Positions 1-64,000 of a stretch of DNA of 64,000 nucleotides are shown piece by piece (position 1 is the first letter of the stretch; each line of letters starts with the position of its first letter). Position numbers and translations under genes: made by a program. The stretch is from contig OX579634.1 of NCBI GenBank assembly GCA_951230915.1, forward strand, positions 51,783,570 to 51,847,569. Direction: 5' to 3'. Source of the stretch: Antitrichia curtipendula (lineage: Eukaryota; Streptophyta; Bryopsida; Hypnales; Leucodontaceae). The notes beneath the pieces are model-generated. The model saw only the letters and a program-made list of their open reading frames with translations. It was not told where the DNA came from and ran no database searches.

Positions 1-1604
1 TGAAGAAAAACTCGCATTTTGGATCAATCTTTACAACGCGCTTCTAATGCATGTAAGATTTACCTTGACAAGATGGGTGTTTGCGATATTCCTATGGTCC
101 ATCCTGTGAAAGACGGCGTTATATTTCTTGTGCTTGTTTTGATTTAGTGAATTTTTTAAGGTACGCCCTCACCCACTCATACTCAGGTGTGCGTTGTCTG
201 CACTTATTATTTCATATCTTTAACGTTAAACTGTCCTCGGAAACTGCTCAAATGTTGCAGGCATATTTGGCATATGGTATTCCAAGGAGTGATCTCAAGT
301 TCTTCGCTTTGCTTCAGAAGGTATTTTTGCATAGTCTCACTTTTATGTAATAGTTGTCGCCCTCTAATTATAGTTCTCTAGATGGTTCAATGATGTCCTT
401 TCTACATATGTCTCTTTGCGCTGTGTAGCTGAGTCGTACTGCGATTTGCAGGCAGCTTACACTGTGGGAGGGCACTCATTCAACGCTGCTACGATGGAGT
501 TCTGTCTTCTGAGGTCGAAGTCAACAACCCATCGACCTCAACTTGTAAGCACTTCAGCTCTTGCATGCCACTAAAAATTATTTGTGGAATAGCAATCGCA
601 AACATTTGGTATCCTTCAATCCATTGGTGGATTAATTGGGGAGCTCAATATGGTTCAAATCGTTTTAATCAACATTATAGAACTCGTTTTCTGGATTTTA
701 GTATGAACAAAAATTAGATTCTTGTTTACCTGTATCATGTGTTCCTGAAGAAAAGTTTCTAACACCTCCTTAATGATCCAGACTCTCTTGATGTCCTTAC
801 ACAAGAATAAACTTACTGAGGACCAAAGTAAATTTGCACTTGATCATCCGGAGTCGCTTGTCAGCTTCGGTTTATGCAGTGGCACGCGATCATCACCCAT
901 GGTACGTATTTTTGGTTGCTTGCAGCATGGTTGAGTTGATTAGAACCATTCGAACGTGTCTTGTTCTATCTCTCATCAATCGAATCTTTGTCTTTTACGC
1001 GCACTAATCAGATGTGCTCTCTTTCCTGAGAAACCTTATCCTTCCGCATTTTAGTCTGATTTATACAGTGATTGGTCTTTTCGATTTGGTCCGAGGTTGG
1101 TGTACCTGTGCTGTAGCTACATCTACATTAGCATCAGAATTCGCTGCCCTGCAGGGTTCTGTTGACATTCACTGATGCGGTTACAATGAATACCTTTCAG
1201 TGACTAATATATTTACTGGTTCATGGATGACCATGAGGTGGAACTTAAGATCTTATAAAACATTTTTGCACTCGCAGGTTCGAGTGTACAAATCTAAACA
1301 TGTGAAATCACAGCTCGAAGATGCACTTCACGACTACACAAGGGCGGCAGTAGGAATCTCAACAAAAGGCAGGCTGTTGGTTCCCAAGTTGCTCTACACC
1401 TACGCTCGTGAATTTGTAGAAGATTCTGGCCTCCTAGATTGGATATGCAACCGTCTTCCAAGTAATCAAGTAGCTGTCGTATTTGAATGCATTCAACAAC
1501 GGAGACATCGTTTTCTCGGTTCCAAAAACTTCAACGTTTTGCCGAATGACTACACATTTCGGTACATATTTCCTGCGGAGGTTTCCTCGAAGACAGTGTT
1601 TTGA
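1..1604 (+). CDS. DUF547 domain protein, C-terminal part (5' end outside window)
   Basis: Five exons can be read in one frame: 1-51 (cut by the window edge), 261-320, 452-544, 782-901 and 1278-1604, with GT/AG at every junction and a TGA at 1602-1604. The first exon carries the FWINLYNALLMH motif that marks DUF547 (PF04784). The later exons give AYLAYGIPRSD, VGGHSFNAATME, the HPESLVSFGLCSGTRSSP block and the ending LPNDYTFRYIF, all in family order. Plant members usually have an N-terminal leucine-zipper domain (MIP1 type), which would lie upstream of the window. The biochemical role of DUF547 is not established. No stop or frameshift is seen, so this is probably a working gene. The final exon runs about 12 residues past the usual YIF end. 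Confidence 0.9.
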
Positions 1605-2234
1605 TTCTTAACTCCTATCATTCTGTAATCATCTTGGGAGTAAAATTAGTTCATTTCTGATGTCGCTATGTGCACTTGAGTGAACTAATGAAGGCAGTAG
1701 TTGTATGTAATGGAGTTTCACAGTTGCAGCATTTCTTCTGGAAGATACTTGATGTTCTTCCAGACTTAATCGTAGAAATTCTCTTCTGCTCCCCAGTGGG
1801 CCTAGAAATTTGGTAACTGATGAGTTTGAAAAAAAAATTTAGTGATATTTAGAATAGGTATTTCTTGAGTGTCTCCTGCCCTGAATTGTGATGGAGTACA
1901 TCTTGTACCTAGGGTCACCACCTTGTGTGACAATGTGTAAAGTAGATTGCAGATTAACGAATCTGCAGGGGAATGGCTGGTTTTTCCCTGTTACACCCCC
2001 ATGTTTGGGGCTGTTGTATAGTTGGTGGTTTATTTCCATCTGATACTCATAACTGAAGCAGACTGATGATCAACTTGTGCTGAGGATCTTGTGCCTTTTG
2101 TACCCCACAAGGAAGTTTACGTTCAAATTTCGAACCCAAAATAACACTCAAAATGTAGTGCAACTTTGATTGAACATATATTCCTTTGCACACCTCCAAA
2201 CTTCATGAATCTACCACCTAATTGTTGGAAAACG
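1605..2234. other. 3' UTR and spacer downstream of the DUF547 gene
   Basis: No recognisable coding sequence. The first few hundred bases are probably the 3' UTR of the gene ending at 1604. Short open frames here lack codon structure or family motifs. Confidence 0.4.
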
Positions 2235-2467
2235 AGTTAACCCTTAAACGTTGAAGCGGACGTTTTGTGGCTGATGAATGACAAGAGAATCTCCTGTGTA
2301 GGACAAAAGTGCAACTATTCATCTTCCAAATTTTGTGGGAAAAAGAAAGATCATCTACAGTAGTTTGACTTCCAATGAGTGCTTTTGCATTATTTTAATT
2401 CAACAATTCACACGATGTCAAAAGAGATGATTTCCACGGTTATGAGCTTGTTGTTTAAGGGTTAACT
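2235..2467. mobile_element. MITE with 15-bp perfect terminal inverted repeats
   Basis: AGTTAACCCTTAAAC at 2235-2249 is repeated exactly in inverse orientation at 2453-2467, bounding 233 bp of non-coding DNA. A diverged copy in the opposite orientation lies near 28184-28400 and matches most of the length, including words around TCATTGGAAG and TAGATGATCTTTC. Two copies in one window show a dispersed family. A TA target duplication is not clear, so the superfamily is undecided. Confidence 0.65.
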
Positions 2468-2508
2468 ATATTCTAGGTGTCATATTCAAGCCTCTTGTCT
2501 AAGAAAAA

Positions 2509-3395
2509 TTGAATTGCATTCCTTGCACTTCAAATGGTATTTGTAGCTCCTACACTATGAAGGCAACATCAATGCTTCTTGTACCAACACAATTCAGATT
2601 TTTATCAATCAGAGCTTCATATATTGAACTCAAACAATCTCTCAATGCAAAACATGCTTCAACCAAGCAATGTGGTAGCTTATGGATACATTGTGCATGT
2701 GCTTTGGTGAATAAGTGCACTTCCAGAGACAAAAATAGATTGTGTGAAATTATAGGTGTTTTTGATTGTAACAAACGACTTCAATGGTGGTATAAGGTGT
2801 GCTTTAGAGTTATAAATATTAGCATTAGACAACATCTAATTGGAAGAATGTAATATGGACAGACAAATCTTCATTTAAAATTGAAAAAGGAGCAAGGCAA
2901 GTGAAAGTATGGCAAAAGTCACAAACAATTTTCTTCAAATTGTTTAACATTGTCTTTTAAATTTGGTTGTTCATCAATGATGGTATGGGGTGTGTTTACT
3001 GGTTTTGAGAAGTTCCCTCTCCTTATAATGCCACCTAATACATGGAGAAGTAGGGACTTTGTTGATGTAATCTATGAATGTCAATTGACTGACTTCTACT
3101 TCTCTACAATGACCTTGAGACACTTATACTCATGGAAGATGGTGCTGCAGTGCACCGTAGTAAGGAATCAAGTGATTGGAGGCAGGCGCATGGCAAGAGA
3201 ACGCTTTCATGGCCCGCAAACTCTTCTAACTTAAGTCCCATTGAAAACCTATGGAAGATTGTGAAAGACACTGCCTAGTATGAGGTGCTACTGCCAAACA
3301 AAGAAGAATTAGTAAACACCATTCAAAAGGCATAGGAAGGAGTGTCTCTAGAGATGATTGAAGTTCTCCTTGCTAAATGCCTCACCGTATGAAGG
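2509..3395 (+). pseudogene. Tc1/mariner-like transposase (DDE_3) remnant
   Basis: From about 2850 the translation gives WTDKSSF and KGARQVKVW, then SSMMVWGVFTGFEKFPL (2950 on), then after a frame change near 3110 MEDGAAVHRS and SWPANSSNLSPIENLWKIVK. These match in order the Tc1/mariner catalytic domain: the WxDES-F strand, the GxMVWG-F strand, the D-N/G-A-H acid strand and the WPxxSPDLNPIEN(L)W block with the last acidic position. At least one frameshift and two in-frame stops (after KDTA and after IQKA) disable it. No terminal repeats that clearly belong to it were found. The part before 2850 is less certain. Confidence 0.75.
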
Positions 3396-3647
3396 CTGTA
3401 ATCAAAGCTAATAGTGGTAGCACTAGATGGTAGATAGTATGCCAAAACATGCTATTTATATATAAATTTACAAGTTTTTTCTGAAAATGCTTAAGACATC
3501 AGTAAAGTGGACTTCATTATCTTTCCAACGCACTTTGCAGTTTGTGATTTGGATCATTTTTGAGCAAGTAGTGGCAATTTGAAATTTGAGGTATGTGCTT
3601 TGTTTCTGTTAATTGACTGCTGTGAACGTAAACTTCCTTGTGGGTAC
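3396..3647. other. Spacer between mariner remnant and inverted repeat
   Basis: No gene or repeat recognised. It may contain the 3' end of the mariner element. Confidence 0.3.
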
Positions 3648-5056
3648 TGTACAGTCGGCTACAGGTTGCTTACGAATTTTTTGCATTCCCAGTGAAAGAA
3701 GTTCCACTGCTGCCAACTTTGACACCCTCCCGAGGGTTGAAAATTTGTTTTTTTGCCTTGAATTTTTTCTACAAGTTCATCTCTATGTTAATAACATATG
3801 TGCAAAATTTCATGGCCAAAAGATTTACAGAAAAAAAGATATTCAAAGTCTACCAACATGTGTAGTTGCAAGAAAAAAATTTCACTACTACCAACTTTGC
3901 CACCCTCCCAAGGATTGAGATTTTTTTTTTCCCCATGAATTTGTTTACATGATATCATGTCTATGTTGATAATATGTGTACCAAATTTCAAAATCAAAAG
4001 ATTTACACAAAAAGAGGAATTCAAAATCTACCAACATGTAGTTGTAAGGGACAATTTCACTACTGCCAACTTTGCCACCCTCCCAAGGATTGAAAAAAAC
4101 TTTTTTTGGCATGAAATTTATTTTCATGGAAGAATCTCCATGTTGATAATATGTGTGCCAAATATCAAGTTCAAAAGACTCACACAAAAAAAGATATTTG
4201 AAATCTACCAACATAGGGAGTTGGAAGAGTGATTTCACTATTGCCAACTTTGTCACCCTCCCAAGGGCTGAAAAATTGCTTATTTACCATGAAATTTTTG
4301 TCATGAGATCATCTCTAAGTTGGTGATATGTGTGACAAATTTCAAGTCCAAAACTTATACCAAGAAAAGAATATTTGAAATCTACCAAGAGGTGTAGTTG
4401 TGAGAATGATTTTTTACATCCGTGTCAAACTTTAACCCACAAAATGACACTATTTCAAGGGCTGAAAAAATCACTCTTCCAACTCCCTATGTTGGTAGAT
4501 TTCAAATATCTTTTTTTGTGTGAGTCTTTTGAACTTGATATTTGGCACACATATTATCAACATGGAGATTCTTCCATGAAAATAAATTTCATGCCAAAAA
4601 AAGTTTTTTTCAATCCTTGGGAGGGTGGCAAAGTTGGCAGTAGTGAAATTGTCCCTTACAACTACATGTTGGTAGATTTCGAATTCCTCTTTTTGTGTAA
4701 ATCTTTTGATTTTGAAATTTGATACACATATTATCAACATAGACATGATATCATGTAAACAAATTCATGGGAAAAAAAAAATCTCAATCCTTGGGAGGGT
4801 GGCAAAGTTGGTAGTAGTGAAATTTTTTTCTTGCAACTACACATGTTGGTAGACTTTGAATATCTTTTTTTCTGTAAATCTTTTGGCCATGAAATTTTGC
4901 ACATATGTTATTAACATAGAGATGAACTTGTAAAAAAAATTCAAGGCAAAAAAACAAATTTTCAACCCTCGGGAGGGTGTCAAAGTTGGCAGCAGTGGAA
5001 CTTCTTTCACTGGGAATGCAAAAAATTTGTAAGCAACCTGTAGCCGATTGTACACT
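3648..5056. repeat. Large inverted repeat made of ~177-bp tandem units
   Basis: Two near-identical arms of about 580 bp face each other: 3648-4232 and 4471-5056, around a 238-bp loop. Each arm is itself a tandem array. On the left, units start at 3714, 3892, 4067 and 4245 with the header CAACTTTGCCACCCTCCC, giving periods of 178, 175 and 178 bp. The right arm carries the same units inverted. The arms differ at only scattered positions, whereas units within an arm differ much more, so the inversion is younger than the tandem array. The mirrored open frames are a by-product of the symmetry; I see no protein family. A transcript would fold into a long hairpin. Confidence 0.9.
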
Positions 5057-5824
5057 GGCATAAATAAGCTTAGTCTCTTGAGACTCTTGTGGATCTTCTT
5101 TCTGCCACATGTAGAGGATTAGACTATTGTTGCTTCACATCTGCTATGGAAAGGGATTGGAATTCCTCTTAGGGATCGACTCTGACCTTTTACTTAGTTG
5201 ATGGTTGAATTGAGTACACTTTTGGTCTCCTTTTGGTCACTCCTCATTCAACCTATATTTCTATTGGAATGACAACAAGACATGATTGCATGCAATCAAA
5301 TCACTTAATCCTACTTTTGCAATCCAAACTCAATTTAGTCCAACTCAATGTTGGTGATCAATGGGTGATCTTTTAGGCTTCTTTGGATGGAAGTTGTAGC
5401 ATGACATTATGATGGGCATTGAACTAATTAACTTGGAAGAACACAAGGTAGCTTGCTAAAGCTTACCAAATTCTTGCCTAAATTTACCAAGTTTTTGAAT
5501 GAATAGGTGCAGTCTTTGTGCCACAATTCCTTGATAGTCATTCATTGGACATGTTTTGTCTTCAATATCCTATTTGGGTTAAGGGATAAGAAGTGACTCT
5601 TACATAATTGGAATAGATGGTGTTGTGTTGTGAATAATGGCATGGGTCTATCCAAGCTAGACCCCCATGTTTTATTGGATTTCTTTTCATCCTCAATTTG
5701 ATTCAATGAAATTGACATTACAAAGTGTTAAAGGTGTTGCTTGCTATGGTACAATGCTAGATCATTGAAGATGTAAGTTACTTCGATTGTATTAAGTGAA
5801 TGTCAATGTCCAAGTGGATTGGAG
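5057..5824. other. Spacer before the CACTA element
   Basis: AT-rich sequence with no recognised gene, repeat or RNA. The last three bases (5822-5824, GAG) are the left TSD of the CACTA element. Confidence 0.4.
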
Positions 5825-5837
5825 CACTACAAGAAAA
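5825..5837 (+). repeat. Left terminal inverted repeat of the 17.8-kb CACTA
   Basis: CACTACAAGAAAA directly follows the TSD GAG. It pairs with the inverted end at 23608-23620. Confidence 0.9.
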
Positions 5838-6059
5838 CGAGAGGTTCTGCAACTACACTGTGCAACTCATTTTGTAGTTGCATACGTCGTTTGCAGCTAG
5901 GTGATAATTTGGAGCCCGCAGTTGCAGTGGACAAGTTGCATGGGTTGCAATGTAGTTGCATTTTTTTCATTTCATTGAACAGTATTAAAAAAACTTCATC
6001 GACGAATTGTTCTGACGTAGAGTTTATTGCCACGTAAGGTCAGCTATTGAATTCAATAC

Positions 6060-7240
6060 TTTGGGCACTTGCAGTCGACTTCTTTGCAACTAACATACAC
6101 TCGTATATGACTTATCATATGCAACTTGTTCACAACTTCTTTGCAACTTGACTGTGTTGATGTATGACTTCTTTGCCACTACTATGCAACTACATTTGGA
6201 TTTGCGACTAGTTTCTGATGTATCAAGCTACTCATCAACTTTGCGACTTTTATGCGACCAGTTTCCAACTCATGTGCTACTCCTCTGCTACTTCTAAGCA
6301 ACTTATATATAGCTCCTATGCAACTAATAGTCAACTCATATTGAATTAAATTGCAACTCAAAATTGACTCAGGCAGAACTCATTTGCAACTAAAAACCAA
6401 CTCACATACAACTAATTTGCAACTCAAAACCAACTCACATACAACTCATTTGGAACTCAAAGCCAACTCATATACAACTAGTTTGAAACTCAATGCCAAC
6501 TTGCGTGCAATTCATTTGCAAAAGAAAACTTGCTTCGGATAACTTGTTTGCAATTCAAAGCCAACTTACATGCTACCAATTTCCAACTCAGAGCCAACTC
6601 AGATGCAACTAGTCTGCAACCCAAAGCCAACTTACATGAAACTAGTTTACAACTCATAGCCAACTTACATAAAACTAGTTTGCAATTCAAAGCCAACTCA
6701 GATGCAACTAGTTTTCTACTTTAAGCCAACTCATCTGGAAATAGTTTTCAACTCTAAACCAACTCACATACAACTAGTTTTCAACTCAAAGCCAACTCAA
6801 AGCCAACTCAAAAGCAACTCTTTTGCAAAAGAAGGCCTACTCATAGGCAACTAGTTCGCAACTCAGAGCCAACTCAAGAGCAACTATGTTGCAACTCGAA
6901 GCCAACTCCCATACAATTAGTTTACAACTGAGAACTGACTCGCATACATCTAATTTGCAACTCAAAGCCAACTCAAGGCCAATTGACATACAATTAGTTT
7001 GCAACTGAAGACTGACTCACATACAACTAGTTTGCAACTGAGAGCTGACTCACATACAACTAGTTTGTAATTGAAAACTGACTCATTACAACTAATTTGT
7101 GACTCAAAGCCAACTCTCATACAACTAGTTTGCAACTAGAATCTGACTCACATACAACTAGTTTGCAATTGAGAACTGACTCACATACAACTAATTTGTG
7201 ACTCAAAGCCAATTTATGTACAACTAGTTTGCAACTTGCA
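6060..7240. repeat. Left subterminal repeat array of the CACTA element
   Basis: A dense array of degenerate units of roughly 34-36 bp built on words such as GCAACT, AAGCCAACTCA and ACAACTAGTTTG. Such subterminal arrays are the usual binding sites of the TnpA-type protein in En/Spm elements (established for the family; inferred here). Open frames through the array merely read the repeat. Confidence 0.85.
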
Positions 7241-7452
7241 TATCACTAACTACCTCACACTGTTTGAACAATGAAGATCATTTTCCACAGAACATCACAA
7301 ATTTATAAAATAGTTATTAGCCACATCTATACATGTATCCTATGTCGCATGCACTACTACTATGTACTAGAAGAAGCACACACTACTTCTAAAATCAATA
7401 AATACAAAATAGTTATTAGTATCTCCCTCATGTACTTTGTAGATCACAACAA

Positions 7453-10330
7453 TTATTTTCCTCCAATTTTTTCTTTCAAACTTGAAATACGGGGGATGAT
7501 GACTATGTATTGTTCATCCCAAATGGTATTTCCTCCCACCACATCTTTCAACTTTAATTCATCTCCAGCTGGATTCGGATGCATCAAGTCAACAAACCCC
7601 CTTGGTGCATGTTCATTGTCAAGCTTGCACCATCCTTTAGGAATAGGCTGTCCATGATGTAATTGTGAGCTAGGTCCACTACCGATCGCAGTAATGGTTG
7701 CTGAGGCCACTACTTGCTTTGGAGCAGATGGGTTCACAAGTGAAACTTGTTGTCCAATTGTAAACTGCACACATAATAAAAAAAAATTGATATATAAAGA
7801 CCACATATATACTTGAAATCTGTAAAGAGTGAAGGAACAATGCCAACAAAGACATTTGCAAATGAATTAGACAAATAAATTACTCACTCTATATTTTTTT
7901 GGAGATCCTATCTTCTAACTTTGTGTAGGACAGTCCACCTTCTCACTTTGTGTAGGTTGTATTTTTGTCCTCAAGATTTCCTTCTTAGCTGCAAGCTTTT
8001 GCACCCACATATCACAATCATGGTTAGTATTTAACTTATGTGAAAATCTGTAGTCACTTTCTCAAATGTAAATCCCATATTCCATGATGCTCCCTCACCT
8101 ATCAATCCTTCCCTTTCCTTAGCTGCATAGAAAATACTCTGCCTTTGCTTGGATTCTTTGGTACTTCATCAATACCACTAGAGTTTTCAAGCACTATTAC
8201 ATCAATTCCAGCTTCGCCTTCAACTTCGTTCCCTTTCGTTAATGGCTCATCACTCCCATCAAGGTGGCTGCAATAATTATTTTATTCAGCCTCAATAGAT
8301 TGTTCTTCCATTCCGTCAATCTTCTAGTTGTTCTTTTGTGTACTATCGTTGTCAATCTCTTATAATGACGGTTGTTCACTTAGAGGCTCTAAACTGGGGT
8401 TGTTAATAGGCTCCAAGCTTTGGTGCACCTCAAATTCATACGGATTGTTAATGAGGTTGGTATCTTCCATAGGTTCAACAAGTGTAGAAGGACCTGTTGG
8501 ATCAATAGCGAGAGAAGGACTTGTTGTTTTAGTAGTTAAAACTTCATTTTCGCCTTCAAGGATGCTCTGTTTCTGTAAAAATTTCAATAATGTTGCCTGC
8601 AACGATTCGACGGCTTTTGTATTACGATCTATACTCGCAAGTACCTCGACCCTGAACTTCTCAAATTCATCTTGTTTACGTTCCAAGATAACAATTTTTG
8701 CATGAAGTCCTGAAGATACTACCTGTATTACACACAAGAAGACTAGAAACAATGATTACACATGCTTGTATGATTCAAAATGCATAGTACAATTTGATTT
8801 TTGAACCAAGCACTTGCAATAGCACTATATGACTCTTATGCAACTCCTATGCAACTCCTATGCAATTGCAAGGACTGCCATTTCTACAACCATAGTACAA
8901 CTCTTTTACAACAAAGTTTTGATATTGGACCGCTCTACAAATACAAGAACTTATACACATTGAATTTATAAACTAACAAAGTCAACCTACACACAATCGT
9001 ATTAAAACTAATGATGCATGTTTTGAAATGAAAAGAAGATCAAGAACACTTACCAATGACCTTGATACTTGTAGCCCCTCTACAAGTTCACTAAGCCTTG
9101 GACTCTTTTCCCTCTCTTTTGCCTAATAGAAGGCCAACATTACCACGGCATTGTGAAAATGATTTAGAGGAATAATACAAAGTACTTGTAACAAATTAAT
9201 TCAGAAGGATGATAATAAGCCAAAAACAACTTCAAAAATCAACTCACCACATTTGCTTCTTTACCTGCCTTCCCTTGTTGGCCACGCTTTGATACATTTT
9301 GCACTTGTTTTCTAACATTAGACATCATCTCCAATTTCTTTACTTGGTCACATGTGCCCCAGTAAACCTTCAACCGCTTCCATTGCTGAGGATCAATGTC
9401 CATAGGACAGTCATCGTCTTTTTCAAGATCAGATAATTTCTTCAGTCAACATCACTAAACTTTTGCACTGCATTCTGAAAATCCTTGCTGCTAAGGGAAT
9501 TGCCCACATATTCAACTCAAGATCCATAGTATTTTTGAGCTTTTTCAAAGTTTGTGGCCTGTGTTTATCCCAGTGAATAACACTCATATCAAGTATCAAA
9601 GGGGCAAAGGCTCTCATAGTTCGGTCTCAAGTAGTCTTCCCAGAAGAAGAGGCATCAATTTGACCATTTGACTTCACATGTAATTCATTTGGTCTTTTGC
9701 CATTATTGCTTCTCACTTCTGCTTCCTTCTCTAACTCTCTGTACCTCTTGCGCCTAGTAGAACGTCCACCACTCTGTAACTCACACACCACTTCTTGTGA
9801 TTGTACACACCCTTGCTACAAAGCTGAATTAGGGAGAACATGAAATTCAACCATTGCCCGTTGTGGAGGTTCGGTAGGTGGTGGTGGTATGGACTGTGGT
9901 GGTACCTATTGCCATTGCCACTGTCCAGTTGGGCTTTGGTGCATTGGTTGTCTTGCGAATCCACCATGATAAGAAGGCGAGGATCTCTTTCTGCTACCAG
10001 AGGCTTCTCCATATATGCGACTATCATCCTATTCAAACTGATTGTCTTCATTCCTTGAAAGAATACTACAACATTAGTAGTATTAGAAGTAATGTACAAA
10101 AGAGAAAATTCTTATCATTGAACCTTTATTTTCTTTAAAGGAAGTTCATTTCCATAAAAAAAATTCAACTCACCTTCTTCAGTGTTGTGAGAGTCCTCTG
10201 AAGCTGACATGTCATCTTCATCACTTGTATCTTCACTGACAGCTTCTAGGTCTTTACTGCTACCTCTGACACTCTTCTATGTGGGCAATGCTAGAACTCG
10301 AGTATGCTGTTCTTGCACACTTTTGTGCTT
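7453..10330 (-). pseudogene. Ptta/En/Spm-type (TnpA-like) CACTA protein gene, degraded
   Basis: Read leftward, exon-like blocks are: an acidic Ser-rich stretch (SEDTSDEDDMSASEDS, ~10250-10190); a Pro/Gln-rich linker (~10050-9850); a basic patch GGRSTRRKRYRELEKEAE and the GKRPNELHVKSNGQI block; then PQQWKRLKVYW (~9380). The last two resemble PF03004 (Transposase_24). Next come SPRLSELVEGLQ (~9100), a coiled-coil exon starting GLHAKIVILERKQDEFEKF (8722 leftward), and a C-terminal piece with LHHGQPIPKGWCKL that resembles the DUF8039-type end of such proteins (7770-7453). Several in-frame stops interrupt the blocks, and a second CACTA element sits just upstream at 10346. In En/Spm systems the equivalent protein binds subterminal repeats; that role is inferred. 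Confidence 0.65.
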
Positions 10331-10345
10331 TGCAATTGAAGCTCC

Positions 10346-11629
10346 CACTATAAGAAAACCCCGTTTTTGCTGTCGTTGGACTGAAACGTGCCATGTTTGC
10401 TGAGATGTCACGCGATAAGCAGTGAACGTGTGCAAAAGAGTGAATTTGATTTGATATTGCAAAAAACATGTGAGATTAAGTTGGAAAACAAGTAGATGTC
10501 ACCGTAGACAAAGATGTTTTTAACGATGTTTAAAAAAACAAGCTCATGTTTTGTTGTGACATCTCAAAAAACATAGACTGCCACGTCAGCATGAAGTCCA
10601 TTTTCATTATGGATAAATTACTAAAAATTACTATGGTCAATGAAAAAATATTGACCTTATATAAAAAATTTAGGAAAAAGGCAGTGACGTGGCATACTTT
10701 CCAAAAGAAAGAAAAATGGATGTGTTCCATGGATGAAAATAGATAGTCTTTATACACGTGGGGAGGTGGAAGAGAGACAATTGATATGGGATATATCAAA
10801 AAAAATTGTGTTCAAAGTGAAATATCCACAAAAACATCAAGATGTTTAAAAAAACATCTCTATGTTTAGAAGAACAAGTACACGTCAAAAACAACATTGA
10901 CATGTAAACAAGTGAAATAATCATATTCTACTTATCCCATATTGTTTGTCTTTCCATGGGCAGAGAATGGATATAAATACAATGTCTTTGTTCTTCATTT
11001 TTATTAACTTTTAATGAAGTAATTCCTTCATTTGGCCATTAAAAATTCTCTTAATGGTTGATGGTAAGTTTTCTTCAATATTTGTTGAATTTAGAATTTT
11101 TTTTTGTTCATTTCATTTTTTTAATGTATATTAAATTTTTATTGATATTGCCTTGTAGGTAGGGTATGTAGCAATTGATGTTTGAAAAAACATGTAATTT
11201 GATGTTGCAAAAATGTCTAATTTGACATCTCAAAAAACACCATTAAATTATTCAAATGACACAAAAATGAGCTGATGTGGCCTCCACGTTAGTGACCACG
11301 TCACAATTTCCCGCCTCCACGTCAAAGACCACATCAACAATGGCATGGATGGAAAAAAGATGACATGGCAGTGGTCGAGCATGTGACGCTGACATGGCGC
11401 TTACGTGGCCTCCACATGTCGACCTCTGCAGACCTTTGTTCACCTTGTCATGTGTGACATCAGGAAAAAACAAGCTTGGAAACGACGCGTTTTTTGTGAT
11501 TTTTGCACGTTTTTTGCCCGTCAATTTAAACGGATTTTAGGAGACGTCTACGCCGATTACTTCCGCGTCAAACAAGACGCCGTCTCATGTTTTCTGCAAC
11601 ATAAAAAAAAAATCTGTTTTCTTATAGTG
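10346..11629. mobile_element. Non-autonomous CACTA element A1 (TSD TCC)
   Basis: The left end is CACTATAAGAAAA (10346-10358) and the right end TTTTCTTATAGTG (11617-11629), a perfect 13-bp inverted repeat. It is flanked by TCC at 10343-10345 and 11630-11632. It lies in the first exon-like block of the TnpA-like gene. No transposase is encoded. Internally it shares long blocks with element A2, including the word AACGGATTTTAGG, a TATA box with flanks (10972) and a leader with the possible 5' splice site GATGGTAAG. Short open frames inside are not supported as genes. Confidence 0.92.
10972..10979 (+). promoter_or_regulatory. Conserved TATA box of element A1
   Basis: TATAAATA inside a block, CCCATATT-TTTGTC-N-CATGG-CA-AGAATGG, that is also present in element A2 at the same relative place. 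Conservation between two independently inserted copies suggests a real promoter. Confidence 0.5.
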
Positions 11630-11755
11630 TCCCCTGCAAACCAACCAACATTATAGCTTTAAAGGAAAAGGATATAAAAACAATCATCTCTTTTTGGAGC
11701 CACGTAATACATAAAGATTTCTGACATTACTTCGGATACTATGCTACGTTGTGTC

Positions 11756-11872
11756 TATTTTGCAATTACATGGCAAGTAGCAACTACATGCCAATTAGCT
11801 TGCAACTAATTGGCAACTACATGGTAACTAGCTTGCAACTACATGGCAACTAGTTTGCAACTTCAATTACTT
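11756..11872. repeat. Short GCAACT-type repeat array inside the CACTA
   Basis: Words such as CTTGCAACTA, CATGGCAACTAG and AATTGGCAACTACATGG recur. They resemble the subterminal repeats of the host element but lie far from its ends. Confidence 0.6.
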
Positions 11873-11995
11873 CTATAATGCTAGAACAACTTCTTACAAA
11901 AACTATTGAAATACTACGAAACAAAAATATTGCGACCACCTAATCTTAAACATCATTGGAAGACTAAAGACAATCTCCTAATTTTAGAGAGGCCC

Positions 11996-12438
11996 TTATA
12001 GTTCCTTTGATGTTGCTTTTATAGGTTGTACTGGTACTGCTCGCTCCACCACTCTAGCATCTCGACACAATTCCCTCTCCATTTTCTCATAGTCAGTAGA
12101 GTCCATGCCAAGCAATTCTCATTCACCTACCTAAGAAGTCAAGATAATGGTTCAATGAACAATTACTATTTCATACAACTCTTCAAGAACTCTTTCTATC
12201 GCCAGCATAAAAGAATGCATAAAGAAAACTACTGTTCTATGTTGTTTGCAAATTGGCTTGAATAGTTCAAAACCTCACAAACTCTACAAACTTGAAGAGT
12301 TATCATTAGTTGTAAATGACATAGCCAATTCCACACAAAACATTAGTTCCATGAGTTCTTGCTTAGGACTAAACCTATCACCAAGGTACTTCACCAAAAA
12401 TGATTTAATTTCTAAATCAATAGATGCATTTTTCATTT
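11996..12438 (-). CDS. Unrecognised small spliced gene or gene fragment inside the CACTA
   Basis: Two exon-like blocks on the minus strand join in frame. The first is 12438-12292 (EMKNASIDLEIKSFLVKYLG ... FTTNDNSS) and the second 12117-11996 (LLGMDSTDYEKMEREL ... KATSKEL, stop TAA at 11996-11998). The donor is GTTTGT and the acceptor GAG before AATTGC; the split codon becomes Lys. The start is unknown: an upstream leader with AGGGTTCTGCG repeats near 12740-12650 and an ATG near 12617 could be its 5' end, but the join to the first block is not in frame as I read it. I recognise no family. It could be a captured host fragment or an extra CACTA gene. Confidence 0.3.
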
Positions 12439-15414
12439 CTACACTAATCTTAGAAGTCATTCATCAACCACTTTAGGGTGTAGGCGTCCTTGCAGAGTTG
12501 GTTTATTCCCTGATAAACAATTTTGTGTAATGATCCGAAATCCTAACAAACATCAAGGCACAAAGGCTTACAAATGCGTACCATTTTGATGACCCTGAAA
12601 ACATTTCCATTTGAAGCGTAAGGAAGCCAAAAAGTCTCGCAAATAAACACCTCCACCGCAAGCTTCTGTTCCCTATGAAAAAACCTCCGCTCGCAGAACC
12701 CTCCGCTTCGCTTGCACAGAACCCTCCACTCGCAGAACCCTAGTAGGATGGATGGATGAGAGAGATAATAGAGTTCGTGATGTTAAAGAGGTCGGGTGTA
12801 TGAAGATTACCAGTGTTGTTGCTGACTTTTGGCTGTTAGCTGCTTTTGCAAACTGGCGATTTGCTTGCTCTGTAGCATCTTCCGCACCTTCTACATTCGA
12901 GTCAATGTCATCTGCAACAATAGATGTAGATGTTGTTCACTATATTTCCAAAGTCCAGGAAGCATAATAACCCATGGCTATGTTTAGTGTTCAATAGCAG
13001 GCAATACAAAAGACGGTATCATTCATATAATATACCAATCATGTAGCCTTGCTCGTGAATGAGAACAGCTAAATCCTTGAAAATCTCATTCACTTCGCCA
13101 ATTTGGAAGGTGTATTTCTTGTATGTCTTGCTCTCTCTCTTCAATCACTGTCTTATTGAAAACTGTTTTGTTCTCCAGTTGCATGAAGTCTTGCTTGCAC
13201 AACATTTTAATTCAATATTCATATCAATCCTGGAGGCAAGAAGTTCAACGCTTTAATTCTTTATTCAGAGCAAATAAAGAACAAACTACACTAAAACCTT
13301 CATCTGAGGCACCAACGCGGAAGTGTGAGATTAAGTGCCAAATTCTTACGATCTCTGTGCAGCAAAGGTTTGATGCTGACTTTCCTCTTGCGTTGACTTC
13401 ACTTCACCTGAATATTGACTGCAGAAAACCACTCATCTCATGAGTCTTCATAAGGTCAACAATCTAGCTTAGATTAACATATTCATAACTAAGGCTAGCG
13501 TACCACATCACTGCAGAAATTTTGTTCTTTCATGTGCACGTCACTGCTCACAGTAGAAGGTAAGCTAAAAGCACGGCAAACAGATCGGTTATATCCCCGA
13601 AAAAGCCATCAAGGAACACAGCTATGTTGATTCCACCAGTTATTTGACAAAAGTTTATCATTTATTTACTAGTTTCAACAACATAAAAGATAGGTTCGTT
13701 CTCTTACAACTTGATGCTATTCAGTTTCAGCAACATTACTAAGAGAGTAAAAGTGCTCAGCAGCTCCTACTATCTGAAATTGCTATCAGTACGTTGAAGC
13801 CCGATATGATCTCCATCAGATTCTCCTACTTCCCATTAGGTTTACACGAAAGCTCAATTGATACATTTGTCAAATCTAAGCCATAATTTCAATATTCTAG
13901 TGATGAATGTTCTGCAATAAGTATGAGTGCTCAATATTATGAATGCTCGTCTTGGAAAACCAATAAATCAGCCACCCCAGACATATGCCAGCATGAGGCC
14001 CGAGTTTTTGATCCCGAAACTTTTTTGACAAGGATACATATGCTGAAGCCAATCTAGTGGAACGATCACATCGAGTAGCTAAGTTACTCTTAAAACAACT
14101 TCAAAGGCTATTGATGATTCCATTCGAAGGCAAAAGTTTGCAGAGATCTAGTGTTTTGTAGACTGTGCGGAGGCTTGTTCTTTAAATCCTGCACCAATAG
14201 TGATTACAGTGGCGGTTGCAAACATTACCCCCCCAAGTGCCCAAATGACAGCTCCCATTTCTAAATAAATCACTTAGGAAGGTAACAAAATGCACCAAGA
14301 TATCATACCCTTTAGAGATGTTTCAGCAACAGAAATCAATGTTTTGAAAGGTAGTATAATCGACTATTAGCTTCCAAAGAGGACTTCTATTTTGAGCTCA
14401 GTCTACTCACGGTCTATCTGTACAACGTTGTTCTAACTTCAGAAGTGGGCGGTGTTACATCACCTTGACGGCTGTCCATGGACAATACAGATCGCTAGTC
14501 AACGCAGAGGCTGGGACTACGTTGAGCAACATATCGAGAAGGTCGTTGCTGGACGACAGGCCTTGAGATTCCGATCATATTCTCATGAGAAATTGGTAAA
14601 GAAAACTGCCTCTTCGATGCCCATGTATGCTCCTTCTTTGGCGTACGTGCAACAATGTATTACTTAGTTTTAATTTTCTCTTTGGTGACTCCAAGAATTC
14701 AGTTTGAGGCTAGCAAAATTTGAACTACCTCCATCGACTGCTTGAAAAAAATCAATAACCAAGCACGGGCCCTCTTGATCAGAGAGCGCTGTTGTAGGCA
14801 ATCTAATCCAGTCCACTCCGCCTTATGATATGCTGGTTGCAAGACAATCTCCTGAGTGGTACAGTCATTTGAAATAGTATCACTCTTCTGCCAAGAGTAT
14901 CGTGATTAAAAGTCTTTGTCTCGTTGGTAAACCCTAAATTCTATCAGCACATAAAATCCTAAACCCTAGTTAACTTCACGAATCCAATCCAGCACCAGTC
15001 TCCCTGAAAAGTAATCCACATAAGCAAGACGAAAACGCGAATGCAATAACATTCAGAACAAAAGAAAAAAGAAAACCACAAGACTCCAGATGAGTGATTC
15101 TCAAGCTCTAGATCCAACCTCAAAGGAGAATTCCGTTTGCAGCAAATCAAAGTGACGAGAAAAGCAATCAGAAACATGCAGAGCAGCAACATTCTACAAG
15201 GCAGCTCGTAACAAACTTAATTAAACAGGCGTCAATAAAGTACAAGTTCAACCCACTAAGAGCTCATTAATAGTCGTGAAGACAGGATACATTAAGCTTA
15301 AGATATCTGCTCTCACAGCTTACAAACATGACAAACAAAGCTCAAAGCTCTCAAACGCGAATTGTGAGAATGAGAATGAGAATGGAGAATGAGATTTACC
15401 TGCGCAAATTACGA
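12439..15414. other. CACTA interior: gene-like scraps, no recognised family
   Basis: Contents: a GC-richer block with three AGAACCCTCCGC-like repeats (12650-12740); an open frame at 14452-14667 (+) starting MLHHLDGCPWTIQIASQRRG; an open minus-strand stretch around 14910-14730 containing QPAYHKAEWTGLDCLQQRSL; and AAACCCTA-type leader motifs at 14930-14975. The last two look like exon and 5'-leader debris, but I cannot name a protein. The rest appears non-coding. Captured gene fragments are one explanation. Confidence 0.35.
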
Positions 15415-15745
15415 AGCTCTCAAACGCGAATCCGCTTGTGTCAGTATCTGCACCTGCATGCTCAATCGCTACAAAGCTCCAAACCCTAAATAACCCCAAG
15501 TCTCTTGGATTTAAAAAATGAACAGGAATTCCAATGCTTTTCGATGAAGGATCTACAGAAAAAAGCTTACAGACGAATGGCACCAGCAACAAGAGCAAAA
15601 CATCCAACACGAATCCACCTGTGCTCAATAGCTCTACTTCTTTCAATCCTACATGCTCGATCGCTACAAAACTCCAAATCCTAAGCCCCAAGTCTTCTAT
15701 ATTTTAGAAAATGAGCAGGAATCCTAATGGTTTTCAATGAAAAAA
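15415..15745. repeat. Degenerate direct duplication (~190-bp period)
   Basis: The stretch from CGAATCCGCTTGTG through GAACAGGAATTCC (from about 15428) recurs from about 15615 as CGAATCCACCTGTG through GAGCAGGAATCC, with shared ATGCTCAATCGCTACAAA- and CCCCAAGTCT-type words. It is non-coding and carries CCAAACCCTAAA plant-leader motifs. Confidence 0.6.
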
Positions 15746-15906
15746 CTAAAACAAGAGATTCTATAGAGGAATAACAATGGCACCAAGAGTAGTGCAGCGT
15801 GGTGAGGATCGCCAAAGAGAAGGATGAGAAAAAACGCGAGATGAATTCTCGGGATGGAAAAAAAAACTAAATGCGGTAGCTTCTTACAAGCTATAGTGAC
15901 GCTGCT

Positions 15907-16065
15907 ATGGTCAAGAAACAACAAATCGAGGTATTAGACACACCAACAGACAAGCAGCCAGCTGACATTATGACCAAGCCACTTGGACGGATCAAGTTTA
16001 TTGAATGCACAAAGTTACTCAATTTCATCGACGCCTCTGCGACGAACTTTCATGGAGAAACCTAG
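15907..16065 (+). pseudogene. Ty1/copia retrotransposon fragment (end of RNase H)
   Basis: An open stretch ending in TAG at 16063-16065 encodes KQQIEVLDTPTDKQPADIMT followed by KPLGRIKF. This matches the conserved copia C-terminus (a QVADILTKPL-type motif), with the usual stop about 25 residues beyond. Nothing upstream resembles reverse transcriptase, and no LTR is seen, so only this scrap remains. It lies inside the CACTA element, 180 bp left of element A2. Confidence 0.7.
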
Positions 16066-16246
16066 TACTCTAGTTTTGCTAGATAACTCTTTGCCTCTTT
16101 CAAAGTTTTAAAACTTTTGAACTCCTAACCCTTATAACCATTTACTTGCCGCTTACACGTCTCCCAATTATCATACACTCCAGTTCGAAACCCCCTTCTC
16201 ACTGCATAGAATTTCTTTGGCTCAATTTTTTCGTCTCCAAAATATG

Positions 16247-17438
16247 CTCTATAAGAAAAGCCTGTTTTCGGTGTCGTTAGCAAAAAACAGAACCTGTTTT
16301 CGGCGACATCAGTACGTTTTTGGTGGCGTTCAGCAACAAACGTGTTGTATTTTTTCAAACGTCAGATGTTCCAAAAAACATGTACGTGTTTTGTAGAAAA
16401 TATGTATGTGTTTTGCAGAAAATGCGACCATGTCACTGTGGATGGCTATATTTGTGACAATGTCAACTGTGACATGGCCATGTTTTTATAAAACGTCACA
16501 TATAACATAAACTGCCACGTCAGCAAGTAGATTTAGAGAAGGGCATCCATGTGGCATATTTTAGAAAAAAATAAATGGATGGATGGATGGACGTTGAGCT
16601 GGACGTCGAGTTGGACGTCTCAAACAACGTAGGCTAATTATTCCATATTGATTGTCTCATAATGGACAAATTTTTTAGCAACAGGCAGCCACATGGCATA
16701 TTTTGGAAAAAAAAGAAATGATGGATGGATGGATGTCGGGTTGGACGTCTCAAACAACATTGGCTATTTATCCCATATTATTTGTCGCAGCATGGACAAA
16801 GAATGGGTATAAATATGACCCTTTAAATGTTCATTTAATGTAATTTTTCCACCAAAATAAAATTGATGGTAAATGGTAAGTTTTTTTACTTCTTGGTGAA
16901 TTCTACATTTTTTTTGTTGTTTACTTTTATTTTTTAATTTATATTAACCAATTATTTTTTGAAAAAATGGATTGGATGAAAAAAATAGTGTGGATGAAAA
17001 AAACAATGTGGATGAAAAAAACAAGATGGATGAAAAATTATTCTGGATGAAAAACGTCAGATTCATTGACCTCCATGTCATCCACCATGTCAGACACGGT
17101 CAAGTGAAAAAGTTTTTTCAAGGGTCCATGTCATGGCACACGTCACCAACGCCTTGGATGAAAAAGTGAACCACGTGGCCATGCCCGCCCTTGAGCCGCT
17201 CATGTGGAGCCGACCTGTCGTCCACGTGCCCTCTTTTGGTGACTCTCCAAGACCCTGTTTTGTAGGACGTCACAAAAAAACAAGCTGAAATTGGTCGCGT
17301 TTTTTCAGATTTCAGGACGTTTTTTGCCCGTCAGTTATAACGGATTTTAGGTGACATCAACGCTGACTATGTGCGCGTCAAAGAAAACGCGCGGCCGCGT
17401 TTTTTGTGATGCTTAAAGAAACGCCTGTTTATATAGTG
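16247..17438. mobile_element. Non-autonomous CACTA element A2 (TSD ATG)
   Basis: The left end is CTCTATAAGAAAA (16247-16259), one change from the A1 end. The right end is ATATAGTG (finishing at 17438) after CGCCTGTTT. ATG flanks it at 16244-16246 and 17439-17441. It shares with A1 the TATA block, the GATGG-TAAG leader, the TGGCATA-TTTT-GAAAAAAA block (twice here) and the stretch from CGTTTTTTGCCCGTCA through AACGGATTTTAGG near the right end. A GATGAAAAA repeat at 16972-17055 opens a frame that is not a credible gene. Confidence 0.9.
16808..16815 (+). promoter_or_regulatory. Conserved TATA box of element A2
   Basis: TATAAATA preceded by GAATGGG within the same block as in A1. A partial duplicate of the upstream block lies near 16640. 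Confidence 0.5.
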
Positions 17439-18365
17439 ATGTGTCGATAAGGAGGGAATGTACAATATTTGGCTCGCGGACCGCAGAAGACTCTGCAGCA
17501 GCCCTCACTTCCCGAACTGCAAGAACCGAGACAGGCAAATCCGACACTTCATCTTCAAGTCGACGCTACAATCGTGCACAAAGAATATTGCTCACCATGA
17601 CAAAACAGTGCGCTACAATTTTGTGGAGAGAAGACAATAACACCCACAGCGACAACAACATCAAATCGGCTGTACTTAAAGGATGTTCCTCACAAACACC
17701 TGATCTTTCATGAAAAACTCTAGCGCCATAATTTGCCATAGTTTTGCTCCTCTCAATTCCTACAAAATGAAAAGCTTCAGATCTTGGGGGAAGAGAGGGT
17801 GAAGGAGTTGACACGTAATGGTCAACTGAATAGAGAAAAGATTGAATTCATATAGGATGGATGTCACACTTTTGGCATTAAGATTACCGTTGTGTGATGA
17901 AAGTTAAAAGTCATTGTTCTTCAACCTGTAACTTATACACATGTGCACTCTTTCTAAAAGAAATTCCCATAGTAAAAATTGCGTCCCGGGAGGATGAAAT
18001 CTATAGATAGAAGTCACCCCGACTAGCTAGCTCCATTCAAAGTTTGTACGAAAGTTGCTAGGAACTCTTTGAAGTTGAAAGACGTTGGTCTACATAGCCC
18101 CGACCTTTGGAGTGTTTGAAATCTATCAGCACCAAAACATTTCATTGTGCGATTCGTTGAAATTTTGTCACTTGAATTTATTCTTTCTTTTCATCGTTTC
18201 AATTGTATGGGAGAAGGTTTAGGGTTTATGCACAGAAGATTGGCTAAGTTGAACGTCTTCTTTTGTTAGTTTAGTATTTTCTTTTTAAGGTATAAGCATA
18301 TTCAGAAGGCAATTGTAGTGGTTGCAATTTAAATTGCACTGAGATTGGAACAGAGCCAAGGTAAG
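17439..18365. other. CACTA interior upstream of the TNP2 gene
   Basis: Probable promoter and leader of the transposase. An unrecognised open stretch at 17441-17713 (+) and its antisense partner 17566-17814 carry no motif I know. Confidence 0.35.
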
Positions 18366-20284
18366 ATGGATACAGAGAATGATCGAGTATGAGTCGCAGA
18401 GGAGCGGCGAAAGCAACTTCGTGATGACAAACTATAGGTGAGAGAGTATCATCGTGCTAGGTTTCATAATTTACAAAGAATGAGTTGTCCATGTTGTAAA
18501 TGTAAGGGTGGCAGGAAGTGGCTTGTTTCGACAGTGAAGGATCATCTAATCAAAAATGGGAGGGATTCAAAATTTTGGGTGTGGCGGGGACCTGGGAGTA
18601 GGGAGACATCAAATGAGAAATGGGAGATTGAATTCTGGAGGTCTACAGGTGAGTCTGTAGGAGGTGAAGAAGTACCTGTCAATAATGAAGTGGACATTGG
18701 GAATATGCTCGACAACTTGTTCCAAGAAGTCGAAGACTTAGAGGCCATCGAAGCACGGCTACATGACGTCGAGGCCATGGAAGAATGACTACATGATACA
18801 ATAGTAGAGGCTTTTACTATAGCAGACAACATTAATAGCAAATGCAATTCTAGACCAAGCGTAGATGCTGCATTGGAGGTGCAGAATGTTATGCCGCAAG
18901 AAGAACCGGTAGGTGATACAGATGAGCAACCAGAGCTTCAAGGTCCAAGCAATTTTGATACTCAAATTTTGGAGGAAGCTCTACATGAATTGTATGAAGG
19001 TGCTTAGTGTATAAAGTTGGCAGCTACCATTCTTCTCATGAATCTGTGCACAGTCCATAGAGTTAGTAACAATTTTGCAGATGAATTGTTTATTCTTTTG
19101 CAAGGACACATTCTGCCACAAGGGAATACGTTGCCAAAGAATTTTTATGCAGCTTGAAGACTAACAGGCAAACTAGGATTGGCTTACAATAGCATCCATG
19201 CATGCGAGTAAGGATGTGTCTTGTTTAGAGGGGAACTCCAGGGCGCTACAAATTGTCCAAAATGTAATCGTCCAAGGTACAAGGATGAGATGAAGAAGAA
19301 GTTTCCAGTAAAAGTTTTGAGGCATTTTCCCATCATCCTAAGGTTGCAGCGCATGTTTCATAGCCCAGTATTGTCAAAGTTGTTGTTGTAGCATTCAGAG
19401 AATACAAGCAATTGTCCAGGAGGAGACAATTTAGTGTGACATCCATGCGATTCAAAAGCGTGGTGCCACTTCCATGAAAATGTGGACCCAAGTTTTGGTG
19501 AAGACTCCAGAAATGTCCATTTTGCTCTTGCTGCAGATGGAGTGAATCCTTTCAAGCAAAACCGCTCAAGTTGGTCTACTTGGCCAGTGACTTTGCTGAA
19601 TTATAATTTGCCCCCTTGGTTGTGCACCAAAAAATTCTTTTATAATGTTGGCTTTGTTGATTCTTGGAAAGCAATCCATAACTGCTAAAGTGTTTGATGT
19701 GTATCTGGAGCCCTTGGTGGATGAATTGTTGGAACTGTGAAAGGGGTGCCTGTACATGATGTTGTCGAGGAAGTTGGTGCTTGTTCTTTCAACCTCAGAG
19801 CAGTTCTTATGTGGACAATACATGACTATCCTGGATATGGTACAGTAGGAGGATTTGCACACCAAGGATACGTAGGGTGTGCATGGTGAGGTGTTGATTT
19901 AGGAGCAGAGCATTCAATGGAGCTATGTAAAGAAATCTATCAAGGGGCTCGCAGATGGTTGCCTGCTAATCATCCTTATCGCTCAGAGCGCATGAGAGAT
20001 CACTTTGATGGGCAATTGGAAACACGTGGAAGGCCGAAGATTGTGTCTATGGAAGAACAGTTGGAATATGTAGAGCAATATAAGGCTTGGAAAGCAGCAG
20101 GGAACAAAAACGGTGCTCTAGGAGATCCATCTAAATTGCATGGAGTAAAGCAAGCTAGCATTCTTTTCAAGTTGCCATATTGGAAGGTGAGTTGTAGCAA
20201 TCCATCCACTGAAACAACTAAGAAGCAACCATGATTTAGTCATAGAATAGCTATACAACAGAGTTGTTAAAAAGAATGATAGTG

Positions 20285-20460
20285 AATAGTTGCGTATCAG
20301 TTGTGCCATAGTTGTGCCATATTTGCATATCAGTTGTGCCATAGTTGCATACCAGTTGTGCCATAGTTGCATATTAGTTGTGTCATAGTTGCATATCAGT
20401 TGTGCCGTAGTTGCATATCAATAGTATTGTATTTGCATATAAATTGTGCCGTATTTGTTT
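20285..20460. repeat. Tandem AGTTGTGCCATAGTTGCATA-type repeats in a transposase intron
   Basis: About seven degenerate units of roughly 22 bp lie in the intron between the Transposase_21 and DUF4218 exons. Their GTTGCATA core resembles the right subterminal repeats. Confidence 0.75.
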
Positions 20461-21694
20461 TCAAAATGTAGTAGCATTGCATTTGTAATGAGTGCCTACA
20501 ATGGACTCTGAAGCACCTGTATTGTACTACTACTAAGCAAGATTTTCAGCTAAAATCATCTATACATATACTTTTGAGAGAGATGAAATGATAATAAAGG
20601 CATTAGGGAGGGAGATGTCCAAGTAAATGTGTCTACATATATAGCGTCATTATTTGTTTTTTGTCAATTTCATACTAATTTGAGAAGAATGTTCATGTGG
20701 CCAAAGACTTCTTATCCGCTATACGTTGGATGTGATGCATTGTGAGATGAATCTTGCCAAGAATTTTTTGAAAACAATAAGTGGAAAAAAGGATACAGTG
20801 AAAGTGCATCGGAATCTATAAAGAAGAAGTATACGGAAGCACCTGTGGTTGACACTGAGCCCTTGTAGAGCTGGTAAGATGTTGAAATCAGCTGCAAGAT
20901 ATTTTTTCTCTGATAAAGAGTATGAGCAATTTGCAGACATTCTTGCTTCTATGAAGCTTCCTTCAAGGTACTCCTCGTCATTTGGAAAGCATATGAAGGC
21001 TAAAAAATTTGGAAGCCTCAAATCACATGATTATCATGTGTTAATGCAGCAGTTGATGCCATTGGCATTGAGGGGTCTATTGAAGCCTGGACCTCGTATG
21101 GCCGTCATGCGGATGTGCAAGATATTTAGGAGAATATGCACAAAAGTTTATAATTCAACGGAGTTTGAGTCACTTCAATTAGATGTGGCTGAAAGTATGG
21201 CTCTACTAAAGATGGAATTTCCACTGTCATTTTTTGACATGATGACACACCTTCCATATCAAGTGCAGGAGCTTGATTTGTGTGGACCAGTGAGCACAAG
21301 GTGGATGTATCCAATTGAAAGATATATGAAAACATTGAAGAATTATGTTCAAAACATGACTAGACCAGAGGCGTGTATGGCAGAAGGGTACGTGAAGGAA
21401 GAATGCCTTGGCTTTGTAACAGAGTATTTGCAAAGATTTGAAGTTTTCAAGAGGCGTATATGGGATGCAGAGGAGGAATTTGGTGATGCTGAAGAGGTTC
21501 TTGAGGGAGCGGGTCGACCACTTGTAATGTCTCCTGCATTGCAGGATGTAGCGCATAATTATGTGCTGAATAATGTTGCTATTTTGGAGCCACTTGTCAA
21601 GTAAGTTGTACTAACTTCTTCTTCCACTTGTAGAATCCATTTAATAAAGCAGGAATATGTTGCAATATATTCATATGAAATTAGTTTGAATAGC

Positions 21695-21795
21695 AAACTA
21701 CTGACTAACATGCAACTAAAAAGCAACTAAAAAGCAATTAAAATGCAACTAACATGCAACTACAATGCAACTAAAATGCAACTAAAATGCAAGTA
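21695..21795. repeat. Short tandem ATGCAACTAA repeats in the last transposase intron
   Basis: Units of 10-11 bp (AAAGCAACTA, AATGCAACTA) repeat through the intron before the DUF4216-like exon. Confidence 0.75.
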
Positions 21796-22959
21796 TTGTC
21801 ACTTCAAAATTAATGTCTGAGGTAGTTGAATGGAATTGACCATCTATAGTATTTGCTACTAGGAAATCTTTACATTTGTGGTTTTGAACTTCTATCTTGT
21901 ATGTGCAAGAAGTGGAAGGAAGAATGTGAAATTGATCCAAGCACATCACCACTTGATGTGTGGATAAGAACAGTTGTTCGCAATAGTAATGTTGATGCTC
22001 ATACTCCGGAGGACAGAGATAGGATGTTATTATCCAACAGACCATCGCAAAAGACACATCGATATTCTCGTATGAGAGCTTTTGGAAATCATTTCAGGGT
22101 TGATGATAACTCTTCTAACCAATTGCAGACATATGATTGCGGTGTTGCATCTATATTCCAAATTCCAGCTCCTGATCTTCGAGACGTGTTAGTGCACTAC
22201 GTCAGAGTATGGAAAGATATATTGAAACTAGATTATGGATGTCTTAGCAATCCCGTGATACTAATGCGATGTGAATGGGTGAAAAAAACAGACAATCGAG
22301 GAAATCCAACATACATTAGGGATGATGATGGTTTCCTTGTAGTGAACTTCCGCCACAAAATGCGGAAGATGCATGATCCTTTTATTTTTTCAAGCCAAGC
22401 AATCCAAGTGTTCTTTGCTAATGATGTGCTTAGGAAAGAAGGTTGGAAAGTAGTATTACATAAGCAACCTCGTGCTCGACGAGAATTTGTAGACACATCA
22501 AATGTGTTCGTGAGCACCACTGTACAAACTTCTGGTCTAGTTGCTCCAGAGGATGTGCCTCCTCTACCTACTGTCCCGTCTCTATTTGGAGCTATAGAGT
22601 TATCTGTAGAGGACAATCTCTTGGCATCTGCAAAATATTAAGAGCATTCATGAAAAATATTCATTTTTTGTTTTCAACTTTGATACTATCTTCACAATGT
22701 TCTTTAGTCCAAATAAATTTATTACAGTATTGTATGTAGTTGTTAGCCTTCTATAAAAGAAAGAGGCAATTAGAAATGAAGTGATCCTTCATAGACTATA
22801 GGTGAATAATATCATAAGGCATGCTTATTTGATCTTTTGAATAGTGTGGCTACACTAACTTTGGACCAGCTTGGTGTACAGAAATGTTAGATTGCATCCT
22901 ATAGTGAACTCATAGTGAACTTATAGTCACAATTGTTTAGTAAAGCGAGGTTGTAACTC

Positions 22960-23600
22960 AGTCTATACACAACTAATTCCATAGCAATTTTACAAAGAAT
23001 TTAAACTGTATTTGTTTTAAAGTCGAATTCTAGTTGTTTTGTAGTTGAATTCTAGTCAAATTCTAATCAATATTATAGTCATTTTCTAAACAAAATCTAA
23101 TTGTTTTCTAGTTGCATTCCAATTGTTCTGTAGTTGCATGCTAGTTATTTCGTAGTTGCATGGCAATTGTTCTGTACCTGCATGCTAGTTGTTCTCTAGT
23201 TGCATGTCAATTGTTTTGTAGTTGCATGCTAGTTGTTCTCTAGTTGCATATGAGTCACTTTGTAGTTGCACAAGAGTCAATTTATAGTTGCATGCGAGTC
23301 ATTCTCTAGTTGCATGTCGGTTGTTCATTCCAGTTGCATTCTAGTCCTTCTTTAGTTGAATTCGAATCAGTTTTTAGTCGAACCTTAGCGTACAGTTGTC
23401 CACATCAGCAACTATGATGAATATCAGATGTAGAATACCTCACATTAATTTCTCAGTTACACTTCCGTAACCCTACTTTTCATTCTACAACTACTTTGCA
23501 ACTATAACAGTATAGTCGTCAAATTTGGTACAAATACAGAGGGATATAGTTGCAAAGTAGTTGAATGGGACACATAGTTGCATTTGAGTCGGTTGTGGTG
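22960..23600. repeat. Right subterminal repeat array of the CACTA element
   Basis: Repeats built on TAGTTGCATGCTAGTTGTTC, i.e. AGTTGCA words in the orientation opposite to the left array. This mirrored arrangement is normal for CACTA ends. The 250 bp nearest the end are also found at 34834-35095 on the opposite strand. Confidence 0.85.
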
Positions 23601-23607
23601 GACCGGT

Positions 23608-23620
23608 TTTTCTTCCAGTG
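23608..23620 (-). repeat. Right terminal inverted repeat of the 17.8-kb CACTA
   Basis: On the minus strand it reads CACTGGAAGAAAA. The next three bases (23621-23623) repeat the GAG target site. Confidence 0.88.
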
Positions 23621-24389
23621 GAGGAAGATGTAAACATTGATAAGGTAACTATAGCTAATTGTAACCTATTTTTAAAACCAACCTCTATATATTATTGCCT
23701 AAAAATATATAGGCTCTATTTTTTTTATTAGAGTTGATCTTGATTTAGGATATTTTCACTAGTAGAAAGCAAGTTCTAGAAGATTATAAAAAGCACCCCT
23801 ATGCTCCTAGTAAAAGTTTTCTATGCAAAGTAAGGCTTATTTTTGGAAGGGTCAATGCACATATATATATATGTACATAAGAGTCAAGAAATATAAATCT
23901 ACAATGTGTATATATGTAAATAAGAAGGATTTAAGGGAGTAAAACAAAATCAAATGTACATCATATGACATCTATCATACCAAATTTTGTATGTATTATA
24001 ATAACAATCTTAAAGGCCTTAGAATGGTTCTTCTAATAAGTATGCTTCCATCCAGACCTTGTCACATTGGAACTTTAGTGAAGTATATCGTGCTTTTGTG
24101 AGTGGTGACCTACTAATGACAAAAAAATGACCAAACTTTGTATAAATGGAACGAGGCCTTGGTTATTCAACTAACATTATTACCATAGCTAAAGAGCATG
24201 TTCATCACAATCTATTGTGAATAATTAATGTTTTATAAAAAAATTGAGTTTATCTTGTCTTCGAATATTTCCTTGAAATTGTTTGTTTTCCTTCTTTTCT
24301 GAAAAATATTTTCCAATATTTTCTTCATCAATATTGTTTTGACAAACCTATTTAAATATGGTAACATATTCTAGTGACCTCAATTTTTG
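23621..24389. other. Spacer right of the CACTA element
   Basis: AT-rich, no gene recognised. A TATATATATATGTACATA microsatellite lies near 23860-23878. Confidence 0.35.
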
Positions 24390-25270
24390 GTAAAACTTTT
24401 TGAAACTTTCTCATAAGATAGAAAAAGTTATAAGCTTTACGAAAATGTAATTTTTATTTCAATTGGTGTTTTGGAGCAAAAGTTATATCACAATAATTAC
24501 AGAGTTGAACTTGGCAAGTAGCACTAAAAACCCACAAAAATCCAAAATAAAAATTTCAAATTTCTTTCTTCAAATATGATATTTTTTTCGACATGTGAAG
24601 CTTTGATTCATTCCATTTGGATTAGTGATGAGAAAGTTATAGGGAATCTTACTTTTTAGGCAATCTAAGTGTCTTCTTGAAAAAATAACTTACATGATTC
24701 ATTTTTTAATGCAATTTTCATAATTTTTTAAAATAATTGTTTGACAAGGTTAAATTTGTTTACTAGAGCAATCTCACAACTTAGATTTTTGTGTTTCAAT
24801 TCCATCTTAGAGCTATTAATGATTTAGTATTTTGTTCAATCTTGAACCTACTTCCACTTAACAATTTTTTAAAGAATGAAAATTAAAAGTTTTAAATTTT
24901 AAATTTCTAAATTTCTAAACTTCTAATTTAATTCTTCAACATAAATTTTTTTTTTAATTCAAAGTCCTTAGTGCAAATTTTTCTCACAAATGGAGGTCAA
25001 AGTCATCTGAAGTTGTAGGCTAGCATTCAAAAAATCTTTTTCTACAACTTTGAATGCTAACTTCCAATCTATATGGTCAAATTTCATGAAATTTTTACCA
25101 CATGATTTAAGATAAGTAAAGTACAAGATCCTATGGTTAGATACTAATTTATTTTATTTTTTACTTGGATGAATACAATAAAAATGACAATTTTAAGTGG
25201 TTTTTGACAGAAAAATGGCTTGGTGATTAAGTACCTTCCTAAGAATTTAAATGAAGATATTCTACTCTCT
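24390..25270. repeat. Dispersed non-coding repeat R1, copy 1
   Basis: It shares an ordered series of words with 26000-26690, 35690-35917 (continued at 52798-53034 and 54190-54262) and 62094-63027: AGCAAAAGTTAT, AAGCTTTGATTCATT-CATTTGGAT, GAAAGTTAT, CTTGAAAAAATAACTTA, TCAATTTTCA, AGAGCTATT, TTTAACAATTTTT and AAGATCCTATGGTTA. No coding potential. Confidence 0.65.
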
Positions 25271-25999
25271 AATGAATAGTGTCATTGAAGGCTTAAATAA
25301 GAAAAAATGCTTACAATTCCTTGAATTTATATTAGTGTAAAGAAACAATCTTTAGTCTTTTTAATTCATACACATAACTCAAATTTGTATCAATATCTAT
25401 AAAGTTCATGTTGCATTACCAAGATTCATATATTTTAACTTCTGAAGGATGGAGGATATTTTTCAAGTGAAAATTTTGTTTAAAACTTCTATTTTTTGAT
25501 ACATTGACCAAAATTGATTTTTATTTTTGAATTTCAATTAAATTTTTTCTAGAGTATTATGAAAATGTATGAAAAGGTTTTTAGCCTAGTTGACTTGATT
25601 GTGTGAATTACAAGACTATAACAATAGAAGTTTGAGAAAAAAAATTTCATCATAGCCAAGTAAATCAATACACTTCAATTCCTCTTGGAGTGAGGTTTTT
25701 GCTCTCCTTAAATTGAGTCTCTACACCACTGAGTAACACATCTTGGTTAGATGCATATTTGCAAAATTTTGGAAGCAAATAAGGAGGTTACCTTATTCTA
25801 AATCACCTTACAATATGAGGAAGTCAAACAATTTATCAATACACTATTCATTTTTTGATGATTTCTTGTGCACTCAAGGATTTGTTCTTTAATCCCTAAA
25901 GTCCTAATATCCCCTCAAGGAACAAAATGGATTTTTGACACGCTCCTACAGTTTCAATATTTGTTGCGATTACATGAATTTTTTTTGTGAAGATAAAAA
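25271..25999. other. Spacer between R1 copies
   Basis: AT-rich, nothing recognised. Confidence 0.3.
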
Positions 26000-26690
26000 A
26001 ACACTTTAGCTTTCCAAAAATTTAATTTAATTTCAGTCGGTGCCCGAAAGCAAAAGTTATGGCACAAAAAGCCCTTTGTTTAGTTCGATGGGCAAAAAAA
26101 ATCCTCAAAAAAATTAAAATAAAAAATTTTAAAATTATTTTTTATATAGATTGTATTTTTACCTACATGAAAATCTTTGATTTAATCAATTTGGATTTGT
26201 TATGTGAAAGTTATGGGCAATCTTGTTTTGTAGACAATCAAAGCATCTTCTTGAAAAAATAACTTATAGGATTCATTTCTGAATTCAATTTTCACAATTT
26301 AAAGAAAAAAATTGAAGTTTCACAAGGTTAAATTTTCTTGTTAGAATGAAATAAAATTCTCTTAGAATTGTAAGCAATTTGGTTTTCCCTCCAATCTTAA
26401 ACCTACTTTTATTTAACAAATTTTTAGTGAGTGAAAACTAAGAGAATTTTTTTAATTTTTTTTTAATTTTCCTAAATTCTCAATTCAATTCTTCATCATA
26501 TAAAATAAAAAATTCAAAATCACCAAAATAAAAATTTTAAGTTTATGAAGATCCAAAGCCAAAAAATGTAGTTGAGTAAGGTGCAAAAAAATTTGTGTCC
26601 TTCACTTTAAATGCATATATCTTGCAATCTACACGGTCAAAGTTTCTAAAATTTCTTCCACACTATCTTCTAAGAAGAGAGAGTCATACC
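26000..26690. repeat. Dispersed non-coding repeat R1, copy 2
   Basis: Same word order as copy 1, for example AGCAAAAGTTATGGCAC, TGTGAAAGTTATGGGCAATC and CTTCTTGAAAAAATAACTTA. It fades before the GATCC-TACGGTT end block. The short open frame at 26059 is part of the repeat. Confidence 0.65.
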
Positions 26691-26705
26691 GTCCTTGAAC
26701 CCCCT

Positions 26706-26860
26706 TCCCCTTTGAAAAATCAACCACCATACGATTTGAAAAGAAAATAATATCGCCCCTCCGAAAAATCAATAGCTATGCGATTTGAAAAGAAAACAGT
26801 TATCCCCTTTCAAAAATCAACAATCGTGTGGTTTGAAAAGAAAACAGTAATCCCACTGCC
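26706..26860. repeat. Three ~50-bp tandem repeats
   Basis: Units of the form CCCCTTT-GAAAAATCAAC...GATTTGAAAAGAAAACAGT recur three times with differences at scattered sites. Function unknown. Confidence 0.75.
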
Positions 26861-28183
26861 ATGCAATTTGACTTAAAAAAGTTGTTAGTACAGGTGCTCC
26901 ATCTACTTGAATCATCTACCTACCTTTCAAACCTACCCATGTTGTGAGGACATTGTTGGAAAAGCAAGTCTCTACATGACATTGTTTAGATCAAATCCTT
27001 GACATGATGCTTTTTATTTGGGTATCCAAACTCTTCCTATCTATGAATGTTAAATTGATAGCAACATGTGTAGACTAAAGGCTTCACATTCAAAAGTTCT
27101 AGGATTTCAACATGAGTATCCAAATTGATGCAGATTCCATCAAACATTGTTTTCCACTATGCAAAATTCTCAACAAGTGGAATGCATGCCTTGGTGCACA
27201 ATTGAAAGTCGTTGCAATTTTAAAACAAAACATCAACAAGAATGTTTTAGGATTTCTTTGTGGACAGAATTTGATACTTGACAGATAAATAGACCTCAAA
27301 GAAGACATTTGCATTTAAAAACACAAAGAAATGTGATTGATAAGTTGCATTTAAAAAACAATACTTGCACTTTGAAGATGGAAGTGTTGGCTACATGTTT
27401 ATTGTGCTTTGATTGAAGTAGTGTGGTAGTGTGTCTAAAGCGGTGATTGCGGGACTATGAAGAGTAAATTATAGTCTCTCATTAGATCGTTGTTGTTGTG
27501 TTTTTTGAGAATTGAAAATTTTAATGTAATTTAGGGATTGTTGCAAGAAAGAATTGAGGAGGAAGGAAGTAAATTTGGAGATTGAATGTTTCAATATAGG
27601 AAATTAGAAATGATTTTTGTCCAATGGCTACATGCCATGTGTACAAAAATTATTCCCTGTCTACCCCACTATTAGGCTTGTATATAGTTTTATACTACAT
27701 GCAATTGTACAACTACAATTGAAGATTTATTAAATTTTATATTTTTTAATATTTTTTTAGAGCCCACCTGATCACTAGTAGTGCCATGTCAGATTTGGTG
27801 GTTTTCAGAATTACTTTTTAATCTCTTAAAACTTTGTTAAAAAAAAATATTATTATTATTTTTTAAGATAATAAAAATAATAAATAATAATAAAAAATTG
27901 AAATTGCCACTCTAATGTAGGACTAGTAGTACCTTGTTAGATTCTTTTATTAAAATAATAATAATATATATTTTTTTTTTGATGTAATTGCACAACTGCC
28001 TCTTGTGGCCCTCTGCAAGCCTCAATTTTTTTCTAATGTTAGAATTCAAGGAAGAATTCAAAGATTAGAAGACCAAAATATTTGTAAAGGCTTGATCATC
28101 AAAGGCCATATTTAGAGTACCATAGTAAGTACTAAATGGAATACATCATACAAGGCGGATTGAATACCTATAAACTCAACTTT
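26861..28183. other. Intergenic region
   Basis: No supported gene. The open frame 27099-27314 (-) has no motif. 27840-27970 contains AT-rich ATTATTATT and TAATAATAA simple repeats. Confidence 0.35.
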
Positions 28184-28400
28184 AACCCTTAACCGACAAG
28201 CTCATAATTGTAGAAATTATTTGTTTTGTCACTGTGTGAATTGTTGGATTAAAATAATGCAAAAGTATTCATTGGAAGACAAACTACTATAGATGATCTT
28301 TCCTTTTCACACAAAATTGGGAGGATGAATAGTTTGCACTCTATCCTACAAGGAGAGACTCTTTGTCATTTATTGGCCAAAAAGTGTCTTCAGTGGCATT
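28184..28400. mobile_element. MITE, second copy of the family at 2235-2467 (opposite strand)
   Basis: It begins CTTTAACCCTTAACCGACAA and matches the reverse complement of 2235-2467 through words such as GTGTGAATTGTTG, AAAATAATGCAAAAG and GATGATCTTTC. The right end has drifted. Confidence 0.6.
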
Positions 28401-29095
28401 TATGGGTTCACAATTCAAATACAAGTAAATTAAAAAGATGGAGCTTTTGACATATTAAAATGTATTTATCCAATTTTCAAAGTCCTTACACAACAATGTG
28501 AAATAAATCTCTGCAGTAATTGCATCTGACACGTCCAAAAATAGCTAAACCTTGACACATGCATATATATTGGGTCTCCTCAACGCCATTAGATATTTTT
28601 TCCGGCTGTATTTGTCCTAGTTTGAATACTACAGAATGGCAGCAAGAAGAGGACCGAAACTTTTGCCATTTCAATAAGCCTTGCCTTCGGTAGGTGTCCA
28701 TTGTAGTACAGAAAGGTTTAAGATCCTCGTAAAGTATAAGCTATTTCAACAACCTTCTCTCACAATAAGCGTGCCAAAGTGGCAATTCGTGTCCATCAAC
28801 TGAGGGATACCCTACTATGCTACCAATTACGACTACTTTGGAAATAAATAGAAAAATTATAGAATTATACAACAGTACCGCATGCTAATCGATTCAAAAA
28901 TACACTGTTAAAAATGCTCCTTAGTTTCTTGGAAAAATCGTCTGGCAAATCAAGAACGCCGTCTACATCGGTCATCCTGCTTGAACTGTGAGGAAGGCCT
29001 TCGGCAACCCACAACTCACCGAGCTACTGACTATGAAAACCACAATGTGAAAGAATGAGAAATCGCAAAATTTGTAATGTCAAACTATCGCAATA
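28401..29095. other. 3' flank of NAA50
   Basis: Probably includes the NAA50 3' UTR on the minus strand. An open stretch at 28486-28701 (-) shows no family motif. Confidence 0.35.
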
Positions 29096-30530
29096 TCACG
29101 AGTCCCCATTGGATTTACCAGGAGGTACTAAGGTCTTGGATAAAACATGGCAATGGGGCGGGTCAATCCGTTTGTAGTAGTTTTTCAATGTGTCGGTAAT
29201 CTCAAAACCAAACTGCCTGTAAAATTCTATCGCCTCGTCGTTGTTAATCTGGACATGCAGATAAACTTCCACGATGTTGGGATCTTCCTTGCACAGATCC
29301 AACGCATTTTGAAGCAGCTTTGAGCCTGCGCAAAGCAGCGGCAAAAAAATTTCATCAGCACGTATAAGGATGACCCATCATAGGTCTTGCTGCAAGTCCA
29401 AGGTCCCGGATCTGGACTAGACAAGAAGATCGAAGCGCTTTCACTCCATTACACATCTGAAATGTAAGCACAAACCTCTCCTCTCCCTGCATCTTGGATA
29501 GATATGCACTGACGTTATTGCTATACTCCCGCTTGGAAATATCGAAATTGTACCAAGAATTCCGTTCAAAATTATAGAGGATCCTTCCCAAAGATGGACG
29601 CCAGGTGAAAAGCCTGTCTTAGACTTCAGGGTGACATTAAAGACATAGGAATAGTGTATCAAAACTGTCACCCTAGACTGCCTCAAGGATACCCGTAACA
29701 ATACAGAGGAACACGTGCATTCACTGCACGACTGTGTGCAGGTGACATTACAGACAATTAACTTACCGATTCCTAATCTCCGGTAAGGGGCGAGAACGCC
29801 CAGAGTCATTATGTAGAGCCGCACGTTGCCACCATCTTTCTTTTCCAAGCGACAGGCGATTGATCCAACGCATATATCATTGTAATATGCTGAAAAAAGC
29901 TCATCCCGATTCAGAAATCACGCAACTTACAAAGAAATTATTCATAAATTCACAGCCAAGAAAAGCTAAAACTGAACCCAGTGGCTGAAAAAAAAGCAAA
30001 AGGTAATCACACCCGCAATTGCCACTGACCCCAAATCGCCACCGTGAAGTCTTCGACAGTCGGTAGATATTGATTAAGAGGATGTAGACCAACTAAAAAT
30101 CTGATAAGTGTGGGGTTTTAGGTCATCTACCAATAAACCTGTTGAAACTTCCCAACCTACGCATACATTTGTTGGTGTGTTGGAATCCTCTATCATTTGC
30201 TAACAGAACAAGAAATTTGCAAGATAGTCTTCGACTACAATCGTGTCACAAGCAAGTCAAACACACAGATGCAGATACGATACGACCAAAAATGAAAATA
30301 CCCCCCAATCTCTAAAACCCTAAACACAAGCACGTGCGAAGACAACAGAAGCCAAGTAGGGGCAGGGCAATCGTACCAAGCTTGGTGAAATCGCCGGAGT
30401 TGAGTGCATCATTGTAAAACTTGTCCTGGTACGTGACAGGGAAGATGGCCGTGTTGAGCTTGCGCAACTGCATGATATTCTTGTCGCGCACAGAGTCGAA
30501 GGAGATCGAGGCTTCCTGCGGCCGACCCAT
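29096..30530 (-). CDS. NAA50: N-alpha-acetyltransferase 50 (NatE catalytic subunit)
   Basis: Three exons read leftward: 30530-30377, 29889-29767 and 29325-29096, with GT/AG junctions; the 507 nt encode 168 residues plus TGA, the usual size of this GNAT enzyme. The ATG at 30530-30528 gives MGRPQEASISFDSVRDKN, as in plant NAA50. Visible features are the substrate-binding FPV (residues 30-32), the catalytic Tyr of RLYIMTLGV (Y77), the acetyl-CoA loop RRLGIG (88-93), the catalytic His of LHVQ (H116) and the terminal NYYKRIDPPHCHVL. The family acetylates protein N-termini beginning with Met plus a hydrophobic or Lys residue and binds the NAA10/NAA15 complex at ribosomes. A 5'-UTR intron is likely at 30732-30659 (GTAAGT...TTTTAG). 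No damage is seen; this is the only complete host gene in the window. Confidence 0.95.
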
Positions 30531-30805
30531 GGCCAGGGGCAAATGCACCCGAGAGCTTGTAATGGAAAACCCTAGAAGAGACTAGAGTCCGACCGTCCGT
30601 TCGTCCGTCGGTGACCGAAAGCCGCACCAGCAGCAGCCAAGCGACCTGTCCCTTGAACCTAAAACAGAGGTAGACGCCGTGATCTCGCAAACTCACGACC
30701 AACGCCGCGGAGACGGACGGAGGCAAACTTACAGTCGGCGGGGTGAAGGAGCCACAACGGCCTGGGGTAACTTGCATTGGATGATGCGTTTGACGGAGAT
30801 GCATA

Positions 30806-31230
30806 ACCGGTTGTTGACTTTTCAACACTAACGTGGCACCGTCCCATTGACAACCCATAACTATTATCATTACAAGTTGCAACTCATAACCTTCTTTCCT
30901 TTCAACTTGCTTCTTATACCCTCGAATCATGAAGATCAAAAGTTGTGATTGAAAATGTACAATAAATCTATTCGCCACTAGCGCAACTCATCGATTATCT
31001 AATATATAATTGGTCGTTGACTTTTCAACACTAATATAGCACCATCCTATTGGCAACCCGTCACTATTGCCATTACAAGCTGCAACTCATAACCTTCTTT
31101 CCTTTCAACTTGCATCCTACACTCTTGGATCATGAAGATCAAAAGATGTCATTGAAAAATGTACAACTAGCTATGTACGATAACCAATTCGTCGCTAACG
31201 TGGCTCATCGATTATCTAATATATAACTTG
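30806..31230. repeat. 203-bp direct tandem duplication upstream of NAA50
   Basis: The block starting near GTTGACTTTTCAACACTAA at 30813 recurs at 31016. Shared segments include CTCATAACCTTCTTTCCTTT, ATCATGAAGATCAAAAG and CATCGATTATCTAATATATA. It lies immediately upstream of the NAA50 leader, so it may include promoter sequence. Confidence 0.85.
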
Positions 31231-34149
31231 GCATGAATTGGGTCTCAATGGTGCAAAATTTCATACTCCGATGCCTAAGGTTTGGTAACTTACAAAGCGG
31301 AGGCATCAGAGCTGCATACTAGAGCATTTTTTTAACTTTTTTTTCTTCCTTTAACGTGTAAATGCCCAAGATTTTTTTTGAGCTTCTTGGAATATGCTCT
31401 AAATTAAACAAGACAACAATGTTTTGATAAGTTTTATCAATTTGCTTTGAATTGTAACTATACAAATTCAAACTAGACATATTGGAGATCACATGAGAAA
31501 AAAAAACACAATAATTTCACTAATGAATTGAAAGATTATAATGTTTGATCATGAGGGTGTTAAAATTGTGAAAGTAGTTTGAAGTCTTTCAATCCTCTTT
31601 TCACATGTTAAATCTTAAAAATTGATTACCAACAAAATATGAAGTTAAAGGGTATAACATGCATAACCCCAATCAATTTATGGCTTCTCAAAATATACTC
31701 TACAATTTTTTTAAATGAATTTCTAATGTGACTTTTTCTCCAAGATCTAGTGTATTGGAGGCTCATTTTCAAGAGCCCTCAACACTAGAAAATCAAGATT
31801 TGCAACGAACACTCTCGCACAAAAAATTTAATAGAAAAATCAATCTTGCAATGCTAAAACTAAACTTCAAAGAAAAACTTCAAAAAATGTAAATTACTAA
31901 AAATAGCAACTTGGTTAGGTTTAATTTAACTTCAAAGTTTTGTTGACACCAAAATTTGATGCCCCAGACATTTAGAAGTTAAGTTATGTGAGGGTGGCTA
32001 CCCAATCCATCATGCTCAAGTTTTTAGAACATTTGCATTCCTATCCAGATATTGACCTTCTAAATCCTTATGATTTTTCACTCAAACAGAATTAGATCTT
32101 AAATTCATTGTGATTGGAATCATCATAAAACATTTTGAATAGACATAAGAAAATTCAAATTTAGACACTGGAAAACCACTCCAAAAGCAAAGCTTCAAGA
32201 GAGAAATTATAGAGGCTTTGACAAATCACACTTACCAAAGCAAATTTGACCATTGCACTTGAAATATAACATTATAACATTAGACCATAAATATGGTCTC
32301 AAAGTTCAAAATTATAATAAAATGTAAAAAAAAATTATAATTTTTTTTGAATAATTAGATTTGATATAGGTAAACTTTACTAGACTCAAATTATTAAATG
32401 ATCAATTTTATGGCTAAAATTCAAATTAAGAGTAAAGAATTAGAAGCTATCAACATACCCTACAAGAATAAGATTTTGACCAAAAGTGTTGCAATCACCA
32501 AATGGATTTTTGGATCTGCACTTAAATCTGTAAGTCAAAGATTTATCAAAAAAATATTGGTTGAAATTATGATAAAAAAAAGTAGTCACATACAAATTTC
32601 AATTTTGGTTTCTGGATGGAGTTTATTATCTATTTAAAAAAAAATCCTTGCCTTGTAGAAATCCACATATTTTTCAATTAAATTAAATTGAGTCATTCCA
32701 AGATGCATTTTGGAAAAAGAAGGCTTTGAAAATACAAGGTTTTACAATTTTTTAGATACATTCAATTGATGAAAGATTGTCCTTCCTTAAGGATACTGTA
32801 AAAAAGATTGTGTGGGTTGATTTTGAGACAAAATCATCTTCAATTCATAAAATATTGAAAACTATAATAGGCACTACAATCAACTCAATTTGCACATTGC
32901 TGATTTAGAAGGACTTACTCTAATAGATCAAATTTAAATTTTAGGTTAATTCATTTTCTTTATAACACTTGTGGGGGTTTTGTATTCATTTGTGTCATTG
33001 CATAGAAGAGGTGGTGGTTGCCAACATGCTTGCAAACTCATGTGGTTGCAAATTTTTATTTTTAAAATTTTATTATAATTCTAACAAAAATATTATTACT
33101 AAATGCATAGTACCATATGTTGTTGAGATTCTCTATTTTACTATCATTGCATTTCAAAGTTCTAATTCAATGCTAATTATTGCTAGTTTTAGTATTTTCA
33201 ACAATTAACATTCAATATAATTGATAAACCTATACTAAAATTCTACTATATTAGTGTGAAAATAACATTAGAGTTATTATTATTTACTACAAAGACGTAA
33301 TTTTTGTATACATTATATTCATATATTTTATCATTTAATACTACTCAAATCACGTTATTTTTTTTTTGTCTGGATTTTTTAAAATATGAAAAATTACAAA
33401 GATAACATTACTACTTAGTGCAATGATAATTCCGTAATATTTATACACTAGCACAATGAAGTTTATTCCATACCATCAAAAGTTTCTACCTCCTAAGTAC
33501 AAATAAAACACACAGACTACCATTTAATTCTGTAGTTTCTCACTATACAATTTTTTTTTAATAAGAAGACAAGAGGCTAAGATATTTGACAAAATAAGTG
33601 CCAAACTCTTTGCAATTCTTGTATTTCTCATACATATCTCCATTGGTATAGAACCATTTCTTTTGCATTAGGAAAAAATTGAACCCAAGAAGGATCTACT
33701 TCATATTGCAAAAATTTGGGAGGGAAAGAACCTTTTCAAGTCACTAATTGATCCAAGATTTGCATGATGGGCTCAAATATTTTTCATGATTATCCAATCC
33801 ATCTCCAGAATCTCATTTCCATTATCCAATCCATCTTCACGATTTCTTGGCTTAGTCATAGAGGATGGCTAACACATGCTTCCCGCAAATTTTCACATGC
33901 CAAGTGGCCACTATTAGCTTTTCGTGCAACTTTTAATGGTCCTATATGGTGATTGGATTGAAGCTTGGACAACTCCATACTCACTTCAATTAGTACTAAA
34001 ATTAGTAAAAAACTCAAAGCACCTTGATGGATTTAATTCCCTTATAATGTTTCAATCAATCATTGATACTACTATGTAGATCTCCTAGTTTTCTAAAGAA
34101 TATCATGATACAATCTATTTTTTAAAAGAAGCAATAAGGCGGAGTGCCA
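31231..34149. other. Intergenic AT-rich region
   Basis: No gene supported. Open frames at 32398-32637, 32969-33208 and 33764-33952 are AT-rich chance frames without motifs. I see no clear element ends. Confidence 0.35.
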
Positions 34150-34375
34150 TTAGATGTTTTTCGGGGGCATTGAAGGGCCGTTTTAGGCTTGTTTTTAATG
34201 CTATAAACCAGCCAGTGTTGGTCAAAATAAATAATAATATTAAATATTAAAATATTATAAAAATAATTTATTATTATCTAACGTGGCAATCTCTTGGCCA
34301 CGTTAGCCTGTTGCTGAGGACAAGTTCCCACAATCCGAGAACTCGGGGGAACTTGCAACTTTTAAAACTAGTTGA
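34150..34375. repeat. Dispersed GC-richer repeat, copy 1
   Basis: It shares GAAGGGCCGTTTTAGGC-TGTT, CGTGGCAATCTCTTGGCCACGT and GAGAACTCGGGGGAACTTGCA with 36824-37090, where the wording is GAGGGCCGTTTCGGGCCTGTT, CGTGGTAGTCTCTCGGCCACGT and GGGGAACTCGCA. The family is unidentified. Confidence 0.6.
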
Positions 34376-34833
34376 ATTTCATCTAATGTAATGTAGCATA
34401 TGAGTATAGAATCTACGAGCTTATGAGCTTAGAAGTTTATATTATAGACACCTTCTATGGTTATAGATAACTATGTTATAGGTACCTATGTTATAGACTC
34501 TTTTCATGTTATATTGTGTCTATGCTATAGATATGTTGGGCCTTAAAACTACTCTTTGGGCACATGTTGTGTGAAATTTTCAAAGAATTTTTTTTTCATC
34601 CATAGTGAGCTATCCAAAATTGCTATGTTCCCAAAATCGCTATGTTGCTAAAAAAACGTATTTTGGACCTTTAGGGGTTAAGGCTGATAGACTCACGTCT
34701 TTATATTCATGTGCTAGCATCATTGGAGCAACTAGAGTAGTTGCCTCATCTACTAGTGCCTCTAAGGCATTCCTAGTCAACAAACCCTAACATACTCTTC
34801 ATTCATGATGATCTTTGGGCTAGTAGGCCAATA
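34376..34833. other. Spacer left of CACTA derivative B1
   Basis: Contains several CTATGTTATAG-type words (34440-34530). No gene. Confidence 0.3.
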
Positions 34834-35640
34834 CACTAAAAGAGAAACATGTCCGCTACAACCGACTACAATGCAACTATGTATCCTATACAACTGTCTT
34901 GCGACTGTAGCCCTTTGTATTTGCACCAGATTTGACATGAACAAAGTTATATGTTGTTGCAATTGCAAAGTAGTCGTTTAGTGAAGTTTAGAATTACAAG
35001 GATGTATCAGAAGAATTGATGTGAGGTATTCTACGTCCAGTATTCCTTACAATTGTCGATGTGGACAACTTTCTGTTTTGTAGAATCTAGTGAGTCAAAC
35101 TATAGTTGCATAGAATCTAAATTCAACCGCAATTCAATTAGAATTTAGTTTGAAAGCAACTAGATTGCAATTCAAAAGCAACTAGACTACAACTAAAGTT
35201 CAACTAGAAAACAATTACAATTGTCCCATATCAATTGTCAAGAGTACCATTAGGTTGGACATATAAGAATTGAAAATTATAGCATTCTTACATAATGAAT
35301 TTAAATTATGTGATTCCAATATTTCTACATTTGTAGACTTTTATAGTCTGTAGATTTTTAAAGCTTGTAGATTTATACAATTTGTAGATTTCTGCAGTCT
35401 ATAGAAATCACCAAATATTTAAAGTCTAAAAAATCTTAGAACTTGTAAAATCGTAAAGTTTTGTAAATTAGTGAAATCTATTTAATATCAATATTTGGAT
35501 TTGATAATCTAAAAAAGAAACTAGATCTGAAATTTTGATATTTACAAATCATAGAGATTAAAATTTCAAAATCTACAAATCTACAAATTATAGACAAGTC
35601 ATAAATGAGTTGCAAACAAGTTGTTTCTTTTAGGCAAGGG
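34834..35640. mobile_element. CACTA derivative B1 (3' end lost)
   Basis: It starts CACTAAAAGAGAAACATGTC after ATA. Bases 34834-35095 match the reverse complement of the last 250 bp of the 17.8-kb CACTA, e.g. CTACAACCGACT-AATGCAACTATGT and TGTGAGGTATTCTAC. Further right are TAGAATTTAG/AGCAACTAGA repeats and a string of AAATCTACAAATC-like words shared with B2. No TAGTG end is visible at the right, so the 3' end is deleted. Confidence 0.75.
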
Positions 35641-35689
35641 TTAGTAGAGTGGTAGTAACAACAACAAAACTGAAATATTTTTGTAATAT

Positions 35690-35917
35690 TTATTATTTTT
35701 ATAAATTATGTGGTTTAGAGTAAGATTTTGATTCATTTCATTTGGATAAGTAATGTGAAAGTTATGGAGCATCTTGTTTTGAGAAAATAATGTATTGGAT
35801 TCATCTATAAACTCAATTTTCACAATTTCAAAACTAAATCCATGCAATTCAGTTTGCTTGTTAGAAAAATCTCATATTTGGGATTAATGTATTTGAATTC
35901 TATTTTAGAGCTATTTA
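35690..35917. repeat. R1 copy 3, left part (split by LINE)
   Basis: Carries the R1 words TTTTGATTCATTTCATTTGGAT, TGTGAAAGTTATGG and TCAATTTTCACAATTTC. It ends at TTAGAGCTATTTA (35905-35917), which is the LINE TSD. The copy resumes at 52798. Confidence 0.7.
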
Positions 35918-36567
35918 TTTTATTTATTTATTTTGACACAAATGAAATGGAATTTCATTGCAAAGGAAAAATACAAATCGGCCAGCCACAAGAAGCCTGG
36001 CTGGAAGAGAACCCACCCTACCAGAGACAACACTACGGCCCGACCCAGGACAAAGAACAGCAAGAAAGCAGAGCTCAGTGGGGGGCCGTGAGGGCCCCCA
36101 CAGCTTGCCACCTCAAGCTGAGCCAAAGCCCTAACCCGCCGGGCCACCTTTCAAGGCGGTTGAAATATGAACCCCACCCTCGGCCCGGCCATCACCCACC
36201 GGGGAAGACCCTCAACCATGTCAACAAAGAAACCAAACCGACACCTCCTATCTAAAAAGTTTCCCCTTAACTTCTGCTTCTCCTCAAGGGAGGGGCACTT
36301 GAGGATGGTCACATAGTCCATTCGACTCTACCATAATCAATCATCCCACGCCAGATATGATCAATCAAAGCTAACGCTCTGGAGTCCACACTTGATTATT
36401 AAAAACGAGGTCATTAAGTTGCATCCAAAGAGTCCATAGAACTGTAGAGCAAAGTTCAAGCTAGATCCTCTTGACCTTGTTGAAATGTCAAGGGATTGCC
36501 ACCCAAAAAATCCCTTGGTGCCACGTGAGTGGCCACCACGGTCCTTGTGCCTCCCGCCCCTCAAGAG
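35918..36567 (-). pseudogene. LINE (non-LTR retrotransposon), 3' part
   Basis: Minus strand. The frame gives TLWMQLNDLVFNNQVWTPE and RGMIDYGRVEW, the last of which is typical of plant LINE ORF2 C-termini, then a GC-rich 3' UTR and an AAAT-type tail at 35935-35918. TTAGAGCTATTTA at 35905-35917 and 52785-52797 is a 13-bp TSD bracketing both LINE parts. It has stops and frameshifts and is 5'-truncated. The 5' part continues at 51482 on the far side of the 14.9-kb insertion. Confidence 0.85.
36557..36567. repeat. Left 11-bp TSD of the 14.9-kb element
   Basis: CCCCTCAAGAG, repeated exactly at 51471-51481. It is LINE sequence that was duplicated on insertion. MULE-type insertions normally give 8-12 bp TSDs. 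Confidence 0.85.
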
Positions 36568-36823
36568 GAGCGAAGCTAGTATACGAGCGTAGAGCATGGA
36601 GCATAAAAACTTAAGCTGGAATTAAAAAGAAATTCAAAATATTATGAATGTTTCTAAAACATAGTAATTTATTAGGGAGTATTTGAAAATTTGGCGAGAT
36701 TTTTTAAATTATTTATTTGAAACCTATAACCGTGGACCTAAGACCTTGTGTAATAAGATATTTTTTAATTTTTTAATATAAAATTATGATTCTGCTGTTG
36801 TGTTTATTAGTTGATTTATTTTG

Positions 36824-37090
36824 GGGTTAGGAGGGCCGTTTCGGGCCTGTTCCCAGTGTTGTTCCCTTGGCAGCAAAAGAACGGCCGCTGTCAGAAAATT
36901 CTTTTTCAAAAAAAAAATAAAAATAAAAATCTTAAAATGTAACAACAAGATGAACGATTTTTTTAAAAAAAATTTTAAATTTTTTTTTGCGTATGACGTG
37001 GTAGTCTCTCGGCCACGTGACGCAGCTGCTGCGGTTTAGGATTTAGACAGTTTCAGAGTCTTCGAATCCTGGGGAACTCGCAGCCCTCTA
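36824..37090. repeat. Dispersed GC-richer repeat, copy 2
   Basis: Homologous to 34150-34375; lies 250 bp inside the left end of the 14.9-kb element. It contains a long A/T-rich middle and CTCTCGGCCACGTGACG. Confidence 0.6.
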
Positions 37091-37386
37091 TAGGGACTGA
37101 AAAACATGTAATGTATAGGGTTCGTAGGGTTTCACACTAACAATAACAGCATTTCCACCTAATATATATGTCACATTAAATTTGGAAGGGAATCTCTCAA
37201 TAAATCATGCCAAAACTTAAAAAAGGAAAAAAAAACATTCAATTACAATGTACACAAATACAATGATATTAAAAATGTAGTAGTGGCCCTTTTGTCTCAC
37301 TACATATATAAAATGAATTGTAATACAAAGCACAAGTTGGTTTGCTTCTTCACTGGCCAAGTACATGGGTCGCTAATGACACTCAC

Positions 37387-40300
37387 CTATAAATTACTTT
37401 TGCACCTCAAAATGCCACTTTCAAGAATGCATTTGAGTTCATTGAAGCTAAAGCTTGGAGCATGAATGAAAACATCTACCTCTGCATTAAGGCGGCATAT
37501 GACAACAAATATGAAATACAAGTGCTTGCAATTTGCCCATTGCCTTCTCTTTCCTAGTGCCTTTGCTGACATATCCTTGAAATTAGGACAAGTGCATTCA
37601 GGAAATGAACCTATTGTCAATACATACTGTTGAATGTTAGGCGGTATACCTGAATCAAGCAATATGATGCATCCAAATCTTGGATGAGGTATCATAGTTA
37701 CCTGATGAATAGTAGCCTTCAAAGTAAGTGCAGAAGCACAGTTATTTGTTTATTTGGTTGTTGGCGCATTCGAATTTCTACGGATTTTTTTGCCAAACCT
37801 TGTACTAGGATGCTCTGCAGGAAAAGCTGGGACTTGGAATCCAGATACATCAAGAGGTAGCTCATGATCTCCAAACAACCTCTTCGGAGAAATTTCAACA
37901 CGCTTGGGAAGACGAAATCCTGCATTTTGAAGGTCCATAATCTCTTTTGGCGTTAGATTGATTCCAAACTTCACTAGCCAAATGCTAGGCACTTCAGGTT
38001 TAGAAAGAACCCATTTTCGCCTTGAACCTTTGACGCAACGCTCAATGTCGTCATTGCAGAAGAAAAATTGCATCACTTCAATCCTATTTTTCTTATAATT
38101 GGTCATGTTGCTTGTATAAGTTGGTGCTGCCGTTCCTTTATTGCCTTGCACAATTTTTGCAATACACTTCTTTTTCGTCAAAGCCTGTTGAGCAAAGCAT
38201 GCTTTAGCTGATGTCTTCGCAATCGCACAATATGCCACTGTAACTCATCACAAGCAGTTTCTTCGACCGTTGTTACTTGAGGTGCCATTGGTATTGTTGT
38301 TGTGTTCGATGGTCCAAGTGACACTAACATTTCTACATCTTCTTCGCTTTCATTGAAAAAAGGTCCTTCAGAGATTGTTTCCAAAGGAATCCTAGAAGAA
38401 CTTGCTTTGGTAGACCTTGGTCCTTGACGTGGTCGAGAGTAATTTACTTTGTCGGGACGATGTGAATCGTATTCAGATCCTAGCGGATAATCTGGCATCC
38501 GCTTCTGAGATCCAAAAATCTCTTCACCTTCAAAGTGGGGATTCCTAGTGCAATATTCTCCAGCCCCTGGTACACTTGCCATTGCATCATTAAGACCTTT
38601 AGGATTTCCAGTACGTTGAGCGTACCTCTGTGCAACACAAAGCATAAGTTCTTCCTTACTAGGACCTCTGCCTAGCTTGTTTCCTTTTAGAAACTGATGA
38701 CATTGAACCATTTGCATAAATGCCCTCACATAGTCATCAATAGTAGCAACGTACAAATCATTCCCCCGATTTCCAGATTGTTGCAGCCATTTATTATGGA
38801 CAGTCTCAGCAAGGTTGCAAGAAGGCATTTCTGCAAGCTCATTAGCTGGAAGATCCTGTATCAAGAAACATGGATTACAAGAAGACAGTATGAAATGCAT
38901 TGATGTTGCAAAATGATTTGTATATTTCATTAATTAGAGCAAAGAAATTACGTAAATTTCATGGAATCTACAAGTTTTGGATGGAAACTCTAAATTACAA
39001 GGGCATACAATTGAAAACAACATGCACAACTGATGACTAATATGGTACAAATAGATTCAATAGGGAAATTGAAGAATCTCACAATTTGCATAAATCTTCC
39101 CCACTGTCTGTACCGAAAGTGCCAAAATGCTAACCACAATTCCAGCCTTTGGAGGCCCTCTTCAATTATCGCTCCAGAAGAGTGTCACCATGATCGAATA
39201 GCGTGATATCGGATCTGAGAGTCGGCAGATGATGCTGCATCTTTGTATTGCTTACACAACTTCCGATGTTGATCTTGAAGGTCGGGACAAATATCTGCCT
39301 TCGTATGTTTTTCCATGGATTGAATCCAATGGAAGAGACATGTGCGCTCTCGATTGAGCATCAGCTTGGATGGATCACCACTCCCATAGATGATTCACAC
39401 CGCATTCCAGTTAGCTTACGCACTGTCAGCCATAAATTCCTTGAAATAAGGCAAGGGGATACCATATTTGGCCATAACGACGTTCAAATTATTCCAGAAA
39501 TTGCTTTGGACTATAGAATCCTCAGATTGCATGTCACAGAGAACAATGGTCATGACACGGCAGAAATTTGGATCATAAACATGGCATGCCATTGTTGTCC
39601 AATTCTTCACTCGCTTGACATGATCAAACATGATCCAGGCGTCTTGGAGGTCACCACCTGGTTGCATCCGTGTCACCAAATCGACTCCACTATTAGGGCC
39701 TAATTCAGACATTTTGAAGACAAAGACTTTGTCTGAATCAGATCCTTGACCGGGAAACTTGTTTTCTTGAACATAAGCCCAATTGCTGCATTCTCAAAGT
39801 TTGGTGATGCTGTCCATGACTCCAAACTTGCGAAAGTACTTGAAGGTGGTAACCTCATTTCTAATGCTAGGAGAACTCATATATTTGCATTTGTCAAGAA
39901 TAGGGAGGAGTTCATCAAGTCCAAACTTTGCAGCAGGAGCTCCCTCGGGTCAAAGAAGCAACTCTCCCAGTAGTTCCTTGCTGGCCTCTAGGACAATTGA
40001 AGAATTTGTTGCAGATGGAGTCCTCTCCACTTGATCAGAAATTAACAATTGAGTCTTCTCTCTTGAATCACGACAATCTCCCTCTTTTACTGGGTGCTCA
40101 TGAATACCGAAGTGAACACATGCTTGCCTCATCTCTTTGTTTCCAACAACATGATATATTTTTGCTGAGCAACTTGCAATACATGAAGGAACAGCAGAGC
40201 AAATCCTGCACGTGATGGTTGAAGTAGAAGGAGGGTTAAGACCCACCTCAAATGGAATGGGAGAGCATCCATCCCATTCGGTCTCATTCACAGATGATGT

Positions 40301-41182
40301 GCGATGCACACAAGTAAGGTAGTCACAATTGATGTTATCACAACAAAGATGACCCACGCATGAAGCAAGCCGAAACGTCAATCCATCATCGTTCTTGATG
40401 TTAGTCGTATGTGTATTTGACCAGACATGTCCATCATAGCGTTTCACCATTCCACTCAAAAGCTTGGCTTGACTATGAGCACTAGAACTTCGGAGGGGTT
40501 GTAATTCAAAAATGACGTTCCCATTGAAGACTGCTGGTACAAACTCTACCTGGTGAATAGCAATTCCATTATAATCTAACTTTTTGAATGGGTTCCTCGA
40601 TCCTTTCGTATGGCAAAGCCTCCGTAGGCAAGGAATTATGGATTTTTCGTGAATATTCTCGAATCCTGAAACTGTAGTTGGAGAAGGCACGGGAATTGTG
40701 CCTTGGACTTGTATTAGAGAAGACTGGATCGATTTCAGGATCTTGTAAGGTGGAGATGAGTCATCTAAATCGTCACTCAAAATTGTAATGGGCTCTAATC
40801 CTGGTTCAATTTTAATCCCTAGTGGCATTGGAGTCTCTTGAGTAGACGTAGTTGACAATCTAGGAGTACCTTCTCCAGAAAATGCCCTAATGGTTGATTC
40901 AGATAAACCATATGCTAAATATCTTCCCGGTTGCAAATGCCATTGCCTGCACTGGCTATCAAGGATAGGTTCTCGATTGAGTGTATGAGTCAATTCACCA
41001 TTGAGACTGTCAAAGATCTCTTCATCAATGTGTAAAGAACTCTCAGAAAGAAGAAACCGAATACTCAAACGGAATGCAGTGACAACAGCGTATCCTAATT
41101 CACCAATTGGAAATGTAATAGGAACTGTTTCCCCAGGTGACCTCATAATTGCCATTGAATTGACAGACATGCCTACGGTCAT
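37387..41182 (-). pseudogene. MULE-like transposase with zinc-finger-like and SWIM motifs
   Basis: Minus strand, N to C. A long first open block (41182-39950) has Cys/His clusters, SCVGHLCCDNINCDYLTCVH (~40380-40310) and TCRICSAVPSCIASC (~40215-40170), which may be a WRKY/GCM1-type DNA-binding zinc finger. The core follows: VMTIVLCDMQSED (~39550-39515), FMADSA then ANWNAV (~39435-39400) and NRERTCLFHW (~39365-39335), matching the MULE order of D, D and C-x-x-H. Next come 38860-38235 (ETVHNKWLQQSG...), 38238-37750 and a SWIM finger, ECTCPNF...WANCKHLYFI (~37590-37520). In-frame stops occur near 39948, 39800 and 39415, and there is a frame break near 38230, so it is dead. A possible N-terminal exon lies at 42861-42700. 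SWIM fingers are common at MULE C-termini. Confidence 0.7.
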
Positions 41183-43490
41183 TGCATTCAGTAACTGAGA
41201 AACTCCAATGCATTACTATTTTGCAGCGCTTGTAATATTGTGTATATGTGAAGGCAAATGAAGGACCAAGTGGGAGAAGAAGAAACGAACAACAAAAGAT
41301 ACGGATGAATATCTAGTTCTATCAAAAAAATATTAAATAAAAGTGAATTGAATAGGCACCGTCAGTTTAATTGTTAGTGGATAAATTTTAAATTTGTTGA
41401 CGGCCTGACAAGTATTCAATGAAATTGATGCATTGCATGTACTTAACTATCACAAAGATTTTCCTTAGAGATCTAATGAAGAAAATATTAAACTTTATGA
41501 CTTTGTACATCCAGATCCGTTGAGGTATTTTAATTTGGAATAAAAAATGAAAAGAACCACTTCAGTGAACACTCACCTATTTTGAGTGTAAAAAGTTGAA
41601 GTATATTGTAGAGGCAAATAAACAAAAATCATAGGGCATCTACACTACAGACCTTGCATACAAGCCCTGTAACGGGATATGGTGGGCCAATAAAGGCCTT
41701 AGAAATGTTGGTTCTTTCTTTGGAAGAATTTACAGAATGCAAACCTAAAAATTCCAATGTCAAGCGAAATTTCTGCATTACAAATAAATGAAATGAACAA
41801 ATTCATGTTGAAAAAAGACTTTTCATTGAGACAAAGGATAATCAAATTCATTGGCACAATCTACAATGCAAAAAAAGATTGACAATCATGACTACTCTTA
41901 CAAAGGGCCGACTTTTGCTCCCTTCAAGCATTGAAAATTTATGATCTTGGGTGGTCGCATACCGAGACCAGGGAATTAAAAGTCCCAATAACGGTTACAT
42001 TGGAACAGTATTTTAATAAATACTAAATGGGGACCTTGTACAATGTTGATATTGTATAAGATGCATTGTAAATGCCCTTCAATGATTATGAACTTCTTAA
42101 ATTATATTTTGCACATATCAGAGAACACCCTAAACTATATAGGTAAACTAGGACAATAACCGAATTTCTAACTAAATGAGAGCAAATCAATTGCGAAAAA
42201 TGTGTACTGGTTATGTACATGGCAGAACATAAATGCACACCACCGTTACAATTGTGCTTACCACTGGCTTGTTGCCATGTAGTTTGTTGTAAGGTAGGTT
42301 TCTTTTTTTTGAATGAAGCCGTAGAGCTATTGATTAGCATTGTGTCCTCTCAAGAACCTGATATAATTATGGAATCAATTTAATAACGACCTACAAAAAC
42401 GGACAGGTTTTGATGAATTTTATTGTCTTTAAAGCAAAACGTGTAGAAGCGCCAGAAACTAAACAAGTGAGAAAAAGCATTAATGCGTCATTTAACTAGA
42501 AAATTTGAATTACATATAGGTGTAACCTCTCTTGCACAGAGATCACTTCACTGCTTTAGAAAGTCATTGCGCAGCTCAAATGCCTAGAGTGGAAAATAGA
42601 TCCCCTTTACTAGAGAGACCGAAGCAAAGGAAGAGAAAGTATAGTACTAGTTACTCCTCGAAGAAAGCACTTCAGCAATCTAAAGAACAAAGTACTCGTA
42701 AAGCGACAAGTCCAGGAGTCTTGTCTTCTCTTACTAAGAAGCTTATGTTCACGGGCATTGAAGTTAGGAGATGTAGATTCATCATCAAGGTGCTCTTCTC
42801 CAACAAATATGATTTTAGAATCAGTTATTGAAGTCAAAGAGCGGGAAGATTTCAACAACACCGATTATCATACTCTTCAGGTTCACTCTATGTTGTTATA
42901 TCAACTTGTGACTTAACTTAGTGGTATGAACAGGCTCAATAAACTTAGAAACCACTGAGTTGTCAATATTGTTCTGCATAAACCTCTGAGTGTCTAGTCT
43001 AATATATCGATAGCATATTCTTGGCTTGGAGTCTTTTAGTGATTTTTAAGTCCTTCCACCATATGCTACAACACCAGAACATACATCACAGAAAATTGCA
43101 AGAACCACTAGCGACGCGTCATTCTTTTTCCTCACAAATAAAAAATTGCAGCAAGGGTGACTTTTTTTATTTCAGTCTGATTACGAGATTCAATAATTCT
43201 TAGGTTTTATTGAGGATCAATCTGGAATGAACCCTGCCGCATGAAACCTAATCCAGCACTCTTTAAGTTGAATGTCTAACTAATTTGTTGATGAAAAGAG
43301 TATTTGTTGTGAAGTGACGTGGCATTTGCGGGTATACTAGAAATTTTTAATGGCGGTACGAGATCCAGGTCAGGCACTTTCACAATATTGTAGATTGGAA
43401 GTCGACGAGACGTGCAACGTGAGTTCGTCACTGACGTTTTGGAGGTAGGTCTTACCGCCGTAGGTTCTTGTTGCCAGATCTCTTGCAATT
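41183..43490. other. Centre of the 14.9-kb element, transposase side
   Basis: Mostly AT-rich without motifs. On the minus strand 42861-42700 reads SRSLTSITDSKIIFVGEEHL followed by DDESTSPNFNAREHKLLSKR, an acidic/serine-rich open stretch that may be an upstream exon of the transposase; the plus-strand frame there (42532-42831) is probably its shadow. Confidence 0.35.
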
Positions 43491-43552
43491 CCTGCCCACC
43501 GTAAGCTGGACACACCGTAATACCTGCCCACCGTAATACCTGCCCACCGTAA
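43491..43552. repeat. CCTGCCCACCGTAA tandem repeats
   Basis: CCTGCCCACCGTAA occurs three times, with a related GGACACACCGTAA between the first two. More ACACCGTAAG copies lie at 43682 and 44341. Position between divergent genes suggests protein-binding sites, but this is inference. Confidence 0.8.
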
Positions 43553-43742
43553 GTTCAGGCGCAGCTTACATTTTGGCGCGGCAGAAGTTCTTGGTTGTCT
43601 TCTTGGTCCTTTGCTGGCTCAGTCGCACTTGCTCGAACAAGGCAAACCTGAGCTTGAGTGCGAGTGCTGCACAACTCCGTCACACCGTAAGTTCACAGCA
43701 GGCCGGCCTGGCGCAGCAGAAAACCATCGCGCCGCAAACTCT

Positions 43743-45423
43743 CGTCGGCACCGACGGGTCGCTGGAAAGCCAGGAACTGCAGCTGAGGTCTCCGATGATT
43801 CTTGACCCCGTCGGCACCGACGGCACTCGAGATCTTCATCCCCTGCAGCTGAACACAATCCTTGAGGGCTGAAGGAAATCACTTCCACATTGGAGTATTG
43901 TGCCTGATCTTATACCTCCCGCCAACTTCTCTTAGTTTTTGTAGTACTTCCAAATTGATTTCATCCGCCTTGTGAAATCAGAAAGGACGATGTGTGATTT
44001 GAATTCTCTTTGTATCGATTAATGTGACTCCCGCTTAGATTTTGTATTCCTATTCAGAGACTTTGGTCTTGTTGAGAGAGCCGAACTAGTTACTGTGATC
44101 ATCAATACTGGTTACTAAACTAGCGATCAACTGGAATCGGGATCGGTCTTGATCTTAAACTGATCTTAACCGATTTCGGATTCAGACTGATACTTTGAGA
44201 GCTTGGAGTTGGTAACGAGAGTTGAGAACCTTGACTGAACTGCGAAGAAGCCTGACAGAACTTCGAAGAGGGTCCGATGAAGCTGAACCGGCCGGTCAGT
44301 TTCCGTTCATCTTACATCATAAGATTCATCTGATCCTCTTACACCGTAAGCTGAACCGACCGGCCATTTCATATATTTTTTTGAATGACCATTTCTTTAC
44401 CGATTATGCTGCCCTGAGTAACGAGCTAGGTATGAAATTTACTACTAGATATTGCAAGCCAACTACAGCTTAAGGAAATATAGATGTCGTCGGCACCGAC
44501 GGTAGTTTGAAATTTCACATAAACAGTTGTTCTTTTAACGACTAGGACGGTGTTACGATTAGGATTCAGATTTTGATTAAGATTTCTCATTAGTTGATTT
44601 AAATTTCATGTAATCAACTTGTGATCTTAGATTTTGGTGCAGCTGTACAAAGATGATCCCGGGCAGATCCTATCTTTGTGTTTATCAGATCTAGTTCGTA
44701 ACTGGGTCCGATGCAGCCAAATTGGCCGGTCAGTTCTCTTCGTTGTCTGTTTAATCGATTTCATGTTTCTTGAGATCGATTGTGTTGGTCCGAGGAACGA
44801 GCCAGCGGAAATAATTGCAGTTAGGTGTTGCAAGCCAGTTGAAATTCTAGGAAATGCAGATCTCGTCGGCACCGACGGTTGTTTGAAATCTCATCTTTAC
44901 AGCTGTTCCTTGATCGACGAGAACTATGTAAAGATTAGGATTAGGATTTATCCAAGATCGATTGCGCTGCTCGTAAGTCCTTTTTTTTATTGTCTGTTTG
45001 TTGGGATCGATTGTGTTGCTCCGGATATAGAGCAGATAAAGAAATTATCCCCCGTTGTTGCAGTCTAGTTGCGACCGCAGCTGTTCCTTTTACAAAGAGG
45101 ACTGCATTACGATTAGGGTTTAGTATTAGGATTTGGATTTCAGATTTAGATTAACATTTTACAATCACTGATTCAAATTTGAGTACTCGATTTTTAGTCC
45201 CCACTCTTGAAGATCGGTTATTATTTTAGTGCGGCTTCAAATCCTGGTTGGAGTAGTGATCTTGAAGGCTTCTGCTGGTCCAAGTACTGAATTCCAACCT
45301 ACACTAAATTATGCAGTCTAACAGATGAAGGAGTCGACCAAAGGTGTAAATACAGAATGGGAGACAATTGTGTCAAATACCAGCTGCGGTGTCTTGGACT
45401 ATATGATCTCGTCGGCACCGACG
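43743..45423. promoter_or_regulatory. Five copies of a near-palindrome with fixed-distance CAGCTG
   Basis: CGTCGGCACCGACG occurs exactly at 43743-43756, 43809-43822, 44488-44501, 44864-44877 and 45410-45423. It is a 6-bp inverted repeat around CA. In every case CAGCTG (CAGTTG once) follows after 22 or 23 nt. Sequences around copies 3 and 4 are longer degenerate repeats (~376-bp period) that also share a (T/C)GGCCGGTCAGTT word and GCAAGCCA. In one frame the near-palindrome encodes VGTDG, so a coding tandem repeat is an alternative, but stops interrupt that frame around copies 3 and 5. The array lies upstream of the methyltransferase gene. Confidence 0.75.
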
Positions 45424-46049
45424 ATGTGAATGATCTTCTTATGTTGCAGCTGGTTTTGTTTGGATTTAAGGGTTTACAGTTATTTTAGTTTGTGGTTTGT
45501 CCAGTTTATTGGATGATGTGGAATTTCGTCATGTGATAGCTCGAATGTTTTGTGTTTGTGGTTGATGTGTTTGATTTAGATTTGTAACCTCATCTCAATT
45601 GGTGAAGCATCAATATCTCCCAAATATATTCGTATCTTGATGAAGTTTCAATCGTTCTTAAGTTTTTTGGTATTCCAGTACATGATGTTGGTAGCGTACA
45701 ATGTTTTTGCATAAGGGTGATTTACTTTATAGGATTGTTGGATAAAAAAGATTTGGTGGAATTTATCAAGTACAATTAATTTAGTGTTTCCACTCAATTC
45801 AAAGAAAGCTTGTTCAATTTATGCTTTGATGGAAGTGTATATCTTAGTTTGGATGGGTAGCACTAATTTGATTCAAGTCTACTAGTTCTTGATCTTGATA
45901 GAAATTATCAACCATTAAAATCTAGAATGAAGTGAAAACATTAATTATATAAATGATGATTGATTTTGCTATGGCTAGTTTATTCACCCAGTCAGTGTAA
46001 TTTGCATGTTTGGTTCCAGGATTTTCAGAATCAGGTACCTGCAAGAGCC
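45424..46049. other. Leader region of the ParB-methyltransferase gene
   Basis: AT-rich with no family motif; it probably contains promoter, 5' UTR and perhaps an intron ending at a CAG near 46027. Confidence 0.35.
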
Positions 46050-49000
46050 ATGGAAGGGACCCCTAGAGTATTGCGTTCTCAAGTGGAGACGGAAATTGGA
46101 GACCCTTCCAACAACCAGGTTCAAAAACACATCCTTATGTGTATACAAAGAAATGATTATATCTTGTGTTTGTTTGATTTTTTCATTTCTAAAGTTTTTT
46201 ATTTAATTTTGTTACAGGGTCCTTCAGTAATGGAAGATGCCATTTCGGAAGGTCTAGAAGAAATGCAAGAGATTGATTCTGATTCCGATATGGCTGATAA
46301 TTGTAAGGGTGGTGAAGATGAGTTTCGTTTCACGCAGAAGGTGAACTCCATCGATTGTATTCAAGACATGAGAATCTCACCAAAGGAAGAATCACGATTC
46401 TTTATACCGCTTTGCCGTATGATTCCTATGCCTATTGTTCGCCCGTCATTAGACTTTGATATCAAGAGACTAGAGGTAGCGTTCACTCACGGTTATAGAC
46501 CTGGTTCAAGTGTTTTTTATGTTTTAGTTTGTGACGAGAAAGGGTAGATACACACTATATCAACTGAGGAGAAAGATCAAATGAGTCCACTCTGGAAATT
46601 AGAGAGTGATCGCTTTGATGCAAAGCTCCAACAAAACGAGCACCTTCGTCACTTGGTTGGAAGGAAGTTCTTTATCTGTGATGGAAATCATAGATTTCAG
46701 GCTTGGACTGCATTTATAGAAAGATTGCATAGAGAAGATCCAGTCTAGCATTACTCCGTTGATAGTATTGTCTTAGATCCATCTGGCAAGACAGCGCTTC
46801 TATTACACGCAATGCACGACATAAACAAGTAAGTTTTTGTTTTTGAACTAGTTTGTCAACCTCATTGTCATATCTTCTTGCTAATATTCTACATTGTAAT
46901 CCAAATCCGCGGTATTTATACAAATGATACACTAATGATTCTTTCACCTAATGTTTTACCGTGTAATCCAGATCCACAGAGAACAGTCATGTGAAGACAA
47001 ATCTAGTTCATACCTTGCATAGGATTCGTGCTACTGGAACACAGTCTTTGGAGGCATTCAAAGATATACTTCCTGAGTGGGAGTTCAAAAAATGCCAAAA
47101 AAGTCCAACGAGGGGGAAAACTTGGTACCCTTTGACTACAGAGGTGTTCATATCCTTGATTTGGCGGGTGAGTCTTATATCATATTTTACTATTTTCTAT
47201 TGCAATGGTACAAAATTGGATTACTTCTTATTGTAAAGTAAAGTTCTCTTTCTAATATCCAGAAATGCTTAATGTACAACAAAAAATTGTTGATGCCGCC
47301 GATGAAGTTGCACGAAAATTGTCAGAGGAAGAACCAACATTACAAAAAACTGACCAGGAAATCACAACTGCTATGCTAGCTGCCACTAAATTGAAGACTA
47401 ATAGCTATAAAGGGTAGTTTTCAAAATTGCTAGCAGTTTCACATCCTACCTTAGGGGAAGATTTCTTGGCCGAGGTATATTTATTTATTTCAAATCCATT
47501 GCCTTTTTGCTCACAGTTGTTAGTAACTTAGATATAAACTAATATGGATGTTTAGTTTTATTTTATATTAATTTTGTATTCTATTGTGAAGGTCACTTTG
47601 CATTGGAGCAGGAATTCGAAATCTGAAATGACATTGGACAAACTCCAACTTCTTGCAACATTTGTTGGTTCAGCTTCATTTAAAGTCAAATGTTTACGTT
47701 GGTGGAACTCCGAGGCACTAACAAGACAAGCTTCCCATTTTCCAAGCAAACCTTTCTCAGATAAGGATTTTGAATCTTGGTTGAATAAGGCTTGCTTTGG
47801 GGCATCTGTAAGTGTCCTTCGTAACCATACTTTTTGAACCTTTTTTTTTTTTCAATTCCCTAAAAGGATATATAATACTGACTTTGACTACATTTTGTAT
47901 CCCGTTTTATTTGATAATATATTTTTACTATGAGTGCAGCTGGAAGACGAATTCATCTTGGAATATGAGAAGATGCAGAAAGAAGAAGGCCTTACAATGG
48001 AAGTGAATTCTAGTAATATTCCATTGTCTCCTGCCGAATTTGTAGAGTACTGGCGAATTCGCGTTTGGGTGCATGGTTTTTTGTCTCTGTTTTGAGGCAA
48101 AGATGCATATTCAAGGACTAAGGCATTCAGTTCTTATACCTATACTTCATAGATTGTGAAACGAGTGCTTTACAGGTATAACTACTCATTACACATTTCC
48201 TAAGATGATAAAAATTAACATTTTCAATTTTTCTTCATCTTCTTTTGCTCATTTCATGTATTGAACATTTACAGGTATATCATGTTTGAATTGTTGCCCA
48301 AAGGTGCTGTACAGAGGACTAAACTTCCTGGATTCATTACATCATGGATTGACAAAAATGCATCGATCAATGTATGTATTCTACGGGTTTGATTCGATCT
48401 TGGAGTGTATTGCATTTAAAATCTGGTGGTTGGTATATGGAGTGTGGTGGTGGATTTTGCCCGACTGAAGAAGAAGCAATGAAGAATGCCATTGACCGAG
48501 CAGAAAAAGGATTGGGTGGCTCTGATTAGCCAACTCCAAGTGTTGATCAAACTATTGACGAGCATGATATTAGTGCCATTGATCTTTCCCACATGAACGA
48601 CAAAGACAAATCAAAGGCTGTGAAACAAATGAAACGAGCTGCTGAAAAGGCTGAAGCTCGGAAGGTAATCGATGAGCAAAAAAAGGCAATGAAAGCTTCA
48701 AAAGCAGGCTTACTGGCTAATGTGAAGGCCTTGGTTGCAGAGGTTGTAGCAACAATTAAGGCTACTGGTAAAGCACCAAAGAACTTACAAGGTATTGGTA
48801 CGTCAGGCGTTGAGTGCACCCAAACCTCTTCTACATCGCCATCACGAGTTCTTCGAAAGCGAGACTCCTCCAATATTGACCTTACTGTTTCCAGACTTTC
48901 CCTAGGCCATATGCCCATTCCAGTAGTAGATAATTTAGACCCTGATGGAACGGATGCCTTCATCTTCAATGGCTCCCTCCACTCTCTTTTAAGCCATCGT

Positions 49001-50578
49001 GTTAAACATGGGTCTTTTCCTTCAGGTTGGACAGAGCTTCAGGCCTACCTTGAAAAGGTAATATTGAATTTTTTTCTTACATTTGTAATCATTGGTTTGA
49101 ATGTGATATATCTTTTTTTTAACTTTCATTTTTCTATTTTTCATTTTTTTCTAATGATCTCACTTTTTCAGCACAAGGCAAATAAGGAAAGGACATTCAA
49201 AGGCGTCATTTCCCAATCTCGAGCTATTGACCTCAGGATCATAGACATTCCCGAGGGATTGTCCATTCCAGGAGTGTCTTCTCCACCTCTGGTTATTCCA
49301 CCTTGGAACACGGTTCCTGTAGACTTTCTGAAATCCGCCTTTGATTTTGCCAATAGTCACCTTCTTGATGACAGAGCCTTACTTGTTTTTCATTCCGAAG
49401 CTGTCCAAATGAAAACACAATTGAAGAGTTTCTGTCGAGTATTTCACTTCAAAGTATATCGGAAATGGATTGGAATCAACGGTCTTCATTTAACCAGCGC
49501 TCGAGACTCATCACAGATGGTACGCTACCTTGTTTTTCAATAGTAGTTTTATTTTGAGCTCTTCTATTATTTTAATTCAATTTTTTTTTTGGATATTGCT
49601 AATTTCTGGAAGTGGGTGGGTTCATTCTATGCAGACACTATGTTTTGGCATTCAACTACTTGTGAGAAACTTTCCAAATGTTCCACCTTCTCATTTCAAG
49701 GTGCAGTTGGTACTTGGTTTAGATACTGCTGGAATTCATGTTGAGTTGGATGATGTGCTTCACAATGGTGTAACTAAAGATTCACAACTTCTAAATGGCA
49801 ATATTCCATGGCGTGGACCTCAAGAAAAAGACCCTAGATTTCTACAGATTCTCATAGAATCTTTTTTTTTGCCCGGAGATATGGTGTTTGATTGTTTAGC
49901 CGCTACAGGTTTGTAAATTTATTACATTCAGCATTCATGTTTAATTCATATATGTTGAGGTCTTTGATTTTCATATTTTTATTTATTCTTAAATGTCTTC
50001 TGTTACAGGTTCTAGTATCCATGCTTGTCGGAGGTCTGGTCGACACATAGTGGCCTTTGAAGAAGATGCATTGATTTTCAATGCTCTCTTACAACCACAT
50101 ATCATTGAGAAATCCTATCCAATTTCTGAGAAGCAACAAGTAGAGGAAGAATTCAGTAGCTCAGATGCAGATGATGAATTGGATTCAGAAGTACCAGAAA
50201 TTGAAGCTACTAATTTATTCTATACATAAGTCTTTGCAGTATTTGAATATGCAGTTCTTCTATTTGATTTCTTTACAAACACTTGTTAATTTTGTACTGT
50301 TTCAATTTACTAATATTTTTCACATTTTGTTACAACGCAGCTCAAGGATGACTCCATCTCCCACAAGGACCTCTATTCTTCAACCTCTATGGAAGGAGAT
50401 AATGACTAGCCCCTCTAAACCTTTTGTATTACCAGTTTATGCTCGTAATGTAGCAAAAGATTTTGTGAAGGCACCTCCTAGGTCACGTAAGTCTCATAAT
50501 TTTTGTGGAGATCGAAGAGTTCTACAGTTTGTAGATGATGCAGCAGATTGTGATAGCGATGATGATTGTGACTTGTGA
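46050..50578 (+). pseudogene. ParB-like domain plus beta-class DNA amino-methyltransferase-like domain, spliced, degraded
   Basis: At least ten exon-like blocks with GT/AG borders, starting at ATG 46050. Exon 1 is 46050-46118; exon 2 (46218-46828) has RPSLDFDIKRLE, GYRPGSSVFYVLV and GRKFFICDGNHRFQAW, which resembles the ParB/sulfiredoxin fold motif (DGNHR like the GHGR/GERR box). Middle blocks (46972-48178) are unidentified; 48593-48780 is Lys/Ala-rich coiled coil. 49172-49517 has LVIPPWNTVP, in the place of catalytic motif IV ([DNS]PP[YW]). 49635-49908 plus 50011 on gives PGDMVFDCLAATG then SSIHACRRSGRHIVAFEED, a good match to the SAM-binding motif I. Motif IV before motif I marks the beta class (N6-adenine or N4-cytosine). 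In-frame stops occur near 46544, 46746, 47414, 48092 and 48526, so the copy is dead. The end is DSDDDCDL. Confidence 0.6.
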
Positions 50579-51470
50579 GTAGTTCAGACATTGCAACTAC
50601 TCTAGATGCTTCCATGTACTCATTTTCAAACCTTCATTTGATCGGTGAGACTAAAAGGGCCACCATTTTTTATGTTTTCATTTCTCTTTATCAAGTTCAA
50701 TCACACAAGTTCAATCACACAAGTTCAATCACACAAGTTCAATTAAATTTTTGGGTTATAGAAATTTATAATGTATTGAACTAGTTTTGCATTTTTGAAG
50801 TCCAAAAATGTTGTTCTTTATTGGAAGTTTAAATTTTAAATGGCACTCTCATATTGAATGGAATGGTCTGGACAATCTAGCCAAACTGTGCGAATAATTT
50901 GAAGTTATTATATTTTGAAAGTCATTTTAAAATTATACCATTACCACATTTTCTACAACATATTTGATGTTTACACGGTGAAACTTTCTTCTTCACTATT
51001 AGCATAGTAAAATAAATCCAATAAAAGTATTACCTATTTATTTTTGTGAACTCTTGATCTCCAACAGGATTTATGTAAGCCAAATGTAGTGTAATTAACT
51101 TGTTAATTGATTTTTAATCATTTTTCAAAATGATTACCGAGTTGAAATTTCATCATTGCAAATCTTTATTCATATACGTGTGTAATGCATAAATAGGTTG
51201 CTATGAAAATTGTTTGATATTATTAAGTCTACTACATGTTGAAACCCAAAATATTGACAAAATAATTTCATGTTTAATTTGTATCAATGAAATTTAGTTC
51301 AACTGAATTTGTTTATATTAACCTTACCCCAATCACCTTCAATTTACTACACGGTCTTAGGTCTTTAATTGCACACGGTAATAGGTTTTCTTTTTTATAA
51401 ACTTCAAATCTTCTCAGAAATTCATTTGTAATCCACGCTCTAGGCTTTAGGCTCATGCGACAGCATTCCC
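50579..51470. other. Right arm of the 14.9-kb element, no gene
   Basis: AT-rich. Contains a three-unit tandem repeat of TCACACAAGTTCAA (50699-50742). The last ~40 bp form the weak right terminal repeat. Confidence 0.45.
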
Positions 51471-51481
51471 CCCCTCAAGAG
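51471..51481. repeat. Right 11-bp TSD of the 14.9-kb element
   Basis: CCCCTCAAGAG, identical to 36557-36567. Confidence 0.85.
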
Positions 51482-52784
51482 CGGCATTTAAAATGTGAAT
51501 AGCCCATTACTGCGCTCTTCGTACTGAGAGGCACTCCCATAACCAATGGATGACGATTTCTTTTGATCTTCATGGGCACATGGGGCAATGAGTGTCCACC
51601 GCCCCATTGATCCTACCTCTCCACTATTGACAGCAATGGCATAGTGCCAAATAAGCAATAATAGCCCCGCCTCTTTCTTAATCCTCTCTGGAGGCCACAT
51701 TATGCGCCACTTCAATCGAAAAAATTCGGACAAAATACCACCCCATTTCCGCGTGATAGGGTTAGGAACTTGGTGGTGTTTTAAGAGGAGCTTATGGCCG
51801 AGTTTAGCAATGAAGTTCATAAAGGTTGTATTGGGTTCCGTTGTATTCTACTTGAACTTATTGGAGTCCCAAGCCAACTAATCAACATGCCCGTAGAATA
51901 GTAAGACTTCAACCTTCTTTGGCCCACATAAAGTTGATGTCATCCTGACCCGATGGAAGATCCCTGTGTTGGCCCAATCTCTGGAAGGACGAAGAGAGGG
52001 AGGCTTGGGTCTTAAGATACTAGTTGCAAGGAGGACCAAATAACCATCATATTTCCACTCACGGGGCCACGTCTGTGCGGGGGTGCCGAGCATGACATTG
52101 CTTCATTCCGGGACTTAAATAACGGTAAAGGAGACTCGATCATTGTCTTAGTGGTACCACCCTATCTATTCTCCATCGACCACACAAGGTTGTGGTTTAT
52201 TCAACACATCTCTCCACCGTGCTTGAAGGGCTCTCGTGGCAGCTAGCCAAGCTCTTGACTCCTCGGGCAAGAAGCCATAGCCCTTAGTCACCTCCTCGGG
52301 GGAAAAAAAGTTGCCATCTTTCCACACGTCTTTGATCTGGCGGAGACCTTGGCAATGGAGTCTTGTAGCCCTGATATTTGAGAAGCCATGGCCAAAGAGT
52401 GTGAGGTTGGGGGACCACCAAAGCTACTCCACACCAACTTCTGCTGGCATTCTTAGGGGACCGAAATTACATCCTCTCGAAGCTTTCGCCAGGATGCTCC
52501 AACCCAGTTCCACATTGTGGATCCCTTGTGAGCTTAGGAGTGTGGAAGTGTAAAGTACTCCTTACTAGGAGCCCATCATCCACCTTTGTATGGTTGAAAA
52601 TATCTTAAGCGATATTTCAAAAACATATGCAGGTTGGAAGATCCTAGCTCATAGGCCTTGAGAATCCATTTGGTCATGAGGGCAGTGTGAGCATCGTGGA
52701 GGTGGATAACATTAATTCCACCATTTTTCCTCGTCTAATAGCATTGAATCCACAAGACTTTGGTTTGGGCTCGATGTATAGATC
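51482..52784 (-). pseudogene. LINE, 5' (upstream) part of the split copy
   Basis: Minus strand, read leftward from 52784: NGGINVIHLHDAHTALMTKW, LKYRLRYFQPYKGG, HKGSTMWNWVGASWRKLRED, then weaker blocks such as TRALQARWRDVLNKPQ-like text across frames, ending at ERSNGLFTF. This is the reverse transcriptase tail and zinc-binding end of plant LINE ORF2. Stops and frameshifts are frequent. It is 5'-truncated at 52784, next to the TSD TTAGAGCTATTTA (52785-52797), and continues at 36567. Confidence 0.8.
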
Positions 52785-53034
52785 TTAGAGCTATTTACAG
52801 GGTTTTTTTCCTTTTGCCTTGTACCTACTTTGACTTAACAATTTTTTAAAGAATAAAAATCAAGGAAGATTTTGTTAAATTTTTTTTTTCAAACCTTCAA
52901 TTCAATTCTTCAATGTATATAGTTTAAATTTTTTAATTTGTAGTAAAAAAGATTCAAAGCCTTATGATTTAGGTAGGCTAAGTGGAAAAAGTCTCATTTT
53001 CTTTATGTTAAATGTTTATATTTTGTATTCTATA
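52785..53034. repeat. R1 copy 3, middle part (with right LINE TSD)
   Basis: The LINE TSD (52785-52797) is followed by R1 words TTGACTTAACAATTTTTTAAAG and TCAATTCTTCAA. The copy is cut again at 53035 by CACTA derivative B2. Confidence 0.7.
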
Positions 53035-54189
53035 CACTAAAAGAAAAACATGTCCAACACAACCGGCTACTATGCAACTAGTGTCTTATACAACTATCTT
53101 GCACTTGTAATCCTCTCTATTAGCACCAAATCTAACGTAATTGTTTTATATCGTTGTTTTACAACATTGATACATTGTTTTAGTCACATAGCAGTCAATT
53201 TATAGTTTCAAAAAAATGACTAGGAAAGAACTAGGGAAATTTTGCAATTGTAAAATGACCATAGTTGTTTCCTATTCACTTTCTAGTTGTATACTAGTTG
53301 TTTCTTAGTTGTTTCCTATAGTACTAAAAAACTCAACTTTTCTGTTGATTTGGTAGCATAGATTTGATTCACTTTTCTATAGATTTGGAGAGTAATTTGT
53401 TGATTTGGATAGAAATCAATAGAAAAGTAAACCAAATGAATGCGACCAAATCAACAAAAGAACTGAGTTTTTCTAGTAGTGAAGCTAGTTGTTTCCCAGT
53501 CGCTCTTAAGTCGTACACTAGTTGTTTCTTAGTCAGTTTCTAGTTGTTTCCTAGTTGCTTCCAAAGTTCATTTTTATTTGTCTTATATCAATTATTTCAT
53601 ATCAATTGTAAAGAGTACCATTAGGTTGGACATGTAAGAATTGTAAGTTGTTGTCGTCTTATATAATGAATTTTGTTGATAGAATTCTAAAACTTCTATT
53701 ATTTACAAATTTCTATAATTTGAAGATTTCTATAGAGTATAGATTCTTATAATCTATAGAAATTATTAAAAAATTTATATCCAAAAGACTTTGAAATCTA
53801 TGAAATTATAAGGTGTCCTAAACCATTGAAACCTATTAAATACGAGTATTTGAATTTTTGAAATTTAAGCAAAAAGTAGATCTGAAATTATGAAATCTAC
53901 AAAAAGGTAGATTTGGGATTCAAAAATCTAAAAAGAAGATAGATATGAAATTTTGAAATCTAAAGATCATTGAGATTAATATTTTAAATTTACAGATCTA
54001 CAAGTTGCAAATGAGTCACACATGAGGCATGACTTTTGCAATTGCTGCATCTTTTTCTTAGATTTTAGAGTGTCCACTGCGACTACAGGTCTCCAAATTA
54101 TCACTAGTTGCAAACTAGTTGCAAGTGTCCTATGCAATTGAAAACCAGTTGCATAGTATAGTTGCAAAACCCTTCATTTTCTTCTAGTG
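53035..54189. mobile_element. Non-autonomous CACTA derivative B2 (TSD ATA)
   Basis: The left end is CACTAAAAGAAAAACATGTC and the right end TTTTCTTCTAGTG (54177-54189). ATA flanks it at 53032-53034 and 54190-54192. The left end resembles the reverse complement of the right end of the 17.8-kb CACTA. The right end resembles the reverse complement of that element's left end: CACTAGAAGAAAAT-AAGGGTT-TGCAACTATACT-TGCAACT read from 54189. It is therefore a deletion derivative lying in inverse orientation. No coding sequence remains. Confidence 0.9.
53318..53480. mobile_element. Small foldback element nested in B2
   Basis: The arms begin ACTAAAAAACTCAACTTTTC and, from the other end, CACTACTAGAAAAACTCAGT; both continue into TGTTGATTTGG. 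About 160 bp, present in B2 but not at the corresponding place in B1. Exact ends and TSD are uncertain. Confidence 0.6.
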
Positions 54190-54262
54190 ATATGGTCAAA
54201 GTTCTTACAATTTATTTCAAACATTCTTATACTAGGCTTACTAGTGCAAGATCTTGCAAGTT
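54190..54262. repeat. R1 copy 3, right part
   Basis: Resumes after B2 with ATGGTCAAAGTTCTTACAAT and GCAAGATCTTGCAAG, corresponding to the region before the AAGATCCTA-GGTTA block of R1. Confidence 0.5.
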
Positions 54263-55874
54263 GGATATACAAGAGAAACATATGTTTCTAATTGTTGACT
54301 GATGTTTCTAGTTTGCTGCCTCTAGCCTTTGCATTTTCAAATGTATAAAGAATTCATTTTCCCTTATTGATCTCTTTTTGCTATTCCGCATTAGAGGTTG
54401 TCACACCTTCTCCAAGAATGAAACTTCTATGAAAAATGAAAAGGTATGGAGTGAAATGAAGAGTCAATAGGAGCCCTTCTCCATGAAGAAGGTGTGACCC
54501 CTCTTTTGTGTCCTATGGAAATGGAAATGGAAAATGAGATTTACTAGTGCAAGTTATGATGCTTCCTTCACTCTACTGATTTGGAATTCGTCTTTGTATG
54601 CGCCAAAGAAAAAATTAATCCGCTTCCATTTTCAGAACCCATGCATCAAAAAAACCATCAAGCACAAACACCATCAAAATTTTCCAAAACTCCAACTTTG
54701 AACATCTAAACCCTAGAAAGCAAAAATGACACTCTCAAAAATTAATCAAAGCAACAGTGAGTCAACTCATTGAAGTACCAAAAGAAGCTTATCAAAAATA
54801 GGAAGAGGAAGAATAAAACAATAAAATACAGAGGCAAAGAGCGCAATCCCTAAAACAAAAGCAAGCTCTAGATCAAGGAAGCTTGCAAAAGATAACACAA
54901 GGAGCACGCTAAGGATGTCACGTCCTCATTCTTTGAAGATTGAGAATGGAGAGAAGAAAGTGTGACAAATCCTATTCTCTCATAACTTCCCAAAACAAGG
55001 AATCCTTTTCATTCTAAACTTTCTTATCAAGCAACATCTAGTATTCTACTATGGTGCAATTCTCTCCACACCATGCCACATTACAAAAGACTGTTGCTGA
55101 TTTTTTGAAAATATTTGTTTTTTGTAGAGAGATACTTAAGAAATAATTGGCTAAAATTCTATAGTAAGTTGTTTGAGAACTCAAGATTGACATTTATCCT
55201 ATGTCTGGCTGGCTGGCAACTTGCTAGGCTAGAGGTTGTAAAGCGCGGTGCTGGGAATAGCTAATGTAATAGGTTGTTAAAGTGATGACGCTCTTCTGAT
55301 CACCCCTATAAGAAAGTATAGTATAGTTGATACACAATTGAAGAATGGATATACAGAACTTCAATATTTGTCTCTACATGGTGTCCATGCTAGATGGAAT
55401 ACAATGGGAAGCTGTGGGGTAAGAATTCACCCCTAAGATGGATGAAAAGAGAAAGATAAATGTAGTACACAAGAAAAATTACAAACAAATGAAAAACCAT
55501 AATTGTTCTCTTTCCAATTAGTAGCAATATGGTAATGAATTTTTTCATTTTCAATGTTCCATAATTTTCAATTTTCAATGTTCTATAATTTTTTGAACCC
55601 ATGTTGAATGCCACCTAAATACAAGACGGTTGCTTTGGGATACATCAAGACCCAATTATAGAATTATGCCATGTGATTACTATACCAACTATGAACCAAA
55701 ATAGTGGTGTCATACTAGTTTTCATTTTGGGAACTTATAACTAAATGTCTAGCATTCTGAAAATTATGCAACTTCTTGCAATCGGTGTAGATTTCATTCT
55801 CCTTTCACTCAAAATTCGCTGAACATAACATTCATGAGCTGTGAGAGCAGCTGCCCTGCCTCTGACGGAATGAT
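54263..55874. other. Intergenic region
   Basis: No gene supported. Includes CCTTCTCC-type words near 54410-54490 that repeat as GAAGGTGTGACCCC, and AT-rich spacer. Open frames have no motifs. Confidence 0.35.
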
Positions 55875-55929
55875 GTGATATATTCCACATCATTCCATCC
55901 GAAGGATGAAATGGTGTGGAATATTTCAC
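55875..55929. repeat. Short near-perfect hairpin
   Basis: Arms 55875-55900 and 55904-55929 pair almost completely around the loop GAA; the left arm starts GTGATATATTCCACATCATT and the right arm ends GGTGTGGAATATTTCAC. It could be a foldback scrap or a small-RNA-like stem. Confidence 0.7.
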
Positions 55930-56166
55930 ACCCCACATTAGCTAATAAGCCACGCGTCAATAATGTCAGACTTCTGCTCAGTGCCAAGGTCATGACTGCG
56001 CAATCGGGTTACTGGGAAATTGAACACCTTCAATTTAAACAATACACAAAAAATAGTTTTAAACAAATGACAATCAATTCATTGAGGTCAATGATTTCAA
56101 TGTTTGAATTCCCTCACATTGCCTTGTAAGTCATTCATATTTTGAAAGTTGGAATTGGAAGACAAT
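55930..56166. other. Spacer
   Basis: Nothing recognised. Confidence 0.3.
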
Positions 56167-56725
56167 TCTTTATGTACATATGGGGTGGTAGGAGGTAGAA
56201 CAACCCATGTGGGATATGTAATTTAGAGTTTGTAATTTCTCAACCGCTCATAGTTAAGTCTAAAGTAGGAATTGTGTTAAAACTATAATTTCAGACCTCA
56301 TTTGAGCATAGTAAAATAACTTCTTACAAAATACTTTGAACTAAAATAAGTTGGAGAATCAAGTTAAATTTCATCTCCAAAAATCCGTTTGAGATTTTAA
56401 TCTTCCACTCAAAAGTTATAGACAAATTTCATAGAGGGGTTTGAAAGGATTTTTTTTTGACATTTTCATACATCCTCTTGAGTGGAAGATCTAAATCTAA
56501 AACAGTTTTTTGGAGATGAAACTTAGCTTGATTCCCCAACTTTTTTTAGTTCAAATTTTTTTGAAAAAAGGTATTTTACTATGCCTAAATGAGGTCTGAA
56601 ATTATAATTTTAACACAATTCCTACTTTAGACTTAACTATGAGCGCTTGAGAAATTACAAACTCTAAATTACATATCCCACATGGGTTGTTCTATCTCCT
56701 ACCACCCTAAGTGTACATAAAGAGA
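56167..56725. mobile_element. Foldback element with ~230-bp inverted arms
   Basis: The left arm starts TCTTTATGTACATATGGGGT and includes GGAGGTAGAACAACCCATGT. The right arm, inverted, has CTCTTTATGTACACTTAGGG and GGAGATAGAACAACCCATGT. The complementarity continues through GGAATTGTGTTAAAA-TATAAT and the CATCTCCAAAAA- segment near the centre. It shares the GGTAGAAC-ACC core with elements at 59969 and 61285. No coding sequence. Confidence 0.85.
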
Positions 56726-57295
56726 TTCTCTTTCTTGCACGAAAAATCAAAATAAGTTATTGATGACGAATGGTTAGATTTTCATTGGTGTAATACTCAA
56801 TGAATTCTTTGGATTTTGATAGACCATCTATCTTTATAATTATTTGTTTGTATATTTTGTCCTAGAAGTAGCCAAAAAAATAGATCGCACCATAAATGTA
56901 TTGCGATTGTCTCGGTCCTGAAGCTTCACTTTAATAATATGTGGATGCATTTCGTGGATGAAGACTTCAGAGAGGCAAAGGCAGCCTCTTTGAAGGCCCT
57001 TGAATGTTATGAAAAATTAATTCAGTGCACCAACCGACGCCAGTTTCGATTCACCTGGTAAAAATCCCTTTTCAAGGCTTTGATTGAATTATGCAACTTC
57101 TTGGACCTGTTTCCTTGGTGAGTCAATGTGCTTGTGCTTGTGCCCTCTTAGCACCTAGAATAGACAAGACCAGGCGAGAATCGCATACCCTTGCCTTCAT
57201 TTGCTACAAGTTTGAGCAACGACACTTGAATAATTAATTTCCTTCTTTGACCCTCCCAGGCTCCCACTGGCCATTCAGAAGGGCTGGGGTGAACT
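56726..57295. other. Spacer
   Basis: No gene. Contains TTTTTCAAGGCTTTGATTGAAT near 57070-57093 and CCATTCAGAAGGGCT near 57271, both of which recur at 59228-59330. Confidence 0.3.
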
Positions 57296-57500
57296 GACCC
57301 CTCGCTCGTCCTCATGGGAGAACCCTGAATTTTTTTATTTTCCATGCATGAATTTTTTTGCAAATTTTGAATTCATATTTGCAATCAGAGACCCCAAATT
57401 AGATAGGGGGTTGTAGAAAATAGATTTTACACGACACAAAATAGGGGCTTTTTTTTTATATGAACCCCTGGATGGACTTTGGCAGGACGAGCGAGGGGTC
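57296..57500. repeat. Small inverted-repeat unit with 17-bp perfect ends
   Basis: GACCCCTCGCTCGTCCT at 57296-57312 is repeated exactly in inverse orientation at 57484-57500. The 171-bp interior is AT-rich. Probably a MITE; no TSD is clear. Confidence 0.65.
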
Positions 57501-57924
57501 TAGTAAGGTAGAAGGCTCAGAAAGCGCTCATCTAAGGGAAAAAAGACCTCTGTACAAAAATGGGTGGACTCAAAGTTTTTCTTAATTTTTGTGGGAGAAA
57601 GAGAAATGAGGAACACAACTGTAAAACTTTTAATTTTAATTTTCTGACTTAAAATGAATAAGATATGATTTTTCAAAGTCAGAGGTACATAGGTCCCTAT
57701 TAATGCTCATAGGTGCAACTGTAATCAATCAAAACATGCCATTGAATGGAGCGAGTGAGTTTAAGAATGATCCTAACCATGCCTTTAAATGGATACAGTG
57801 ATTCCAAGAATGATCCACTGTACGATTCGATTCAATTCACTCCTGATTGTAAATCAAAATTTATTGTAATTGCTAAACACCCCAGGGTTTCTTCACATAG
57901 TTTCAAATCCAATTCAGAGTGCTG
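57501..57924. other. Spacer
   Basis: Nothing recognised. Confidence 0.3.
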
Positions 57925-58420
57925 TAACTTTTGCATATGATGTCCGAATTCAATAAAAATTATTGGAAATTTTGCGTTCTCTCATCTAGTTTGTGTGTTA
58001 AAATTTTCAAATCAATACAAGATGTACTGATTTTTTGGAAGCCAATCAAAGCTCACAGGTTTAATTTGAGTCCACAAAACTGCATTTGATGGCTGAAACT
58101 TCGGGGGCTTGTATCTTCTTCATCAAATGTTATTTTTCAATAAAATTTGTTGGGTTATGTTTCCCTTGAAGTCTAGTTGTTGTAGTAAGATTTTCATGTC
58201 AATCCAAAATGTTTTGAATGTTTGGGAGCAATTCGAAGTTTAAAATCCCGACATTTTTGGATTACAATGAACTTCGGCGGCTTGTTTCTTCTTCATACAA
58301 TGTCTGTTTTTAATTTAAAATTTTGGAAAAGTTGCGCATACTAGTCTAGTTTGTGTGGTTAAAATTTCACATCAATCCAAGAAGTTATGAGTGACTGAGA
58401 AGCATTTTAATAGAAGGAGG
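57925..58420. repeat. Degenerate ~175-bp tandem repeats (about three units)
   Basis: GTCTAGTTTGTGTGGTTAAAA, then TTTCA-ATCAATCCAA-ATG words recur near 57983, 58171 and 58343, each preceded by a CTTCTTCAT-AAATGT-TTTTTAAT stretch. It may be an old satellite fragment. Confidence 0.6.
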
Positions 58421-58692
58421 TTCAACCTCAGATGTGTTTTTGCAATTTTTCTTACTATTTTTTGACATTTCAAATTCATTCTGCAGAACTCACCAAATTC
58501 TGGTCTTTATTATGAGTAAAATCACACATGCTGATGAACCATGTCACCTGTTCAATAGCCTAAAATCGCACACATGGGTTTGCAGTTTCTCACCACATAA
58601 AGTAATTTCTATTTCTACATCCCATGTGCACTGTTTTGGACACTCCTACAGGGCGGTTCTTAATGCCCGAACTGTTTTTGAGCCTTCTCCTA
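58421..58692. other. Spacer
   Basis: Nothing recognised. Confidence 0.3.
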
Positions 58693-59210
58693 TAAGGTAA
58701 ACCAGCCTATGACAGGCAGAATGACTGATTTGGTATGTTGCCATTAGCAAAATAAAATCAGATTTTTTTCTAGCAGAGACAACTTTGAGAAATGAAAGAA
58801 GCAGTTAAAATTTTAGTTTTTGGACAAAGTAGGAATTTGTTATGAATTTTTTAAGTATTTTTCCAAAACAGTCTGTAGACTATCTGAAATCAATAAAATA
58901 TGTCTTCATGATGGTCATCTTACCACCAAATGCAGTCTTCAGATTTCCTAACACAACCACAAGAATTTTTAATGTGGCCATCACACAAAGGAATAAAAAA
59001 ACAACTCTTTATGATGAATTTACACTCACAATGTGTAAGTGTCCTATGACGGTCATTACTAATTCTATCACAATCACCTAATGCACTAATATGGGCCACT
59101 AACCAACCTAATTAAATTGTAGAAGCAAAAATCTGAAATGAACTGTAATGGAGGGGTTTATGTAGATGTCTGCATTAAACAGTTGGCCTGTCATAGGCTG
59201 GTTTACCTTA
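58693..59210. mobile_element. MITE with 25-bp perfect terminal inverted repeats
   Basis: The left repeat at 58693-58717 starts TAAGGTAAACCAGCCTATGA. Its exact reverse complement ends at 59210. Interior ~470 bp AT-rich, no gene. A TSD is not obvious. A perfect inverted repeat of this length suggests relatively recent activity. Confidence 0.75.
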
Positions 59211-59639
59211 CTCCAGTTCACCCCTGCCATTCAGAAGGGCTTTTGTTCCAGCTCTCATCCCGCACTCAAAAGTCAAAACCATCGGAAGTCTCAGTTTGCA
59301 TGCAACTCCTTTTTCAAGGCTTTGATTGAATGCTCTGGTTACGTACTTCCAGTTCTAAGCATGAATTCAACTTGAAGACTGTGCGGTTGCTTTTTCAGTC
59401 AATTCAAGGACACTCTTGTCATGTGATTGATTAGAAAGGCCTTCATGAGGAATTACGAGGCCCTTGGTACACACAGAGACCGGCAGGGTGTTAATCCCGA
59501 GGGTAGTGTATTTCAACACGTAACTTTACACACACACCAACTTTCTTAAAACAGTTCCCTATGTTAGGAACCCTCAAAGAGACCCCTTCCAGAGTCTAAA
59601 AAAGGGGCTCAAAAATGAATATTTAATTACAACAAATAA
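59211..59639. other. Spacer with shared gene-like words
   Basis: CCATTCAGAAGGGCT and CTTTTTCAAGGCTTTGATTG also occur at 57070-57290, in the opposite order. No frame is supported. Confidence 0.3.
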
Positions 59640-59968
59640 ATTGCCCACTGTCTAAGTTGAATGCAATCATGAAAGTTGTATTCTTTTTTGGGAACGTATG
59701 GGAGATCCATTGCATTAGGAAAAAAAACTGGGAACAAAATGGCCAAGCCAACAGGCTGGACAATGAAGAGATAATGAGCAAAGAAGAACCAGAAAAAACC
59801 GAAACCTATAAAACCTAAAGAAACTGGTAGAGAGGAGGCCCTCCCTATTCCATCTAATCTGATCACCTAATCTAGTAGCAAGGATGAAAGTTATATTTGT
59901 GGGCAATTCCAATTGGATGAAGCTGTGGGAATTAGTAGAAGATGTCGGACCATGAATTCTATTTTACA
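59640..59968 (-). other. Possible LINE 3'-tail scrap
   Basis: The run CATTGCATTAGGAAAAAAAA followed by ATGGCCAAGCCAACAGGCTG resembles the LINE 3' end at 35944-36004 (CATTGCAAAGGAAAAA ... CGGCCAGCCACAAGAAGCCT). The match is short and imprecise. Confidence 0.3.
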
Positions 59969-60967
59969 CTATGATAGAACCACCCATAGTTGACCACTTA
60001 GGCAATTCCATGCATGTTCAAGAGCAGTAGAAGGCAATGTAAATTTACTACCCTATAGAAATATAGAAATGATGGGCATTGCCAATTTTGGGTGATTTTT
60101 TTCCTTAAATCCAAATCACTATGAATTTTGGAAGCCAAAAGTTGGCCTCAATCTATATCCAATATATAGAGTCTTCCAATTCCGATCATTCTATAACTAC
60201 TTTCCTGCTTATTACTTCCTACTTTCTTGCTCACTACATCAAAACATGTGTCATGACATTATAGTCCAACCTTGCAAAGGAGAAAAAAATCATATTCCAA
60301 ACTTTAGCTGGAACTTGTTTCAGTCTTGGTTGGAAATAGCTGCATCCTACAAGTTCCGTATTAATGCGTGGTTGGTAATGGTTGGTTCTACCATATATAT
60401 TCAGACAAGTGAAGTACCCTTGGACAATGACCACTGAGTTTATTTTCATATTTTATCAATGATAAGGCTTTTGTACTTTTGTTTCAAATTGTACATTTGT
60501 TTGTTTAACAACACAATGACAATGAACTCAAAAGTGGCAGTACGGTAGAACCACCCATTACCAACCGGCCATCAATCCCCAACTTATAGGGTGCAACTAT
60601 TTCCAACCAAGGTTGGTATATATTCCAACCATAGTTTGGAATGTGATTTTTTCTCTTTTGCAAGGTTGGTACTATAAAATCATAACACATGTCTTGATTT
60701 AGTGAGCAAGAAAGTAGGGAGCAGTGAGTGGGAAAGTAGTTATGGAATGGTCGAAATTGAAAAACTCTATATCTTGGGTATGGGTTGAGGCCAACTTTTG
60801 GCTTCCAAAATTCATAGTAAATTCAATTTAAAGAATAAAATCATGAAAACTTGACAATGCTCATCATTTCTATCTTTCTACAGGGCTGTAAATTCACATT
60901 GCCTTCTATTGCTCCAAAACATATGCGGAATTGCTTAAGTGGTCAACTATAGGTAGTTCTACCATAG
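59969..60967. mobile_element. 1-kb foldback element with ~430-bp inverted arms
   Basis: The left arm, 59969-60403, starts CTATGATAGAACCACCCATA and ends GGTTGGTTCTACCATA. The right arm, 60541-60967, is its diverged inverse. Long matching words include GAATTTTGGAAGCCAAAAGT and TGACCACTTA-GCAATTCC. Since each arm has GGTAGAAC-ACC words at both its outer and inner end, each looks like a complete MITE, so this may be two copies joined tail to tail. Confidence 0.85.
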
Positions 60968-61284
60968 CTGCCAATAGACTTGTATTGCTAGTAGACTAGA
61001 AATGGATTTGGCATTTAAAAAAGGGAAAAATAATTGGGTCCATTGGCAATTATAGATAGTAAATGAAGTATTTTTTTTTAAGTTATTAATTGAATGTTTT
61101 ACTCTATTATACTCTACACATAAACAAGAGTTTGATACTAGTATGTACTCAATCAAGAACATCCAATTATGACAAGACATTTAACATTTTCAACTGAATA
61201 ATCACTAACTTAGAAGGGTATAAAATAAACTAACTCCAAGTCGTATAGCTGGGCTCTTGCTGAGGTCATTCATACAAATCAAAG
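60968..61284. other. Spacer
   Basis: Nothing recognised. Confidence 0.3.
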
Positions 61285-61700
61285 ATATAAGGTAGAACTA
61301 CCTATTACCACCCTAATTCGCAATCTAACTATATTGGGGTCAACTCTAGGAAAGACACATATTTTTCAGAGGTGTGCTTTTGTTTCAGGAGTCAAACCCA
61401 AGTGGAATTATAATTTTTTGATAAAAATTGTAATTTCTGTGAATTTCTGAAGTGAAATTGCACAATTGCTACTAGATTGGATTCATGAACGTCCTCTTAC
61501 AACTCAATACCGCTTTCCAATGTGTTTAATAGCACTTGAAGATCCACCAATCATTAATTGACACGCTATCTTTAATAGCATTAACAAACTACTGTTGTTA
61601 GAATCTGAAGCGGATTTGCATGTTTTTATGACGGAATTGGGACAAAGCTATAGACCACGGATTTGAATCACTGACGGAATTGGGTAGTTCTACCTTATAT
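61285..61700. mobile_element. MITE of the GGTAGAACYACC family
   Basis: ATATAAGGTAGAACTACCTA at 61285-61304 faces TGGGTAGTTCTACCTTATAT at 61681-61700, a 19-of-20 inverted repeat. The 376-bp interior has no gene. The end core GGTAGAACTACC is shared with 59969-60967 and resembles that of 56167-56725. Confidence 0.7.
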
Positions 61701-62093
61701 GTCTTAGTATTTTTGTATTTATACTAGTATGCCTAACCCTCAAATAACAAGTTGACTTGTCAAATATCTTGGGGTTCATTGAAAATTCAAAAAAATTCTA
61801 ATGTTTAGCACATGCCTAAAAAAAAACATTTGCTTTTTTCCTAATTTTTTTTCTCAAAAAAATGATTTTCCAAATCTTTTGGCATCTTTAAATTTTATTT
61901 AATTTATCAAAAGAGACCATCCGGTATGATGCATTGTCATATTTAATATATTAAGTGCAAAGTGTTAAAATCCATTGACACAATTCCAATAAGATGGTTA
62001 TGTATCATATCTTCATCTAAAATTTGGAAGTACTTTTGAATTTGAAATCTAGTTTAGGCAAACTTAAAAAATTAAGAATTTACAAATGAATGT
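61701..62093. other. Spacer
   Basis: AT-rich, nothing recognised. Confidence 0.3.
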
Positions 62094-63027
62094 TTAACCC
62101 CTAAAGGACCAGCATGCGGTTTTTGGCAATATAAAAAATTTGGGCAGGTACTTGTGACTGGAGATTTTTATATTTTTGGCTGAATATTTAATAGAAGGTG
62201 GGCGCGAGGAGTACCTTTCATATGCACTAAATTTCATGACATTTGGAAATAGGAGTCAAAAGTTATAGCCAAAATATGTTACTTTTTTTCATAACTGGGC
62301 AGTCCGGGCAGATCAGAAAAAATCACTTTTTTCAAAAATAAAAATTTGAAATTGGTTTTCTAGAGTTATATATACATGGAAAGCTTTGAATCATTTCATT
62401 TTGACCAATGGATCAAAAGTTATGAGGGTTTTTAGTTTGCGGGCAGTCATAGATTCTCTACTCTGAAATAAACTTTGAAGTTGTTTATTTAACTCAATTT
62501 TTAATATTTTTTGAATTTTTTTTTTCATGGGACGTAGGTTGTTTATTACAACATTACAACCATTGGGATTTACATTTTTCAATTCCATAATTAAATTCTT
62601 AACAATTTAGTATTTTGGATCATTCTCTACTTCTTTCTATTTACTATTTTTTTTGTATATGTTGTACAATATCAAATGATTTGAAAAATTTTAAGCATGT
62701 AGAGAACTTTTTTAGGAAAAATAATTCAAAGATGCACCACCACTTTGGACATTTTTTCATACATATGTGACCTTGTGAAGTGCAGCTGCCTTGTTTTTCG
62801 CAGGGACAAAAAAAAAGATTTTTGCCAATTCAAATGCTAATATCTTCCAATCCGCATGGTGGAAAATTTTGATTTTTTTTTGACATCTTCTAAAACTAGT
62901 TTACTATAAGATCCTACGGTTACATGTGTCAAAAAAGTTTTTTTTTCAAAAATTTGGTACTTGTACTAAAAATGGCAGTTTTGGAGTGTTTTTGATGAAA
63001 ACATAGTCATAGAACTTTAGGGGTTAA
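62094..63027. repeat. R1 unit bounded by 13-bp inverted repeats
   Basis: TTAACCCCTAAAG at 62094-62106 faces CTTTAGGGGTTAA at 63015-63027, exact inverse copies. The interior carries the R1 words in order: AAAAGTTATAGCC, GAAAGCTTTGAATCATTTCATT, AAAAGTTATG and AAGATCCTACGGTTA. This is the best candidate for an intact R1 element; the other copies lack visible ends. No coding potential. Confidence 0.65.
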
Positions 63028-64000
63028 TATGCAAAGGATGTTGTTGCAAATGTCATTATACAAAATTTGAGGCCTCTACAAGTCCATTTGACTTTTATGC
63101 AAATGCGTGAATCTTAAGGAAAATTTTGTTTGTTTGTCTTTGAAAAAAAGAATTGAAATTTCTATAGTCCCTAGTCTTGCATTAGGTGATCATGTGGGCC
63201 CAATTTTTTTTTTTTTTAAAATTATTTAATTATTTTTTGGAATTTTTTCTCTAATTGCACATTTTCATGCAATAATACGGCCTTGCATAGGGTCCAAATT
63301 TCTTGTAATGTGAAATGGCCCTGCTAGTTCATCATAATGACTAGATTTTACTAGATTGACAACTTTGGGCCTTTAGATTTAGTGTAAATTGATGCTCGCT
63401 AATGAATAAATTTTTTCTAATCCTCTTTTAACTTCTAAGCATCCAAGTAGCTATAACAATATGGCCTAGAATTTTTTTTAAATCCTTGAAGGTCATCCAT
63501 ATAACCATATTGTACTAACTTCAAAATTTGTCAACTGAAAAAAGATATCATTACAAGTTTTGAATATGAATGTGTAATCCAATTGGTCATAGGAGGTTCA
63601 ATTTCACAAAAGAAAGTAACATATGACTGATATGAGTGATTGGAAGACTTTTTGGGAAGTCTTGACCAATTATTATTTTATTAGTAGTTGATGTTTTAAT
63701 AACTGTTCTACTTTTGAAAGTGTCTCCAAAAGTGCATTCAAACCATTCCCATACTTAATTGTGATTAGTTGACTATTGCTTTTCTAAATTTTGGTTCTAT
63801 AACAAGTCTATGTGATGGTTTTAGTGGTCTATAGGCAACTTTTATTTAAAAAATTCATAGTATTTACATGTGTCTTATCTAAAAATCATTTAAGAAAAAA
63901 ATCATTATTTTCAATGGCTAATATTACAACAGTGCTTTATTTTTATTTATTTATTTATATTTAAAAAAGGTGTCTCCAAGACTCCAACTATACTAAATTG
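63028..64000. other. AT-rich right end of the window
   Basis: No gene or clear repeat boundary recognised. Long T and A runs near 63206-63235. Confidence 0.35.

Follow-up and report, generated by a model that had tools for sequence, protein, structure and literature searches.

Does a DNA methyltransferase-like gene that lies within a plant transposon belong to the element, and if so, what might its product do there? The question is raised by a 64,000-nucleotide stretch of Antitrichia curtipendula DNA (hereafter the window), in which positions 36568-51470 form a 14.9-kb transposon sitting inside a dispersed repeat. A preliminary description had read in it two divergent genes, one for a MULE-like transposase and one (gene 2) with a ParB-like and a beta-class methyltransferase part, and had marked as inferred that both belong to a single mobile unit. 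We find that the stretch is one decayed copy of a large two-gene cut-and-paste transposon family. Both gene regions are present, the transposase on the minus strand (37387-41212) and gene 2 on the plus strand (46051-50578), and the compared pieces of the window copies carry five and three in-frame stops, respectively.

The element is flanked by the 11-bp word CCCCTCAAGAG, one copy of which lies at 36557-36567 and the other at 51471-51481. As a control for chance, a shared 9-mer was found in 8 of 3000 random draws of same-size sequence pairs, pairs less than 500 bp apart being skipped. A query in which the flanks are joined through one copy of the duplication matches 10 other places in the same genome nearly end to end (78-87% identity), and nine more places (65-86% identity) span the flank junction with less query coverage or lower identity; the flanking DNA is thus a dispersed repeat, other copies of which are uninterrupted. 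The ends originally drawn from an exact 11-bp duplication are kept; the length of the duplication is best given as 10-11 bp. At the window element, C9:13.5 and C4:6.09 the two flanks of each element share 11 bp, the eleventh matching base being indistinguishable from chance, and the duplication is 10 bp long at C2:15.4, C5:24.06 and C4:46.1. It is present in six of the seven elements with both ends located; the remaining one, C4:43.4, shows no duplication of 6 bp or more. The left end (36568-36604, plus strand, GAGCGAAGCTAGTATACGAGCGTAGAGC...) contains a 19-bp core that recurs in five other copies of the same subfamily, A (once with one mismatch), and exactly in subfamilies B1 and B2, whose right ends were not found. 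With the left end, the right end of the window element (51437-51470, minus strand, reading inward GGGAATGCTGTCGCATGAGCC...) forms a weak inverted repeat; terminal inverted repeats are short and degenerate in subfamily A, and subfamily C has clear ones of about 20-35 bp.

Do the two genes travel together? Five further copies hold both between the same ends, such copies at other sites have duplications of their own, and three diverged subfamilies likewise keep both. Gene 2 is found, in the same order and on the same strand, in seven of eight loci picked by their transposase (five A, B1 and B2), and the eighth, C9:10.8, enters a satellite array beyond the end of the 30 kb examined. None of these eight was shown to be a transposase-only copy between the same ends. 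One locus that had looked like such a copy, C8:14.7, was rejected as one, since 10 kb more of sequence revealed gene 2 behind an 8.1-kb satellite. Taking the best 100 transposase places and the best 150 methyltransferase-exon places, we counted 12 divergent pairs at 5-20 kb, against a mean of 0.29 and a maximum of 3 in 500 random placements. Moreover, selection acts on both genes. Among six A copies dN/dS is 0.30-0.91 for the transposase ORF and 0.17-0.37 (15 pairs) for gene 2, which is under purifying selection, the exon encoding its DGNHR motif reaching 0.05-0.24. Because copies elsewhere have their own duplications, the gene pair persists in diverged subfamilies and each gene is under selection, what had been an inference, that they form one mobile unit, is now supported. 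Plant elements often capture pieces of host genes, and gene 2 could in principle be a passenger caught by chance in one copy. The seven loci of eight with constant order and strand, the excess of divergent pairs, the diverged subfamilies and the purifying selection lead us to reject this reading, to which we leave practically no probability.

The transposase gene, given here as ORF pieces rather than spliced exons, covers 39950-41212, 39416-39793, 38178-38933, 37750-38244 and 37387-37749 (minus strand), and 100 or more places in the genome are related to it. Its last piece contains a SWIM-like finger, CxCx(n)CxH, which was read by eye in several subfamilies and to which the Pfam SWIM model gave no match; a D..C..H motif order was also read by eye. 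The 10-11 bp duplication falls within the 8-11 bp of the MULE (Mutator) superfamily, which these putative motifs also resemble; the element differs from it in its short ends and in the lack of a Pfam MULE match. Up to E 1 for the window gene (five pieces), E 5 for two ORFs of C8:14.7 and E 10 for the six alignment members, no Pfam model matched, the looser thresholds being limited by HMMER filters that discard most matches above E about 0.1. An AlphaFold model of 734 aa was too poor (mean pLDDT 35) to show an RNase H-like DDE fold. The earlier assignment to MULE thus keeps its motifs and duplication length but lacks a profile match, and is not established. The protein, with its MULE-like motifs, would move the element via its ends and make the 10-11 bp target duplication.

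Gene 2 contains introns, its start and splice joints are approximate, and a DGNHR-motif domain precedes a methyltransferase-like domain. On the plus strand, the DGNHR exon (ParB/Srx-like by motif) occupies 46218-46829, with DGNHR itself at 46680-46694; the exon at 49172-49519 has DIPEGL (49244-49261) in place of DPPY; that at 49635-49910 carries GPxEK (motif X) and FDCLAATG (SAM motif I); and that at 50009-50230 continues the SAM-binding half (HIVAFEED). Other copies of the gene have no stops in the pieces compared. Of 7994 candidate proteins scored against the composite, none was a relative at E up to 1.

Profile comparisons trace gene 2 back to a beta-class N6/N4 DNA methyltransferase. It matches PF01555 at E 2.2e-5 (24.9 bits, under the curated cut-off of 26.7), the CcrM model at E 5.6e-6 (far under the equivalog cut-off) and phrog_67 at E 6.8e-8, and hhalign pairs it with a phage PF01555 enzyme at 95% probability over 186 columns, D[IV]PEGL being aligned on DPPYNI. 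D[IV]PE was also aligned on the DPPY of two adenine methylases of solved structure, where the stretch has no significance of its own (score -0.1). Such descent is supported, but an active base methyltransferase, as in the preliminary description, is not, as the catalytic tetrad DPPY is replaced by D[IV]PE in 12/12 loci, with both the first proline and the aromatic residue changed. Since this replacement is found at each of these loci, self-methylation by the gene-2 protein is unlikely. SAM motif I, DCx[AV][AS]TG, is complete in 10/12 loci, and the motif X stretch is likewise conserved; the exceptions in motif I are C3:3.27, where the alignment ends one residue short, and C2:45.6, which reads DCSAAIG. 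Conservation of this motif argues that SAM is still used by the protein, and weighs against the regulator reading favoured below. Could gene 2 then encode an active amino-methyltransferase with an unusual D[IV]PE, which marks the element's own copies, as the preliminary description proposed, by methylating A or C in the palindromic TCGGNNCCGA sites described below or close to them? The retained SAM motif and motif X stretch speak for it, as do the palindromic nature of the sites, like many methylase targets, and the conservation of the replacing loop itself (the full D[IV]PEGL in 10/12 loci), as would be expected of an active-site loop. Nevertheless, two residues of DPPY are lost at all 12 loci, and the rotifer N4C methylase, in the part of its description available, was inactive after the change of SPPY to APPA (PMC8885841). 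We therefore hold an active enzyme to be improbable, if far from negligible.

The first domain of gene 2 is more elusive. It has the DGNHR motif, a weak DUF1015 match (best E 0.039, in two of five members) and a fragment match to DUF262 (E 2). A ParB Pfam match and a PDB match were not found, comparison with phages and plasmids gave no convincing match, and a phage methylase as the partner did no better. The AlphaFold model of this ParB-like domain was also poor (mean pLDDT 40). The reading of this domain as ParB is thus not established.

Between the two genes lie palindromes with the core TCGGNNCCGA, which the preliminary description had missed. Five copies of CGTCGGCACCGACG occur in the window, at 43743-43756, 43809-43822, 44488-44501, 44864-44877 and 45410-45423 (plus strand), against none in 100 shuffles. 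At least two copies of TCGGNNCCGA are found beside the transposase gene in 12/12 loci, with gene 2 on the opposite side in 11/12, and among 1024 half-site/gap combinations it is the only one with at least two copies in 7/7 subfamily groups, the runner-up reaching three groups. In the A copies, identity to the window is 80-97% for the palindromes versus 63-81% for their flanks. Genome-wide, TCTCGGNNCCGAGA occurs 1775 times versus 4 for the control. Of the 50 TCTCGGNNCCGAGA sites listed, 39 have a listed gene place at most 30 kb away, and all 39 are on the partner's side, where 2.9% of the stretch qualifies; 11 of these 50 sites and 14 of 41 CGTCGGCACCGACG sites are near no gene place listed, which is not decisive either way. 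We discarded a candidate correlation, in which the palindrome centre CA would track the methyltransferase lineage, on finding the centres CC, AG and GA in a second element of subfamily C.

What binds these sites? Other plant elements have transposases that bind repeated motifs, and the palindromes, lying between both genes, could serve either, so the transposase or a host factor might bind them, for example to regulate a shared promoter, with gene 2 unrelated to them. However, 6-9 kb separate the palindromes from the ends of the window element, and at nine of ten loci neither the ends nor any other remaining part of the element contains the core; in the tenth, C3:1.88, it occurs twice more in the remainder of the element, and three further occurrences lie outside. 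To our minds such a binder is rather unlikely, roughly on a par with an active methylase. In some loci the palindromes have been multiplied into satellite arrays, from 4.7 kb to over 21 kb long, whose tandem units of 148, 182 and 224 bp carry them. Such arrays, and the DGNHR domain that precedes the methyltransferase-like part, would also suit a parS-like centromere, as in plasmids, on which the DGNHR/ParB-like domain loads and spreads, clustering or segregating the copies instead of regulating expression. We consider this very unlikely, as the domain gives no ParB Pfam match, no ParA-like gene was noticed in the ORF lists, and a chromosomal transposon needs no segregation.

We give about an even chance to another reading, that the gene-2 protein itself binds the palindromes as an element-encoded regulator or anti-silencing factor of the VANC type. 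Such a regulator would recognise a specific DNA sequence and would probably have ceased to methylate bases; by loading on the TCGGNNCCGA palindromes, in the promoter region that the two genes share, it would maintain expression of the element or keep it free of silencing, as VANC does on the VANDAL motif arrays. In VANDAL elements, a MULE group of Arabidopsis, the available part of the source describes short motifs that are multiplied in non-coding DNA, often in tandem, and vary between related elements (PMC5735166). As here, a DNA transposon is combined with a second element-encoded protein and a multiplied non-coding motif (PMC5735166). The differences are several: VANC carries DUF1985, with no methyltransferase domain named in that part, whereas the protein here is methyltransferase-derived; its motif YAGTATTAY is non-palindromic, whereas ours is a palindrome with CpGs; and loss of methylation was shown for VANC (PMC5735166), whereas here it would be a prediction. 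DUF1985 gave no Pfam match in the gene-2 pieces scanned, the middle exons being scanned in part. A further and more tentative proposal, which we regard as possible though somewhat short of even, is that a bacterial methyltransferase fused to a ParB-like domain became a sequence-specific, SAM-binding pseudo-methylase that reads the CpG-bearing palindrome TCGGNNCCGA, repeated within the control region of the element itself. Each subfamily would then have, in its protein and satellite array, a private code for anti-silencing or self-recognition that arose independently of VANC.

Other mobile elements carry genes of the DNA-methyltransferase family. The available text of one account mentions DIRS retrotransposons with Dam-like N6A methylases, dinoflagellate and charophyte retrotransposons with DNMTs, and DNA transposons with a DNMT in marine viruses (PMC5890265). 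These elements resemble ours in having their own such gene; they are mostly retrotransposons, and no plant cut-and-paste element with a beta-class methyltransferase-like gene is among those in that text (PMC5890265). The bdelloid rotifer N4CMT is likewise a bacterial-type amino-methyltransferase in a eukaryote, but it is described as having been acquired from bacteria, its SPPY is intact and it has a chromodomain, and the part of the source available does not describe it as transposon-carried (PMC8885841). Among the open-licence literature matches listed (titles and abstract starts), no description of an element such as ours was found. An abundant bryophyte cut-and-paste family, the 'Nitro' DNA transposons of moss sex chromosomes, has reportedly been described by Carey and colleagues in 2021; if the present family is identical to it, the family itself is already named. 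In the partial text of the moss and 'Nitro' literature matches, the word meant nitrogen only.

Few transposons have had their escape from host silencing worked out at the molecular level, and the family offers a testable second plant case, in which a protein and a short DNA code both vary naturally within a single genome. It also presents a DNA-methyltransferase-derived protein that is kept under selection after a change of its catalytic tetrad, and long satellite arrays tied to a candidate binding site for an element-encoded protein.

Finally, the substitutions in the palindromes count against the regulator reading. In the aligned A-copy palindromes, 10 of 13 substitutions are CpG transitions, which suggests that the sites are methylated by the host at CpG in decaying copies. 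Protection of these sites, if any, would thus not be permanent.

The window, C2:51783570-51847569 (contig:position), belongs to an assembly of 400 Mb in 303 contigs. The 11-bp duplication from which the preliminary description set the ends of the transposon is indeed present, as CCCCTCAAGAG at window 36557-36567 and again at 51471-51481. When the two flanks were joined and used as a query, 10 other genomic places matched near full length (78-87% identity), and a further 9 spanned the junction at 65-86%, with less of the query covered or at lower identity. The insertion thus hit a repeat that is dispersed in the genome and has uninterrupted paralogues.

The proposal that the transposase gene and the divergent second gene (gene 2) form one mobile unit, which called for other loci carrying both between similar ends and duplications, is borne out by the copies found. 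Five of eight loci selected by transposase match (C4:43.4, C2:15.4, C9:13.5, C5:24.06 and C4:46.1, in Mb), which we call subfamily A with the window element, have both its ends and both its genes, and all but C4:43.4, which is without a flanking duplication, lie between duplications of 10-11 bp. An element of another subfamily, C, is flanked by GGTGGGGATAG, bringing the total with a duplication to six of seven elements. Long aligned gene blocks of the A copies are 86-95% identical to those of the window element, and their intergenic regions are 65-78% identical or unaligned, except at C4:43.4. Two further, diverged loci, C3:1.88 (B1) and C8:14.7 (B2), compared by left end and genes with the right ends not located, have the left end in common with these, and in both of them gene 2 is likewise transcribed divergently; its amino-acid identity is 42-46% over the exons with DGNHR and motif I, and 24-57% over other exons. 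The eighth locus, C9:10.8, turns into a 182-bp satellite at 8.4 kb that continues up to the limit of the 30 kb retrieved, with the gene-2 side beyond view. The loci C4:6.09 (C), C3:2.92 (C2) and C5:8.04 (E) were selected by a known methyltransferase place and are not independent evidence of pairing.

The pairing is also seen across the genome. A transposase piece (window 39950-41212) matched at all 100 scored places (the best 100 of 1390 first-look candidates), and a gene-2 exon (49638-49910) at all 150 (the best 150 of 1078). Among these places, 12 pairs are divergent with a spacing of 5-20 kb, where 500 random placements gave 0.29 on average and never more than 3; counting any layout, 15 pairs are no more than 30 kb apart, for which the random figures were 2.3 on average and 7 at most. 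The sizes of four contigs are estimates in this control. A divergent partner was found at nine of the 10 top-scoring transposase places; unpaired places are uninformative, since only the best candidates were listed. Additional gene copies adjoin two elements. Just past the C9:13.5 element lies a second, diverged gene-2 copy (L016:176-2168, C9:13498175-13500167; 31-46% identity) with stops and a retained DGNHR motif, and beside B1 lies a transposase of another subfamily (L023:4828-8204), 42-51% identical to that of C8:14.7.

The preliminary description had called gene 2 a methyltransferase gene, and this holds for its descent, but probably not for active catalysis. Matches to its C-terminal exons are PF01555 (E 2.2e-5, a little short of the curated cut-off), the CcrM model (E 5.6e-6) and phrog_67 (E 6.8e-8). 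A six-composite gene-2 profile matched solved adenine methylases in the SAM half (E 0.0011) and a Lactococcus phage methylase, which itself matches PF01555 at 5e-42, over 186 columns (hhalign probability 95%, E 2.8e-8). The phage alignment places D[IV]PEGL of gene 2 on DPPYNI, and the solved enzymes agree with this register, in a segment not significant alone. In the list with the solved methylases, two interferon chains (E 0.00024) also matched the profile, in another part of it and with no individual segment under the limit, and were read as chance. The first domain has the DGNHR motif in a ParB/Srx-like arrangement, read by eye, with weak profile support. One main rival explanation, that gene 2 is an active methylase, could appeal to an unusual active site, but, with each locus read separately, D[IV]PE replaces the catalytic DPPY in all 12 distinct loci (PEGL in 10, PEEL in one, PEGM in one), and in a related enzyme the SPPY to APPA mutation kills activity (PMC8885841, available part). 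As the SAM motif is kept (complete in 10 of 12 loci), a protein that binds SAM and DNA without methylating is more likely.

Gene 2 is under purifying selection. In the 15 pairs from six A copies (Nei-Gojobori, stop codons omitted), its dN/dS is 0.17-0.37 (DGNHR exon 0.05-0.24, methyltransferase exons 0.21-0.45) against 0.30-0.91 for the transposase ORF, and is the lower in all 15. Stops occur within the compared pieces in seven of nine copies, the window's included, and are absent from those of C4:43.4 and C8:14.7. Between subfamilies the two genes give conflicting distances: transposase dN is 0.19-0.24 for A versus B, 0.20 for B1 versus B2 and 0.34-0.38 for A versus C, whereas gene-2 dN is 0.55-0.62, 0.24 and 0.50-0.54, respectively, so that A is close to B by transposase only. 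The gene-2 half may have been exchanged between subfamilies; alternatively, there may have been a change of rate.

The region between the genes carries a repeated palindrome. In the window it holds five copies of CGTCGGCACCGACG, a motif that the other parts of the 64 kb lack and that 100 shuffles failed to produce. Its core, TCGG-N2-CCGA, is the sole one of 1024 half-site and gap combinations that occurs at least twice next to the transposase gene in every one of the seven subfamily groups (12 loci), the runner-up reaching three. Gene 2 lies on the far side of the palindromes in 11 of the 12 loci, C5:8.04 having been fetched to the gene-2 start only. In nine of 10 loci examined the core is absent from the remaining element and fetched flank; C3:1.88 has two cores in the remaining element and three outside. 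The palindrome flanks vary by subfamily, with a CG-core in A, a CC-core in C and a TC-core in B and others. Across the genome, CGTCGGCACCGACG was matched 41 times and its reversed control five times: 25 of the 41 sit inside eight A elements, between transposase and gene-2 place, two are 17-19 kb away from a further gene-2 place, and the other 14 are elsewhere. For TCTCGGNNCCGAGA there are 1775 sites against four. Of the 50 that were listed, 39 have one of seven listed gene places no more than 30 kb away, and every one of these falls on the side of the partner, in a zone that makes up 2.9% of the stretch. Where A copies align, the identity to the window is 80-97% for the palindromes, compared with 63-81% for the 60-bp flanks. 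At the 21 kept sites of 25 (gapped sites and those with over three mismatches excluded), 10 of 13 substitutions are CpG transitions, which suggests the trace that host cytosine methylation would leave.

This arrangement, a multiplied, subfamily-specific non-coding motif together with a second conserved protein encoded by the element, is common to the Arabidopsis VANDAL/VANC system, for which binding and methylation loss were demonstrated experimentally (PMC5735166, available part). We favour a VANC-type working as the most likely mechanism, in which the gene-2 protein would bind the palindromes in the region of the divergent promoters; what we infer here is which protein binds, that catalysis has been lost, and the outcome. 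The other main rival to a gene-2 protein acting in this way is that the transposase is the palindrome binder.

The palindrome also lies within the unit of tandem arrays: 148 bp at C8:14.7 (54 exact cores in about 55 units), 182 bp at C9:10.8 (66 in about 119) and 224 bp at C5:8.04 (15 in about 21). The 182-bp satellite covers at least 21.6 kb of C9:10810000-10839999 (pieces L026-L027 and L041) and adjoins a long open transposase ORF. The 148- and 224-bp arrays are located inside elements, and some satellites of the genome thus grow inside a transposon.

Among the titles and abstract starts listed from the open-licence literature, no cut-and-paste transposon of a plant with a beta-class methyltransferase gene was found. 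Should the moss transposon family 'Nitro' prove identical, the present family already has a name. Retrotransposons carrying DNMTs or Dam-like methylases have been described, and there is mention of DNA transposons in marine viruses that encode a DNMT (PMC5890265, available part).

Directly after gene 2, a 14-bp unit, CAAGTTCAATCACA, stands in tandem at window 50692-50743. Elsewhere in the window, two long ORFs at 20822-22641 (plus strand) presumably resemble plant CACTA-type transposon proteins, and an ORF piece at 29441-29917 (minus strand) resembles what we take to be the plant acetyltransferase NAA50.
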